The notes beneath the pieces are model-generated. The model saw only the letters and a list, made by a program, of their open reading frames with translations, searched no databases and was not told the origin of the DNA. A stretch of 55,835 nucleotides of DNA from an uncultured Alphaproteobacteria bacterium (GTDB lineage: Bacteria > Pseudomonadota > Alphaproteobacteria > Pelagibacterales > Pelagibacteraceae): contig CAIQAD010000049.1 of NCBI GenBank assembly GCA_903869725.1, positions 1 through 55,835 on the forward strand. Reading direction: 5' to 3'. Of this stretch, positions 1 to 55,835 are shown one piece after another. The translations under genes and the position numbers were made by a program. Numbering within the stretch: position 1 is the first letter of the stretch; the number at the start of each line of letters is the position of its first letter.

Positions 1-2
1 AA

Positions 3-380
3 ATTATAAATTTTAATTTATTTATAATTTTGTTACTTATTGCATACCCAGCAGCTTACTCTATTCGATCAGTATATTTTGATAAAAGAGTTGGTTACGA
101 TGGAAAAAAAATAGCAGAAGATATTAATAAAGAATGGATATCCTTATCAAAATCGGAATTAAAGCATGTTGGATTTTCCGAATGGTATGCTGGAAATTTG
201 TCATATCACCTCAAAAGCAGACCAAAAGTTTTCTTAGAAGATAATGAAAATTTCTATAAACAGCCTGCAATTGTTATCTCAAAAGGAGTTGGTCCTTCTT
301 TATGTAATAAAAACTATAAGAATTTAAGAAATATAATATACAAAAAAATTGATGATCATGATGTTTGCTTTATATTCTGA
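3..380 (+). CDS. C-terminal part of a membrane glycosyltransferase (ArnT/PMT-like), partial
   Basis: The frame is open to the left window edge, so only the last ~125 residues are present. The visible part begins with a hydrophobic stretch (the end of a membrane helix, IILLLIAYPAAYS) and continues as a soluble tail containing YDGKKIAEDINKEW, typical of the C-terminal periplasmic segment of GT39/ArnT-like lipid-linked sugar transferases. It ends 4 nt before a GT2 glycosyltransferase, so the pair probably acts together in decorating an envelope glycolipid, with the GT2 enzyme making the polyprenyl-phosphate sugar donor. The family call rests on the tail and the neighbour only; the catalytic N-terminus lies outside the window. 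Confidence 0.55.
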   Translation: MINFNLFIILLLIAYPAAYSIRSVYFDKRVGYDGKKIAEDINKEWISLSKSELKHVGFSEWYAGNLSYHLKSRPKVFLEDNENFYKQPAIVISKGVGPSLCNKNYKNLRNIIYKKIDDHDVCFIF

Positions 381-384
381 TTGA

Positions 385-1212
385 ATGCAAAGTTTTCAAA
401 TTCTTATACCAGTTTATAACGATTGGAATTCATTATTAATTTTATTAGACAAAATTAATAAATTAGAAATTAATAAAATCTGCAATCTTAATGTATTAAT
501 AGTAGATGACGCCTCTACTGAAAACTTAAATCAAAAAATAACATTTTTATCTTTTAATAGTATTGAAATAATTAAAAATAAAAAAAATATTGGTCATGGA
601 AAAAGTATTGCTTATGGAATTAAATACTTAACAAATAAAAAAAACTTTGATTATCTTATAGTTATGGACGGTGATGGAGAAGACAGACCAGAGGAAGTAA
701 AAGAACTAATTTTAAAATCTTTAAAAACTAATAAAACTGTTACTGCAAATAGAATTAAAAGATCTGAAAGAATTCTATTTAGATTTTTATATCAATGTCA
801 CATAGTTCTAACCTATATTATTACCGGACGATTAATTAGATTTGGAAACTATATGTGTATGCCAAATAATCAGGCTAAATTATTAGCTAATAATATAAAT
901 ACAAATGTAAGTTTTTCAGGAACTGTAGAAAAATTTATTAAAAATAAGGATAGCATTCCATCTATTCGTGGTCTTCGCTATAAACAGCCAACAAAAATGA
1001 GTCTATTAAAGCTTATTAGACATTCATTATTAATTATTTCTATATTTAAAATTGAAGCCACGTTTAGAATTTTAGCAATTTTATTTTTAATTAATTTTAT
1101 TATAACTAAATTTGCACCTCAGCTTTTTGTTTTTATATTTTTTCCACTATTTATAATTAGCGCTATGCTAATCTTATCACTTTTTTATCTATACCAAAAA
1201 AATATTACTTAA
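385..1212 (+). CDS. Family 2 glycosyltransferase, membrane anchored
   Basis: A 275-residue GT-A fold glycosyltransferase. The N-terminus QILIPVYNDW and VDDAST are the nucleotide-sugar binding strands, NIGHGKSIAYGI is the usual conserved helix start, and MDGDGEDRPEE carries the D-x-D metal-binding motif. Two hydrophobic helices at about residues 225-243 and 247-272 anchor it to the inner membrane. It resembles dolichyl/undecaprenyl-phosphate sugar synthases in layout, but acceptor and sugar cannot be read from sequence. It starts 4 nt after the upstream ArnT-like gene and overlaps the end of the convergent reductase gene by 8 nt. Confidence 0.75.
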   Translation: MQSFQILIPVYNDWNSLLILLDKINKLEINKICNLNVLIVDDASTENLNQKITFLSFNSIEIIKNKKNIGHGKSIAYGIKYLTNKKNFDYLIVMDGDGEDRPEEVKELILKSLKTNKTVTANRIKRSERILFRFLYQCHIVLTYIITGRLIRFGNYMCMPNNQAKLLANNINTNVSFSGTVEKFIKNKDSIPSIRGLRYKQPTKMSLLKLIRHSLLIISIFKIEATFRILAILFLINFIITKFAPQLFVFIFFPLFIISAMLILSLFYLYQKNIT

Positions 1213-2224
1213 CTCCTAAAATTTTCTGAATTTTTGTTGATGAAGTAGTATACTGAAATACAAAGTTTTCATTTGGTCTTGCTCTTATAAAACATTCCTT
1301 AGCAGCTAATGCACCCTCATGAAATCCTGAAAGAATTAATTTTAATTTTCCAGGATACGTACAAATATCTCCTATTGCAAATATACCTTCATGATTCGTT
1401 TGAAAATTATGAGTGTTAACAACAATAGACTTCTCCTCCAAATTTAAACTCCAATCAGCAATAGGGCCGAGTTCCATTTTAAGTCCAAAAAATGCTATAA
1501 CTGAATTAATATCTAGTTGCTCAATTTTTCCATTATCATGCTGTATTTCTATGTTTTCTAACTTATCTTTGCCACGTAATTCTTTAAGTTGATAAAAAGT
1601 TTTAATCTCTATTTTATTAGTTTTTGAAATCTCTTTAACTTTATTTAAAGTATGAGGCGATCCTTTAAAATTATCTCTTCTATGAATTAAATATATTTTT
1701 TTTGCTATAGTAGATAATTCAACAGCCCAATCTAAAGCTGAGTCTCCTCCTCCAAAAATAGCTACTATTTCATCCGTAAATTGCGCTTTATCTTTAACAG
1801 AATAATAAAAACCTTTACCTTCAAATTTATTAATATCTTTTACTTCAGGCTTTCTTGGCTCAAAGGATCCAACGCCTCCTGCAATAATAATATTTGGAGT
1901 TTCAAAAATTTTATTGTCACTTGTAATAACTTGCCAAAGTTTATTTATTTTTTTAATCGTATTTACTCTTTGATTTAAATGAAATTGTTTTTTAAACGGC
2001 TTAATTTGCTCTAACAAATTATCAATTAAAGATTTGCCCGTACAATTAGGTAATCCTGGAATATCATAAATTGGTTTATCCGGATAAAGCTCTATACATT
2101 GTCCACCAATTTTATCTAAATTGTCAATAATATGACAATCAAGATTTAAAATACCAAGTTCAAAAACTGAAAATAAACCTACAGGTCCTGCTCCTATAAC
2201 TACAGCATCAGTTTTAATTGTCAT
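1205..2224 (-). CDS. Type-2 ferredoxin--NADP(+) reductase (thioredoxin-reductase-like)
   Basis: A 339-residue two-dinucleotide-fold flavoprotein. DAVVIGAGPVGLF near the N-terminus binds FAD, AIFGGGDSALDWA in the middle binds NADPH, and GIFAIGDICTYPG near the C-terminus is the second FAD-contact motif. The redox C-x-x-C of thioredoxin reductases is absent, which separates the FNR2 group from TrxB. Expected reaction: electron exchange between NADPH and ferredoxin. I place the start at the ATG 2 nt past the ferredoxin stop; a longer frame to 2293 would only overlap that gene with non-family residues. In cultivated SAR11 a similar reductase/ferredoxin pair lies next to proteorhodopsin, as it does here. 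Confidence 0.85.
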   Translation of the reverse strand: MTIKTDAVVIGAGPVGLFSVFELGILNLDCHIIDNLDKIGGQCIELYPDKPIYDIPGLPNCTGKSLIDNLLEQIKPFKKQFHLNQRVNTIKKINKLWQVITSDNKIFETPNIIIAGGVGSFEPRKPEVKDINKFEGKGFYYSVKDKAQFTDEIVAIFGGGDSALDWAVELSTIAKKIYLIHRRDNFKGSPHTLNKVKEISKTNKIEIKTFYQLKELRGKDKLENIEIQHDNGKIEQLDINSVIAFFGLKMELGPIADWSLNLEEKSIVVNTHNFQTNHEGIFAIGDICTYPGKLKLILSGFHEGALAAKECFIRARPNENFVFQYTTSSTKIQKILGVK

Positions 2225-2226
2225 CG

Positions 2227-2547
2227 TTATCCTTGTTTTTTTGGAAGTCTTACGATTATACCATCTAATTGATCTGTCATAGTAATCTGACAACTCAATC
2301 GACTATTATTTTTTAATTCAGTTACAAAATCTAACATGTCTCTCTCTGATTCTTGAATCTCTGGAAGTTTTTTTACCCAATTTTCATCTACATATACATG
2401 ACATGTTGCGCAAGCGCAGGAGCCTCCGCAATCAGCATCTATTCCTTTAATTGAATTTTGAATTGCTCCTTCCATAATTGAAAATCCTAATGGTAAATTG
2501 ATGGAATGTTCTTTACCTTCAAATTCGATATAAGTAACTTTTGGCAT
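2227..2547 (-). CDS. [2Fe-2S] ferredoxin, adrenodoxin type
   Basis: A 106-residue small iron-sulfur protein. DADCGGSCACATCH supplies the first three cluster ligands in the C-x5-C-x2-C spacing of adrenodoxin/putidaredoxin ferredoxins, and SRLSCQI near residue 92 provides the fourth. It starts with MPKVTYIEF, as this family usually does. It is the first gene of a two-gene unit with the reductase that begins 2 nt after its stop, so reductase and carrier are very likely co-translated. Physiological partners could be Fe-S cluster assembly, a P450 or a desaturase; none is encoded next to it. Confidence 0.88.
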   Translation of the reverse strand: MPKVTYIEFEGKEHSINLPLGFSIMEGAIQNSIKGIDADCGGSCACATCHVYVDENWVKKLPEIQESERDMLDFVTELKNNSRLSCQITMTDQLDGIIVRLPKKQG

Positions 2548-2583
2548 AATATTTAAAATGTAAAGTTATATAACAGTCAATTT

Positions 2584-3576
2584 ATGTTTTTAAAATTACA
2601 ATTTATTAAAAAAGATTTTGAACTAAAAGAATCTTTTAAAATATCCCATCAAACAAAAACAATTATTAAAAGCATTATTATTAAGATTAACAACAATAAT
2701 AGTAGTGGTTTTGGGGAATGTATTCCTTATAAAAGATACGGCGAAAGTAGAGAAGCTATATTCACATATTTAAAGAATAATTATGATAAAATAATTCAAA
2801 ATATTAAAAATAATAAAATTAAAAACATAAAGTTTTTATCACTAAGAAATGCCATTGAGTCAGCCCTTATTCATTTAAATTTCAAAAAAATAAAATTTTA
2901 CAATAAAAGAATTACTGCAATTACATTGCCTATTGTAAATAAAAATAAATTATTAAGAAAAATAATTGAATTTAAAAATATACCTTTAATTAAAGTAAAA
3001 CTAAATGAACATAATGTTATCGATCATTTAAAATTAATTAAAAAAAATTGCCCTAAATCTAAAATTATAATTGATGCTAATGAAGGATGGAGATTTAACT
3101 TTTTAAAAAACATAATTCAACAATTAGAAAAGTTGAATGTAATTATGATAGAACAGCCTTTAAAATATGGACAAGATAAAAAATTATTAAAGATTAAAAC
3201 AAAAATATTGTTTTGTGCGGATGAATCTTTTCATGCAAATAACAAAAATAATATAATTAAATATTATAAAGTCTTTAATGTAAAATTAGATAAATTTGGA
3301 GGAATTCAAAATAGTTTAAAAATTATTAAAAATTTGAAGAAAAAAAATAAAAAAATATTTATTGGTTGTATGGTTAGTTCATCTTTATCTCTGGTGCCCG
3401 CCTTAACCCTTGCAAAATATTCTGATTTCTTAGATTTAGATGGTGCTTATTTTTTAAAAAAAGATTTTGAAAAAGGAATTTCTTATAAAAATGGAATTCT
3501 TTCTGTTAATAAAGATTTTTTATGGATTAATAAAAAAGGCTTACAAGAAAGTCTTGGAGGTCTTTTTAAAAATTAA
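2584..3576 (+). CDS. Dipeptide epimerase-like enolase superfamily protein
   Basis: A 330-residue muconate-lactonizing-subgroup enolase. LIKVKLNE carries the K-x-K catalytic pair, IIDANEGW the first metal-binding Asp, MIEQPL the Glu, CADESFH the third acidic ligand, and VKLDKFGGI the opposite-face Lys. GCMVSSSLSL and the DLDGAYFL segment near the C-terminus are characteristic of L-Ala-D/L-Glu epimerases, which recycle murein peptides. Specificity in this superfamily shifts easily, so the substrate is inferred. The gene is unusually Lys/Asn/Ile rich. It is transcribed divergently from the ferredoxin gene (36 nt apart) and runs convergently into the rhodopsin gene. Confidence 0.72.
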   Translation: MFLKLQFIKKDFELKESFKISHQTKTIIKSIIIKINNNNSSGFGECIPYKRYGESREAIFTYLKNNYDKIIQNIKNNKIKNIKFLSLRNAIESALIHLNFKKIKFYNKRITAITLPIVNKNKLLRKIIEFKNIPLIKVKLNEHNVIDHLKLIKKNCPKSKIIIDANEGWRFNFLKNIIQQLEKLNVIMIEQPLKYGQDKKLLKIKTKILFCADESFHANNKNNIIKYYKVFNVKLDKFGGIQNSLKIIKNLKKKNKKIFIGCMVSSSLSLVPALTLAKYSDFLDLDGAYFLKKDFEKGISYKNGILSVNKDFLWINKKGLQESLGGLFKN

Positions 3577-3597
3577 TTTTAAATTTTAATAATGTTT

Positions 3598-4290
3598 TCA
3601 AATTTCAGCTTTTTTATAAACAATAAAACTAAATAAAATTTTATTTACAAAATCAGATAGATTATAAATTATATTTATTGAATCCTCCGCTGTTGAACCC
3701 GCCATGTTTGCTAGTAAATAGCCTAATGGATAAACAGCCCAGCCGACAGTCACAATCCATTTACAAAGCATGTAACAAGTAGCAGAATCTCCAGATAAAC
3801 GAGACGCCTCTTTTCCAGCTTCGCCTGCAAAAATTTCATAAAGAACAAATATCCAACCTGACATTCCAATAATAAATGCAGGGTTAATATTTATATAACC
3901 ACTTTCTCCTAAAAACTGTCCAAAAAACATTACAAATGTTCCGCCAACTAATCTCCAAAGAATTGCTGCTGAAGTTCTTTTTGTTGAAGATAAAATAAAA
4001 TAAAATTGAGCTATTAATATAGGAGCTGTCAAAAACCAATCTATATATCGAAATAACACAGGTGCAGATCCTGTTGAAACCCATGATTGTCTTAAATATA
4101 AGTAATGAGCAAAACTTATACAGCTTACAACAAATAATAAAGTGATTGGTTTTCTCCAAAAATTTTTAATAGCTTTTCTTTCTAAAAATAAAAAAACTGC
4201 CATCCCTAAAACAGCCATCGATATAAGCCAAAAGGTTATTCCTGTAATATCACTAGCTTGTAAAAAATCGCTCGGTGTCTTAGTTGCCAT
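3598..4290 (-). CDS. Proteorhodopsin, D-T-Q variant
   Basis: A 230-residue seven-helix type-1 rhodopsin. Helix C reads RYIDWFLTAPILIAQFYF: R81, D84 (Schiff-base counterion/proton acceptor), T88, and Q95 where proton-pumping proteorhodopsins have the cytoplasmic donor Glu (E108). H62 in SFAHYLYLR matches the conserved His75. YNLSDFVNKILF in helix G holds the retinal-binding K217 and D213. The spectral-tuning position is L92, which predicts green absorption. There is no signal peptide: an in-frame stop lies 18 nt before the ATG, unlike many proteorhodopsins. The gene starts 25 nt after the phaA stop on the same strand, suggesting read-through from the PHB genes. No retinal or carotenoid genes are in the window. 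Most likely a light-driven proton pump with altered reprotonation. Confidence 0.95.
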   Translation of the reverse strand: MATKTPSDFLQASDITGITFWLISMAVLGMAVFLFLERKAIKNFWRKPITLLFVVSCISFAHYLYLRQSWVSTGSAPVLFRYIDWFLTAPILIAQFYFILSSTKRTSAAILWRLVGGTFVMFFGQFLGESGYININPAFIIGMSGWIFVLYEIFAGEAGKEASRLSGDSATCYMLCKWIVTVGWAVYPLGYLLANMAGSTAEDSINIIYNLSDFVNKILFSFIVYKKAEI

Positions 4291-4315
4291 TAAATTTATA
4301 TTTTTTATTTATAAA

Positions 4316-5512
4316 TTATTTATGATCAGCAAAGTTACGTTCTACGCACATTGCTATACCCATGCCACCACCAATACAAAGAGTGGCTAAACCTCTTTTA
4401 ACATGCAACTTTAACATTTCATGAATAAGTGTTACCAAAATTCTTGCACCTGATGCACCTATTGGATGACCCAAAGCAATAGCTCCACCGTTTACATTTA
4501 CTTTATCAACTGTCCATCCCATTTCTTTATTCACCGCAATTGCTTGCGCAGCAAAAGCTTCGTTTGCTTCTATTAAATCTAATTCATCTTCACCCCAGCC
4601 TGCTTTTTTAAGAGCTAAGCGGGACGCAGGAATTGGTCCTGTTCCCATAATAGAAGGATCTACTCCACACTGTGCCCAAGACACAATTTTAACTAAAGGC
4701 TCTAAACCTTTTTCTTTTGCAGTTTTGCCTGACATTAACAACAATGCAGCCGCACCATCATTTAATCCAGAGGCATTACCTGCCGTAACTGTACCGTCTT
4801 TTTTGAAAGCTGGTTTTAAAAGAGCTAATTTTTCAATTGTAGTTCCATCTTTAGGATATTCGTCACGATCAAAAATTACATCTTCTTTTTTAACTTTTAT
4901 AGTGACTGGCACAATTTCGTCTTTGAATTTCTTAGCTTTTATTGCATCAATTGCTTTTCTTTGAGAATGAGATGCAAAGCTATCCTGATCTTTTCTAGTA
5001 ATTTGAAATTTCTCAGCAACATTTTCTGCTGTAATTCCCATATGATATTGATTGTAAGAATCCCAAAGACCATCTACGATCATGCTATCTTGCAATTTAC
5101 CGTCACCCATTTTTACTCCATTTCGAATATTAATAAAATGAGGTGAATTACTCATGCTTTCTTGTCCACCAGCGATAATAATATTTCCATCTCCACACTT
5201 AATTGAATTATAAGCTAAAGCAACTGATGAAAGACCAGATCCGCAAACTTGATTTATAGTTGTTGCTGTTTTTTCGTAAGAGATGCCAGCACCGATTGCT
5301 GCCTGACGTGCAGGATTTTGTCCAACACCAGTAGTTAATACTTGGCCCATATAAGTCATATCAACTTCTTGTGATTTAATCTCAGAATGCTCAATACATT
5401 TTTTTATAACTGCAGATCCAAGTTGTGGAGCCGTAAGTCCAGATAAAGATCCTCCGAAAGATCCAACTGCAGTTCTAAATGCGCTCGTTATTACTATATC
5501 GTTATCGTTCAT
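4316..5512 (-). CDS. phaA: Acetyl-CoA C-acetyltransferase (beta-ketothiolase)
   Basis: A 398-residue biosynthetic thiolase condensing two acetyl-CoA to acetoacetyl-CoA, the first step of PHB synthesis. C90 in NQVCGSGLSS is the acyl-carrying nucleophile, H349 in ALGHPIGASGA and C379 in TLCIGGGMG complete the active site. Length is normal for the family (~393). It lies 31 nt downstream of phaB on the minus strand, and the proteorhodopsin gene follows it by 25 nt. Thiolases also serve beta-oxidation, but the phaB neighbour and the phaC/phaR/phaP cluster fix the role. Confidence 0.92.
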   Translation of the reverse strand: MNDNDIVITSAFRTAVGSFGGSLSGLTAPQLGSAVIKKCIEHSEIKSQEVDMTYMGQVLTTGVGQNPARQAAIGAGISYEKTATTINQVCGSGLSSVALAYNSIKCGDGNIIIAGGQESMSNSPHFINIRNGVKMGDGKLQDSMIVDGLWDSYNQYHMGITAENVAEKFQITRKDQDSFASHSQRKAIDAIKAKKFKDEIVPVTIKVKKEDVIFDRDEYPKDGTTIEKLALLKPAFKKDGTVTAGNASGLNDGAAALLLMSGKTAKEKGLEPLVKIVSWAQCGVDPSIMGTGPIPASRLALKKAGWGEDELDLIEANEAFAAQAIAVNKEMGWTVDKVNVNGGAIALGHPIGASGARILVTLIHEMLKLHVKRGLATLCIGGGMGIAMCVERNFADHK

Positions 5513-5543
5513 TACTATTTATTTCCTTTCGTGTTTATAAAAA

Positions 5544-6266
5544 CTATTGCATGTATTGGCCGCCGTTTATTGAAAAGGTAGCGCCCGTAATAAATCCAGC
5601 TGCGTCACTAGCTAAATAGCTAGCAAGATTTGCAATCTCGCTTGGCTCAGCTAATCTTCCAACTGGAATTTGTGCCACAATACCTTTTAAAATGGTAGGG
5701 TCAATTTTTTTTACCATGTCTGTACCTACATATCCAGGAGCAATGACATTTACTGTGATTCCTTTGTTTGCATTTTCTAACGCAAGAGCTTTTGAAAATC
5801 CTATAATTCCAGCTTTCGCAGCTGAGTAATTTGTTTGTCCAACTTGACCTTTAAGTCCATTAATAGAACTAATTGAAATAATTCTTCCATAGTTTTTCGC
5901 TCTCATTTTTTCAATAACATTTCTACAAATATTAAATAATGAGTTTAGATTAGTGTTTATGACCGCTTCCCATTCTTCTGAGTTCATTTTGTGCAAAAAT
6001 CTATCTTTGGTAATACCAGCATTGTTAACAACAACTTGAATATCGCCATATTTTTTTTCAACTTCTAAAATTCCAGTTTTGCAACTTTCAAAGTATCCTA
6101 CATCAAATTTTAAAACTTCAATTCCAGTTTTTTTTGAGAACTCTTGGGCAGGATCATCACGACCCACATACGTTGATACAACTGTCATGCCGTCTTGCTT
6201 AAGTTTTGCTGCAATTGCAGCGCCAATTCCTCGGGTTCCTCCAGTAATTAAAGCAACTTTAGACAT
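5544..6266 (-). CDS. phaB: Acetoacetyl-CoA reductase
   Basis: A 240-residue short-chain dehydrogenase. TGGTRGIG near residue 8 binds the NADPH cofactor, NNAGIT at 81-86 is the second conserved SDR motif, and S134, Y147 and K151 (in QTNYSAAKAG) are the catalytic residues. It reduces acetoacetyl-CoA to (R)-3-hydroxybutyryl-CoA, the PhaC substrate. FabG proteins look alike, but the position directly before the ketothiolase makes PhaB the better call. It is the first gene of a probable phaB-phaA-rhodopsin transcript. Only a weak -10-like TATATT (minus strand, 6294-6299) is seen upstream, just beyond the phaP hairpin. Confidence 0.88.
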   Translation of the reverse strand: MSKVALITGGTRGIGAAIAAKLKQDGMTVVSTYVGRDDPAQEFSKKTGIEVLKFDVGYFESCKTGILEVEKKYGDIQVVVNNAGITKDRFLHKMNSEEWEAVINTNLNSLFNICRNVIEKMRAKNYGRIISISSINGLKGQVGQTNYSAAKAGIIGFSKALALENANKGITVNVIAPGYVGTDMVKKIDPTILKGIVAQIPVGRLAEPSEIANLASYLASDAAGFITGATFSINGGQYMQ

Positions 6267-6314
6267 TATTAGAAACTATTTTTTTTTCTTAAAAATATAC
6301 TAGATATAAATGAA

Positions 6315-6370
6315 AAACTAGAGAAATTTAGCTAAAATTAAAGGGGAATTAGCTAAATATTCTCTAGTTT
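6315..6370 (-). terminator. Long hairpin, probable phaP terminator
   Basis: The arms at 6315-6335 and 6349-6370 are complementary over about 21 bp with a single one-base bulge, around a 13-nt loop containing GGGG on the plus strand. On the minus strand the stem is followed by TTTTTCA, as in an intrinsic terminator for phaP, which ends 14 nt earlier. The stem is A+T-rich but very long. It separates the abundant phasin message from phaB-phaA downstream; partial read-through could give graded expression. Confidence 0.6.
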
Positions 6371-6383
6371 AATAAAATTCAAA

Positions 6384-6833
6384 TTAATTTTTTGAATTTG
6401 CAGAATTTTCTTCTACTGATTTCTTAATTTCAGTTAAACCTTCTAAAAGTCTTTTGTTTAAAATCTCAAAAGATTCTTTAGCAGTTTTTTCTGCAATTTT
6501 AGAAAATTCAGATGCTATATTTTGAGCTTCTACGATTGCTGTTTGTGTCAATTCGATAGATTTAGCAACTGATTGCTGAGGATTTCCCTTAGCTATTTCA
6601 GATGTAGCATCTTTTGCGTTAGAGATTGCTTTATTTAATACTTCGATTTGTTTTTTTGCTAATAAATTGTAGCCTTCAAACAATACTTTAGAAGCATTAG
6701 CTAAAGTTTCTAACGTTTTTTTCTGAGAGTTAATTAAACCTTCAGAGTTAGCATTAAAAGTTGGAGCTTTTAAAGCTGATAAAATCTTTTGAAAATCAAA
6801 GATTTCAAAAGGGTTATTGTAGTTAGCCATCAT
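6384..6833 (-). CDS. phaP: Phasin (PHB granule-associated protein)
   Basis: A 149-residue amphipathic, mostly helical protein rich in Ala, Lys, Glu and Ser, with no Cys. The N-terminal NPFEIFDFQKIL and the following long heptad-like helices (LANASKVLFEGYNLLAKK, then AQNIASEFSKIAEKTAKE) match the phasin_2 family that coats PHB granules. A strong AAGGAG ribosome site, rare in this A+T-rich window, precedes the ATGATG start, as expected for an abundant structural protein. It is divergent from phaC with a shared 197-nt regulatory region and appears monocistronic because of the hairpin after its stop. Confidence 0.85.
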   Translation of the reverse strand: MMANYNNPFEIFDFQKILSALKAPTFNANSEGLINSQKKTLETLANASKVLFEGYNLLAKKQIEVLNKAISNAKDATSEIAKGNPQQSVAKSIELTQTAIVEAQNIASEFSKIAEKTAKESFEILNKRLLEGLTEIKKSVEENSANSKN

Positions 6834-6839
6834 TGTTTA

Positions 6840-6845
6840 CTCCTT
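6840..6845 (-). promoter_or_regulatory. Strong Shine-Dalgarno site of phaP
   Basis: The minus strand reads AAGGAG six nt before the first of two tandem ATG codons (6833) and nine nt before the second (6830). Most genes in this window have no recognisable Shine-Dalgarno sequence, so this one stands out and suggests high translation of phasin. Confidence 0.75.
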
Positions 6846-6864
6846 GTTTATTATTTATGGTACC

Positions 6865-6893
6865 TATATATGTTGCGCTGCAATATAATACAA
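6865..6893 (-). promoter_or_regulatory. Putative phaP promoter
   Basis: On the minus strand TTGTAT (6888-6893) and TATATA (6865-6870) are separated by exactly 17 nt. Transcription would start near 6858, giving a 5' leader of about 25 nt that holds the AAGGAG site. The spacer contains the TTGC-N3-GCAA palindrome, placing a repressor where it would block RNA polymerase. Confidence 0.55.
6873..6883. promoter_or_regulatory. Putative PhaR operator 1 (TTGC-N3-GCAA)
   Basis: TTGCGCTGCAA is an inverted repeat of TTGC/GCAA with a 3-nt centre. It lies between the -35 and -10 boxes of the putative phaP promoter. PhaR of other bacteria, for example Paracoccus, is known to bind TGC-rich inverted repeats of the CTGC-N3/4-GCAG kind, and a phaR gene lies 2 kb away, so repression of phaP is inferred. 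Confidence 0.55.
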
Positions 6894-6945
6894 GTAGTAA
6901 ATATCAATATTTATATAAACTGTTGTTTTATATGCATTTTTAATT

Positions 6946-6979
6946 TTGCATTTGCAATATTTTAATGTTGCAAAAGCAT
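6946..6979. promoter_or_regulatory. Putative PhaR operators 2 and 3
   Basis: TTGC-ATTT-GCAA (6946-6957) is a second perfect half-site pair with a 4-nt centre, and TTGC-AAAA-GCAT (6968-6979) is a near-perfect third, centred 22 bp away (about two helical turns, same face). The third abuts TATACT (6979-6984), a possible phaC -10 box, although no good -35 is visible. Together with operator 1 they suggest coordinate PhaR control of phaP and phaC. Confidence 0.48.
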
Positions 6980-7030
6980 ATACTCATTATTACCCTATGA
7001 CTAAATATAAGCTATTATTAAATTTTTAAA

Positions 7031-8893
7031 ATGTCAGAAAAAGAAAAAAATAACGATTCAGCTAAAATTAATTTTGAAGATTTAAGCACTATTTTCGAAA
7101 GTAATCTTAAAATTTATAACCAATATTTAGAATCTTTCAAAAATTTAGGCGTAAACCAAAGCAACATTTCTCCTTTTAATTTCAATAATCAAGGTAGTAA
7201 AAATTTTACAATAAACGATCTTTCAAACTTAATAGCGCCAACAATTACTAAAATGATGGAATCTTTTAAAAGCTTTTCAACTGAAATTCAGCAAAATCCT
7301 AATATTTATTTTGATCATTTGAATCGATGGATTTCTCAAATTGCAAATTTAAACTTTTATTTTATAACACGGGCATCAGGAGGAATAGCCAACCCGGTTA
7401 TTTTAGAAGAAAAAACTGATAAGAGATTTTCTAATGAAGAATGGAAAAGCAATTTATTTTTTGATTTCATAAAACAATTTTATTTAATAAGTACAAATTT
7501 TTTAAGTAATCTAATTGAGAATGTAGAATTTAAAAATCCTAAAGATAAACGCTTAATGCAATTTTATTTAAAGCAATTAAATAGTGCATTATCTCCTTCA
7601 AATTTTGTATTTACTAATCCAGAGGTTTTAAAAAGAACAATTGAAGAAAAAGGAAATAATTTAAATAAGGGTTATGAAAATTATAGAAAAGATTTTGAAA
7701 AACATCCCAATAAACTATTTATACAACAGTCTAAAGATGGTGGATTTGAAGTTGGAAAAAATTTAGCGACAACAAAAGGTAAAGTAATTTTTAAAAATAA
7801 TTTATTTGAATTAATTCAATATGATTGTGCAACAGACAAGCAATATTCTAAACCGATGCTCGTTATACCGCCTTTTATAAATAAATATTACATTATGGAT
7901 TTAAATGAAAAAAAATCTATGATGAAATTTTTAGTTGATAATAAATTTAATACTTTCTTAATTTCTTGGAAAAATCCTGATAGCAATTCCAGAAATCTAT
8001 CTTTTAAAGAGTACATTGAATCAGGAATATTAGAGGCTATAAAAGTGACTTGCGAACAAACAGGATCTTTAAGCATTAATATTGCTTCTTATTGTGTTGG
8101 TGGAACACTAGCTTCGCTTACCCTAGCTTATATTAAAAATATTCCTAGCAAATATAAAATCACTAGCGCAACTTATTTTGCAAGTTTAATTGACTTTGAA
8201 GATCCAGGTGAAATTGGGGTATTTATTACAGAAGAACAAATAAAAAGTATTGAAGAGCAAATGAAAAAAACTGGCTACTTTGATGGAAAAGATATGGCAG
8301 CAGCTTTTAACTTTTTAAGACCTGGGGATTTGTATTGGAATTACGTTGTAAATAACTACTTATTAGGTAACGAACCCACAGCATTTGATATGCTTCACTG
8401 GAATTCAGATTCAACAAGACTTCCAGAAAAAATGCATTCTGAATACTTACGCTGCATGTATTTAAATAATTTAGTTGTTAAAAATATGTACAAAATTGGT
8501 GATGTAGAAATAGATCTTTCAAAAATTGACACCCCAATGTTTTCAGTAGCAACAACCGAAGATCATATAGCCCCTTGGAGATCAGTGTATCAAGGATTAG
8601 GCTATTATAATTCACATATTAATTTTGTACTTTCTAATTCAGGTCATATTGCAGGCATTATTCAAGGAGTAGAAAATAAACCTGGTAAGCTTTATTATTA
8701 TTCTGCAAAATTTGAAAAAAATAAAAATCCAGATGAGTGGTATACTGTTGCTAAAAAATTTGATGGTTCTTGGTGGCAAACTTGGTCTAGTTGGCTTGCT
8801 ATATACTCAGGTGAACTAAAAAAACCATCTGAGCTAAATAGAAAAGTTTACGAGACATTATATGAAGCTCCAGGAAAATATGTTAGAGAATAA
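7031..8893 (+). CDS. phaC: Class I poly(3-hydroxyalkanoate) synthase
   Basis: A 620-residue PHB polymerase, near the usual 560-600 of class I enzymes, with an N-terminal helical domain (residues ~1-200) and a C-terminal alpha/beta-hydrolase domain. The catalytic triad is visible as C355 in ASYCVGGTLAS, D511 in TTEDHIAPW and H539 in NSGHIAG. The lipase-like box has Ser instead of the first Gly of G-x-C-x-G. FDMLHWNSDSTRLP is a typical family segment. The enzyme polymerises (R)-3-hydroxybutyryl-CoA on the granule surface. Its stop directly abuts the phaR start, so the two are coupled. Confidence 0.95.
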   Translation: MSEKEKNNDSAKINFEDLSTIFESNLKIYNQYLESFKNLGVNQSNISPFNFNNQGSKNFTINDLSNLIAPTITKMMESFKSFSTEIQQNPNIYFDHLNRWISQIANLNFYFITRASGGIANPVILEEKTDKRFSNEEWKSNLFFDFIKQFYLISTNFLSNLIENVEFKNPKDKRLMQFYLKQLNSALSPSNFVFTNPEVLKRTIEEKGNNLNKGYENYRKDFEKHPNKLFIQQSKDGGFEVGKNLATTKGKVIFKNNLFELIQYDCATDKQYSKPMLVIPPFINKYYIMDLNEKKSMMKFLVDNKFNTFLISWKNPDSNSRNLSFKEYIESGILEAIKVTCEQTGSLSINIASYCVGGTLASLTLAYIKNIPSKYKITSATYFASLIDFEDPGEIGVFITEEQIKSIEEQMKKTGYFDGKDMAAAFNFLRPGDLYWNYVVNNYLLGNEPTAFDMLHWNSDSTRLPEKMHSEYLRCMYLNNLVVKNMYKIGDVEIDLSKIDTPMFSVATTEDHIAPWRSVYQGLGYYNSHINFVLSNSGHIAGIIQGVENKPGKLYYYSAKFEKNKNPDEWYTVAKKFDGSWWQTWSSWLAIYSGELKKPSELNRKVYETLYEAPGKYVRE

Positions 8894-9367
8894 ATGATAG
8901 AAATTAAAAAATATTCAAACAGAAGATTATATAATACCGAAACTAGTGCTTACATCACTCTTGATGACATTGTAATATTAATAAAAAAAGAGTTAGATTT
9001 TAAAGTTACAGATGTAGATACTCAAGCTGACATCACTTCTACTATTTTAACTCAAATTATTTTAGAGAAAGAAAGTGCTGGTGTTAATCTTATTCCAGTT
9101 CATATTCTAAAACAAATTATTTTATTTAATGAAAATAAAAAAGGAAACATGATGTTTGATTATCTAACTAATATCATGAATGTGGCAAATACAAATAATT
9201 TTTTTACTAAAACATTTCCAAATTTTACTGATTTTAATTTTTTTAATTTTGGGCAAAAAACCGAACAAAAATCAACTCAATCTAATGAAAGTAAAAATAT
9301 TGACGATTTAGTATCTCAGATTGATATTCTTAAAAAAGAAATCCAAGAAATAAAAAAACAAAAATAA
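8894..9367 (+). CDS. phaR: PHB synthesis repressor / granule sensor
   Basis: A 157-residue protein whose first ~60 residues (IKKYSNRRLYNTETSAYITL) are the diagnostic PHB/PHA accumulation regulator DNA-binding domain; a second PHB-accumulation domain follows (ILKQIILFNENKKGNMMFDYL), then a Phe/Asn-rich stretch and a coiled-coil-like tail. Known PhaR proteins bind both nascent PHB and operators upstream of phaP and phaR, releasing repression when polymer appears. The start ATG follows the phaC stop with no gap. TTGC-N3/4-GCAA elements in the phaP-phaC region are its likely targets. Confidence 0.92.
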   Translation: MIEIKKYSNRRLYNTETSAYITLDDIVILIKKELDFKVTDVDTQADITSTILTQIILEKESAGVNLIPVHILKQIILFNENKKGNMMFDYLTNIMNVANTNNFFTKTFPNFTDFNFFNFGQKTEQKSTQSNESKNIDDLVSQIDILKKEIQEIKKQK

Positions 9368-9392
9368 TTAAAATTATTTTTAATGTTAAGAT

Positions 9393-11324
9393 ATGAGTGA
9401 TTTTCTATGGGCTGCTAATAAAGAAAAAATCAAAAAATCTAAATTAAGTGAATTTTGTTCTTTCTTAGAAAGTTATAACATTCAAAAATTTAACGAAAAT
9501 TATCAAGATCTGTGGGAATGGAGTGTTAAAAATTCAGAGAAATTTTGGTCATTATGTTGGGATTTTACTAAAATTATAGGCGATAAAGGCACAGAAATTA
9601 TAAACAAAAACAACATATTTTATAAAAATAAATTTTTTCCTGACTCAAAATTAAACTTTGCAGAAAATCTTCTTTTCAAAAAAGATGGGAATACAGCAAT
9701 ATTTTTCAGATCAGAATCGGGGCTTGAAAAAAAAATAAACTGGCAAGACCTTTATATAAATACCTGTAAACTATCTGCCTACTACAAGAAAATTGGAATT
9801 AAAAAATCAGATCGTATTGCAGCATACACACCAAATAATATAGAAACTATTATAAGTTTTCTCGCCTGTTCAAAAAATGGTTCTATTTGGTCTTCATGTT
9901 CACCTGACTTTGGAATTCAAGGAGTTATTGATCGTTTTTTGCAAATTGAACCTAAACTATTAATAATATCTGATTATTATTTTTATAATGGAAAAAAAAT
10001 AAATTTAATCGAAAGAATTCCAGAAATTTTAAAAAAAATACCTTCGATAAAAAATGTAATAATTTTTAATTACGATCAGAGAAAAGATTATAAAAATTAT
10101 CATTCTTATGAAAAAATTTTAGAGGAAAAGAAAACTGATGAAACTTTTGAAAGATTTGAATTTGGTCATCCCGTTTATATTCTTTATTCAAGCGGAACAA
10201 CTGGCCTTCCGAAATGCATTGTTCACGGCGCTGGGAATGCTTTAATTGAGCAAAAAAAAGAGCTCATTCTTCACTGTGATGTAAAAGAAAACGATCGTAT
10301 ATTTTATTTCACAACAACTGGATGGATGATGTGGAATTGGTTGATTGCAGGACTAAGTTGTGGAGCAACAATTTATCTTTATGACGGTTCTCCTTTTTAT
10401 AAAAACATTGATAGCTTAATAAAATATTGCTCTGAACATAAGTTTACTCTCTTTGGAGTGTCTGCAAAATATATTGATTATTTAAAAAAAGAGAAATTTT
10501 CTGCAATAAATTATAATTTAGACAATCTTAGAGTAATTAACTCCACTGGATCTCCACTAGTTAAGGAGAGTTTTGAATACGTTTATGAAAATATAAAAAA
10601 AGATGTACTGCTTGGATCATTTAGCGGCGGAACAGATGTTGTTGGCGTAATTAACATATGCAACATGTTTTCCCCTGTTTATGCTGGAGAAATTCAATGT
10701 CCAAGCCTTGGGATTGAAGTTGATATCTTTAATGAAGACGGCTCGAGTTCAAAGACTGATGAAAAAGGAGAGCTTGTTATTAAAGCACCTTTTCCTTCTA
10801 TGCCTATAAAATTTTGGGATGATGATGATTATAGTAAAATTACTAAGGCATATTTTGACAAATTTAATAATATCTGGAGTCATGGAGATTACATCTCAAA
10901 AACAAGAAATAATGGTTACATTATTTATGGACGATCAGATGCTACATTAAAACCAGGCGGTGTTAGAATTGGAACAGCAGAAATTTATCGACAAGTTGAA
11001 GCATTCGATGAAATTCAAGAAGCAATTGTCGTTGGAAAAAATATTAATAATGACATTGAAATAGTTCTTTTTGTTAAAATGCGAAATAATGCAGAATTAA
11101 CAGAAAATTTAATTAAAAAAATCAAAGATAAAATAAAAATTAATTGTAGTCCAAGACATGTTCCTAAACATATTATTGCATCACCTGACATACCAAAAAC
11201 AAAGAGTGGAAAAATTGTTGAAATTGCTGTTAGAAAACTAATTAACGGTGAAGAGATCAACAATCAAGAAGCAATAGCAAATCCAGAAGTACTAAATTTT
11301 TTTAAAAAAATTAAATTAAATTAA
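9393..11324 (+). CDS. aacS: Acetoacetyl-CoA synthetase
   Basis: A 643-residue ANL-superfamily ligase activating acetoacetate with ATP and CoA. YILYSSGTTGLPKCIVHG is the AMP/P-loop motif, TTTGWMMWNW and GSFSGGTDVVG are characteristic of acetoacetyl-CoA synthetases, IYGRSDATLKPGGVRIG is the hinge region, and KTKSGKIVEI holds the C-terminal catalytic Lys. The N-terminal extension (FCSFLESYNI) is also typical. It lies 25 nt after phaR on the same strand. It would return acetoacetate, formed by oxidation of 3-hydroxybutyrate from PHB, to acetoacetyl-CoA. No PHB depolymerase or hydroxybutyrate dehydrogenase is in the window. Confidence 0.92.
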   Translation: MSDFLWAANKEKIKKSKLSEFCSFLESYNIQKFNENYQDLWEWSVKNSEKFWSLCWDFTKIIGDKGTEIINKNNIFYKNKFFPDSKLNFAENLLFKKDGNTAIFFRSESGLEKKINWQDLYINTCKLSAYYKKIGIKKSDRIAAYTPNNIETIISFLACSKNGSIWSSCSPDFGIQGVIDRFLQIEPKLLIISDYYFYNGKKINLIERIPEILKKIPSIKNVIIFNYDQRKDYKNYHSYEKILEEKKTDETFERFEFGHPVYILYSSGTTGLPKCIVHGAGNALIEQKKELILHCDVKENDRIFYFTTTGWMMWNWLIAGLSCGATIYLYDGSPFYKNIDSLIKYCSEHKFTLFGVSAKYIDYLKKEKFSAINYNLDNLRVINSTGSPLVKESFEYVYENIKKDVLLGSFSGGTDVVGVINICNMFSPVYAGEIQCPSLGIEVDIFNEDGSSSKTDEKGELVIKAPFPSMPIKFWDDDDYSKITKAYFDKFNNIWSHGDYISKTRNNGYIIYGRSDATLKPGGVRIGTAEIYRQVEAFDEIQEAIVVGKNINNDIEIVLFVKMRNNAELTENLIKKIKDKIKINCSPRHVPKHIIASPDIPKTKSGKIVEIAVRKLINGEEINNQEAIANPEVLNFFKKIKLN

Positions 11325-11345
11325 AATTTAGACAATAGACAAAGA

Positions 11346-12662
11346 CTAAAAAATTAATTTATCTCCAAACTTTTTATCAATAATTTGCATGTCTAAACTT
11401 GCAACATTTCCATTTATAATTGTTGCAACTGGCATACCTTTAATTTTTTTACCATCAAATGCAGTCCATCCACAACGACTTGCGATCCACTTATTGGTAA
11501 TCTCAAAATTTAAATTCATGTCAATCAAAGTTAAATCTGCAATAAAATTTTCTTTGATTTGACCTCTATTTTTAATTCCAAAAATTCTGCACGGATTAAT
11601 GCTTATTAATTCAACTAATTTTTCTAAAGATAACCGCCTATTATTTACATGGTCTAACATTAACGGAAGCATAGTTTGAACTCCAGTTAAACCAGATGGA
11701 CTTTCCGGATATTTTTTTTTCTTTTCGGTTAAAGTATGCGGCGCATGATCAGATCCTAAAACGTCAACTGTTCCATTTAACAATCCTACCCACAAAGCAT
11801 CATGGTGTTCTTTTGAACGAATAGGTGGATTCATTTGAGCTAAAGTCCCAAGTTGTTCGTAACAATCTGGAGCAAACAAAGTTAAAAATTGAGGAGTAGT
11901 TTCAACGGTTACATATTTTTTATTATCTTTTAAAAAAACCATTTCATCTTTTGATGAAACATGAAGAATATGAATTTTTTTATGGTGTTTGTTTGCAAAC
12001 TTTACGACTTTTTTAGTCGAGGTAATTGCAACTTCAACATCTCTCCAGATAGAATGAGTTCTAACATCCCCTTCTTTGATTAACTTTTTTTTAATCTGCA
12101 ACAAATCATCATCCTCTGAGTGGATAGCCACAACTTTTGGACTTGTTTTTATAATTGCTTCAATTGCTTCATTTTTTTTTACTAATAAGGTTCCGGTCGA
12201 CGAACCAACAAACATTTTGACACCGCAACAGCCTTCTAAAGTTTCTACACGTTTAATAAGATCTAAATTATTTTCAGTAGCACCAAAATAAAAAGCATAG
12301 TTACAATACATTCTACCTTTTGCTCTTTTAAGTTTATCATTAAACCGCTCAAAATTATCTGTTGTTGGATTAGTATTTGGCATTTCAAAAATTGCGGTAA
12401 TACCTCCTAGAACTGCAGCTTTGCTACCGCTTTCTAAATCTTCTTTGTCAGGATTGCCTGGCTCTCTAAAATGTACCTGAGTATCAATTGCACCAGGTAT
12501 AACATGCAAACCTTTTGCATTGACTACATTATCGCCATTTTCTTTTGGAATTATACCAACTTTTAAAATTTTATTATTTCTAATACCAATATCTAATTCT
12601 TCAAATCCTTTGCCGGTAAAACAATTCCCGTTTTTTATAATTAAATCATATATAATAGACAT
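11346..12662 (-). CDS. pyrC: Dihydroorotase, class I
   Basis: A 438-residue amidohydrolase of the class I (DHOase/allantoinase) group catalysing carbamoyl-aspartate to dihydroorotate in pyrimidine synthesis. DTQVHFREPG carries the H-x-H metal ligands, GVKMFVGSS the bridging Lys region, and VLGSDHAPH the active-site Asp and His. GLTGVQTMLPLML is the usual substrate loop. It stands alone, convergent with the acetoacetyl-CoA synthetase and divergent from ygfZ (35 nt). Hydantoinase/allantoinase are alternatives, but motifs and the otherwise biosynthetic context favour dihydroorotase. Confidence 0.88.
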   Translation of the reverse strand: MSIIYDLIIKNGNCFTGKGFEELDIGIRNNKILKVGIIPKENGDNVVNAKGLHVIPGAIDTQVHFREPGNPDKEDLESGSKAAVLGGITAIFEMPNTNPTTDNFERFNDKLKRAKGRMYCNYAFYFGATENNLDLIKRVETLEGCCGVKMFVGSSTGTLLVKKNEAIEAIIKTSPKVVAIHSEDDDLLQIKKKLIKEGDVRTHSIWRDVEVAITSTKKVVKFANKHHKKIHILHVSSKDEMVFLKDNKKYVTVETTPQFLTLFAPDCYEQLGTLAQMNPPIRSKEHHDALWVGLLNGTVDVLGSDHAPHTLTEKKKKYPESPSGLTGVQTMLPLMLDHVNNRRLSLEKLVELISINPCRIFGIKNRGQIKENFIADLTLIDMNLNFEITNKWIASRCGWTAFDGKKIKGMPVATIINGNVASLDMQIIDKKFGDKLIF

Positions 12663-12697
12663 CTAAAATTTAATACACCAAACGTATTAAACGTACA

Positions 12698-13585
12698 ATG
12701 ATGGAAACTAATAAAGCCTACTTATTAAAAAAAAATTTTATAACAATAAGTGGCGAAGATACCTTAGATTTTTTACAAAATATTATCAGTAACGACATCA
12801 AAAAAGTGAATGATAATAACTCTATTTATTCAGCTTTATTAACACCTCAAGGCAAATTGCTATTCGAATTTATAATACTAAAAAGAAAACAATGTTATTT
12901 TTTAGAGTGCAATAATGAAGATACAAATGAATTATTTAATAAATTAAATTCATACAAATTAAGGTCGAAAATTAACATTGAAATTAATTTCAATTTAAAA
13001 AGTTTAGATTTTCCTTATATAATTTTTAAGAACCTTAACGTTAATAAACATAATTTAATAAATTATAAGGGTAATATTATTTTTGATGAGCCTAGAATCA
13101 AAAATTCATTTTCTAGATTAGTCTGCGAAAAAGAGAAAATAAAAGATTTACTTAATGAATTTAAAATATTTTTAATTGATGATGATAGTTCATTTAATAA
13201 AAGGATATTTGATCTTGGAATTCCGTCAAAAGATATAAAAAAACTACAAGGGCAAATATTTGCATTAGAAGCTAATTTGTACGAGCTAAATGGTATAGAT
13301 TATAAAAAAGGTTGTTATGTAGGACAGGAAAATACAGCAAGAATGAGTTTAAAGAATAAAATTAATAAACGATTACTTCCAATAAATATTTTAAATGGAA
13401 AAATTTTCGAAAATCAAAAAATTACTTTAAATAATGAAGATATTGGAAAAATTTTAATTGATAACAAATATCCTTTTGCTCTGATTAAAATAAATAATGA
13501 AAATAAAAACAATATTAAGAATAAAGAACTAAAAACTGATACAGCAACTTTTAAAGTAGAAATTCCTAATTGGCTGGTAATTTAA
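12698..13585 (+). CDS. ygfZ: Folate-binding protein YgfZ/GcvT-like
   Basis: A 295-residue relative of the glycine-cleavage T protein. The N-terminal FITISGEDTLDFLQNIISNDI and the signature KGCYVGQENTARM (K-G-C-Y-x-G-Q-E, around residue 205) identify YgfZ/IBA57, which uses tetrahydrofolate in maturing or repairing certain Fe-S enzymes. There are two tandem ATG starts (12698, 12701). The window encodes several clients of this pathway in principle, including aconitase and NadA. It is very Asn/Lys/Ile rich, like other fast-drifting genes here. Confidence 0.85.
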   Translation: MMETNKAYLLKKNFITISGEDTLDFLQNIISNDIKKVNDNNSIYSALLTPQGKLLFEFIILKRKQCYFLECNNEDTNELFNKLNSYKLRSKINIEINFNLKSLDFPYIIFKNLNVNKHNLINYKGNIIFDEPRIKNSFSRLVCEKEKIKDLLNEFKIFLIDDDSSFNKRIFDLGIPSKDIKKLQGQIFALEANLYELNGIDYKKGCYVGQENTARMSLKNKINKRLLPINILNGKIFENQKITLNNEDIGKILIDNKYPFALIKINNENKNNIKNKELKTDTATFKVEIPNWLVI

Positions 13586-13612
13586 AAATAATATAGATTT
13601 TAATAATTTAAT

Positions 13613-13732
13613 TTATTGGCAAAGCTTAACGATTAAAAAATAAAGCTCCATTCCTACGTTTTGGTAAAAAAAAGTAATGGAAATTAATATAAGTATAAGA
13701 ACTATCCACAAAAAGATTTTGGTTTTACTCAT
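13613..13732 (-). CDS. 39-residue single-helix membrane protein, coupled to MFS gene
   Basis: The ATG overlaps the TGA of the upstream MFS gene in an ATGA arrangement (4-nt overlap), the classic sign of translational coupling. The frame runs 39 codons to TAA. The peptide starts MSKTK and then has one hydrophobic helix of about 17 residues (IFLWIVLILILISITFF), followed by a short polar/hydrophobic tail ending KLCQ. I do not recognise a family. It could be an accessory subunit of the transporter, or a chance open frame, but the coupling and the membrane-helix pattern make chance less likely. It fills most of the 143 nt between MFS and ygfZ. Confidence 0.55.
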   Translation of the reverse strand: MSKTKIFLWIVLILILISITFFYQNVGMELYFLIVKLCQ

Positions 13733-14940
13733 GCTATTTGTTGTTTTGTATTAACGTTAATTGTTTTCTCTTCAATTGGGTAATTAATAATTGCACCAAT
13801 CACTCCAAGAGCAATAGAAATATACCAAACTATATTGTAAGAGCCTGTTAAATCATAAACTCTTCCGCCTAGCCAACCGCCAACAAAAGCTCCTATTTGA
13901 TGAAATAAAAAAGCAATTCCATAGAGCATGCTCATATTTTTTACTCCAAAAACTGTAATAATTGTTCCTTGAGTTGGAGGAATTGTAGACAACCATATAA
14001 CTCCCAAGATGGCTGCAAAAACGTAAGCTGAAATATTAGTCACCGGAAATAATAAAAAAATTAAAATAACTAGCGCTCTTATTCCGTAAATGTAACTTAA
14101 AATTAAAGGCTTTCGAATTCTTGACCCAAAAAAACCGGTAAAATAAGTTCCAAAAATATTAAATAAACCAATTAACGATAAAAATACTGTTCCGCTACTT
14201 GCGGACAATCCTTTATCAATTAAAAAAGCCGGTACGTGCGTCATAATAAACAAAATATGAAATCCGCAAATAAAAAAACCTAGGCACAACAACCAATATC
14301 CTTTGTGTTGTATTGCTTGAACTAAAATTTTCTTTAGACTTAAATCTGGAGAATTGTCTTTAGTAATTTTTTTTTCAAATAGAGGAAATGAAAATATAAG
14401 CATCAACAAAGATAGAGCAGATAAAATAGTAAAAGCTAAGATTGCTCCAAACTTTTGAATAAGAACTAGAGATATCGGTAACATTACAAATTGACCAATT
14501 GATGCAAATGACATTGCAATTCCAATTGCTAAACTTCTTTTTTCAGCTGCAACCGATCTGCTAATTGTTCCGAATACTGGAAATGTAACTCCAGCCATTC
14601 CAATTCCAACGATACTCGCCGCAATAAAAAATCCTAATTTTGTTGAAAGTGAAGCCATTAAAAATAGTCCAAGAGAATAAAGTATTGCTCCAACTAGAAC
14701 GACAAATCCAGATCCAATTCTATCTGAAATTCTACCTGCAAAAGGTTGCATTATACCCCATAATAAATTCTGAGATGCTATTGCTCCTGCGAAAACTTCT
14801 CTACCCCAACCATTCGATTTGCTAATAGGGAGTAAAAAAATTCCAAACGAGTGCCTAATGCCAAAACCTAGTAGCAATAAGCCACACCCGGCAAACAAAA
14901 TAAAAGTTGAATTTTTAAAACGATCTAAAGATTTGAACAT
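13729..14940 (-). CDS. Major facilitator superfamily transporter
   Basis: A ~403-residue twelve-helix carrier. FAGRISDRIGSG between helices 2 and 3 is the MFS motif A, and GSRIRKPLILS is its weaker repeat in the second half, with a cytosolic loop in the middle (EKKITKDNSPDLSLKK). FGIRHSFGIFLLPIS in helix 1 resembles oxalate/formate and monocarboxylate-type MFS proteins, but substrate cannot be assigned. I choose the ATG at 14940; a TTG three codons upstream (14949) is also possible. A 39-aa membrane ORF overlaps its stop codon, and a tRNA-Leu gene lies 52 nt upstream on the same strand. Confidence 0.85.
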   Translation of the reverse strand: MFKSLDRFKNSTFILFAGCGLLLLGFGIRHSFGIFLLPISKSNGWGREVFAGAIASQNLLWGIMQPFAGRISDRIGSGFVVLVGAILYSLGLFLMASLSTKLGFFIAASIVGIGMAGVTFPVFGTISRSVAAEKRSLAIGIAMSFASIGQFVMLPISLVLIQKFGAILAFTILSALSLLMLIFSFPLFEKKITKDNSPDLSLKKILVQAIQHKGYWLLCLGFFICGFHILFIMTHVPAFLIDKGLSASSGTVFLSLIGLFNIFGTYFTGFFGSRIRKPLILSYIYGIRALVILIFLLFPVTNISAYVFAAILGVIWLSTIPPTQGTIITVFGVKNMSMLYGIAFLFHQIGAFVGGWLGGRVYDLTGSYNIVWYISIALGVIGAIINYPIEEKTINVNTKQQIA

Positions 14941-14992
14941 AAATGCCAAATAAATATTGCTATTATAAATTCACTTTTTACTACTATTCTTA

Positions 14993-15078
14993 TGGCGGGG
15001 CTAGAGAGACTTGAACTCTCAATGGATTACTCCACTTGGCCCTCAACCAAGCTTGTTTACCAATTCCAACATAGCCCC
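14993..15078 (-). tRNA. tRNA-Leu (anticodon GAG)
   Basis: Read on the minus strand, a 7-bp acceptor stem GGGGCTA/TAGCCCC, a 3-bp D stem with the GAATTGGTAAA loop, the anticodon stem CTTGG/CCAAG enclosing TTGAGGG (anticodon GAG), a long variable arm TGGA-GTAA-TCCA, and a T arm GAGAG-TTCAAGT-CTCTC fold into a class II tRNA for CUC/CUU codons. The 3' CCA is encoded. The discriminator base is G instead of the A usually found in bacterial tRNA-Leu. Confidence 0.93.
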
Positions 15079-15092
15079 AGATTTGCCCTATA

Positions 15093-15121
15093 TTTAAAGT
15101 AAATATTACATGTACTATAAT
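15093..15121 (+). promoter_or_regulatory. Putative nadABC promoter
   Basis: TTTAAA (15093-15098) and a perfect TATAAT (15116-15121) are separated by 17 nt, about 25 nt before the nadA ATG. The -35 is only a partial match. A start near 15128 would give a ~19-nt leader with no room for an operator or riboswitch. Confidence 0.5.
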
Positions 15122-15146
15122 TAATTATTTATTTAGAATAAAAAAT

Positions 15147-16163
15147 ATGTCTTCCATATTAGAATTTACTAAAGAAATTGAAAAAAATACTTCATCTATT
15201 TACGATAAAATTAAAGATGTGATTCCTAAAATTGAGTGGCCCTTATACGCTCCTTTTATTGACAAAATTAATCATTTAAAAAAAATTAAGAACGCAGTTA
15301 TCCTAGCTCATAACTATCAAACACCAGAAATATATCATGGGGTAGCTGATATTGTTGGCGACTCTTTATCTCTTGCTATTGAAGCGAGTAAAACAAAAGC
15401 AGATATTATTATCATGGCTGGAGTTCATTTTATGGCTGAAACTGCAAAAATTATGAACCCTAACAAAAAAGTTTTAATTCCAGATCTTGGAGCTGGCTGT
15501 TCTCTTGCAGAATCTATAACTGCTGAAGATATTAAAAAATTAAAAAAACAGTACCCAGGCGTGCCAGTTGTAACTTACGTTAATACTTCTGCTGAAGTAA
15601 AAGCTGAAACAGATATATGTTGCACCTCAGCAAATGCAGTAAAAGTTGTTGAATCGCTTGGAGTAAATGAAGTTATTTTTTTACCTGACGCTTATCTTGC
15701 AAAATACGTTGCATCAAAAACAAAAGTTAAAATTATTTCATGGCATGGAACATGTATGGTTCACGAACAATTTACTTCCAAAGAGTTAAATGACCTTAGA
15801 AAAAATTATCCTGATTTAGTAATTGTATCTCATCCAGAGTGTCCACCTAAAGTTATAAAGGCATCAGATTTTACAGGATCAACTTCTGGCATGATTAAAT
15901 ATGTTCAAGATAAAAAACCTAAAAATGTATTCTTAGTTACAGAATGTTCTATGAGTGATAACGTGCAAGTTGATAATCCAGATACTAATTTTGTAAGACC
16001 ATGTAATTTGTGTCCGCATATGAAAAAAATTCAACTTCCAAAAATTTATGATTGCTTAATGAACGAAACTAATGAAGTGTTAATCAACAAATCTGTCATT
16101 GATAAAGCGAAACTTGCGGTCGAGAAAATGATTAGAGTTGGTCGGGAATCAAATCTTTCTTAA
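15147..16163 (+). CDS. nadA: Quinolinate synthase
   Basis: A 338-residue [4Fe-4S] enzyme condensing iminoaspartate with dihydroxyacetone phosphate to quinolinate in de novo NAD synthesis. VILAHNYQTPEIYH holds the substrate His/Tyr pair, GAGCSLAES the first cluster Cys, TSAEVKAETDICCTSANA the next conserved block, SHPECPPKV and VRPCNLCPHM the further cysteines. Length fits the longer NadA type. The stop overlaps the nadB start (TAATG, 1 nt), so nadA-nadB-nadC form one operon, and iminoaspartate can pass directly from NadB. Confidence 0.96.
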   Translation: MSSILEFTKEIEKNTSSIYDKIKDVIPKIEWPLYAPFIDKINHLKKIKNAVILAHNYQTPEIYHGVADIVGDSLSLAIEASKTKADIIIMAGVHFMAETAKIMNPNKKVLIPDLGAGCSLAESITAEDIKKLKKQYPGVPVVTYVNTSAEVKAETDICCTSANAVKVVESLGVNEVIFLPDAYLAKYVASKTKVKIISWHGTCMVHEQFTSKELNDLRKNYPDLVIVSHPECPPKVIKASDFTGSTSGMIKYVQDKKPKNVFLVTECSMSDNVQVDNPDTNFVRPCNLCPHMKKIQLPKIYDCLMNETNEVLINKSVIDKAKLAVEKMIRVGRESNLS

Positions 16164-17758
16164 TGGATAGTCTGCATTCAACTGATGTTATTGTTATTGG
16201 ATCAGGAATTTCTGGACTAATGACTGCTATATGTTTGCATCCCAGAAAAGTAACACTTATTTCAAAAAAAAAATTAGGTGAGGCATCATCTAGTGCGTGG
16301 GCTCAGGGTGGAATTGCTGCCGCGATTGGAAAAGATGATAACGCTACTATTCATTTTGAAGATACCATAAGAGCAAGCGCTGGTTTAAGTGATGAAAAAA
16401 TTGTAAAAATAATTACAGAAGAAGCAGCTAAAATCATTAAATTTCTTGAGGAAAAAGGCGTTAATTTTGACAAAGATTACACTAATAATTTTTTAGCGTC
16501 TCAAGAAGCTGCTCATACAAGGCGTCGAGTACTTAAAGTAAATGGAGATAGCTCAGGCAGAGAAATTATCAAAAGCTTAATTGAAAATATTTCAAAATTA
16601 GAAAATGTAACAGTACTTGAAAATATTACTGTTGATGAAATTATTACTGAAGATAATAAAGTTCTTGGAGTTATTGGTCGTCATTTAGGTCAAAATGTTG
16701 CTGACAACGTTACATTCTTTAAAGCACCTAACATCGTAATTGCAACAGGAGGTCTGGGCAGCATGTATGAACACACTACAAATCCTAGAGATATTTATGG
16801 TGAAGGAATTGCAATGGCCGCAAGAGCAGGTGCTATATTATGTGATATGGAATTTGTACAATTTCATCCAACAGGCATGGATGTAGGTTTAGATCCAACG
16901 CCACTACTCACAGAAGCGTTAAGAGGAGATGGTGCAAAATTAGTTGATGAAAATGACTTTGAATTTATGAAAAAAGTTCATCCAAATGGTGATCTGGCAC
17001 CACGTGATATTGTTTCGAGAGAACTGCAAAGACTTAAAGATTTAGGACATTCTACTTTTTTAGACTGCAGATATTTTACTAATGAACAAATGATGAATTC
17101 ATTTCCAAGCGCTTATTCTTTTTTAAAAAAAGCAAATATAGATTTTACAAAAGAAAAGATTCCAGTAACACCTGCTGCACATTATCACATGGGTGGAATA
17201 CTAGTGGATAGCGAAGGTAAAACTTCAATTGAAGGTCTCTGGGCATGTGGCGAGGTATCCTCGACTGGTGCGCATGGCGCAAATAGACTTGCTTCAAATT
17301 CATTACTCGAAGCTTTTGTTTTTGGAAAAATAATTGCTAAATCAATAAATTCTAAAATAATAAAAGTCAAAGATTTACCATGGATAAATGTTCAAAAATA
17401 TTTACCAAAAGAAAAAACAGCATCACGTGTTCGAGCTAAAAAATATATTTGGCAACTTAGAAGTGTAATGAATGATTTAGTTGGTGTTTACAGAAATGAA
17501 CAAAAATTAAAAAAAGCTTTTGTCGAAATAGACAGAATTGAAAGAGAAGCAAAACACTTATCTGCTAAACTTAAAGATATGATTTTAGTTGCACGTTTTG
17601 TTACTTATGCTGCTTTACTTAGGAAGGAAAGCAGAGGAGCGCATTTTAGAAGTGACTATCCAAATTCAAATAATAACTATTTAAATAGACGGAAGACTAC
17701 TTTAAAAGAATTAAACGATTTTTTGTCGTCTAAAGAATACTTAGAAAAAGTCGCATAA
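16163..17758 (+). CDS. nadB: L-aspartate oxidase
   Basis: A 531-residue flavoprotein of the succinate dehydrogenase/fumarate reductase family. VIVIGSGISGLMTA binds FAD, SSAWAQGGIAAAI is the NadB signature following it, FVQFHPTGMD and TEALRGDGA lie in the active site, and AAHYHMGGILVDSEGKTS plus the C-terminal helical domain complete it. It oxidises L-aspartate to iminoaspartate, using oxygen or fumarate as acceptor. It overlaps nadA by one base and is followed by nadC after 4 nt. Confidence 0.96.
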   Translation: MDSLHSTDVIVIGSGISGLMTAICLHPRKVTLISKKKLGEASSSAWAQGGIAAAIGKDDNATIHFEDTIRASAGLSDEKIVKIITEEAAKIIKFLEEKGVNFDKDYTNNFLASQEAAHTRRRVLKVNGDSSGREIIKSLIENISKLENVTVLENITVDEIITEDNKVLGVIGRHLGQNVADNVTFFKAPNIVIATGGLGSMYEHTTNPRDIYGEGIAMAARAGAILCDMEFVQFHPTGMDVGLDPTPLLTEALRGDGAKLVDENDFEFMKKVHPNGDLAPRDIVSRELQRLKDLGHSTFLDCRYFTNEQMMNSFPSAYSFLKKANIDFTKEKIPVTPAAHYHMGGILVDSEGKTSIEGLWACGEVSSTGAHGANRLASNSLLEAFVFGKIIAKSINSKIIKVKDLPWINVQKYLPKEKTASRVRAKKYIWQLRSVMNDLVGVYRNEQKLKKAFVEIDRIEREAKHLSAKLKDMILVARFVTYAALLRKESRGAHFRSDYPNSNNNYLNRRKTTLKELNDFLSSKEYLEKVA

Positions 17759-17762
17759 TTCA

Positions 17763-18608
17763 ATGATAAAATCAAAACTTATCAATAGTAGCTACATCAA
17801 AAATTGTGTTAGTGCTGCACTATTTGAAGATTTGGCATCAAAAGATATTACAACAGAGTTATTAGTTAATAAAAGTTCAATTACTTCTGCTAAATTAATT
17901 GCAAAAGAAGATGGTATTATAGGCGGATTAGATTTTACTGAAGAGGCATTTAAACAGATAGATAAAAAAACTAAATTTAAAAGAAAGTTTCAAGAAGGTT
18001 CAATAATTAAAAAAAATGCTGTAGTCGCTGAAATAAAAGGATTAACTGGTTCAATTCTAAAATCTGAAAGAACTGCAATTAATTTTTTAGGGTTTATTTC
18101 TGGAATCGCAACTACAACTAACCATTTTGTAAATATGGTTAAAGAATATAAAACTAAAATTTGTTGTACTCGCAAAACAATTCCAACACTAAGAGTAATA
18201 CAAAAATATGCTGTAACATTAGGTGGTGGAATTAATAATAGATATAATTTATTTGATGAAATATTTATTAAAGATAATCATATCTCAGCATCTCAAAATA
18301 TTTTTGATCTTGTTCAAAATTCGTTAAAACTAAATAAAAGTGGAAAAATTATTACAGTTGAAGTTGACAAAATTAGTCAACTAGAAATTATTAAAGATTT
18401 AAGTTTTAATAGATTATTATTTGATAATATGAAGCCAGATGAAATTAAAAAAGCGCTAGTGTTAGTTGGTAATAAATTTGAAACTGAAGCATCTGGCAAC
18501 ATTACTGAAAAAAATATTATTGATTATGCAAAAACAGGGGTAGACAGAATATCAATTGGCAAAATTACACATAGTCCAAAAAACTTGGATATCTCTTTGG
18601 ATTTTTAA
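17763..18608 (+). CDS. nadC: Nicotinate-nucleotide pyrophosphorylase (quinolinate phosphoribosyltransferase)
   Basis: A 281-residue type II phosphoribosyltransferase converting quinolinate and PRPP into nicotinate mononucleotide. The start region ALFEDLASKDITTELL, the substrate-binding CTRKTIPTLRVIQKYAV with GGGINNRYNL, the phosphate-site IFIKDNHI and the C-terminal GVDRISIGKITHS are diagnostic. It is the last gene of nadABC and overlaps the end of the convergent SemiSWEET gene by 4 nt. Confidence 0.96.
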   Translation: MIKSKLINSSYIKNCVSAALFEDLASKDITTELLVNKSSITSAKLIAKEDGIIGGLDFTEEAFKQIDKKTKFKRKFQEGSIIKKNAVVAEIKGLTGSILKSERTAINFLGFISGIATTTNHFVNMVKEYKTKICCTRKTIPTLRVIQKYAVTLGGGINNRYNLFDEIFIKDNHISASQNIFDLVQNSLKLNKSGKIITVEVDKISQLEIIKDLSFNRLLFDNMKPDEIKKALVLVGNKFETEASGNITEKNIIDYAKTGVDRISIGKITHSPKNLDISLDF

Positions 18609-18862
18609 CCAAATTTAATTTTAGCAATTAATATAAGAGAAGCTAAAATAAGCGTTACAAAATTTGCGATAATAATAGGAAAATTTTTAAGCAGAATTCC
18701 AAAAATCAACCATCCCGCAACTCCAATAGTAAAAAGTGTAAACATTAAAAAAGAAATATCTTTAGTACTTTTTGATTTCCAAGTTTTAATAACTTGAGGA
18801 ATAAAAGAAATAGTTGTGCACACTCCTGAAAATATTCCAACATAGTTAATTATATTATTCAT
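18605..18862 (-). CDS. SemiSWEET / PQ-loop membrane protein
   Basis: An 85-residue protein with three membrane helices (about 6-24, 40-56 and 62-81). SFIPQVIKTWKSKSTKDIS after helix 1 is the PQ-loop with the usual K-S-T-x-D/G-I-S continuation of bacterial SemiSWEETs, which dimerise to make a small sugar transporter. Substrate unknown. It follows the RNA helicase gene on the same strand by 26 nt and could share its transcript. Confidence 0.85.
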   Translation of the reverse strand: MNNIINYVGIFSGVCTTISFIPQVIKTWKSKSTKDISFLMFTLFTIGVAGWLIFGILLKNFPIIIANFVTLILASLILIAKIKFG

Positions 18863-18888
18863 TATTTTATAATGAATATCAGATTTGA

Positions 18889-20319
18889 TTAATTATATGT
18901 CGGTTTTCTTCTATAATCTTTCTGACCTTGGCTTTGAAATTCTTTTCTTCGATAATCTTTTTGATATTGTCCCTGAGATTCTTTTCTTCTGTAGTCTTTT
19001 TGTCCTTCTTTTTTATAATTTTTTACCACTTCTGCTCCCTCTTTACGTCTAAAATTCTTATTATCTCTATCTTCTTTTCGTGGTTCAAAACGTCTCTCTC
19101 CAAAATTGCGACTGTGAGTTCTTTTTTTATGATCAAAGCTTCTTCCCAGTCTTCTTCTGCTTGGTTCTTTTCTCGAATTGCCTTTATTAAAATTACTTCT
19201 TCCTTGATTATGATGTCTTGAGTTATCTCTTTTCTTTGTTGGATCTAATAGAGTTTCAATTGCATGCCATTTTTCTCGATCGCTATTAGTTATAAAACTT
19301 AAAGTTGAACCTTCAGCTCCAGCTCTGGCAGTTCTTCCCATTCTATGGATATAATCTTCTGCAACTTGTGGCAGATCATAATTAATAACATGCTCAATGT
19401 GAGGAACGTCTAAACCACGTGCAGCAATGTCAGTTGCAACAAGAATTGTAAATTTTTTATTTCTATAAGCCTGCATGACTGTATTTCTTTTACTTTGTCT
19501 TAAATTTCCATGAAGCGCATCTGCTTTAAAATTTTCTTTACAAAGTTTTTGTGCAAGATTTTTTGAATTATGTTTTGTTTTAACAAATATTAGTACTGAT
19601 CCTTTTCTTGCTTGTAACTGCTTGATAAGTTCTGAATATTTTTGCTCTTGGTTAATTCGAATTATTTCTTGTTTAATGTTTGCAGACAAAACATTTGTTG
19701 CGCCTATAGAAACTCTTTCTGGATTTCTTAAATATTTTGCTGACATTTTTATAATGCTCTCTGGTAGAGTTGCTGAAAACATTAAAGTTTGCTTATGCAC
19801 TGGTAAATGTTTTAAGATTCTATCAATTTGAATACCAAATCCCATATCAAGCATTCTGTCTGTCTCGTCTAAAACTAAAAAATTTGTCTCACTTAATCTT
19901 AAAGATTTTCTATCTAGATGATCATTAATTCTTCCTGGAGTTCCAACAATTATTCTTGGACGCATCTTTAGCTGTCCTAACTGTTTATACATAGACTCGC
20001 CTCCTATTAAGCAAGCTGCTTTTATAGAATTATTTTTTCCAAGTAATAATGTGATAACAGCTAACACTTGCTTTGCAAGTTCTCGCGTTGGAGTAAGTAT
20101 TAATGCGGTATGCTGTTTAGAATGTGACAATTTTTCAATCATCGGAATACTATAAGCTGCTGTTTTTCCTGTTCCGGTTTGAGCAGAGCCTAAAATATCT
20201 TTGCCTTCTAGCGCTAAAGGAATAGATTTTTCCTGTATGGGTGTTGGTGTTATAAAATTCATTTTTGCTAATGAACTTTTTAAACTCTCAGAAAGACCTA
20301 AATTTTGAAAACCTGACAT
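18889..20319 (-). CDS. DEAD-box RNA helicase, RhlE-like
   Basis: A 476-residue helicase. The Q motif region (FQNLGLSESLKSSL, PTPIQ), motif I AQTGTGKTAA, motif II VLDETDRMLDMGF (DETD), motif III SATLP, motif V ATDIAARGLD and motif VI HRMGRTARAG are all present in order. A basic, low-complexity tail from about residue 365 carries QKDYRRKE repeats and Arg/Lys/Asn-rich sequence, suited to RNA binding. Such helicases help ribosome assembly or RNA decay, often in the cold. Motif II reads DETD, not DEAD. It is divergent from the small hypothetical gene at 20457. Confidence 0.9.
   Translation of the reverse strand: MSGFQNLGLSESLKSSLAKMNFITPTPIQEKSIPLALEGKDILGSAQTGTGKTAAYSIPMIEKLSHSKQHTALILTPTRELAKQVLAVITLLLGKNNSIKAACLIGGESMYKQLGQLKMRPRIIVGTPGRINDHLDRKSLRLSETNFLVLDETDRMLDMGFGIQIDRILKHLPVHKQTLMFSATLPESIIKMSAKYLRNPERVSIGATNVLSANIKQEIIRINQEQKYSELIKQLQARKGSVLIFVKTKHNSKNLAQKLCKENFKADALHGNLRQSKRNTVMQAYRNKKFTILVATDIAARGLDVPHIEHVINYDLPQVAEDYIHRMGRTARAGAEGSTLSFITNSDREKWHAIETLLDPTKKRDNSRHHNQGRSNFNKGNSRKEPSRRRLGRSFDHKKRTHSRNFGERRFEPRKEDRDNKNFRRKEGAEVVKNYKKEGQKDYRRKESQGQYQKDYRRKEFQSQGQKDYRRKPTYN
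18901..19020 (-). repeat. Imperfect ~33-bp tandem repeats in the helicase tail
   Basis: The C-terminal helicase codons encode at least three copies of Q-K-D-Y-R-R-K spaced by E-S/F-Q-x-Q, with related NYKKEGQKDYRRKE upstream. At DNA level the units are visible as repeated TCTTTTCTTC-GATAATCTTTTTG-like blocks on the plus strand. Copy number could vary between strains by slippage. Confidence 0.6.
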
Positions 20320-20404
20320 AAAATTTACTTATTATTTAATAATTGAGCGAAGGTTTATCAGTAAACGAGGGTATTGATAGTTATTAGTTCTTTATCGAAT
20401 ATTC

Positions 20405-20432
20405 TTGCTAAAAATAAGCCTAATTTTATGAT
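20405..20432 (+). promoter_or_regulatory. Putative promoter for the 82-aa gene
   Basis: TTGCTA (20405-20410) and TATGAT (20427-20432) are 16 nt apart, and the ATG at 20457 follows by 24 nt. The match is moderate; the region also separates the divergent helicase gene. Confidence 0.35.
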
Positions 20433-20456
20433 AATCTATAGAAATTCAAAATATTT

Positions 20457-20705
20457 ATGAATAAAAATTATAGTATTAAAGAAATTTTAGAAGCAACAAA
20501 ACAGCTTAACAAAATAGATATTCGAATAAATAGCCAAACTCAAAACATTGATTCATTAAAATTTTCTAAAATTGGAACATTTAATAATATAAAAACTAGT
20601 CCCTTAAAAGTTACAAATATAATTAACAATTCAAATATAAAACCTTTGATTTTAAATAATATTTTAAGTGATAAGGACGTATTGATACTTAATAGATTGG
20701 TTTAA
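20457..20705 (+). CDS. Small hypothetical protein
   Basis: An 82-residue polar protein, rich in Asn, Ile, Lys and Ser, without Cys, signal peptide or membrane helix. The N-terminus (YSIKEILEATKQLNKI) and the C-terminus (LILNNILSDKDVLILNRLV) look helical and are separated by a less ordered centre. I recognise no family. It lies 30 nt before a zinc-ribbon protein on the same strand, has a plausible promoter, and its composition matches neighbouring genes, so it is probably real. A DNA- or protein-binding accessory role is possible but unsupported. Confidence 0.55.
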   Translation: MNKNYSIKEILEATKQLNKIDIRINSQTQNIDSLKFSKIGTFNNIKTSPLKVTNIINNSNIKPLILNNILSDKDVLILNRLV

Positions 20706-20735
20706 TTTTAAAAATTGAATAAGAATTAAAGAATA

Positions 20736-21155
20736 ATGATTATAACTTGTGAATGTAAAAAATATAAGTATTTAGTTAATGCTGAAGATATTGGCCCAAC
20801 TGGAAGATTAGTGCAATGTGGAATGTGTAGCAAACAATGGTTTCAGGAAGCCGCAACTAATGAACAAATTAAAACATCAAATGAAATTCAAAAGCAAATA
20901 GCTAAACAAGATAACAATAAAAAATTAAGTCCAAAGAATGTGCCTGCTAAGTACAATGAAAAACAAACTACTTTTGACATAGTTTTTTCTTTGATCTTAG
21001 TAGCTGTTCTTTGTCTTATTGTAATAAGTGATATTTTTCGAAAACAAATTTTAAACTTTAGCCAAAATTTTAATAGTTATTATGATATTTTAGATCTTGC
21101 TAAAGAATATATAGATTATTGCGTACAAAGAATACTTAACATGCTTAATATTTGA
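20736..21155 (+). CDS. MJ0042-type zinc-ribbon membrane protein
   Basis: A 139-residue protein. The N-terminus MIITCECKKYKYLVNAEDIGPTGR followed by LVQCGMCSKQWFQ is the zinc_ribbon_5 (MJ0042) domain common at the start of alphaproteobacterial membrane proteins; the first knuckle has C-x-C spacing (CEC) instead of C-x2-C, with the second C-x2-C normal. A polar linker leads to one membrane helix at about residues 80-100 (FSLILVAVLCLIVISDIF) and a short tail. Function unknown. It is followed after 9 nt by a 30-aa membrane ORF. Confidence 0.72.
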   Translation: MIITCECKKYKYLVNAEDIGPTGRLVQCGMCSKQWFQEAATNEQIKTSNEIQKQIAKQDNNKKLSPKNVPAKYNEKQTTFDIVFSLILVAVLCLIVISDIFRKQILNFSQNFNSYYDILDLAKEYIDYCVQRILNMLNI

Positions 21156-21164
21156 TAATTTAAT

Positions 21165-21257
21165 ATGAGCTTAACAATTGGTTTAATATTATTTGTTGTT
21201 GGAATTGCAGCAACAATAATATTTTTTGCTTTTTTATCCTGGATTGAAAAAAAATAA
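21165..21257 (+). CDS. 30-residue single-helix membrane protein
   Basis: An ATG 9 nt after the zinc-ribbon gene opens a 30-codon frame ending in TAA. The peptide has a hydrophobic helix (LTIGLILFVVGIAATIIFFAF) and a short LSWIEKK tail, a clear one-span membrane protein with positive-inside tail. It occupies almost all of the gap to the convergent antiporter gene (7 nt left). No family recognised; too short for most gene callers. Position directly behind another membrane-protein gene suggests co-transcription. Confidence 0.5.
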   Translation: MSLTIGLILFVVGIAATIIFFAFLSWIEKK

Positions 21258-21264
21258 TTAAAAA

Positions 21265-22473
21265 TTATTTTGTAATAGTTGTTGGATGCCAGCCCCATAT
21301 TAACATAATTGCAATATACCCTACAATATAAGCAAATGTTACATGCCATCCATCTTTTAGCCACAGCTTTGTTGATTTTGCCTTTGGAAATAAATTAACT
21401 ACCGCAACTCCAGCTGAAGAACCAAACCAAATCATTGAACCGCCATAGCCAATACAATATGCCAGCATTCCCCAATCATAATTTCCTTGTTTGATTGCAA
21501 GCGAAGTAAGTGGAATATTGTTTACAAATGCAGACAAAAATCCAACACCAAGAGTTGAAATAGATGATGCTTTGGGTAAGTTTTCAACTGGCATCAGTGA
21601 AGTTGTAAAAATTAAAGCTAATAAAAATAAACTACCTTTAAATGCTCCTGGAATTAAGGACCACTTTGGTTTTCTAAGAGGAATAGTTAAAATTAAAACT
21701 GCCCATATAGACAGTCCGATAAATGGTAAGGAATTTGAAATATCACTATATTTTAAATTAATTATAAGATTAATCCAAATTGCAGCAACTAAAATAAAAA
21801 AAACTATAAAAATTCTAGACCAGTCTAATCTATTAGACTTTTTATTATTTATAATTATGGGCTGATAAGTGTGTTGCTGACGCGAAGCAAAATAACTTGA
21901 TACAATTAAAGCTGCAATCGCTGCTATATAACCATGAAATACCTCTGCAGGAGAAATACCTGCAATCCACATCATTGTAGTTGTAGTATCTCCTACAACG
22001 CTGCCAGATCCTCCAGCATTTGATGCGGCAACAATTGATGCTAAATACCCAATATGAACTTTTTTATTGAAAAGATTTGATGCAATAGTAGCTCCAATAA
22101 TTGCTGCGGCAATATTATCTAGAAATGACGAAATAAAAAAAACAAAAACAAGTAGAATAAATCCACCAACCCAACTTTCTGGCAAAATTTTTGCAACACT
22201 GTTTGTAATATTACTTTTAGAGAAATGATCGGAAAGCAATTCAAAACCTACTAACAACATAAGTAAATTAACAATGTTCACCCATTCAGTTTTGCAATGA
22301 AGTAAAAATCCTAGAAAACCCTGACCTTCATGAAAACCTGTAAAAAAGATCTTATATAAAGAAACAACAACAAGTCCTAAAGTAGAACTAATTAAAACTT
22401 TATCTGAAAATATAGCAACTAATAATAGTATTATTGCAAAAAAATAAAATTCAAGTTGAATTCCAAAAATCAT
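21265..22473 (-). CDS. NhaD-like sodium:proton antiporter (ion transporter superfamily)
   Basis: About 402 residues with 10-12 predicted membrane helices. SSFLDNIAAAIIGATIA and ASNAGGSGSVVGDTTTTMMWIAGISP are the paired discontinuous-helix signatures of the NhaD/ArsB ion transporter group; the D-N-x-A and G-D-x-T-T residues contribute to ion binding. SAFVNNIPLTSLAI is the repeat of the first motif in the second half. I choose the ATG at 22473; a TTG at 22509 would add 12 residues. The probable job is Na+ extrusion driven by the proton gradient, which the rhodopsin of this genome could help to maintain. Confidence 0.78.
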   Translation of the reverse strand: MIFGIQLEFYFFAIILLLVAIFSDKVLISSTLGLVVVSLYKIFFTGFHEGQGFLGFLLHCKTEWVNIVNLLMLLVGFELLSDHFSKSNITNSVAKILPESWVGGFILLVFVFFISSFLDNIAAAIIGATIASNLFNKKVHIGYLASIVAASNAGGSGSVVGDTTTTMMWIAGISPAEVFHGYIAAIAALIVSSYFASRQQHTYQPIIINNKKSNRLDWSRIFIVFFILVAAIWINLIINLKYSDISNSLPFIGLSIWAVLILTIPLRKPKWSLIPGAFKGSLFLLALIFTTSLMPVENLPKASSISTLGVGFLSAFVNNIPLTSLAIKQGNYDWGMLAYCIGYGGSMIWFGSSAGVAVVNLFPKAKSTKLWLKDGWHVTFAYIVGYIAIMLIWGWHPTTITK

Positions 22474-22575
22474 AAATTTTTTAAAGTTAAATAGTAAACT
22501 AATTTGCAAAGCTTGTAGTGTAAAGATAGTTTTGTTAAAGTTTACGTAGACGTTTTATGCAAGATTGGAGCATTT

Positions 22576-23799
22576 ATTAATCAAGAACTTTTAACTACTC
22601 GTAAAGCAATTTCTGTATTTATTATTTTTGCTTTTGCTTATTTTTTATCAACAGTTTTAAGAGCTGTCACAAGCACTCTTTCTCCTGTGCTTATTAATGA
22701 ATTTCATCTTCAAGCACGTGATCTTGGATTGCTATCAGGAGGATATTTTTTTGGCTTTGGGCTAATGCAATTACCTAATGGTGATTGGATTGATAAATAT
22801 GGACCTCGTAAAATAATCTTAGTTTTAATGGCTATTGCTTTTCTAGGTTGTTTAGCTTTTTCATTCTCAAGTAATTTTATATATTTACTGGCTTCAAGAA
22901 CATTGATCGGTGTTGGTGTCAGCGCTTGTCTAATGGCACCACTTACTGCTTTTAGAAAATGGTATTCTAAAGAAGAATTTCAGCGATGCTATTCTTTGAT
23001 GTTAATGGCAGGTTCAACTGGAATTTTAGCCTCTACTCTTCCTGTACAATGGTTACTTACGATTGTTGGATGGAGAAAAGTATCTCTCGTAATTGCAATT
23101 TTAGTTTTATTATCTTTTTTACTCGTTTTGGTATTCATTCCCAATTGGAAAAATATTCACGAAAAAAAATATGAGAAAATGAATATTATTGAAAGTTATT
23201 TACCAGTTTTAAAAGATTCATATTTTAAAAGTATAATACTTATCGGTTTTTTTAATTACGGAGGATTTCTTGCCGTACAAACGTTATGGGCAGCTCCATG
23301 GCTAATAAAAGTTAGCGGTTATACTGAAATTCAAACTGCTGTAGGATTGTTTTGGCTTAATCTTGCGATGTTATTAACTTATTTACTTACAAGTTTTATT
23401 AATCCTTACATTTCAAAAAAAGGAATTGGTGACGAAAAATTAATTAATTATGGATTGCCTTTAAGCTTTTTTACTTTGTTAATTACAATTATTTTTGCAC
23501 AAAGTTCAGGTTGGGTACACTGGACACTATTTTGCATTTTTAGCATTGTGTCAACATTTGCCCAGATTGGAATTATGCTTCATTTTCCAAATACTATTTA
23601 TGGAAAAGCATCTTCCGCTTTTAATTTAACAGTATTCTTAGGAGTATTTGCAATTCAATGGGGTATTGGTTTAATTATTGATTTATTAAAATTTTTGAAA
23701 TTTTCTGAAGTAGCTTCTTATCAAGGAGCGTTTTCAGTATTTTTAATATGCCTTATAGGATCTTATTTATATTTTCAAAAACACAAAATAAAGATTTAA
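22576..23799 (+). CDS. Major facilitator superfamily transporter, probable ATT start
   Basis: A twelve-helix carrier. DWIDKYGPRK after helix 2 is MFS motif A, and RTLIGVGVSACLMAPLTAFRKWY fits helix 4. The first in-frame standard start is a GTG at 22687, but this would delete helix 1, which is clearly encoded upstream in the same frame (AISVFIIFAFAYFLSTVLRA). No ATG, GTG or TTG occurs between the upstream stop (22516) and that helix. The best candidate is ATT at 22576, preceded by GGAG with a 5-nt spacing, giving 407 residues. A frameshift near the start is the alternative. Substrate unknown. Confidence 0.75.
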   Translation: MNQELLTTRKAISVFIIFAFAYFLSTVLRAVTSTLSPVLINEFHLQARDLGLLSGGYFFGFGLMQLPNGDWIDKYGPRKIILVLMAIAFLGCLAFSFSSNFIYLLASRTLIGVGVSACLMAPLTAFRKWYSKEEFQRCYSLMLMAGSTGILASTLPVQWLLTIVGWRKVSLVIAILVLLSFLLVLVFIPNWKNIHEKKYEKMNIIESYLPVLKDSYFKSIILIGFFNYGGFLAVQTLWAAPWLIKVSGYTEIQTAVGLFWLNLAMLLTYLLTSFINPYISKKGIGDEKLINYGLPLSFFTLLITIIFAQSSGWVHWTLFCIFSIVSTFAQIGIMLHFPNTIYGKASSAFNLTVFLGVFAIQWGIGLIIDLLKFLKFSEVASYQGAFSVFLICLIGSYLYFQKHKIKI

Positions 23800-23852
23800 A
23801 TATATTATTTTGTTTTTAAAATTTTATATTTGGAAATTATTAAGGAAGGAAC

Positions 23853-23884
23853 TTAAAAGTGCCGATTTACACCGGCACTTTTAA
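23853..23884. terminator. Bidirectional intrinsic terminator
   Basis: A perfect 12-bp stem TTAAAAGTGCCG / CGGCACTTTTAA encloses an 8-nt loop, with the G+C-rich part at the top and A/T runs on both flanks. It sits between the convergent MFS gene and the small secreted-protein gene and can serve both directions. Confidence 0.85.
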
Positions 23885-23889
23885 AATAA

Positions 23890-24141
23890 TTACATCTTTG
23901 CAGGTTTTAATGCAGCATTAGCAGCTTTGATTGATTTTACACAATCTGCTTCTTTTTTAGCAGCTAAAGCATCGCCAGCAGCTTTACGTGCAGCGTTTGC
24001 TTTTTCTACAGCAGCTTTATCAGCTTTTGTAGTTTTTATAGCAGCATCAAATTTTGCAATCTGATCAGCACAAGTTGGTGCAGCGTTTGCAAATGACGCA
24101 AACAACATAGTTGCAAGAACTATCGATAGTATTTTTTTCAT
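23890..24141 (-). CDS. Small secreted Ala/Lys-rich helical protein
   Basis: An 83-residue precursor. MKKILSIVLATMLFASFANA is a clean Sec signal peptide with an A-N-A cleavage site, leaving ~63 residues. The mature part is a charged, Ala/Lys-rich helical hairpin with two Cys (in PTCADQ and EADCVKS) placed so that they could form a disulfide closing it. No family recognised. A perfect TATAAT upstream and a strong terminator downstream mark it as an independently expressed, perhaps abundant, periplasmic protein. Its codon use is richer in G+C than the neighbours because of the Ala content. Confidence 0.75.
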   Translation of the reverse strand: MKKILSIVLATMLFASFANAAPTCADQIAKFDAAIKTTKADKAAVEKANAARKAAGDALAAKKEADCVKSIKAANAALKPAKM

Positions 24142-24177
24142 TTGTTTTACTTAAGTTAAGTTTAATTAGTCGCGGAA

Positions 24178-24183
24178 ATTATA
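24178..24183 (-). promoter_or_regulatory. Consensus -10 box for the small secreted protein
   Basis: The minus strand reads TATAAT about 37 nt before the ATG. A TTTACA lies 15 nt upstream as a possible but closely spaced -35. Expected leader ~30 nt. Confidence 0.45.
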
Positions 24184-24228
24184 TAAAATACTAGTAGTTG
24201 TAAATAATTATCATGCAGTTGAAAAAGC

Positions 24229-26904
24229 TTATTTTATCTTATTTTTTGAACGTATTTTGGCTTGTGCAGCTGCCAGTCTAGCTATTGGAACTCTATAAGG
24301 AGAACAAGAAACATAATTTAATCCTGCATTATGACAGAAATCAATTGAATCTGGATCTCCTCCATGCTCACCACAAATTCCAAGTTTTAATTTCTTGTTC
24401 GTTTCTAAGCCACGTTCACAGGCAATTTTTATCAACTCCCCAACTCCATCGCGATCAATGCTTACAAATGGATCAACTTTAAATATTTTATTATCAACAT
24501 AATCATCTAAAAATTTACCAGCATCATCCCTTGATAAACCAAATGTAGTTTGAGTTAAATCATTTGTACCAAAACTAAAAAAATCAGCGTGTTTAGCAAT
24601 AGACTTTGCATTAAGAGCGGCTCTTGGAAGCTCAATCATAGTTCCAACTAAATACTCCACTTTAAATTTATTTTTTGTTTGTACTTCTGTTGCTATTCTT
24701 TGGACAAGTTCTCTTAAAATTTCTATTTCTTTTTCAGTTGAAACAAGCGGAATCATAATTTCAGGAATGACTGCCTCAATTTTTTTTTTCTGTAATTCAT
24801 AAAGGGCTTCAAAAATTGCTCGGCATTGCATTTCATAAATTTCAGGAAATGAAATTGCAAGTCTACATCCTCTATGACCCAACATTGGATTCGCTTCATG
24901 TAAATAATTAATTCTATTTTTCATTTCCTGAACTGAGATACTTAAAGATTTAGCAACGTTTTCAATTTCTCTATCAGTGTGAGGTAAAAATTCATGCAAT
25001 GGAGGATCTAATAATCTAACCGTCACGGGTAATCCTTTCATGATTGAAAAAATATCTATAAAATCTTTTTTTTGAAAAGGTAAAATTTTATTTAAAGCAA
25101 CTAGTCTATCTTCTTTTGATTTTGCTAAAATCATTTGTCTTACATACAGGATACGTTCATCATCAAAAAACATATGTTCAGTTCTGCAAAGTCCTATTCC
25201 TTCAGCTCCAAATTCACGTGCTGTTTTTGAATCAAGAGGCGTTTCAGCATTTGTTCTAATTTTTAAAGTTCTGACTTCGTCTGCCCAACGCATAATTTCT
25301 GAAAAATCTCCTGAAATTTCAGGATTAATAGTTTTTACTTCTCCTAGCATTACTTCGCCTGTTGAACCATCTATTGTTATTGTATCTCCTTCTTTAACTT
25401 CATATTTATCAACGCGAAAAACTTTATTTTGATAATCTATTTTTATATTTCCAACTCCTGAAACGCATGGTCTGCCCATTCCTCTTGCTACGACTGCGGC
25501 ATGACTAGTCATTCCACCTCTGCATGTTAAAATTCCAACAGCAGCGTGCATTCCGTGAATGTCTTCAGGGGATGTCTCAACTCTAACCAATATACTGTTT
25601 TGATTTTTTTCCTTTAAAGCCTGAGCGTCATCTGCGCTAAATGCAACTTTTCCAGTTGCGGCACCTGGTGATGCTGGCAAACCTTTAGCAATCACTATTT
25701 TTTTTGCTTTTGGATCTAATGTCGGATGTAATAATGTATCTAAAATTTTAGGATCAATTCTTAATAATCCCTCTTCTTTGTTAATTAATTTTTCTTTGAC
25801 CATGTCAACTGAAATTCTAATTGCAGCTTTTGCAGTTCTTTTTCCAGATCTTGTCTGTAACATCCAGAGCTTTTTATTTTCTATGGTAAATTCGATATCT
25901 TGCATATCCCGATAATGCTGTTCTAAGTTTTTGTAAATTTTTGTAAGTTCAGCGAATGCCGTTGGCATTGTTTCTTCTAACGATAAATCTATTGAACCAG
26001 AATCAAGTCTTGCTTTTTTTGTAATGTTTCTAGGTGTTCGAATTCCAGCTACAACGTCTTCACCTTGTGCGTTAATTAAATATTCTCCATAAAAATTATT
26101 ATCACCTGTTGATGGATCTCTAGTAAACGCAACTCCCGTGGCACAGTCATTGCCCATATTGCCAAATACCATTGATTGAATATTAACTGCTGTGCCCCAC
26201 TCTTCAGGAATTCCGTTTAATTTTCTATATGTCTTAGCTCTTTGATTTTGCCAAGAATTAAATACTGCGCTGATTGCTCCCCATAACTGATCGTGCACAT
26301 CTTGAGGAAATTCTTTTTTATTAAATTTCTTAACAATATCTTTATAGCTACTAACAATAGATTTCCAATCTTCAGCATCAAGATCTGTATCCGAAAGTAC
26401 GCCTTTGGTTAATTTAAAATTTTCTAATAATTCTTCAAAATTATGATGATCAACTTCTAAAACAACATTGCTATACATTTGAATAAAACGTCTATAGCTA
26501 TCAAATGCAAATGTTTCATTGTTGGTTTTTTTAATAAGTCCCTTAACCGTTTGATCGTTTAATCCAAGATTTAAAACTGTATCCATCATGCCCGGCATTG
26601 AAACTCTAGCACCTGATCGTACAGAGACTAGCAAGGGGTTATTTATATCGCCAAAATTTTTTCCTAAAATTTTCTCAATATTTTTAATTGCTACATTAAC
26701 CTGATCTTTAAGATCATTAGGATATTTAAGATTATTTTTGTAAAATTCAGTGCAAACCTCTGTAGTTATTGTAAAACCTGGCGGAACAGGAAGACCTAAT
26801 TTTCCCATTTCGGCTAGATTTGCGCCTTTTCCACCTAATAAATTTTTCTGCGAAACATTTCCTTCGCAATTTGTACTATTAAATTGATAAACCCACTTTG
26901 GCAT
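24229..26904 (-). CDS. ppdK: Pyruvate, phosphate dikinase
   Basis: An 891-residue enzyme interconverting pyruvate + ATP + Pi and phosphoenolpyruvate + AMP + PPi. LGGKGANLAEMGKLGLPVPPG opens the ATP-grasp nucleotide domain, SMPGMMDTVLNLGLND is in the same domain, TCRGGMTSHAAVVARGMG holds the phosphorylated His, and the C-terminal barrel shows GAEGIGLCRTEHMFF, LGHRGCRLAI and LGICGEHGGDP with the catalytic Cys. Full length. It is the last gene of a tight minus-strand run, 2 nt after glyS. In streamlined marine bacteria lacking pyruvate kinase or PEP synthase it can serve gluconeogenesis. Confidence 0.97.
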   Translation of the reverse strand: MPKWVYQFNSTNCEGNVSQKNLLGGKGANLAEMGKLGLPVPPGFTITTEVCTEFYKNNLKYPNDLKDQVNVAIKNIEKILGKNFGDINNPLLVSVRSGARVSMPGMMDTVLNLGLNDQTVKGLIKKTNNETFAFDSYRRFIQMYSNVVLEVDHHNFEELLENFKLTKGVLSDTDLDAEDWKSIVSSYKDIVKKFNKKEFPQDVHDQLWGAISAVFNSWQNQRAKTYRKLNGIPEEWGTAVNIQSMVFGNMGNDCATGVAFTRDPSTGDNNFYGEYLINAQGEDVVAGIRTPRNITKKARLDSGSIDLSLEETMPTAFAELTKIYKNLEQHYRDMQDIEFTIENKKLWMLQTRSGKRTAKAAIRISVDMVKEKLINKEEGLLRIDPKILDTLLHPTLDPKAKKIVIAKGLPASPGAATGKVAFSADDAQALKEKNQNSILVRVETSPEDIHGMHAAVGILTCRGGMTSHAAVVARGMGRPCVSGVGNIKIDYQNKVFRVDKYEVKEGDTITIDGSTGEVMLGEVKTINPEISGDFSEIMRWADEVRTLKIRTNAETPLDSKTAREFGAEGIGLCRTEHMFFDDERILYVRQMILAKSKEDRLVALNKILPFQKKDFIDIFSIMKGLPVTVRLLDPPLHEFLPHTDREIENVAKSLSISVQEMKNRINYLHEANPMLGHRGCRLAISFPEIYEMQCRAIFEALYELQKKKIEAVIPEIMIPLVSTEKEIEILRELVQRIATEVQTKNKFKVEYLVGTMIELPRAALNAKSIAKHADFFSFGTNDLTQTTFGLSRDDAGKFLDDYVDNKIFKVDPFVSIDRDGVGELIKIACERGLETNKKLKLGICGEHGGDPDSIDFCHNAGLNYVSCSPYRVPIARLAAAQAKIRSKNKIK

Positions 26905-26906
26905 TG

Positions 26907-28973
26907 TTATGTTTCAAATTTTGAAAAGTCAGTAAAAGTATCAAAGGTTTTACACAATAAAAAGAGTAACTCTAGTCTGTTTTTTTTTATCTGACTGTCT
27001 TCATCATTAACTTTTACATTATTAAAAAACTTATCCACAAGATTTCTAGAAGAAGCTAATAAATTAATAGTTTCATCAGTATTCCTCAAACGACTTGGAG
27101 TTGTATAGTGTTCTCGAATAACATTTATTTTTTCTAACAAATTATTCTCTTCGTTGTGTTTGAACAAAACTATTTCTGGTTCACCAAATAATTCTTTTTT
27201 TGTATCTTTTTTAAATTGGGAGACAATATTAGCTGCTCTTTTATATATAGAAATAATATCCTGCCCTTCTTTTGTTTTGATTGCTTTGTTTAAAATTTTA
27301 ATTTTATTATAAAGAAGATAATAATCATCTGAACGATTATTTGTTAAAATAGACTCAATAACTTCTGATTTAATTTTTTGATCTTTTAATAAATTTTTAA
27401 ATCTATCTCCTATAAAAGCTAATATCTCTTCAGTAAATTTTAAATTCTGCATATTGATACCTTGTGCAAGATATGAGTTTTTAGAATTATTTATTAATTC
27501 TTTTAGAGAAATAGATAATTTATTCTCAATTAAAATTCTTAAGATTCCCAACGCTGATCTTCTAAGTGCATAAGGATCTTTAGAACTTGTGGGTTTTTCA
27601 TTTATTCCAAAAAATCCAACCAAGTTGTCAATTTTATCGCTTAAAGCAACTGCAATAGAAATTTTTTCTTTAGGGACTCTATCTTCTGGACCTAAAGGCA
27701 AATAATGATCAGCAATTGCATTTGCTATCTCAAGACTGAAGCCTTGTTGAATTGCAAAATATTTTCCGAGTACACCTTGGAGTTCAGGATATTCACTTAC
27801 TAAATCAGAAACTAAATCCGCTTTACAAATTGATGCTGCAATTTCCGTATCATCTTTTTTGTACTTCGTAATATCCGCAATAAAAGAAGATAAAACTCTT
27901 ATTCTTTGAGTCTTATCATAAACTGAACCTAAATTTTGATAAAAAACTATATTTTTTAATTTACTAACCTGTTTAACTAAATTTTGAAGTTTGTTTTTTT
28001 CCCAGAAGAATTTTGCATCTGTCAATCTTGCTGTAATAACTCGTTCATTTCCTATAATAATTTTTTTTGCAACATCTTGTTTATTTGCAATAACAATAAA
28101 CGAATTGGTTAACTTATTATTTGTTAATGAACGCATTGAAAAATAACGTTGATGATGTTGCATCGTTAATATTAAAAGCTCCTCTGGTAACTTTAAAAAT
28201 TCTTTGTCAAAATTACCTTTTAATACAACAGGATCTTCAACCAAGTTAACAACTTGACGCAAAAGTTTTTTATTAATTGTTAAATGACACTTATTTTTTT
28301 TCAATAAACTTTCTATATCTCTAGAGATCAGCGCTTCTCTATCAACGTTACTAAATATAATTTTCTTTGAAATTAATAATTTTTTATAATTGCTAAAATC
28401 TTTAATAACTACAGCTTTATCATCAAGTGGACCGTCCACATAAGTAAGAACTCCTGATTTGATATGAAAAAAATTAAAAGGAACTAATTGTTTATCAAAT
28501 AAGCATAGAATAGACTTAAGTGGTCTTCCCCAAAAAAGATCGTAGTTAGCCCAACGCATTTTTTTTCTCCATGAAATATTAGTTAAAAATGATGGAATGT
28601 TTTTTTTTAATTCATCAACTACTAATTTTTCTTTTTTTTTGACTTTTGCAAAATAAAACTTTCCTTTGTCTGTTTCTTCCTCATATAAATCATTTTTTGC
28701 TAAACTATTAGATTTTAAAAAACCATTTAAAGCTTGTTCAGGCAAACCAACTTTTGGGCCTTTTAATACTTTAGCATCGGTTACAATTTTATCTATTAAA
28801 TTAGAAAAATAAAAAATTAGTCTTTTAGGTGTTGAATATGACTGCACTTGAATTTTTTTTAAATTATTAATCTCAAAAAATTTATTAAAGTTTTCTACAA
28901 TTGAATTTTTCGCCTCTTCTTGTAAAGCTGGCGGCATTTCTTCTGAATACAGTTCTAAAAATAACTCAGACAT
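26907..28973 (-). CDS. glyS: Glycyl-tRNA synthetase, beta subunit
   Basis: A 688-residue beta subunit of the heterotetrameric bacterial glycyl-tRNA synthetase. The start LFLELYSEEMPPALQ, LTMQHHQRYFSM, GNERVITARLTDAKFFWE and the ALSDKIDNLVGFF with DPYALRR motif of the HD-like domain are all diagnostic. The C-terminal anticodon-binding region is present. Its ATG overlaps the glyQ stop by one nt (TAATG), ensuring balanced synthesis with the alpha subunit. Confidence 0.96.
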   Translation of the reverse strand: MSELFLELYSEEMPPALQEEAKNSIVENFNKFFEINNLKKIQVQSYSTPKRLIFYFSNLIDKIVTDAKVLKGPKVGLPEQALNGFLKSNSLAKNDLYEEETDKGKFYFAKVKKKEKLVVDELKKNIPSFLTNISWRKKMRWANYDLFWGRPLKSILCLFDKQLVPFNFFHIKSGVLTYVDGPLDDKAVVIKDFSNYKKLLISKKIIFSNVDREALISRDIESLLKKNKCHLTINKKLLRQVVNLVEDPVVLKGNFDKEFLKLPEELLILTMQHHQRYFSMRSLTNNKLTNSFIVIANKQDVAKKIIIGNERVITARLTDAKFFWEKNKLQNLVKQVSKLKNIVFYQNLGSVYDKTQRIRVLSSFIADITKYKKDDTEIAASICKADLVSDLVSEYPELQGVLGKYFAIQQGFSLEIANAIADHYLPLGPEDRVPKEKISIAVALSDKIDNLVGFFGINEKPTSSKDPYALRRSALGILRILIENKLSISLKELINNSKNSYLAQGINMQNLKFTEEILAFIGDRFKNLLKDQKIKSEVIESILTNNRSDDYYLLYNKIKILNKAIKTKEGQDIISIYKRAANIVSQFKKDTKKELFGEPEIVLFKHNEENNLLEKINVIREHYTTPSRLRNTDETINLLASSRNLVDKFFNNVKVNDEDSQIKKNRLELLFLLCKTFDTFTDFSKFET

Positions 28974-29884
28974 TAGTTAGAATTTCTAAGCCAAACTTCT
29001 GCAGTGTTTTTTACAAGCATTCTAATTTTATTAATAAAACCTGCTCGTTCAGTAACTGAAATAACTCCACGAGCATCAAGTGTATTAAAAAAATGACTTG
29101 CTTTTAAACATTGGTCAAATGCTGGCAACGCTAAATTTTTAGATAATAAATTATTGCATTCTTGCTCTGCCATAGTAAAAGATTTTAAAAGATTATCTGT
29201 ATTTGCAACTTCAAAATTATATTGTGAAAATTCTTTTTCAGCTCTTTTGTATATGTCGCCATATTTGATACCTTCATTGTTCCACTGAATATCAAAAACA
29301 CTATTAACGCCTTGTATAAACATAGTAATTCTCTCTAAACCGTAAGTAATTTCTGAAGAAACTGGCTTGCATTCAAAACCGGCCATTTGTTGAAAATAAG
29401 TAAATTGAGTAATCTCCATTCCATCACACCACACTTCCCAACCTAGTCCAGACGCTCCAAGCGTTGGGCTTTCCCAATCATCTTCGACGAAACGAATATC
29501 GTGTTCTTTGTGGTTAATGCCAAGCGTTGTTAAACTTTTTAAATACAAACTTTGCACATTTTCAGGTGAAGGTTTTATTAAAACCTGAAATTGATAATAA
29601 TGTTGAAGACGATTTGGATTTTCTCCATAACGTCCATCTGTTGGACGACGAGTAGGTTGCACGTAAGCTGCTTTCCAGGGTTTTGGCCCTAGTGCTCTTA
29701 GCGTAGTTGCAGGATGAAAAGTTCCGGCTCCCATTTCAAGATCATAGGGCTGCATTATTACACAACCTTGGTCTGACCAAAATTTTTGCAATTTAAAAAT
29801 AACTTCTTGAAATGTTAAAAAAGGAAGTTTTATTTTTTTTTTTATAGGTACAACAATTTTCTTAGTTTTCTTCGGTGTTACCAT
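28973..29884 (-). CDS. glyQ: Glycyl-tRNA synthetase, alpha subunit
   Basis: A 303-residue class II catalytic subunit. [49 protein letters not shown] and [18 protein letters not shown] are near-invariant GlyQ blocks forming the ATP and glycine site. A short Lys-rich extension ([17 protein letters not shown]) precedes the core; an inner start is possible but none is better marked. It begins directly after the sppA stop and overlaps glyS by one base. Confidence 0.97.
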
Positions 29885-30721
29885 TTACAGGCCGTATCTA
29901 TTCCAAATTGATCTAATCTCTAATTCATTACCAATTTCTGATAAAATGGTATTTGACAATTGAGACGATAATTTTCTTTTTAACCAACTTTGCGGTTGTT
30001 CAAATTTTTTAATCTTAATATCTTTACCAAATTGATTTTCAATTATATCTTGCAAAGTTCCAACTCCATCAATTAGTCCTAGTTCTGCAGATTTTTTGCC
30101 TGACCAAAATTCTCCTGAAAACAATATTTTAAAGTTTTCTTCTTTTAATTTGTTTTTTCTACTTTTTTTTACCAGATCTATAAATTCATCATGCAAATCT
30201 TTTTGTATATTTTTTAATTTTTCAATATCTTCTTTTTTTTCTTCTAAAAAAGGATCTAAAATGCTTTTGCTTTCACCGGCAGTATGAATTCTTCTTTCTA
30301 CTCCAATCTTTTTAATTAAATCTGTAAATCCAAAAGCTGCATAAATAACTCCAATTGAACCAACAATTGAGTTCGCATTTGCGTAAACTTCATCACCCGC
30401 ACACATTAACATATATCCACCTGAGGCAGCGACATCTTCAGCATAAGTAATTACTTTAATATTTTTCTTTTGCGCTTCTTTTCTAATTAAATTAAAAATC
30501 AAATTTGATTGAACTGGTGAGCCTCCTGGAGAATTTATAGAAATAACTACAGCCCTAGTACCTTTTAAATCAAAAGCCTTTTTTATAATTTCACCTTGAT
30601 TAGAAAGACTCATTCCTTGATTAAATCGTCCTACAGAACCAATGACGCCATTTAATCGAAGATAGGAAATAACTGGTTTTTTCTTAAAAAATAACATTTC
30701 GTCTGAGCTATTGTTAGACAT
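29885..30721 (-). CDS. sppA: Signal peptide peptidase-like serine protease (S49)
   Basis: A 278-residue member of peptidase family S49. AVVISINSPGGSP forms the oxyanion region, EDVAASGGYML holds the nucleophilic Ser, NSIVGSIGVIYA follows it, and the Lys in AGESKSILDPF is the general base of the Ser/Lys dyad. No clear N-terminal signal anchor is seen, only a modest hydrophobic segment (residues ~15-30), so it resembles the short, single-domain SppA/SohB type. It heads the sppA-glyQ-glyS-ppdK run. The likely role is removal of cleaved signal peptides at the membrane. Confidence 0.87.
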   Translation of the reverse strand: MSNNSSDEMLFFKKKPVISYLRLNGVIGSVGRFNQGMSLSNQGEIIKKAFDLKGTRAVVISINSPGGSPVQSNLIFNLIRKEAQKKNIKVITYAEDVAASGGYMLMCAGDEVYANANSIVGSIGVIYAAFGFTDLIKKIGVERRIHTAGESKSILDPFLEEKKEDIEKLKNIQKDLHDEFIDLVKKSRKNKLKEENFKILFSGEFWSGKKSAELGLIDGVGTLQDIIENQFGKDIKIKKFEQPQSWLKRKLSSQLSNTILSEIGNELEIRSIWNRYGL

Positions 30722-30811
30722 TTATTGTCAGTATTTCAACAAATAAAGATTTATAAAAGTCTGGTAATAAATGATTTCATATTTCTATTTAAATAATGCT
30801 AGAAATGTAAT

Positions 30812-31825
30812 GTGAAAAATAACATTCTAGAAATACAAAAATTCCAAGATAGAAATCCATTCGAATCTTTTAAAAAAAAATTTATTGAAGAACTCGATAA
30901 AGTTGAAAAGTTTAAAAAACTAAAACTTAATAGTAATGTACCATTAGTAAGCGAAATGTCAGATTATCAATTAAATACGGGCGGAAAAAAATTACGCTCT
31001 ATTTTAACTTTAGCTAGCTCAGCTCTTAATAATTATAAAGGAGAAGACCATTTTAAATTGGCAGCTTGCGTAGAACTCATTCATAGCGCTACTCTATTGC
31101 ATGATGATGTTATTGATAATGGCAAGATCAGAAGAGGAAAAAAAACGTCAAATATTATTTGGGGTAATCATACATCAATTTTAGTAGGTGATTATTTTTT
31201 AAGTAGATGTTTTGAAATTATGGTTGAAGTTGGCTCGCTTGAAATATTAAAACTTTTATCTTCTGTTTCATCTGAAATATCGCAAGGAGAAGTACTTCAA
31301 TTACAACATCAATTTCAAGTTGATATCACTGAACAAGTTTACTTAAAAATTATAAATCAAAAAACTGCTTCATTATTTGGAGCAGCCCTAAGAGTTGGCG
31401 GATGTCTAGCCAATAAAAATGAAAATGAAAAAGAGGCTCTACAATCATACGGTCTTAACTTAGGAATTGTTTTTCAGATCAGTGATGATATTTTAGATTA
31501 TCAATCTACTTCAAATTTTGGAAAAGATATCGGAAACGATTTTTATGAAGGCAAAATAACTTTGCCTGTAGTTATTTTATTTCAAAAATCTACGGAAATA
31601 GAAAAAAAAGAAATAAAAGAATTATTTAAAAAAACCGCAAGAACATCTTTTGATTTTGATAGAATTATTAAATTATTAAATAAATACGACGTTCTTAATA
31701 TCTGCAAAAAAAGAGCTGAACATTTTGCAAATGTCTCTTCGGACTCAATTGGAGTTTACAAGGAATCTTCTATAAAGGAAAATTTACAATCCTTGCCCTT
31801 TTATCTAATCAACCGATCACATTAG
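30812..31825 (+). CDS. ispB: Polyprenyl diphosphate synthase (octaprenyl type)
   Basis: A 337-residue trans-prenyltransferase. GGKKLRSILTL starts the fold, LLHDDVIDNGKIRRG is the first Asp-rich motif (D-D-x-x-D), and FQISDDILDYQS the second. It extends isopentenyl units to make the long side chain of ubiquinone. The reading frame begins with GTG at 30812; an overlapping ATG is out of frame, and later in-frame ATGs would truncate the fold. It is a quinone-type enzyme by length, not a crtE-like geranylgeranyl synthase, so it is not direct evidence for retinal synthesis. Convergent with tspO, overlapping 17 nt. Confidence 0.88.
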   Translation: MKNNILEIQKFQDRNPFESFKKKFIEELDKVEKFKKLKLNSNVPLVSEMSDYQLNTGGKKLRSILTLASSALNNYKGEDHFKLAACVELIHSATLLHDDVIDNGKIRRGKKTSNIIWGNHTSILVGDYFLSRCFEIMVEVGSLEILKLLSSVSSEISQGEVLQLQHQFQVDITEQVYLKIINQKTASLFGAALRVGGCLANKNENEKEALQSYGLNLGIVFQISDDILDYQSTSNFGKDIGNDFYEGKITLPVVILFQKSTEIEKKEIKELFKKTARTSFDFDRIIKLLNKYDVLNICKKRAEHFANVSSDSIGVYKESSIKENLQSLPFYLINRSH

Positions 31826-32303
31826 TTATATAAATTGAACTATTAAGATAAAGAGCAAATATAGTCCAAGCTAAATATGGCAGCATAAGCAATACTGCTA
31901 CTTTGCTGTGTCTTGAATAAAGAAATATTAAATAAATAATAAATCCAATAATTGCAGAGATTACAAACGTTCCAAGAAAAATTTGTTTGTAATAAAAAAA
32001 AATAAAGCTCCAACTTGAATTAATTAATAGATGAATAAAATAAACTACTAAAATTGATTTTAAATCATTACTTCTTTTGTAAGCAAGCCAAGCCGCTACT
32101 GCCATCATAGTGTAAAGAATAGTCCAGACTGGTCCAAATACCCAATTAGGAGGATTAAAAGCTGGCTTAATTAAATTCTCATACCAAACATCAATACTCG
32201 CTTTAGTAATTAATCCACCTGGAAAAGTTACTGCATAAGTAAAAAATAAAATAGCTATTAAACTAATATAATGATGGTTATTTTTTTTTTTAATTTTTTT
32301 CAT
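31809..32303 (-). CDS. tspO: TspO/MBR family protein (tryptophan-rich sensory protein)
   Basis: A 164-residue protein with five membrane helices. WYENLIKPAFNPPNWVFGPVW and ILYTMMAVAAWLAY are the conserved TspO signatures, and SSWSFIFFYYK and LPYLAWTIFALYLN match helices 3 and 5. Bacterial TspO binds porphyrins and in some alphaproteobacteria tunes photosynthesis genes to oxygen. A role in tetrapyrrole or oxidative stress handling is possible here. Its ATG directly follows the stop codon of a 51-aa ORF on the same strand, indicating a two-gene unit. Confidence 0.88.
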   Translation of the reverse strand: MKKIKKKNNHHYISLIAILFFTYAVTFPGGLITKASIDVWYENLIKPAFNPPNWVFGPVWTILYTMMAVAAWLAYKRSNDLKSILVVYFIHLLINSSWSFIFFYYKQIFLGTFVISAIIGFIIYLIFLYSRHSKVAVLLMLPYLAWTIFALYLNSSIYITNVIG

Positions 32304-32459
32304 TTAAACAAACTTTATATAAAATAAAACTAACGCTGTTACTATATGTCCATAATAAGTTGTATTTACAAAAATTCTTAAAATAAAACGATGATCGTCC
32401 TTAATTTTCAAAAAATTACAAAGAACATTTCCTGGATTATATAATATTTCAAACTTCAA
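32304..32459 (-). CDS. 51-residue hypothetical protein upstream of tspO
   Basis: A frame starting with TTG (32459) runs 51 codons to a TAA that directly abuts the tspO ATG. The peptide begins MKFEILYNPGNVLCNFLKIKD and ends in a hydrophobic helix (IVTALVLFYIKFV) preceded by NTTYYGHI. The sequence is balanced and protein-like, not low-complexity, and the frame extends a further 14 codons upstream without an ATG. I recognise no family. The zero-gap junction with tspO argues for a real, translationally coupled gene missed by standard length cut-offs. Start codon uncertain. The remaining ~194 nt up to the ProC-like gene show only A+T-rich sequence. Confidence 0.5.
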   Translation of the reverse strand: MKFEILYNPGNVLCNFLKIKDDHRFILRIFVNTTYYGHIVTALVLFYIKFV

Positions 32460-32653
32460 ATATGAACTTTCTTTCTTTAAATTAATATTACTTTTTTTAT
32501 CTGTTAATTATTAAACACTCGTTTTCTAAGCTTTATTTACGATTCTTGCAATTATCGTTAGATTTACAAAACTCAATGATTATTGAAAATTATTGATATT
32601 AATATGAAAAAAAAGTTTTACTATTGTTGTAATTACACTTAATAGAAAGAAAT

Positions 32654-33418
32654 ATGAAAATAGGTTTTGTTGGCGTTGGAACAATTGCAACAGCTGTGAT
32701 TGAGGGAATTTTTAAAGCCAAAATTAAAATTGGGCAAATTATTGTTTCTCCAAAAAACTATAAAAACGCTAAACTTTTACAAAAAAAATTCAAAAAAATT
32801 AAAATAGCTAAGTCAAATCAAGAGGTACTAGATAAATCTGATTGGATATTTTTAGCCGTAACCCCAAAAATTGGCAAAAAAATATTAAATGATTTAAAAT
32901 TTAATAAAAAAAATACAATTATAAATTTTATCTCAACTATTCATAATCACGAATTAAGAAAAATTATTTCTCCAGCGTCTAAGATTTTTAAAATAGCCCC
33001 TCTACCTATGATTAAACACAATCTTGGACCTATTATCATTTATCCAAAAAACAATGATGTTGAAAAATTCTTTAAAAAATTAGGCTATGTAATTTCTACA
33101 AATAATGAAAACATGAGCAAAAAATTATGGGTTATGACTTCATTTATGGCAACTTATTTTAAAATTTTTAATACAGCGCATGAGTGGTTGATTAAAAAAG
33201 GGATAAATAAGAAAATATCAAAGGATTATCTAAATAATCTTTTTGCAGCTCTTATATTTGAGAATTATAAAAATAAAAATTCAGGAACTTCAAAAATGTT
33301 AGCTGAATTTCAAACAAAAGCTGGAATTAATGAAGAATTTATAAACAGAGCAAAAAAAGCTAGAATTTTTAAAAACCTAAATAAAGGTTTTGATAAAATT
33401 TATAATCGGATTAAATAG
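32654..33418 (+). CDS. Pyrroline-5-carboxylate reductase-like protein
   Basis: A 254-residue oxidoreductase. KIGFVGVGTIATAVIEG is the NAD(P) Rossmann motif of the ProC/6-phosphogluconate fold, SDWIFLAVTPKIGKKIL and ISTIHNHELRKI match the second and third strands, and APLPMIKHNLGP corresponds to the R-x-M-P-N region. The C-terminal dimer domain is divergent: the P-G-G-T-T segment of proline-making ProC is replaced by NSGTSKMLAEFQTKAG. It may still be the proline enzyme, or a related reductase with another imine substrate. Nothing nearby decides. It is alone, convergent with pdxH. Confidence 0.68.
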   Translation: MKIGFVGVGTIATAVIEGIFKAKIKIGQIIVSPKNYKNAKLLQKKFKKIKIAKSNQEVLDKSDWIFLAVTPKIGKKILNDLKFNKKNTIINFISTIHNHELRKIISPASKIFKIAPLPMIKHNLGPIIIYPKNNDVEKFFKKLGYVISTNNENMSKKLWVMTSFMATYFKIFNTAHEWLIKKGINKKISKDYLNNLFAALIFENYKNKNSGTSKMLAEFQTKAGINEEFINRAKKARIFKNLNKGFDKIYNRIK

Positions 33419-33420
33419 TC

Positions 33421-34056
33421 TCAAGGATATAAAATTTGTTTTTTCCAACTAGATCCAAATTTTTTATATTTTAATCTTTCATGAATTCTATTTTCTCCGT
33501 CTAACCAAAATTCAATTTCTTTAGGCTGCAACGCCCAACCTGACCAATACGGTGGTCTCGGTACTTTTCTATTTTCTGGAAATTTTTTTTTAAACTCTTG
33601 AATTTTTTTTAACAGATCAGCTCTTGATTGCATCGGTGCTGACTGTATTGAAGCCCATGCTCCAATTCTACTACCATAAGGTCTTGAGTTAAAATATTGA
33701 TCAGCAATTTTTTTTGACACTTTTTTAACCATACCATCTACTCTCACTTGTCTTCTTAAACTCTTCCAATGAAAACACATTGAAGCTTTTGGGTTTTTAA
33801 TTAATTCATGACTTTTTTTACTTTTTAAATTTGTATAAAAAATAAACTCCTTACCGGTTAGTCCTTTTAAAAGAACCATACGAACAGATGGTTGTTTTTT
33901 AGAGTCTGCTGTTGCAAGCGCTAATGCATTCGGATCGTTAATTTCAGTTTTTTTTGCTTTTGCCATCCAAACTTTAAATAGCTCAAATGGATTTTTCTTA
34001 TTAAGAAAACAGGCATTCAGTTCAACTTTATCTAATTTATTTTTTTTTTGATTCAT
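33421..34056 (-). CDS. pdxH: Pyridoxamine 5'-phosphate oxidase
   Basis: A 211-residue FMN enzyme making pyridoxal 5'-phosphate. ALATADSKKQPSVRMVLLKG, FIFYTNLKSKKSHEL, ACFHW-like MCFHWKSLRRQVRVDG, SRPYGSRIGAWAS(I)QS and PPYWSGWALQPKEIEFW are the family blocks in order, and the C-terminus ends in W-K-K-Q-I-L-Y-P as expected. PLP is needed by MetZ and other enzymes. Divergent from aroC by 33 nt. Confidence 0.96.
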   Translation of the reverse strand: MNQKKNKLDKVELNACFLNKKNPFELFKVWMAKAKKTEINDPNALALATADSKKQPSVRMVLLKGLTGKEFIFYTNLKSKKSHELIKNPKASMCFHWKSLRRQVRVDGMVKKVSKKIADQYFNSRPYGSRIGAWASIQSAPMQSRADLLKKIQEFKKKFPENRKVPRPPYWSGWALQPKEIEFWLDGENRIHERLKYKKFGSSWKKQILYP

Positions 34057-34089
34057 AATTAACTAAAAATACTCTATAAAATAAGTTTA

Positions 34090-35175
34090 ATGTCATTTAA
34101 TACTTTTGGAAAGCTTTTTAGATTTACGACTTGGGGTGAATCCCATGGACCGGCGATTGGATGTGTCGTTGATGGTTGTCCTCCTAATATAAATTTATCT
34201 GAAAAAGATATTCAGATAGAACTAAATAAAAGGAAGCCTGGCCAATCTAAATTCGTAACCCAAAGAAAAGAAAAAGATCAAGTTGAGATTTTATCTGGCG
34301 TTTTTGAGGGAAAAACTACAGGCGCTCCAATCTCAATGATTATTTTCAATGAAGACACGCGATCAAGAGATTACGAGACAATTAAGAATAAGTTCAGACC
34401 TGGTCACGCAGATTTTACTTACTTTAAAAAATATGGAATTCGCGATTATCGCGGCGGAGGGAGACAATCCGCTCGAGAAACAGCATCTCGAGTTGCAGCG
34501 GGTGCTATTGCTAAAACAGTACTTATTAAATTGTTAGGTAAAAAATTCAATATTACAGGTGGTATCACTCAGATTGGACCATTAATGATTAATCAAGCAC
34601 ATTGGAATGATCGTGAAATTAGAAAGAATCATTTCTTTTGTCCCGACAAAGAAACAGTTCCTGTTTGGGAACAATATCTTCTAGATATTAGAAAAGCCGG
34701 AAACTCATGTGGAGCAATTATCGAGTTAAGGGCAAGAGGTGTGCCTGTTGGATTAGGAGCTCCTATTTACTCTAAGCTTGACCAAGATATTGCAAGCGGA
34801 CTCATGAGTATTAATGCAGTTAAAGGTGTAAATATTGGAGCAGGAATGAATGCTGCAAGTTTAACGGGCGATACGAATTCTGATCAAATTCGAACTAAAA
34901 ATGGTAAGATTCAATTTCAATCTAATCATGCTGGTGGAATTTTAGGTGGCATTTCTACAGGCCAAGAAATTGTAGTTTCTTTTGCAGTTAAGCCAACTTC
35001 TTCAATTTTAAAATCAAGAGATACAATTGATACTAAAGGAAAAAATACAAAAATTTCTGTTCATGGACGGCATGATCCTTGTGTAGGAATTAGAGCGGTT
35101 CCTATCGGTGAAGCTATGCTTGCTTGCATTCTTTTAGATCATTTGATGATGCACAAAGCACAATGCGAAAATTAA
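34090..35175 (+). CDS. aroC: Chorismate synthase
   Basis: A 361-residue reduced-FMN-dependent enzyme converting EPSP to chorismate, the last shared step of aromatic synthesis. [21 protein letters not shown] at the N-terminus, [20 protein letters not shown], and [19 protein letters not shown] near the C-terminus are the three PROSITE-type signatures. Full length and typical. The rhomboid-like gene follows after 3 nt on the same strand. Confidence 0.97.
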
Positions 35176-35178
35176 ATT

Positions 35179-35808
35179 ATGGTCTTACTCAAAGACAATC
35201 CTAACAATAATAACAAACCTATTATTACTTATTATATTATAACAATTAGTATTATTGTTTTTTTAATTCAACTAACTCTTCCAGGAAATACTTCCGGAGA
35301 ATTATATTATACTTTTGGATTAATTCCTTCTAAGTTACTTGGAAAGGTTTTCCCTGAACAATTAAATAAAATAAATCCTTATCTAACTTTTTTTACTTCA
35401 ATATTTTTACATGTAGGTTTTTTACATCTGTTATTTAATATGTCTTATCTTTGGATTTTTGGAAGAAAAGTTGAATATAAAATAGGAAAATTAAAATTTG
35501 CAATAAGTTATTTTGTATATGCAATTATAACAGGTATTGTTCAAATTTTATTTGGGTTTAGCTATAATCTTCCAATGATTGGCGCAGATGGTGCCATTAG
35601 TGGATTACTTGGCGCTTATATTATTGAATATCCTAAAAAAACTAAGAGTTATTATTCTATAGCTTTCTGGTTTATATTTCAGTTCATTGTCGATCAAGCC
35701 AGATACAATTTAAATGGAGAAATTGATTACGGTGTAAAAATGTACACTTTCATATTTGCGGCTTTTATTACTTTTGCTTTTAAGAGATTAACTTATCCAC
35801 AAAAATAA
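35179..35808 (+). CDS. Rhomboid-fold membrane protein without catalytic residues
   Basis: A 209-residue protein with about six membrane helices. FLHVGFLHLLFNMSYLWIFG is the H-x4-H-x3-N signature of rhomboid helix 2. In helix 4, where active proteases have G-x-S-G-A-x-x-G, this protein has GADGAISGLLGAY, with D137 in place of the nucleophile Ser. The last helix (YTFIFAAFITFAF) has no A-H-x-x-G, so the catalytic His is missing too. It should therefore be a non-proteolytic pseudo-rhomboid, possibly a membrane-protein chaperone or binding factor. It lies 3 nt after aroC but has no evident link to it. Confidence 0.8.
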   Translation: MVLLKDNPNNNNKPIITYYIITISIIVFLIQLTLPGNTSGELYYTFGLIPSKLLGKVFPEQLNKINPYLTFFTSIFLHVGFLHLLFNMSYLWIFGRKVEYKIGKLKFAISYFVYAIITGIVQILFGFSYNLPMIGADGAISGLLGAYIIEYPKKTKSYYSIAFWFIFQFIVDQARYNLNGEIDYGVKMYTFIFAAFITFAFKRLTYPQK

Positions 35809-35845
35809 AACCTTAATAGCTTCGATGTTCACCTTTTGATTCCTA

Positions 35846-35867
35846 TTTGATTCTATTTTGAATCAAA
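35846..35867. terminator. Possible terminator between convergent genes
   Basis: An 8-bp stem TTTGATTC / GAATCAAA around a 6-nt loop lies between the rhomboid-like gene and acnA, which end towards each other. The stem is weak and A+T-rich, and only a short T run (CTTTC) follows on the plus strand. Confidence 0.4.
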
Positions 35868-35898
35868 CTTTCTACCCTAAAGAGTGTATGTAAATAAA

Positions 35899-38562
35899 TT
35901 AAGCCATGTTTCTTAGTACGTACTGAAGAATGCCGCCATGCTTGTAATATTCAGTCTCGTTATCAGTATCGATTCTAGAAAGAACATTAATTTTTTTAGA
36001 ACTTCCATCTTCATATAAGAATTCAACTGTTACCTCTTCTCTAGGTTTTAAACCTTTCTCAACATTTAAAATATTTATAATTTCAGATCCTTTTAAATTT
36101 AAAGTTTTTCTAGAAAAACCTTCTTTAAACTGAAGTGGCAAAATTCCCATACCAACCAAATTAGATCTATGAATTCTCTCAAAACTTTCTGCAATAACAG
36201 CTTTGACTCCTAGAAGTTTTGTACCTTTTGCAGCCCAATCACGGGATGAGCCTGTTCCATATTCTTTTCCTGCAACTACAACAAGGTCGGTTCCTCTTTT
36301 TTGATATTCCATAGAAGCATCAAATACCGGCATTACTTTTTTATCAGGATGAAGCATTGTAACTCCGCCCTCTATACCTGGCACCATTTCATTTTTAATT
36401 CTAATATTTGCAAACGTTCCTCGCATCATTACTTCGTGATTTCCTCTTCTTGCTCCATAAGAGTTAAAATCTTTTTGCAGTACTTGATGCTGCATAAAAT
36501 AATCCCCTGTTGGTCCAGACTTTTGAATAGACCCTGCTGGAGAGATATGATCTGTTGTAATTGAATCCGCTAAAATAAGAAGAGGTCTTGCATTTTTAAT
36601 TATTTTAAATCCCTCTGGCTTGTCAGGTAAATTTTCAAAAAATGGTGGTCGTTTAACATAGGTTGACTTTTGATCCCAATCATAAATACTGCTCGCAACC
36701 GTTTTAATTTTCTGCCAACTAGCTGGGCCTTCCGACACGTTGTGATAACGAGATCTAAACATTTGCGCTGTAATTGAAGTTAAAATTGTATCTGCAATCT
36801 CTTTATTAGATGGCCAAATATCTTTTAGGAATATATCTTTTTCATTTTTATCTTTACCAAGTGAGTCTTTATAAAGATCAACTGTCATAGCGCCTGCGAT
36901 AGCGTATGCTACAACAAGTGGAGGTGACGCTAAATAATTTGCCTTAACTTGCGGATGCACTCGTCCCTCAAAATTTCTATTTCCTGAAAGAACTGACGCC
37001 ACATATAGCTCGCCTTTTGTAATTGCATTATTAATATTATCATTTAATGGCCCTGAATTTCCAATACAAGTCGTGCAACCGTAACCAACAAGATTAAAAC
37101 CTAATTGATTGAGATAAATATCAAGTCCCGCTTTTTCTAAATAATCCGTTACAACTTTTGAACCAGGTGCTAGTGAAGTTTTAACCCAAGGCTTAGAAGA
37201 TAATCCCTTTTCAATTGCTTTTTTAGCAAGAAGTCCTGCGGCAATTAAAACATTAGGATTAGAAGTATTTGTACAAGATGTAATTGCAGCAATGACAATA
37301 TTACCATCTTTTAATTTATAATTCGTATTTTCAACTGCATATTCTCTTAATGATGTTCTTTTAATTGTCTCTTTGAAATTTTTATTAAAATCTTTTGCAG
37401 CATCAGTTAATAAAACTTTATCTTGGGGTCGTTTAGGTCCTGCAATTGTTGGAACTACTGTGCTTACATCTAAACTCAAAGTATCCGTGAAAATCATTCC
37501 TGAGCTTGCCCATAATCCCTGCTCTTTCGCATAAACTTCTATAAGTTTAATTAAGTCTTTATCTCTTCCTGAAAATTCTAAATATTTTAGTGTTTCTGCA
37601 TCAATTGGGAAAAATCCACATGTTGCTCCATATTCTGGAGCCATGTTTGCAATAGTTGCCCTATCTGCAAGAGATAGGTTTTTTAAACCTTCGCCATAAA
37701 ATTCTACAAATTTTCCAACTACACCTTTATTCCTTAACATTTGGGTAACAGTTAAAACCAAGTCAGTTGCAGTTGTGCCTTCTGGCAATTTTCCTTTAAC
37801 TTCAAATCCAACAACTTCTGGAATTAACATAGAAATAGGCTGTCCTAACATTACAGCTTCAGCTTCAATTCCACCAACTCCCCATCCTAGAACTGCTAGA
37901 CCGTTCACCATTGTTGTATGACTGTCTGTTCCAACTAAAGTATCAGGATAAGCGGTTAATTCTCCATTCGCTTCAGAAGACCAAACTACTTTTGATAAAT
38001 ATTCTAAATTAACTTGATGACAAATTCCTGTTCCTGGAGGAACAACTTTAAAATTATTAAAGGCTTGCTGACCCCATTTCAAAAATGAATATCTTTCACT
38101 ATTTCTTGAGAATTCTTTTTCAACGTTTAAATCAAATGAATCTTTATTTGCATAATTATCAACCATTACCGAATGATCAATAACTAAGTCTACTTGTGAT
38201 AATGGATTAATTTTTTTTGGATCTTTATTTTTTGCTTTCACGGCATCGCGCATTGCGGCTAGGTCTGCAACAGCTGGTATTCCTGTATAATCCTGCATTA
38301 AAACCCGAGCTGGACGATATGCGATCTCAGTATCTGAAGTTTTAGTCTTCAGCCAATTTTGGATAGCGTTAATTTGTGTTTTATCAACTGTATTGTTATC
38401 TTCATAACGAAGTAAATTTTCTAATAAAACTTTAAGAGATTTTGGAAGCTTGTTTATATCTTTTAGACCGTTCTTTTCAGCTTCGATTAAACTGTAAATA
38501 ACATAGTCTTTACCATTAATCTTGATTGTTTTTTTAGATTTAAAAGAGTTAATTTTGCTCAT
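35899..38562 (-). CDS. acnA: Aconitate hydratase A
   Basis: An 887-residue [4Fe-4S] enzyme of the TCA cycle converting citrate to isocitrate. VGTDSHTTMVNGLAVLGWGVGG, AAITSCTNTSNP with the first cluster Cys, GYGCTTCIGNSGPL with the other two, LADSITTDHISPAGSI and VVVAGKEYGTGSSRDWAAKG in the swivel domain are all present. Length fits the AcnA/IRP type. It lies 21 nt after the DUF1850 gene and could be the last gene of the TRAP transporter transcript, which would tie uptake of a carboxylate to the TCA cycle. Confidence 0.97.
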   Translation of the reverse strand: MSKINSFKSKKTIKINGKDYVIYSLIEAEKNGLKDINKLPKSLKVLLENLLRYEDNNTVDKTQINAIQNWLKTKTSDTEIAYRPARVLMQDYTGIPAVADLAAMRDAVKAKNKDPKKINPLSQVDLVIDHSVMVDNYANKDSFDLNVEKEFSRNSERYSFLKWGQQAFNNFKVVPPGTGICHQVNLEYLSKVVWSSEANGELTAYPDTLVGTDSHTTMVNGLAVLGWGVGGIEAEAVMLGQPISMLIPEVVGFEVKGKLPEGTTATDLVLTVTQMLRNKGVVGKFVEFYGEGLKNLSLADRATIANMAPEYGATCGFFPIDAETLKYLEFSGRDKDLIKLIEVYAKEQGLWASSGMIFTDTLSLDVSTVVPTIAGPKRPQDKVLLTDAAKDFNKNFKETIKRTSLREYAVENTNYKLKDGNIVIAAITSCTNTSNPNVLIAAGLLAKKAIEKGLSSKPWVKTSLAPGSKVVTDYLEKAGLDIYLNQLGFNLVGYGCTTCIGNSGPLNDNINNAITKGELYVASVLSGNRNFEGRVHPQVKANYLASPPLVVAYAIAGAMTVDLYKDSLGKDKNEKDIFLKDIWPSNKEIADTILTSITAQMFRSRYHNVSEGPASWQKIKTVASSIYDWDQKSTYVKRPPFFENLPDKPEGFKIIKNARPLLILADSITTDHISPAGSIQKSGPTGDYFMQHQVLQKDFNSYGARRGNHEVMMRGTFANIRIKNEMVPGIEGGVTMLHPDKKVMPVFDASMEYQKRGTDLVVVAGKEYGTGSSRDWAAKGTKLLGVKAVIAESFERIHRSNLVGMGILPLQFKEGFSRKTLNLKGSEIINILNVEKGLKPREEVTVEFLYEDGSSKKINVLSRIDTDNETEYYKHGGILQYVLRNMA

Positions 38563-38583
38563 AAAATTTAGAAAAACTAGTAT

Positions 38584-38949
38584 TTATTTACTATCGCAGG
38601 GATATAACTTCAATGGCTTATTTTCATTTTTTTCAAGTTCATGACACTTGCCATTAAAGCAGATATTCCAATTCTTAATATTAGCTTTGGAAGTCGCGAG
38701 ATAAATTTCAGATTTTTCTTCGAGTTTAGGCTGGTAAATATACCATCCATCAATTAATCTAGCATCAGCCGGAGGTTCCATGCCAGCTCCAGATCCTTTA
38801 ATTCTAGCCTCAACAATTTTAAGTTTTGAATTATTTATCTTCCAATCTTCTTGCCATTCAACTTTTTCAATTGAATGCGACCAACTTAAGGTAAAAAAAG
38901 AAATTGCAAAAACAGTTACTTTAGATCCTGTAAGAATACATAAGCTCAT
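38584..38949 (-). CDS. DUF1850 protein associated with TAXI-TRAP transporter
   Basis: A 121-residue small exported or membrane-associated protein. The N-terminus (VTVFAISFFTLSWSHSIEKVEW) looks like a signal segment, followed by the family core VEARIKGSGAGMEPP and DGWYIYQP. DUF1850 proteins are regularly encoded next to fused TAXI-type TRAP permeases, as here; the ATG overlaps the permease stop by one nt. Two Cys in NICFNGKCHEL could form a disulfide. Molecular role unknown, probably a transporter accessory. Confidence 0.82.
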   Translation of the reverse strand: MSLCILTGSKVTVFAISFFTLSWSHSIEKVEWQEDWKINNSKLKIVEARIKGSGAGMEPPADARLIDGWYIYQPKLEEKSEIYLATSKANIKNWNICFNGKCHELEKNENKPLKLYPCDSK

Positions 38950-41045
38950 TATTTAGATGAAGAAAATTTTCGAACTTTCAACCAAATAATAGAAATCGTA
39001 ATGACTGTTAAAATAAATCCAAAAATATCATATGTAGGATTTGCAACTATAAAAAGTCCGGCAATTATAATTCCTAAACTTCTTTCAACCAAATTTAACT
39101 TTACTTTAAAATGTCCAACAACTGTCATTCCCCAAAAAATAATTGCAATCATCACTTTTACACAAACGTAAATTACAGAAATAGCAAAAAGACCTGGACT
39201 TTCAGCATGCGTATTTTGCATCATTAATGCAGGACTATAAACTGCCATAAATGGAATTACGAAACCTGCCATTGCAATTTTAATTGCTTCTAGAGCAATC
39301 TTAAGACCGCTTTCCTTCGCAATTGGTGCTGCCGCAAAACATGCTATTGCAACAGGAGGTGTTAGATCTGCTAAAATACCAAAATAGAAAACAAACATAT
39401 GACTAATAATTAAAGGAATACCTAATTTAAAAAGAGCAGGTCCTGCAACTGATGATGTAATAATATAAGTTGGAATAGTTGGAATTCCCATTCCAAGAAT
39501 TAAAGATACAATCATTGTCAAAACTAATGATGCAAATAAATTATTTTGACCGACTGAAATAATAAATTGTCCAATACTACTTGCAGCACCAGTTAAAGTA
39601 AGAGTGCCAATAATAATTCCAACTATTGCACAAGCAAGTCCAACTGGTAAAGCAGTTTTTGCACCTTCTGCTAGGGCATCTCTACAATCTAATAAAGTTT
39701 GTTTTCCTCCTTTAGAAAAAAAATTCCAAAGTATTAGTAAAAATAAAGTTAAACCTACAATAGTGAGTCCGAATTTAAAAAAAGCAGCGGAAATAAAACC
39801 AAGAGAAATCCAAAAAATATATCGAATAGTATTAGATGAAAAACCTAGGGCAATTGAACTACCTAATATCAAAAAAGCAGTTAAAATAAGCCCAATTAAT
39901 CCTGCAAATAATGGGGTGTAACCTGCAAATAGTAAATAGATTAAAACTACAAGAGGTAAAATTAAATACCATTTTCTTTTTAATGCAGCGAGAGGTGAAG
40001 GTAATTGATCTTTTGGAATACCAAACAATCCTCTTTTACTTGCTTCTAAATGAACCATCCAAAAAGCTGAAATATAATAAAAAAATGCTGGAATAATTGC
40101 TGCTTTGCAAACTTGATAATATTCAACTCCCAAAGTTTCAGCCATTATAAATGCTACGGCTCCCATTACAGGCGGCATTATTTGACCTCCCATCGAGGCT
40201 GTTGATTCAACTCCACCAGCAAAAGCTGAGCTATAACCAAATCTTTTCATTAAAGGAATTGTGAACTGACCAACCGTGACAACATTTGCAATACCAGATC
40301 CTGAAATAGTTCCCATCATGCCCGATGAAATAACTGCTACTTTTGCAGGTCCTCCAATTTTGTTTCCAACTAAACCTAGAGAAACATCATTAAAAAGTTG
40401 AATCATTCCTGCTCTTTCAAGAAAAGCACCAAACAAAATAAATAAGTATATATAACTTGAAGAAACATAAATCGGCACTCCATATATTCCTTCTGTGCCA
40501 TAAGACATCTGCTCTATAATTTGTTTAAAATCATAACCTCTGTGTTGAATAATTCCTGGCAAATAATTACCAAAAAAACAGTAAGATAAAAATACTCCTG
40601 CAATTATTGGAAGAGCTGGCCCCATAATAATCCAAGATGAAATAAAAAGAACGACTAAAGCTATTACGCCAAAAATAACATCTAATGTTGAAGGATCTCC
40701 CGCACGAAGAATTAAAGCATTGTACTGATAGAATTGATAAACAGCTACTGTAAAACTTAAAATTCCAAACAACCAAGCTAATAACCGAAAAATAAAATTA
40801 TAATTTTTTATCGCACTAACTAATGGCAAAGCTATAAGTCCAAGAAAACCTACGTGAAACGCTCTAATTTCTTGACTAGAAAGTCCTAGAATATTACAGG
40901 CTGTTAAAAGTTGAAAAATAGAAAAAACTACACCAAATAAAAATAATATTTTTCCTTCTGCTGTTTTTGGAAAATTTTCAAGAATAGCATCTGCTAGAAC
41001 TGCAGCATTATTTTCACGTTCAATTTCACTGGTACTGCTAATCAT
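38949..41045 (-). CDS. TRAP transporter fused permease, TAXI type
   Basis: A 698-residue membrane protein combining the small (DctQ-like, residues ~30-180) and large (DctM-like) permease subunits in one chain. GMMGTISGSGIANVVTVGQFTIPLM and GGVESTASMGGQIMPPVMGA are DctM signatures, repeated in the second half as LGMGIPTIPTYIITSS and ILADLTPPVA. It imports substrate using a sodium or proton gradient after delivery by the periplasmic TAXI protein encoded 23 nt upstream. Substrate unknown; TAXI systems have been linked to dicarboxylates and amino acids. Confidence 0.94.
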   Translation of the reverse strand: MISSTSEIERENNAAVLADAILENFPKTAEGKILFLFGVVFSIFQLLTACNILGLSSQEIRAFHVGFLGLIALPLVSAIKNYNFIFRLLAWLFGILSFTVAVYQFYQYNALILRAGDPSTLDVIFGVIALVVLFISSWIIMGPALPIIAGVFLSYCFFGNYLPGIIQHRGYDFKQIIEQMSYGTEGIYGVPIYVSSSYIYLFILFGAFLERAGMIQLFNDVSLGLVGNKIGGPAKVAVISSGMMGTISGSGIANVVTVGQFTIPLMKRFGYSSAFAGGVESTASMGGQIMPPVMGAVAFIMAETLGVEYYQVCKAAIIPAFFYYISAFWMVHLEASKRGLFGIPKDQLPSPLAALKRKWYLILPLVVLIYLLFAGYTPLFAGLIGLILTAFLILGSSIALGFSSNTIRYIFWISLGFISAAFFKFGLTIVGLTLFLLILWNFFSKGGKQTLLDCRDALAEGAKTALPVGLACAIVGIIIGTLTLTGAASSIGQFIISVGQNNLFASLVLTMIVSLILGMGIPTIPTYIITSSVAGPALFKLGIPLIISHMFVFYFGILADLTPPVAIACFAAAPIAKESGLKIALEAIKIAMAGFVIPFMAVYSPALMMQNTHAESPGLFAISVIYVCVKVMIAIIFWGMTVVGHFKVKLNLVERSLGIIIAGLFIVANPTYDIFGFILTVITISIIWLKVRKFSSSK

Positions 41046-41068
41046 AATTTTCTTTGATATTATAAAGT

Positions 41069-42010
41069 TTAATTAATTAAACCTTTTTCTTTATAATATT
41101 TCAAAGCGCCAGGGTGTAATGGTATTGGCAAATTTTTAGGTGCATCTTTTAAAGAAATGTCTTTTGCAGCAGCATGCGATGCTACTAAATCAGGTAAATT
41201 TTCATAAAATAATTTAGTCATTAGGTAGGCAGTTGCATCTGACACATCTTTTCGAGTCACAAGATAATTTATTACAGCTGCGGTATTTACATCTTGTGTT
41301 TGACCTTTGTATGTATTTGCTGGAATTTTTTTAGAAATAAATGGTAAACCCATTTTTTTTACTACATCTTCTGGCACAGCAACGATAATCACATCCACTG
41401 AAGTTGCGAGATCTATTAAAGATCCAACACCAAGTCCTGCAGATTGTAATGTTGCGTCAAGTTGTCTATTTTTTATTAACTCAACTGACTCCGCATATGG
41501 CAAATATTCAACTTTTGCTAAATCTTTATAGCTCATTCCAGCTGCAGCAAATAAAGCTCTTGTGTTTAACTCTGTTCCTGACTTTACAGCGCCAACTGAC
41601 AATCTTTTTCCTTTTAAGTCAGCTAATGTTTTAATTCCAGATTCTTTTGATGCTACAATTTGAATATAGTTTGGATATATCGATCCTATTAGTCTTAATT
41701 TATCTAATTTTATTTTAAATCCTGCTTCTTCATTACCAGCCCAGGCAAATTTTAATGAATCTCCTAATGTAAAAGCTAACTCCCCTTTTCCGTCTTGTAA
41801 TAAAACTAAATTTTCAACAGAAGCTTTTGTTGCTTGAACTTGAACTTTTGAATCTTTAATTTTATCTGCATAAATTTTAGATATTCCAACTCCAAGTGGA
41901 TAATAAACACCTGAAGTACCTCCAGTTAAAATATTTATAAATTCCGCGGAGTAAGAAAAGTTAATTGTTAGCAATAGTAATGTAAAAGTTTTTAGCAAAT
42001 GTTTTATCAT
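41069..42010 (-). CDS. TAXI-family TRAP solute-binding protein
   Basis: A 313-residue periplasmic receptor. MIKHLLKTFTLLLLTINFSYSA is the signal peptide. INILTGGTSGVYYPLGVGISKIYA is the hallmark TAXI N-terminus; LVLLQDGKGELAFTLGDSL, LADLKGKRLSVGAVKSGTE and the C-terminal IPLHPGALKYYKEKG are typical too. It is the first gene of the three- or four-gene TRAP unit and feeds the fused permease. The ligand cannot be read from the sequence. Confidence 0.94.
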   Translation of the reverse strand: MIKHLLKTFTLLLLTINFSYSAEFINILTGGTSGVYYPLGVGISKIYADKIKDSKVQVQATKASVENLVLLQDGKGELAFTLGDSLKFAWAGNEEAGFKIKLDKLRLIGSIYPNYIQIVASKESGIKTLADLKGKRLSVGAVKSGTELNTRALFAAAGMSYKDLAKVEYLPYAESVELIKNRQLDATLQSAGLGVGSLIDLATSVDVIIVAVPEDVVKKMGLPFISKKIPANTYKGQTQDVNTAAVINYLVTRKDVSDATAYLMTKLFYENLPDLVASHAAAKDISLKDAPKNLPIPLHPGALKYYKEKGLIN

Positions 42011-42124
42011 GTGAATTTTTTAGTTTTTTACTATTAAATTACAATTTTGCGTAAAACTCAAATTAGATATTTTATTTCTACTTGAGATTGTATTAATATT
42101 TAATAATGTTAATGTTAATAACTA

Positions 42125-42601
42125 ATGAACAAAAGAAGTTTTTTTCAAAAAATTCTTGGCTTAATAATCATAAATAACTTTATAACTATAAAAAAAATTA
42201 TGGCCGAACCTAAAGTAAAAAAAACAGATGCGGAGTGGAAAAAAATATTAACTCCAGAAGAGTACGATGTATTAAGAAAAGAAGGCACAGAAATAGCTTT
42301 TACTAATGCTTTAAACGACGAAAAAAGAGAAGGAAATTTTTACTGTGTCGCATGTAATTCAAAATTATTTAGTTCAAGCATGAAATATGACAGCGGGACA
42401 GGATGGCCATCTTTTTTTAACACTTATCCCAATTCTTTAGAGATGAAAACCGATTATAAATTAATGTATCCTCGGACTGAATATCATTGTGCAAATTGTG
42501 GAGGTCATCAAGGTCATTTATTTGATGACGGACCTAAACCTACGGGTAAAAGATATTGCAATAATGGAGTGTGTTTAAAATTTATTCCTGAAAAAGTTTA
42601 A
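42125..42601 (+). CDS. msrB: Methionine-R-sulfoxide reductase, probably exported
   Basis: A 158-residue protein with the MsrB beta-fold. CVACN and CANCGG are the two structural zinc C-x-x-C pairs, MKYDSGTGWPSFF and HLFDDGPKPTGKRYCNNG are family motifs, with the catalytic Cys in RYCNN. A ~28-residue N-terminal extension MNKRSFFQKILGLIIINN has a K-R-S-F-F start and a hydrophobic core like a weak Tat or Sec signal, suggesting export. A cytosolic form could start at the internal MAEPK. It abuts msrA (start directly after its stop). Confidence 0.93.
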   Translation: MNKRSFFQKILGLIIINNFITIKKIMAEPKVKKTDAEWKKILTPEEYDVLRKEGTEIAFTNALNDEKREGNFYCVACNSKLFSSSMKYDSGTGWPSFFNTYPNSLEMKTDYKLMYPRTEYHCANCGGHQGHLFDDGPKPTGKRYCNNGVCLKFIPEKV

Positions 42602-43186
42602 GTGAGAAAAATATTTATACTAATAATATTTTTATTTATTCCACATATTTTATTTGCTACAGAAAAAACAACAGTATTTGCGGGTGGATGTTTTTGGTGC
42701 ATGGTTGGTGTGTATGAAAGTTTACCTGGCGTTACAAAAGTAGTTTCTGGATACAGTGGAGGAAACACTAAAAATCCAACTTATGAACAAGTTACATATG
42801 GAAATACTGGACATCTTGAAGCGGTACAAATTACTTATGATCCCGATAAAGTTTCCTATCTTACGCTTCTACAAAATTATTGGAAAAATATTGATCCTTA
42901 TGATGACCGTGGTCAATTTTGTGATAAGGGAAATAATTATTTATCGGCTATATTTTATAATGACTTCGAAGAAAAAAAAATAATTGAACTATCAATAACT
43001 GAACTTAAAAATATTAACACTAGTAATATTAAAACAAAAATTTTGCCTTATAAAAATTTTTATGTAGCTGAAGAATATCATCAAAATTTTCATACAAAAA
43101 ATCCTGAACATTATAGTGCCTATGCTTATCAATGTGGTAGAGCTAAAAAATTACAAAGTATTTGGGGTGCCAACAATATTAAATAA
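42602..43186 (+). CDS. msrA: Methionine-S-sulfoxide reductase, exported
   Basis: A 194-residue protein. A GTG start gives MRKIFILIIFLFIPHILFA, a clear Sec signal peptide, followed by the MsrA core TVFAGGCFWCMVGVYESLPGV with the catalytic Cys in GCFWC. VVSGYSGGNTKNPTYEQV, GHLEAVQITYDP and YHQNF are conserved too. Together with the adjoining msrB it forms a periplasmic repair pair acting on both stereoisomers of oxidised methionine. The stop overlaps the end of the convergent thioesterase gene by 8 nt. Confidence 0.95.
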   Translation: MRKIFILIIFLFIPHILFATEKTTVFAGGCFWCMVGVYESLPGVTKVVSGYSGGNTKNPTYEQVTYGNTGHLEAVQITYDPDKVSYLTLLQNYWKNIDPYDDRGQFCDKGNNYLSAIFYNDFEEKKIIELSITELKNINTSNIKTKILPYKNFYVAEEYHQNFHTKNPEHYSAYAYQCGRAKKLQSIWGANNIK

Positions 43187-43574
43187 TTTTCCAAACACCA
43201 GAAGCTGTAGCAATCAAATTTTTACTTTCGAACAACTCCGCGTTCACAAATACTAAACTATTTGTTTTCCTGTTTACTTTAACTTTGCCGAATAATATTT
43301 GGTTTTCTTTTGAAACTCCAATAAATTTTATATCTAAAGAAATTGTAACGCATACTTTCTCTCCTATTACGTAATGAGCAGAAGTTCCCATTCCATTATC
43401 TAAAATAGCGGCAATATAACCTCCATGACTAATACCTTTGGAATTAAGATTAAAAGATTGAACTTTTGCTGTAAATTCAAATGAATTTTCATTAATTACT
43501 TTAAAATCAATCCCTCCAATATGCTTTACAAATCCTGTGGTACTTACTTTTTTTGCTTTGTTAGATATTTTCAT
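43179..43574 (-). CDS. PaaI/YbgC-like hotdog thioesterase
   Basis: A 131-residue single hotdog domain. SKGISHGGYIAAILDNGMGTSAHY is the central helix region of the PaaI group (H-G-G with the catalytic acidic residue in LD), and ISLDIKFIGVSKENQ the following strand. Expected to hydrolyse an acyl-CoA. It lies 7 nt after azlD, at the end of azlC-azlD-thioesterase, so a link to branched-chain acyl-CoA is possible but not shown. Confidence 0.82.
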   Translation of the reverse strand: MKISNKAKKVSTTGFVKHIGGIDFKVINENSFEFTAKVQSFNLNSKGISHGGYIAAILDNGMGTSAHYVIGEKVCVTISLDIKFIGVSKENQILFGKVKVNRKTNSLVFVNAELFESKNLIATASGVWKII

Positions 43575-43581
43575 AAATTAT

Positions 43582-43908
43582 TTAGTAAAAATAATAATTT
43601 AAAATACAAAATAAAAATATTCCAAATGAGGATGCAATTAATACATTTTTTTTTGTTAAAAATAAAACGATAATGCTTATTGTAGCAACAATTAATCTCA
43701 TCCACGTTGCTGTATTTTCTAATACGCCAACAGGATAAATAATAATTCTAGAAATTAAAGCGGTTAAGATTCCATAAGAGATACAAGTTACAAATTTAAA
43801 AATTTTACCGTCAATACTTATAAACTTAGCAGAATAAACTCCTAAAAATCTAGGAATATAAGTTGCAAGAGCGCTAATTATAATTGCAAAATAAATGTAA
43901 TTTTTCAT
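43582..43908 (-). CDS. azlD: Branched-chain amino acid exporter small subunit
   Basis: A 108-residue protein with four membrane helices, matching the AzlD family in length and in its start (YFAIIISALATYIPRFLGVY). The P-R-F-L in helix 1 is typical. It follows azlC by 12 nt; AzlC and AzlD work together in export of branched-chain amino acids or analogues. Confidence 0.83.
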   Translation of the reverse strand: MKNYIYFAIIISALATYIPRFLGVYSAKFISIDGKIFKFVTCISYGILTALISRIIIYPVGVLENTATWMRLIVATISIIVLFLTKKNVLIASSFGIFLFCILNYYFY

Positions 43909-43920
43909 AATAATTAAATA

Positions 43921-44613
43921 TTAAATAAATATTAAGAACGAAATTATCCCACTTATCATTCCTGCCAACAAAACAGACCACTCAGGCGTGATTAAAAAAA
44001 AAATTGGCGCAAGAATAAAAGAGAGCACAACAGTTAAAAAAATATAATTTTTATTTAAAGTGCCAGCAATAACACATAAAAAATATAAGGGATTTAAATA
44101 AATTATAGAAATAAATATTTTTTTATTAATATATCCTGAGGTATAAAAACCAATTACTGTAGCGATCACTGATAACATCCAAAGCGTTGATGAAAAACCA
44201 GCAAAAAAGCTAAAACGATTTTCTTTTTTAATTTTTTTATAATAATCAAACATGTTAATCCAACTAGTGACTGCTATAAAATGTGAAATCAAATAATAAT
44301 GCCATTTAGGTCTATTGTTTTCTCTAATAATCGGAATTAAATTGACTGTCATTGGATACAGTCGAGCATTAGTTAAAAAAACTGCTAAAAAAATATTCAA
44401 AAGAGTTCCATGAACAATCAAAGTCTCAGCCATAACAAGCTGTCCTGGAAGCGCATATGCTATTAAAGTTGATAAAAAACTTTGAACAACGTTGAGACCA
44501 CTATTTTTATATAAAGCTCCTAAAGTAAAGAAGCTCGCAGCTAAACTTATTCCTGGTATCCCTAGCCCAGTTAGACAACCTCTTTTAAAATATGCATCAA
44601 AAATTTTACTCAA
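43921..44613 (-). CDS. azlC: Branched-chain amino acid exporter large subunit
   Basis: A 230-residue membrane protein. FKRGCLTGLGIPGISLAASFFTLGAL, STLIAYALPGQLVMAETLI and FLTNARLYPMTVNLIPII are the AzlC family blocks, with about seven helices. First gene of the azlC-azlD-thioesterase unit, divergent from the riboswitch-controlled methionine genes by ~60 nt to their promoter. The export substrate could be a branched-chain amino acid or methionine analogue. Confidence 0.87.
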   Translation of the reverse strand: MSKIFDAYFKRGCLTGLGIPGISLAASFFTLGALYKNSGLNVVQSFLSTLIAYALPGQLVMAETLIVHGTLLNIFLAVFLTNARLYPMTVNLIPIIRENNRPKWHYYLISHFIAVTSWINMFDYYKKIKKENRFSFFAGFSSTLWMLSVIATVIGFYTSGYINKKIFISIIYLNPLYFLCVIAGTLNKNYIFLTVVLSFILAPIFFLITPEWSVLLAGMISGIISFLIFI

Positions 44614-44673
44614 GATTTCACTTACAAATGTAAATTTTATTAAAAAAACAGATATTATTTATTTAACTCAATA

Positions 44674-44702
44674 TTGACTAATTAACATTATAAAGTTAGA
44701 AA
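44674..44702 (+). promoter_or_regulatory. Promoter of the metF-metE-metZ leader
   Basis: TTGACT (44674-44679) and TAGAAA (44697-44702) are separated by 17 nt. The predicted start near 44709 falls at the first base pair of the SAM-II aptamer, so the transcript would begin with the riboswitch. A TATAAA at 44689 is an alternative -10. Confidence 0.5.
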
Positions 44703-44705
44703 ATG

Positions 44706-44756
44706 TTTGCGCTGAGTTATTCAAATTGCGAGCGCATTATAAATCCAGCTAAAGCG
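44706..44756 (+). ncRNA. SAM-II riboswitch
   Basis: GCGCT (44709-44713) pairs with AGCGC (44731-44735) to form P1, preceded and followed by the conserved TGAGTTA loop start, TTGCGAGCGC, ATAAAT and the AGCTAAA core (44747-44753). This matches the SAM-II pseudoknot aptamer of alphaproteobacteria and marine metagenomes nearly base for base in its conserved positions. It binds S-adenosylmethionine and here precedes metF, metE and metZ, so high SAM should shut the pathway down. Confidence 0.93.
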
Positions 44757-44768
44757 AAGCAGTTACAT

Positions 44769-44797
44769 AACCATCGCTCTAGCCGGTGGTTTTTTTT
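44769..44797 (+). terminator. Intrinsic terminator (riboswitch expression platform)
   Basis: AACCATCG / CGGTGGTT form an 8-bp stem (one G-U) around CTCTAGC, followed by eight T. It lies 13 nt after the aptamer and 36 nt before the metF ATG. The alternative pairing of CCAGCTAAAGC (44745-44755) with GCTCTAGCCGG (44776-44786), 9 of 11 pairs, would disrupt it. Confidence 0.88.
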
Positions 44798-44832
44798 GAA
44801 AATTACATAAAAATCCAAAAATTTTTAAATTT

Positions 44833-45717
44833 ATGAACATTAGTTTTGAATTTTTTCCTGCCAAAGACAAGCAATCTGAGAATAGTTTATGGGAGAGTTT
44901 TAAAAAACTCGAAAAATTTAAACCAAAGTTTGTCTCAGTAACTTTTGGTGCAGGTGGAGGTGAAAGAGATAAAAGCGATAATTTAGTTAAAAAAATTAAA
45001 TCAAATTCAAATATTGAGGTGGCTGGTCATTTAACATGCGTTGGTATGACAAAAAATGAAATTAATAATATTTCTTTGGAGTGGTTAAAAAATGGAATTA
45101 ATAAAATTATAGCTCTAAGGGGGGATGTTAGAGAAAAGAATGGAAAATACAAACCTCATCCAGAAGGATATATTAATGCGGCAGATATGGTTAAAGGATT
45201 AAAAAAAATTGGAAATTTTAAAATTGCTGTAGCAGGTTATCCTGAAAAACATCCTGACTCTAAAAATGAAAAAGAAGACTTAGATAATCTAAAACATAAA
45301 GTTGACCAAGGAGCAGATAGAGTTATTACGCAATTTTTTTTTGATGAAGAAAAGTTTTTAAGATTTAGAGATCAGTGTATAAAATTCAAAATTAATGTAC
45401 CAATTATTCCAGGAATTTTACCTATTACAAGCTATGAGAAAGTTAAAAACTTTAGTAAAAATTGTGGTGCAACAGTCCCGAATTGGATAAAAAAAGAATT
45501 TGATGGGTTAGATCAAGATCCTGCCGTTCAACAATTTGTTGGAGCAAGTATTGCAACCGATTTAGTTAAAAAACTAAAGACAGAAGGAGTAAATGAATTT
45601 CATTTTTATACATTAAATAAATATGAATTAACCTACGCAGTATGCAAAAGGTTGTTAGCGAAAAATAATATAAAACTTACTGAAAAAATTAACAAAAACA
45701 GAGAGGCTCAAATATAA
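44833..45717 (+). CDS. metF: Methylenetetrahydrofolate reductase
   Basis: A 294-residue FAD enzyme reducing methylene-THF to methyl-THF. ISFEFFPAKD starts the barrel, GHLTCVGMTKNEI and GINKIIALRGD bind folate and flavin, AVAGYPEKHPDS carries substrate contacts, ADRVITQFFFD and VPIIPGILPI follow. It is the first gene after the SAM-II leader, and metE begins one nt after its stop, so methyl-THF production and use are co-regulated. Confidence 0.96.
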   Translation: MNISFEFFPAKDKQSENSLWESFKKLEKFKPKFVSVTFGAGGGERDKSDNLVKKIKSNSNIEVAGHLTCVGMTKNEINNISLEWLKNGINKIIALRGDVREKNGKYKPHPEGYINAADMVKGLKKIGNFKIAVAGYPEKHPDSKNEKEDLDNLKHKVDQGADRVITQFFFDEEKFLRFRDQCIKFKINVPIIPGILPITSYEKVKNFSKNCGATVPNWIKKEFDGLDQDPAVQQFVGASIATDLVKKLKTEGVNEFHFYTLNKYELTYAVCKRLLAKNNIKLTEKINKNREAQI

Positions 45718-45718
45718 T

Positions 45719-47986
45719 ATGATTAAAATAAATTGCATTGGCTACCCTAGAATAGGACCTAAAAGAGAATTAAAGGTTGTGTTAGAAAAATACTGGAAAG
45801 GTGAAGCGTCAGAAAAAGAATTATTAGATAGTGCTCACACACTAAAAAAAGATAATTGGCAAACTCAAAAGGATAATGGTGTAGATATTATTTGTTCAAA
45901 TGATTTTTCATTTTATGATCAAGTTTTAGACACTATTTGTTTAGTTGGAGCAATTCCAGATCGATACAAATCTAAAGAAAACCTAATTTCTTTTAAAACA
46001 TATTTTGCAATGGCGAGAGGTTCTCAAACAAAAGAGTTGGATGTGTCTGCTTTAGAAATGACTAAATGGTTTGATACAAATTATCATTATTTAGTGCCTG
46101 AATTCGCCAAAAATCAGAATTTTAAATTAAGTTCAGATAAACCATTTAAGGAATTTGAAGAGGCACAAAAATTAGGTTTTAAAACTAAACCTATTATTTT
46201 AGGACCTTTAACATTTTTATTACTTGGAAAAACAGAAGAAAACTTTGAACAAATATCTTTGTTGAATAAATTATTACCAGTATATGAGCAAATTTTATCT
46301 AAATTAAACAAAATTGGAGCAGAATGGATTCAAATTGATGAACCAATTTTAGTTAAAAATCAAAATACTAAAGTAATTTCTCTTATCAAAGATACATTAA
46401 ATAAATTAAAAAAATATGCAGGATCATCAAAAATTTTATTAGCAACTTATTTTGAAAAACTAGACAAAGAAGTTGAAAATGAAATAATTAACAGCGATGT
46501 TGATGGAATTCATTTTGATTTAGTAAGAGGAAACATTAACAACTTAAATGCTATAAAAGATAAAGTTATTTCACTAGGAATTGTTGATGGCAGAAATATA
46601 TGGAAATCAGACTTAAATAAAAAAATTTCTGAAATTAAAAATTTAAAAAGCAATATTAAGGATATCTGGATTTCTTCATCTTGTTCTTTATTGCATACCC
46701 CATATAACTTAGAGTTAGAAAATAAAGTTCCAAAGGAAATAAAAAAATGGCTTTCTTTTTCTAAACAAAAATTAATTGAGTTAAATAATATTAAAATTGC
46801 TTTAAATGAATCTTCTGCAGTAAATATAAAATATTTAGAACAAAATGCGAGCGATGTTAAAGACCGACAACAATCAAAACTTATACACAGTCAAAAAGTT
46901 AAAGAGCGAATTGACACAATTACTAGTAAGATTTTAAATAGAAAATCTTCTTATGCAAAGAGGGCTGAATTGCAAAGAAATATTTTTAAATTGCCTCTTT
47001 TCCCTACAACAACAATTGGTTCATTTCCTCAAACTTCAGATGTAAGAAATGCACGAGCAAAATTTAAAAAAAATGAACTAACGGAAACTCAATACGAATC
47101 TTTTTTAAAAGAAAAGACAATCGATGCAATTAAGAAACAAGAAGAAATTGATATTGACGTTTTAGTTCATGGTGAATTTGAACGAAATGACATGGTGGAA
47201 TATTTTGGCGAACAATTGTCAGGATTTACTTTCACTTCTAGTGGCTGGGTTCAAAGCTATGGCTCAAGATGCGTTAAACCACCAATTATTTTTGGAGATG
47301 TTTCAAGACCAAAACCAATGACGGTGTTTTGGTCAAAATTTGCTCAAGAACACACCAAAAAAATAATGAAAGGAATGTTAACTGGTCCTATAACAATTCT
47401 TCAATGGTCTTTTGTTAGAGACGATCAACCACGAAAAGATACTGCTCTCCAAATAGCCTTTGCTATTAGAGATGAAGTTGAGGACTTAGAAAAAAATAAA
47501 ATAGTTATGATCCAAATAGACGAACCTGCTTTAAGAGAAGGTTTGCCTTTAAAAAAATCTGATTGGAAAAATTATCTAAATTGGGCTGTAGAAGCTTTCA
47601 AAATTTCTGCTGCAGTTGTTAAAGATGAGACCCAAATACACACTCATATGTGCTATGCAGAGTTTGAGGATATCATTGATGCAATCGCTGCTTTAGATGC
47701 TGATGTTATCTCAATTGAAACTTCAAGATCTAGAATGGAGTTATTAACTACATTTGAAAAATTTAAATATCCAAATGAAATTGGACCAGGAGTTTATGAC
47801 ATTCACTCTCCTAGAGTTCCAAGTAGCGATGAAATGAAAGAACTAATAATCAAAGCATCGAAACTTATAGATAAAAATAAAATTTGGGTAAATCCAGATT
47901 GTGGTTTAAAAACACGAGCTTGGCCGGAAACGCTTTCAGCATTAAAAACAATGGTAAAAGCTGCAAAAGAACTTAGATCGTCTTAA
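45719..47986 (+). CDS. metE: Cobalamin-independent methionine synthase
   Basis: A 755-residue two-barrel enzyme moving the methyl group of 5-methyl-THF (polyglutamate) to homocysteine. The N-terminal half begins CIGYPRIGPKRELK; the C-terminal catalytic half starts TTTIGSFPQTSDVR, and zinc ligands are visible in HTHMCYAEF (His, Cys) and VNPDCGLKTRAW (Cys), with the Glu in IDEPALREG nearby in the fold. Full length. Having MetE means methionine synthesis here does not need vitamin B12. metF precedes it by one nt and metZ begins directly after its stop. Confidence 0.97.
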   Translation: MIKINCIGYPRIGPKRELKVVLEKYWKGEASEKELLDSAHTLKKDNWQTQKDNGVDIICSNDFSFYDQVLDTICLVGAIPDRYKSKENLISFKTYFAMARGSQTKELDVSALEMTKWFDTNYHYLVPEFAKNQNFKLSSDKPFKEFEEAQKLGFKTKPIILGPLTFLLLGKTEENFEQISLLNKLLPVYEQILSKLNKIGAEWIQIDEPILVKNQNTKVISLIKDTLNKLKKYAGSSKILLATYFEKLDKEVENEIINSDVDGIHFDLVRGNINNLNAIKDKVISLGIVDGRNIWKSDLNKKISEIKNLKSNIKDIWISSSCSLLHTPYNLELENKVPKEIKKWLSFSKQKLIELNNIKIALNESSAVNIKYLEQNASDVKDRQQSKLIHSQKVKERIDTITSKILNRKSSYAKRAELQRNIFKLPLFPTTTIGSFPQTSDVRNARAKFKKNELTETQYESFLKEKTIDAIKKQEEIDIDVLVHGEFERNDMVEYFGEQLSGFTFTSSGWVQSYGSRCVKPPIIFGDVSRPKPMTVFWSKFAQEHTKKIMKGMLTGPITILQWSFVRDDQPRKDTALQIAFAIRDEVEDLEKNKIVMIQIDEPALREGLPLKKSDWKNYLNWAVEAFKISAAVVKDETQIHTHMCYAEFEDIIDAIAALDADVISIETSRSRMELLTTFEKFKYPNEIGPGVYDIHSPRVPSSDEMKELIIKASKLIDKNKIWVNPDCGLKTRAWPETLSALKTMVKAAKELRSS

Positions 47987-49159
47987 ATGAAAAAAAATTA
48001 CGGTGTGAATACTAAGTTAATTAGAGGCGGATTAAATAGAACTCCTTTTAGAGAAACCTCTGAACCTTTATTTTTAACTTCAGGATTTGTCTATGATAGC
48101 GCAGAACAAGCAGAGAAAATTTTTAAGGGTGTAAAAAAAGGATTTCAATATTCTAGATACTCAAATCCTACTGTTGAAATATTTGAAAAAAGATTAGCAT
48201 TGCTCGATGGATCAGAGGCATGCTTTGCTACAGCTAGCGGAATGTCAGCTGTATTCTTTTCACTTATGAGTCAACTTAAATCTGGAGATCATATTATATC
48301 CTCGTCTGCTTTATTTGGGTCATGTAAAGAAATAATTAAAAATATTCTTCCTCGTTATGGAATTGAAATTACATTTATTGATGGAAAACAAACAGAAGAA
48401 TGGAAAAAAAATATTAAAAAAAATACTAAAATATTTTTCTTTGAAACTCCTTCTAACCCATTGCTTGAATTAATAGATATTAAAAAAGTTTGTCAGATTG
48501 CTAAAAAAAATAAAATTACAACTGTTGTTGATAATATTTTTGCAAGTCCAGTACTGCAACAACCTGTGAAATTAGGTGCAGATATAATTGTTTATTCTGG
48601 AACAAAGCATATTGATGGACAAGGAAGAGTATTGGGCGGGGCTATTCTTGGCAGCAACAAATTTAAAGAAAACATACTAAAACCATACTTAAAGCACACT
48701 GGTCCATCTATTAGTCCCTTTAATGCATGGGTATTATTAAAAGGACTTGAGACAATAAAAATTAGAGTGGAAACGCAATCAAAAAATACTTTAATTTTAG
48801 CAAATTTTCTTAACAAGCATAAAAAGATTGAAAAAGTTTTTTATCCTTATTTAAAAAATTTTTCACAATATAAATTAGCAAAGAGTCAGCAAAGGGCTGG
48901 TGGTACAGTATTAAGTTTTAAAATTAAAGGTAATAAAAAAGATGCTTTTAAATTCATTAATAAATTAGAAATATTTGATATTTCTAATAATTTAGGAGAT
49001 ACAAAATCCATTGTCACACATCCAACAACGACGACTCACCGTATACTTAAAGAGCAGGAACGATTATCACTTGGAATCACCGACAACCTTATTAGACTAT
49101 CGATAGGTCTTGAAGATGTTGAGGATTTAAAAAACGATTTAATACAAGCTTTAAAATAA
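47987..49159 (+). CDS. metZ: O-succinylhomoserine sulfhydrylase
   Basis: A 390-residue Cys/Met-metabolism PLP enzyme. FQYSRYSNPTVEIFEKRLA and ACFATASGMSAVFFSLM form the cofactor phosphate site, VDNIFASPVLQQP gives the ring-binding Asp, and VYSGTKHIDGQGRVLGG the Schiff-base Lys. The G-Q-G-R and overall pattern fit MetZ, which makes homocysteine directly from O-succinylhomoserine and sulfide. Cystathionine gamma-synthase or MetY are related alternatives. The last gene of the SAM-II regulated unit, which goes from homocysteine to methionine. Confidence 0.92.
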   Translation: MKKNYGVNTKLIRGGLNRTPFRETSEPLFLTSGFVYDSAEQAEKIFKGVKKGFQYSRYSNPTVEIFEKRLALLDGSEACFATASGMSAVFFSLMSQLKSGDHIISSSALFGSCKEIIKNILPRYGIEITFIDGKQTEEWKKNIKKNTKIFFFETPSNPLLELIDIKKVCQIAKKNKITTVVDNIFASPVLQQPVKLGADIIVYSGTKHIDGQGRVLGGAILGSNKFKENILKPYLKHTGPSISPFNAWVLLKGLETIKIRVETQSKNTLILANFLNKHKKIEKVFYPYLKNFSQYKLAKSQQRAGGTVLSFKIKGNKKDAFKFINKLEIFDISNNLGDTKSIVTHPTTTTHRILKEQERLSLGITDNLIRLSIGLEDVEDLKNDLIQALK

Positions 49160-49160
49160 A

Positions 49161-49913
49161 CTATATTTTTTTTGTCAATAGACGAACTAATACAAAATAA
49201 ATTGGTCTTGGTAAAATTTGCAAAAATTTAAATAATAATTTCATGGGTAGTGGAAAAGTTATTTCGTATTTTTTTTCAATTAGACCCTGATAAATAATTT
49301 CTGCTGCTTTATCTGCATCCATTACAAAAGGCATATCGAAAGTATTTTTATCTGTAAGCCTAGTTTTTACGAAACCAGGGTTAATAATTGTAACTAAAAT
49401 ATTATTTTTATTACAATCAATCTTTATAGACTCGCAATAATTTATCATTGCAGCTTTTGACGGGCCATAAGATGATGCATTAGGCAATCCTCCGAAGCCT
49501 GCTAAGGAACTTATTACTGCAATGTGCCCTGATTGTTGTTTTTTAAAATGAGGCAGTAATATTGAAAAACAATTAATCATACCAAGAAAGTTAACAGAAA
49601 AAGTTTGTTCAAATACTTCTATGCGAATATCAAAAGTATCATGAGGTTCATAATAACCTGAGCAATAAACTACTAAATCAATTGTCTGAAATTTATTTAC
49701 AATACTATTTAAAATTAATTTAAAATTGCTTTTATCAGTTACATCCAAAATATATGTAGAAATTTTTGTTAATGGAGATTGAAATTCTTGTTTTAAATTA
49801 TCTAATTTTTCTTTAGTTCTTCCAACTAAAATAAGATTTTCGGATTGACCTAAATACTTCTTTGAAAGCTCGTAGCCAATGCCAAAAGTGGCACCTATAA
49901 TTAGTACATTCAT
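49161..49913 (-). CDS. Short-chain dehydrogenase/reductase
   Basis: A 250-residue SDR. LIIGATFGIGYELSKKY binds the cofactor, VVYCSGYYEP takes the place of the N-N-A-G motif, and the catalytic Ser in AVISSLAGFGGLPNASSYGPSKAAM is followed by Y-x3-K. A C-terminal hydrophobic segment (FPLPMKLLFKFLQILPRPIYFVLVRLL) suggests membrane association, as in a group of envelope-linked SDRs. Substrate unknown. Convergent with metZ (1 nt), divergent from fumC. Confidence 0.83.
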   Translation of the reverse strand: MNVLIIGATFGIGYELSKKYLGQSENLILVGRTKEKLDNLKQEFQSPLTKISTYILDVTDKSNFKLILNSIVNKFQTIDLVVYCSGYYEPHDTFDIRIEVFEQTFSVNFLGMINCFSILLPHFKKQQSGHIAVISSLAGFGGLPNASSYGPSKAAMINYCESIKIDCNKNNILVTIINPGFVKTRLTDKNTFDMPFVMDADKAAEIIYQGLIEKKYEITFPLPMKLLFKFLQILPRPIYFVLVRLLTKKI

Positions 49914-49968
49914 ATTTTTGATTAGAAACTATTCAAAATTATGTTTCATGATATAAGATAATATCAAT

Positions 49969-51357
49969 ATGGCATCAAGAATTGAATCTGATAGTTTTGG
50001 GACAATTAAAGTTCAATCAGATAAATATTGGGGTGCTCAGACTGAGCGATCTTTAAAATACTTTAAAATTGGCAACATAACGGTTCCAATTGAATTAATT
50101 AAAGCAATTGCGATTATTAAAAAAGCTGCAGCTATAGTTCATTTTAAATCAAAACAAATTGATAAAAAAATTTCTAATGCAATTATCAAAGCTTCGGATG
50201 AAGTTATTAAAGGCAAATTCGACGATCAATTTCCTCTTAAAGTTTGGCAAACAGGTTCAGGAACTCAGACTAATATGAATGTTAACGAAGTAATTTCAAA
50301 TCGAGCAATACAAATATTAGGTGGGAAAATGGGATCAAAAAAACCCGTGCATCCAAATGATCATGTAAATAAATCTCAATCAACTAATGATACTTTCCCA
50401 AGTGCAATTCACATTGCTTCTTCTATCTATATTAATAAAAAACTTTTACCAAATTTAAAAGTTTTAGAAAAAGAATTAAAAAAAAAGGTTAGTCAATTCA
50501 AAAATATTGTTAAAATAGGAAGAACTCATTTACAAGACGCAACCCCTCTAACTTTGGGACAAGAATTTTCTGGTTATCAAATGCAAATTAAAAATTGCAT
50601 CAAAAGAATTGAACTTGCATTAAAAGAAACTTACTATCTTGCACAGGGAGGAACAGCTGTAGGAACAGGCCTTAATAGCAAGAAAGGATTTGATAAAAAG
50701 ATTGCTCTAGAAATTAAAAAAATTACTGGGCTTTCATTTAAAACCTCTCCTAATAAATTTGAAGCACTTGCTAGTCATGATCCTATAGTAAATCTTTCTG
50801 GATCTTTAAATACGCTTGCAGTTGCTTTAATGAAAATAGCAAATGATATTAGACTTCTTGGATCTGGACCAAGAGCAGGCTATGGAGAATTAATAATTCC
50901 TGAAAATGAACCTGGTTCATCTATTATGCCTGGAAAAGTTAATCCTACACAATGTGAAGCTATAACTATGGTGTGTGCAAAAGTGATTGGAAATAATATT
51001 GGCATAACTACTGCTGCTAGCCATGGACATTTTGAGCTTAACGTTTTTAAGCCAATGATTGGATATAATATTATTCAATCAATAGAATTATTGTCAGACT
51101 CAATTGAATGTTTTGTGAAATATTGTTTAAAAGATATTAAAGCTAATACTAAAAGAATAACGGAATTACTTAATAGTTCTCTAATGCTTGTAACGGCTTT
51201 AGCACCAAAAATTGGTTATGATAAAGCGGCTATGATTGCAAAAAAAGCACACCAAAAAGGAACTTCATTAAAACAAGAAGCCTTAAAAAGTGGATTAGTA
51301 AACGAAAAAGAATACGACTCAATTATTAATCCAAAAAATATGACTAAGCCTAATTAA
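49969..51357 (+). CDS. fumC: Fumarate hydratase, class II
   Basis: A 462-residue iron-independent fumarase. [16 protein letters not shown] starts it, [39 protein letters not shown] and [20 protein letters not shown] form the active site across subunits, and [16 protein letters not shown] is the signature loop with the catalytic Ser. It acts in the TCA cycle. Monocistronic, convergent with the AsmA-like gene (4-nt overlap). Confidence 0.97.
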
Positions 51358-52811
51358 AATAAAATACTATAAATTCTGGGGTCTAGAATATTCAAAATAT
51401 TTTTATTTAAAAGTTTATTAATTTCTTCCTCAGATTTCTTAATTATATTTTTAGATAATTTTTTATTTTCTGAAATTAAATCGTTGATAACAATTATTCC
51501 TTTTTTCATATTTAAATTAGAATTCATTTTTCCATGAAAAGAGGTTGATGCTAGAATAGCTATTTTATCTCTTGGACCATTAGTTTTTTTGTAAAAATTT
51601 TTAAGGTTCGATATAAAAATATCACAATTAATAAAAAACGTGGTTTCTTTATCTTCATTAATAAATCGCCCATTAATTTTTAATTGATCATTATCATTTG
51701 ATGACAAAATAAGATCTTGTACAATTACATCTCCACCTTCGAGATTTATTTGCGCATCAGCTTTATTAAAAAGATTTTGACTGGTTGAAATTTTTTCAAA
51801 ATGTAACTTTAGTGATCCTCCTAAATTTTCATTAATTCTAAATAATTTATAATTTATTAAAGCTTTTTTTAAATTAAGGTTTGATAATTTTTTAAAATTT
51901 GTATTTTTAAAATTAAATTCAGTATTAAAATAAAGATTTGGTTTTAACAAAACTTTTCCACTGCCTGAACCTTCAAATAAATAAGAATTAATTAAAACTT
52001 TATCAAAAAAAACTACATCATCTTTAAGATCTAAATTAAAATCCAAATGCAAATTATTTAGACCTACAGAACTTGATGGGTTTTCAAATTTTATATTACC
52101 TTTTCCTAAATATTTATTCTTTAAGATATCAAAATCTTCTAATGTTAAATGTAAAATAAATTCTAATGACGGAATTTTCATGTAAAATTTTCCTTGATTC
52201 TTATCTTTATATTTAGAACCCTGAAAATTAATAAAAATTGGAAAATTAAATAAATTTGTTGTTAAATTAATTTCTTTTAAAAAATTATCATTTATTTTTA
52301 TTTCTCCCTTAATGTCATTTAATTCTACGAAGCCATTGTTAAGTTGATATTTTAAATCTAAACTATCAACTGAGATTTTTTTTTTCTCACTAAACGCTAA
52401 AGAATTTTTAGAAAAGTTATCAATATAGTTATTCGGTAATTCTATTATTCCGTTAGTAATCTCAATATTATTAACTATAATTTTTTTTAAAATAATGTCG
52501 AAAATATTAATGTCCAAATTAATCTTATCTATATTTCCAATATAGCCATCGTCCTTTTTTACATTCTGATATAGATCAATAGATGACAAGCGAATATGGG
52601 GTCTAAAAAAAGGCCTATATACTATCTTATCGTTTATCTTAACTTTAATTAAAAATTTCTGTGAGATTTGGTTTTCTATTTCAGGTTTAAAAGATTCAAA
52701 ATCAAAAAAAAGTGGGATGATTAAAATTATTAAAAATAACGTTATTAAAACACTCATAGCTATTTTTGCTAACTTGTGTTCAAAAAATAACTTTAATTTT
52801 CTAAGAATCAT
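51354..52811 (-). CDS. AsmA-like inner-membrane-anchored protein
   Basis: A 485-residue protein with one N-terminal membrane helix ([20 protein letters not shown]), then a long periplasmic part rich in beta strands. [18 protein letters not shown] followed by [24 protein letters not shown] matches the start of AsmA/DUF748-type proteins, now seen as lipid-transport bridges of the VPS13/repeating-beta-groove type. It is shorter than E. coli AsmA (617). Possible role in phospholipid movement to the outer membrane. Confidence 0.75.
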
Positions 52812-52856
52812 TTAATTTTTACTATATTGTGCTAACTAATTGATCTATTTGATTTT

Positions 52857-55100
52857 ATGAATGTCACCAGCCAAAATTACCTATTAACTCTAAATAATCA
52901 ACAAAAAGAAGCGGTCATGCATAATGATGGACCTCTACTAATACTTGCCGGCGCAGGATCAGGAAAGACAAAAGTACTTACATCAAGAGTTGTTCATTTA
53001 ATAGAAACCCAGAAATGTTTTGCTAGTCAAATTCTATGTGTAACTTTTACAAATAAAGCGGCAAATGAGATGAGAGACAGAATCTTAAAATCATTAAGCG
53101 CTAAATCTTCGTCACTACCATGGCTTGGAACTTTTCATTCTATTAGCAACAAGATTCTAAGAAAACATGCAGAAGCAGTAGGTTTAAAATCTAGTTTTAC
53201 AATTTTAGACACTTTAGATCAACTACGCTTAATTAAAAATATTATAGAAGCTGAAAATATTGACATAAAAAAAATTTCTCCAAAATTAGTTGCTAGCTTT
53301 ATTGATGACTGGAAAAACAAAGGATTAACTCCAAACGAAATAAAAATAAACAATTCTAATTACATAACTGATACATCTTTAAAAATTTATACAATTTATC
53401 AAAATCGACTAAAAATAATGAATTGCGTAGATTTTGGAGACTTAATTTTGCACTGCGTAACAATTTTTAAAAAATTTCCTGATATTCTTGGAATATATCA
53501 TGCTAACTTTAAATATATTCTTGTTGATGAGTATCAAGATACAAATTTTATTCAAAATATATGGTTAAATTTTTTATCTAGTAAAAATAATAATCTTTGT
53601 TGCGTAGGAGATGATGATCAATCAATTTATAGCTGGAGAGGAGCAGAAGTAAAAAATATTCTAAATTTTGATAAAATTAATAAAAATACTAAAGTTATAA
53701 AACTTGAACAAAATTATCGCTCTACGCAAAATATTTTAGATACAGCTTCATTTTTGATTTCTCATAACGAAGATAGGCTAGGAAAAAAACTATGGTCAGA
53801 AAATTCTAAGGGAAGCTTAGTAGAGATTAACTGCTATAATAACGGATATGACGAAGCTGTAGCGATTGCTGATGAAATTGAGAAAAATTTATCAAAAAAA
53901 ACATCATTAAATCAAATTGCTATTTTAGTTAGAGCGGCATTTCAAACGCGTGAATTTGAAGATAGATTTATAAAAATTAATCTACCTTATAGAGTTGTAG
54001 GTGGATTAAAGTTTTATGAACGATCAGAAATTAAAGACGCGATAGCATATTTAAGAATTGTCTATCAACAAAGTGATGATTTAGCATTTGAAAGAATTAT
54101 TAATACTCCAAAAAGATCTATAGGTGAAGCGACTTTAAAAGAAATTCATAATATTTCTAAAACAAGCAATTTGAACCTAGAACAAGCTTCAATTGTTTAC
54201 TGCGAACAAGAAAATGAAAAAAATAAAACAATTATAAATTTAAAAAAAATTATTACTAATTTTCAAATTTGGAGACAGTTATCTAACCAGACAAGTCATT
54301 ACGAGCTAATGGAAAAAGTATTAGATGAGTCTGGTTATACAACAATGCTATTAAATGAAAGAACTCCTGAAGCAGAAGCAAAATTAGAAAACTTAAAAGA
54401 ACTAATAATATCGATGAAAAATTATGAAAATCTTCAAGGTTTTTTAGAAAATATTTCTCTTCAAACATCTGCTGAAGAAGAATGGTTGGGAGAAAAAATT
54501 AACTTAATGACAATTCACGCTGCTAAAGGATTAGAATTTGATGTAATTTTTTTGCCGGGTTGGGAAGAAGGATTATTTCCACACCAAAGATCAATAGATG
54601 AAAAAGGACATATAGCAATAGAGGAGGAAAGAAGATTGGCATATGTAGCAATAACAAGATCAAAAAAAGAATTATTCATTTCTTTTGTTAATAATCGAAG
54701 AATATTTGCAAATAAAAAAGATAAAGAAATTGATTGGATGCCAACACTACCCTCAAGATTCATAGAAGAATTACCAAAAGAGAATATTAATATTAAAAAT
54801 AACTTCAATAATTATAAAGAACAAGACTTTGATTTTAATCAGGATCAGTTGATACAACAACCAACTAGAAGTCCTGGATGGCAAAGATATCAAAAAGCTA
54901 AAAATAACAACGTAATTTTAACAAAAAAAATTAGTTATTCAAATAACAAAACAAACTTTAAGGTTGGAGAAGGAGTAATCCATGAAGATTTTGGCCAAGG
55001 AAAAGTAATTCATATCGAGGATAATAAATTAATAATTATTTTCAAAAAATATGGTGAAAAAAAAATTATAGATAAATTTATAAAGAAAATTAATGAATAA
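52857..55100 (+). CDS. uvrD: ATP-dependent DNA helicase UvrD/PcrA
   Basis: A 747-residue superfamily 1A helicase. The Q motif LNNQQKEAV, Walker A LAGAGSGKTKVL, TFTNKAANEMRDR (Ia), VDEYQDTN (II), GDDDQSIYSWRGAE (III), LEQNYRST (IV), MTIHAAKGLEFDVIFLPGWEEG (V) and AYVAITRSKKEL (VI) are all present in order. The C-terminal tail with VGEGVIHEDFGQGKVIHIED is a Tudor-like domain of the PcrA type that contacts RNA polymerase. It unwinds DNA in excision and mismatch repair. The following aminopeptidase start overlaps it by 8 nt. Confidence 0.95.
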   Translation: MNVTSQNYLLTLNNQQKEAVMHNDGPLLILAGAGSGKTKVLTSRVVHLIETQKCFASQILCVTFTNKAANEMRDRILKSLSAKSSSLPWLGTFHSISNKILRKHAEAVGLKSSFTILDTLDQLRLIKNIIEAENIDIKKISPKLVASFIDDWKNKGLTPNEIKINNSNYITDTSLKIYTIYQNRLKIMNCVDFGDLILHCVTIFKKFPDILGIYHANFKYILVDEYQDTNFIQNIWLNFLSSKNNNLCCVGDDDQSIYSWRGAEVKNILNFDKINKNTKVIKLEQNYRSTQNILDTASFLISHNEDRLGKKLWSENSKGSLVEINCYNNGYDEAVAIADEIEKNLSKKTSLNQIAILVRAAFQTREFEDRFIKINLPYRVVGGLKFYERSEIKDAIAYLRIVYQQSDDLAFERIINTPKRSIGEATLKEIHNISKTSNLNLEQASIVYCEQENEKNKTIINLKKIITNFQIWRQLSNQTSHYELMEKVLDESGYTTMLLNERTPEAEAKLENLKELIISMKNYENLQGFLENISLQTSAEEEWLGEKINLMTIHAAKGLEFDVIFLPGWEEGLFPHQRSIDEKGHIAIEEERRLAYVAITRSKKELFISFVNNRRIFANKKDKEIDWMPTLPSRFIEELPKENINIKNNFNNYKEQDFDFNQDQLIQQPTRSPGWQRYQKAKNNNVILTKKISYSNNKTNFKVGEGVIHEDFGQGKVIHIEDNKLIIIFKKYGEKKIIDKFIKKINE

Positions 55101-55835
55101 AATAAAAAAATTAAGAAAATACATTATAGAAAATAATTGCAATGCTTATTTAGTTCCAAAAAATAACGAATATTTTGAGGAATACTCAGAAAAAAGAGAT
55201 AGATTAAGATTTGTAACAAATTTCTCAGGATCGGCTGGGCTAGCAATAATATTATTAAAAAAAAATTATTTATTTGTTGATAGTAGATATATTCTTCAAG
55301 CAAAAAAAGAGGCCTCGAAAAACTTTATTATTTATGAAATATCTAAAATAAATCCTTTCTTTTTTTTAAATAATATTCAAGAAAAGATTAGTATAGGTTA
55401 TGACCCTAAACTTTTTACATCTGACTTTATTAATAAATTTAACAACAAGAATATTTTTTTAGTACCAATAAGTAAAAATTTAATTGATTTAATTAGTAAT
55501 AAAAAAGAAAAAAAAAATAAAAGTAATTACTATTTACTAGAAAATAAATATCATGGTAGTGATTTTAAAGAAAAAATTAAAACTGTTATTCAATTTTTAA
55601 AAGAAAATAATATTAAATTACAAATAATTACTTCAACAGAAAATATTTGTTGGCTATTAAATATCAGAGGTAATGAGTCTAAATATAGTCCTTTAATTCA
55701 TGGTAAATTAATTATTCACAATAAAGGTGCAATTTTATTTTTTTTAGATTTAAAAAAAATAAATTCCTCAATCAAAAATAGTTTTAAAAATAAAATAAAA
55801 TTTTTAAACGAAAATTTATTTATTAATTATATAAA
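55093..55835 (+). CDS. Xaa-Pro aminopeptidase, N-terminal part (cut by window end)
   Basis: An open frame from ATG at 55093, overlapping the uvrD stop by 8 nt, runs to the window end (247 complete codons) without a stop. VTNFSGSAGLAIIL followed by YLFVDSRYILQAKKE is the creatinase N-domain of M24B peptidases, and NICWLLNIRGNES starts the second N-domain. The metal-binding catalytic domain lies beyond the window. Such enzymes remove N-terminal residues before proline in peptide turnover. Very Lys/Asn/Ile rich, like other peripheral genes here. Confidence 0.85.
   Translation, partial: MNKIKKLRKYIIENNCNAYLVPKNNEYFEEYSEKRDRLRFVTNFSGSAGLAIILLKKNYLFVDSRYILQAKKEASKNFIIYEISKINPFFFLNNIQEKISIGYDPKLFTSDFINKFNNKNIFLVPISKNLIDLISNKKEKKNKSNYYLLENKYHGSDFKEKIKTVIQFLKENNIKLQIITSTENICWLLNIRGNESKYSPLIHGKLIIHNKGAILFFLDLKKINSSIKNSFKNKIKFLNENLFINYI

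Follow-up and report, generated by a model that had tools for sequence, protein, structure and literature searches.

The 55,835-nucleotide stretch of DNA analysed here (the window) carries a proteo-opsin gene that is probably a vertically inherited proteorhodopsin of the freshwater SAR11 lineage Ca. Fonsibacter (LD12), left without its pigment pathway and persisting as an apo-opsin, most likely without retinal. Gene losses (within the limits of the assembly), a changed locus, a raised evolutionary rate, altered residues and an intact reading frame are observed here, and from them we infer that the cell makes no retinal, that the protein does not pump and that it is retained for another role. 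This pigment-less context is more interesting than the glutamine at the proton-donor position that the preliminary description had singled out.

The window forms contig 49 in a Ca. Fonsibacter genome of 1.08 Mb (G000; 55 contigs, 96.8% complete) that contains one rhodopsin. Its congeners include Ca. Fonsibacter sp. ZLKRG47, Ca. Fonsibacter sp. Baikal-deep-G36 (G019) and the single cells SCGC AAA028-C07 and AAA028-D10; genome G005 we take to be strain LSUCC0530.

An intact opsin gene with glutamine at the proton-donor position

The gene is a microbial (type I) rhodopsin by profile match (PF01036, 103.7 bits against a cut-off of 24.6), while no NCBIfam model matched it. Residues were placed by alignment with green proteorhodopsin (PR):

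3598..4290, minus strand: proteo-opsin gene, 230 aa, intact frame, without signal peptide, DTQ motif, L at the tuning site
4039..4041, minus strand: D84, codon GAT, equivalent to PR D97, Schiff-base counterion and proton acceptor, kept
4027..4029, minus strand: T88, codon ACA, equivalent to PR T101, kept
4015..4017, minus strand: L92, codon TTA, equivalent to PR L105, green-tuned
4006..4008, minus strand: Q95, codon CAA, at the PR E108 proton-donor position
3652..3654, minus strand: D213, codon GAT, equivalent to PR D227
3640..3642, minus strand: K217, codon AAA, equivalent to PR K231, retinal-binding lysine of helix G, kept

The preliminary description had read a D-T-Q motif with Gln95 at PR E108 next to retained D84, T88 and K217, and both the codons and the alignment bear this out; the carboxylate donor expected at PR 108 of a DTE proton-pumping proteorhodopsin is absent. 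Its statement that this substitution slows reprotonation also agrees with the literature, in which PR-E108Q is a donor-disabled mutant with slow M decay and faint pumping expected (Sasaki et al. 2021, PMC8387761). The motif is, however, not the novelty it was taken for, since Olson et al. (2018, PMC5864233) had already described SAR11 DTQ-Q and DTQ-L rhodopsins from the deep North Pacific, and the mutant results of Sasaki et al. describe the same substitution. A sodium (NDQ) or chloride (NTQ) pump was rejected because PR position 97 is D84 and not Asn. The suggestion that another residue serves as donor found no footing either, as a listing of the Asp and Glu residues of the window opsin turned up none that is new and lies in the membrane close to Q95.

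The reported lack of a signal peptide is real, but it is no peculiarity of this protein. Only six codons are open 5' of the ATG, so no signal peptide has been overlooked through a missed upstream start, and the rhodopsins of the clade, including those of the nearest genera, also lack one. An assembly or sequencing error at the Gln codon had been raised as well; the relatives do mostly carry Glu, yet 40 sites that are invariant in the 17 other sequences are changed too and the frame is intact, so a single erroneous codon is not a sensible explanation. The best reading is that the window opsin is neither an assembly error nor a new class of pump.

Distribution of the glutamine among SAR11 genomes

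Glu occupies the PR E108 position in 16 of 17 aligned SAR11 relatives, G019 being the exception. The idea that Gln might be fixed in a clade was therefore not upheld, as the congeners carry Glu with that one exception, and the window and G019 are not sisters in a tree of the neighbouring genes. Of 397 Pelagibacteraceae genomes, five matched a strict degenerate DNA pattern for the Gln form (the window genome, G019, two of genus g6 and one of genus g13), and CAA is the codon in all five. A fully supported branch of the neighbour-gene tree parts the window from G019, and the g6 and g13 proteins belong to other genera and have a signal peptide (with a ferredoxin gene nearby), so their Gln is independent of that in the window; taken together, the sequences suggest that Gln at the donor site most likely arose at least three times. 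A free tree of the rhodopsins fits better than the neighbour-gene topology and weakly groups the window with G019, as would be expected if both had lost the same constraint.

The G019 gene (L110, 15104-15790, minus strand) is the second DTQ rhodopsin of the genus and lacks four residues close to where helix F ends. This genome comes from deep Lake Baikal, and its contig label, BA1350, suggests a depth of 1350 m. The two g6 DTQ rhodopsins (L261, 9639-10394; L262, 9672-10445) lack the Tyr at PR Y76, and one has Lys in place of R94.

No detectable carotenoid and retinal synthesis genes

An own retinal supply (crtB, crtI, crtY, blh) is usual for DTE proton-pumping proteorhodopsins, although it does not strictly define them. 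Searches for these four genes gave no match anywhere in G000 (96.8% complete), while congeners matched in the same searches: blh was found in 9, crtB in 11, crtI in 12 and crtY in 11 of the 13 genomes of the genus, a set that includes G000 itself. The crtI-crtB-crtY-blh cluster adjoins the opsin divergently in most of the genus; in G059 it sits on a contig apart from the opsin. With 55 contigs and 96.8% completeness, a single missing crt-blh block of ~5 kb might have been lost in assembly or binning.

Across 58 genomes, blh was detectable in 0 of 5 DTQ genomes versus 46 of 53 others (p = 1.7e-4), and in 0 of 3 versus 46 of 50 (p = 1.5e-3) when lineages were counted once and G019 was dropped, the g6 and g13 genomes in this comparison being only 63-83% complete. 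In G019, crtI, crtB and at least a part of crtY are present, and the contig ends inside crtY before any blh, so the blh call for this genome is undecided. Apart from this case, the pattern suggests that a DTQ motif without the donor is, in SAR11 genomes, a sign of lost retinal synthesis and not of a new ion pump. With depth, blh and crtY became scarce in the data of Olson et al. (2018, PMC5864233), and other bacteria that lack blh make retinal nonetheless or may obtain it by scavenging (PMC7734400, PMC11322631).

blh was detectable in none of the five g6 genomes. In G076, another genome of the genus of the window (L163, 12387-13222), it appears as two overlapping pieces in different frames, possibly a frameshifted blh.

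A rearranged locus

The surroundings of the opsin are as follows:

1205..2293, minus strand: pyridine-nucleotide-disulphide oxidoreductase, conserved neighbour
2227..2547, minus strand: 2Fe-2S ferredoxin, conserved neighbour
2584..3576, plus strand: dipeptide epimerase-like gene, downstream neighbour of the opsin, conserved in the genus
4291..4315, minus strand: 25-bp gap from the phaA stop to the opsin start, no Shine-Dalgarno sequence
4316..5512, minus strand: phaA, acetyl-CoA acetyltransferase, directly upstream of and co-directional with the opsin
5544..6266, minus strand: phaB, acetoacetyl-CoA reductase, first gene of the phaB-phaA-opsin run

Synteny with the epimerase, ferredoxin and oxidoreductase genes, together with congeners as the closest relatives, identifies the window opsin as the ortholog of the LD12 proteorhodopsin. 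The gene order is epimerase-opsin-ACSS3-phaA in G059 and the g12 genomes versus epimerase-opsin-phaA in the window, and the remaining ACSS3-like matches in G000 are at most 39% identical. The window opsin has lost its divergently transcribed ACSS3-like neighbour and the spacer between them, and therefore now lies 25 bp behind phaA on the same strand. The 12 orthologs checked are each preceded by a G-rich ribosome-binding site (GGGGA, GGGAG, GGGAT or GGAG), which the window opsin lacks. A promoter scan of positions 3400-7100 returned sites no more numerous than in shuffled sequence. Judging by this layout, the opsin may be co-transcribed with phaB and phaA, and in a relative the pha genes of LD12 are known to function (PMC12113158).

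The pha cluster (4316-9367) adjoins the opsin in the window; in G059 and the g12 genomes its neighbours are ACSS3 and the opsin, but in G005 it lies at 67529-72625 of contig C1 (L035). It has thus moved within the genus.

Accelerated evolution with remaining constraint

The window rhodopsin is 60% identical to that of G005 and 57% to that of G009, which are 83% identical to each other, whereas nearly all other window genes show the reverse order of identities, as expected of congeners. In this relative-rate table, 27 of 30 comparable genes follow the normal order, the exceptions being the opsin, a rhomboid and one weak case, which speaks against acceleration of the whole genome. On the neighbour-gene topology, the window branch measures 0.758 for the opsin versus 0.241 for the neighbours, 8.0 times the ratio of other branches, and none of nine neighbour genes had an excess comparable to the opsin's. 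Out of 125 columns that are invariant in the other 17 sequences, 40 are changed in the window opsin.

Such change might signify a decaying gene, on its way out after pigment loss and not yet broken by a stop or deletion. The lost ribosome-binding site and upstream region and the accelerated substitution agree with decay, and so does the 4-aa deletion that accompanies Gln in the Lake Baikal relative. We nevertheless consider it somewhat unlikely. The window opsin contains no stop codon, whereas an intact ortholog mutated at random until it is equally diverged acquires 7-8, with zero in none of 400 runs and in fewer than 1% of runs at half the divergence. The changes also spare the Schiff-base cluster, and the AlphaFold model shows seven helices in a confidently predicted bundle (pLDDT 88.9), with TM 0.88-0.90 to proteorhodopsin and to PsFAR, a flotillin-associated rhodopsin, and is also close to retinal-free proteo-opsin. 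Zero stops and a confident model therefore indicate that some constraint on the protein remained.

The only other strong outlier in the table, a rhomboid-family protein (35179-35808, plus strand), reads GADG in place of GASG and has lost the His of AHIGG, both of which G005 and G009 keep. It is a dead protease with an intact frame. As a second membrane protein of the window with dead catalytic residues it adds to the case for decay, and the persistence of the opsin frame may therefore reflect the lineage and not a new function.

Changes in the retinal pocket and helix B

Three replacements concern the retinal pocket and the helix B site facing the donor:

4132..4137, minus strand: L52-F53, replacing PR S65-G66 (BR T46-T47), helix B site facing the donor
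4024..4026, minus strand: A89, replacing PR V102, retinal pocket; His (H84) in PsFAR
3916..3918, minus strand: Q125, replacing PR G138 (BR G122), retinal pocket; Glu (E120) in PsFAR

In PR numbering, helix B bears S61P, S65L and G66F, and the pocket A72S, V102A, L135F, G138Q and G151A, while the Schiff-base cluster is intact (R94, D97, W98, T101, W197, Y200, P201, D227, K231). Changes affect 6 of 27 retinal-pocket residues versus 93 of 226 residues overall (p = 0.025), and PsFAR keeps most of its pocket too.

PsFAR (9r21) is the best PDB sequence match of the window opsin. Where columns are conserved, the window opsin differs preferentially at the positions at which PsFAR differs too (OR 3.2, p = 8e-4); the same test on 19 other members of the proteorhodopsin family gave at most OR 1.9 (p = 0.04), for G029, another DTQ protein. 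The likeness of the pockets is partial, with G138Q at the E120 site but V102A where PsFAR has His. We read the PsFAR H84V/E120G double mutant (PDB 9r23) as an attempt at reopening the pocket, and FArhodopsins have been proposed to be retinal-less (PMC10308929).

These residues also bear on the view that the protein is a working slow proton pump or light sensor, supplied with retinal scavenged from other plankton, in which loss of the Glu lengthens the photocycle. K217, D84, R81, D213, H62 and most retinal contacts are kept, a SAR11 DTQ-Q rhodopsin pumps protons in E. coli with added retinal (PMC5864233), and PR-E108Q still cycles, if slowly. In addition, a blh-lacking actinobacterium has a functional rhodopsin, and retinal-free proteo-opsin, which holds decanoate in its pocket, can accept retinal, the basis of a proposed scavenging route (PMC11322631). 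Set against this, G138Q, V102A, L135F, A72S and the lost Shine-Dalgarno sequence are unlike a retained pump, as are the 8-fold rate and the 40 changed invariant sites, and no recognisable transducer stands among the identified neighbours (ferredoxin, oxidoreductase, epimerase and pha genes). A working pump or sensor is in our judgement unlikely, and with Q95, L52 and Q125 any pumping would be slow or weak.

Assembly loss and horizontal transfer

If the pigment genes had merely been lost in assembly, the opsin would be an ordinary pump with an odd residue. The 55 contigs, the 3.2% incompleteness and the separate contig of the G059 crt cluster lend this some room, but it does not explain why the rate is 8-fold, why the pocket and helix B are altered and why the ribosome-binding site is missing, and we regard it as improbable. 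Horizontal replacement by a divergent rhodopsin, whose long branch would be foreign instead of accelerated, is very improbable: identity to congeners is only ~60% and the best PDB match is a flotillin-associated rhodopsin, but the gene holds the same syntenic position, keeps lineage-specific stretches such as SDITGITFWLISMA and CKWIVT, and shares 56-62% identity with congeners against at most 45% with any rhodopsin found outside the SAR11 set.

A possible course of events

For an LD12 proteorhodopsin that became a pigment-less apo-opsin, the following course can be proposed. Loss of crtI, crtB, crtY and blh would have left a cell that makes no retinal, in which the opsin could therefore not act as an autonomous light pump. 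Selection for pumping would then have relaxed. The opsin changed about 8-fold faster than the neighbouring genes and gave up the Glu donor, the Ser that partners it in helix B and the pocket Gly, while Lys217, the counterions, the seven-helix fold and the unbroken frame were retained. The E95Q replacement would thus be a consequence of this shift and not the cause of a new pumping mode, and the resulting apo-opsin state may be convergent with that of flotillin-associated rhodopsins. The pump of the window probably no longer runs on light by itself; alternatively, it is at best a slow pump on scavenged retinal. The decanoate of retinal-free proteo-opsin and the scavenging proposal make another ligand, or scavenged retinal, possible in the window opsin pocket.

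Several observations count against an opsin without retinal. The retinal Lys and most pocket residues are intact, DTQ-Q does pump when retinal is provided, and G019 has Gln although crtI, crtB and some or all of crtY are still there. More speculatively, the protein could be a retinal-less seven-helix protein that took on a new, light-independent role at its original locus once retinal synthesis was lost. This would be an independent rerun of the change behind flotillin-associated rhodopsins, and the protein might bind a ligand resembling a fatty acid and be expressed together with the genes for polyhydroxybutyrate synthesis.

The known retinal-less microbial rhodopsins are finished products, whereas the window locus looks like an intermediate. 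Its intact sister genomes allow the comparison of a state in which pigment genes and regulation are lost and the donor and pocket altered while the frame is kept, and make the role of an opsin without pigment directly testable.

Comparison with known rhodopsins

The proteorhodopsins of Ca. Fonsibacter (LD12) and of two related SAR11 genera, g9 and g12, resemble the window opsin in synteny, fold, the lack of a signal peptide, L at the tuning site and the retained D, T and K. The window opsin departs from them in its Gln donor, its 40 changed invariant sites, the absence of pigment genes and of a Shine-Dalgarno sequence, and its placement behind phaA.

The SAR11 DTQ-Q and DTQ-L rhodopsins (PMC5864233; here G006, G029 and G013) share the motif, the CAA codon and the lack of a detected blh. 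Unlike the window opsin, the g6 and g13 forms carry a signal peptide and come from different genera, and the DTQ-Q protein tested by Olson et al. pumps when given retinal. The laboratory mutant PR-E108Q (PMC8387761) has the same substitution, but there it is the sole change, and the pump, with its retinal, is otherwise intact.

FArhodopsins (PMC10308929; PsFAR, 9r21 and 9r23) also lack a signal peptide, have lost the donor and have diverged at the same sites, and PsFAR shares the bulky polar residue at PR G138 as well as S65L, A72S and Y208N. They differ in being a second paralog in genomes that also have a normal proteorhodopsin, in lying next to a flotillin gene and in carrying DTT, DTL or DNI motifs, whereas the window opsin, with its DTQ motif, is the only rhodopsin of its genome and stands at the ordinary locus among other identified neighbours.
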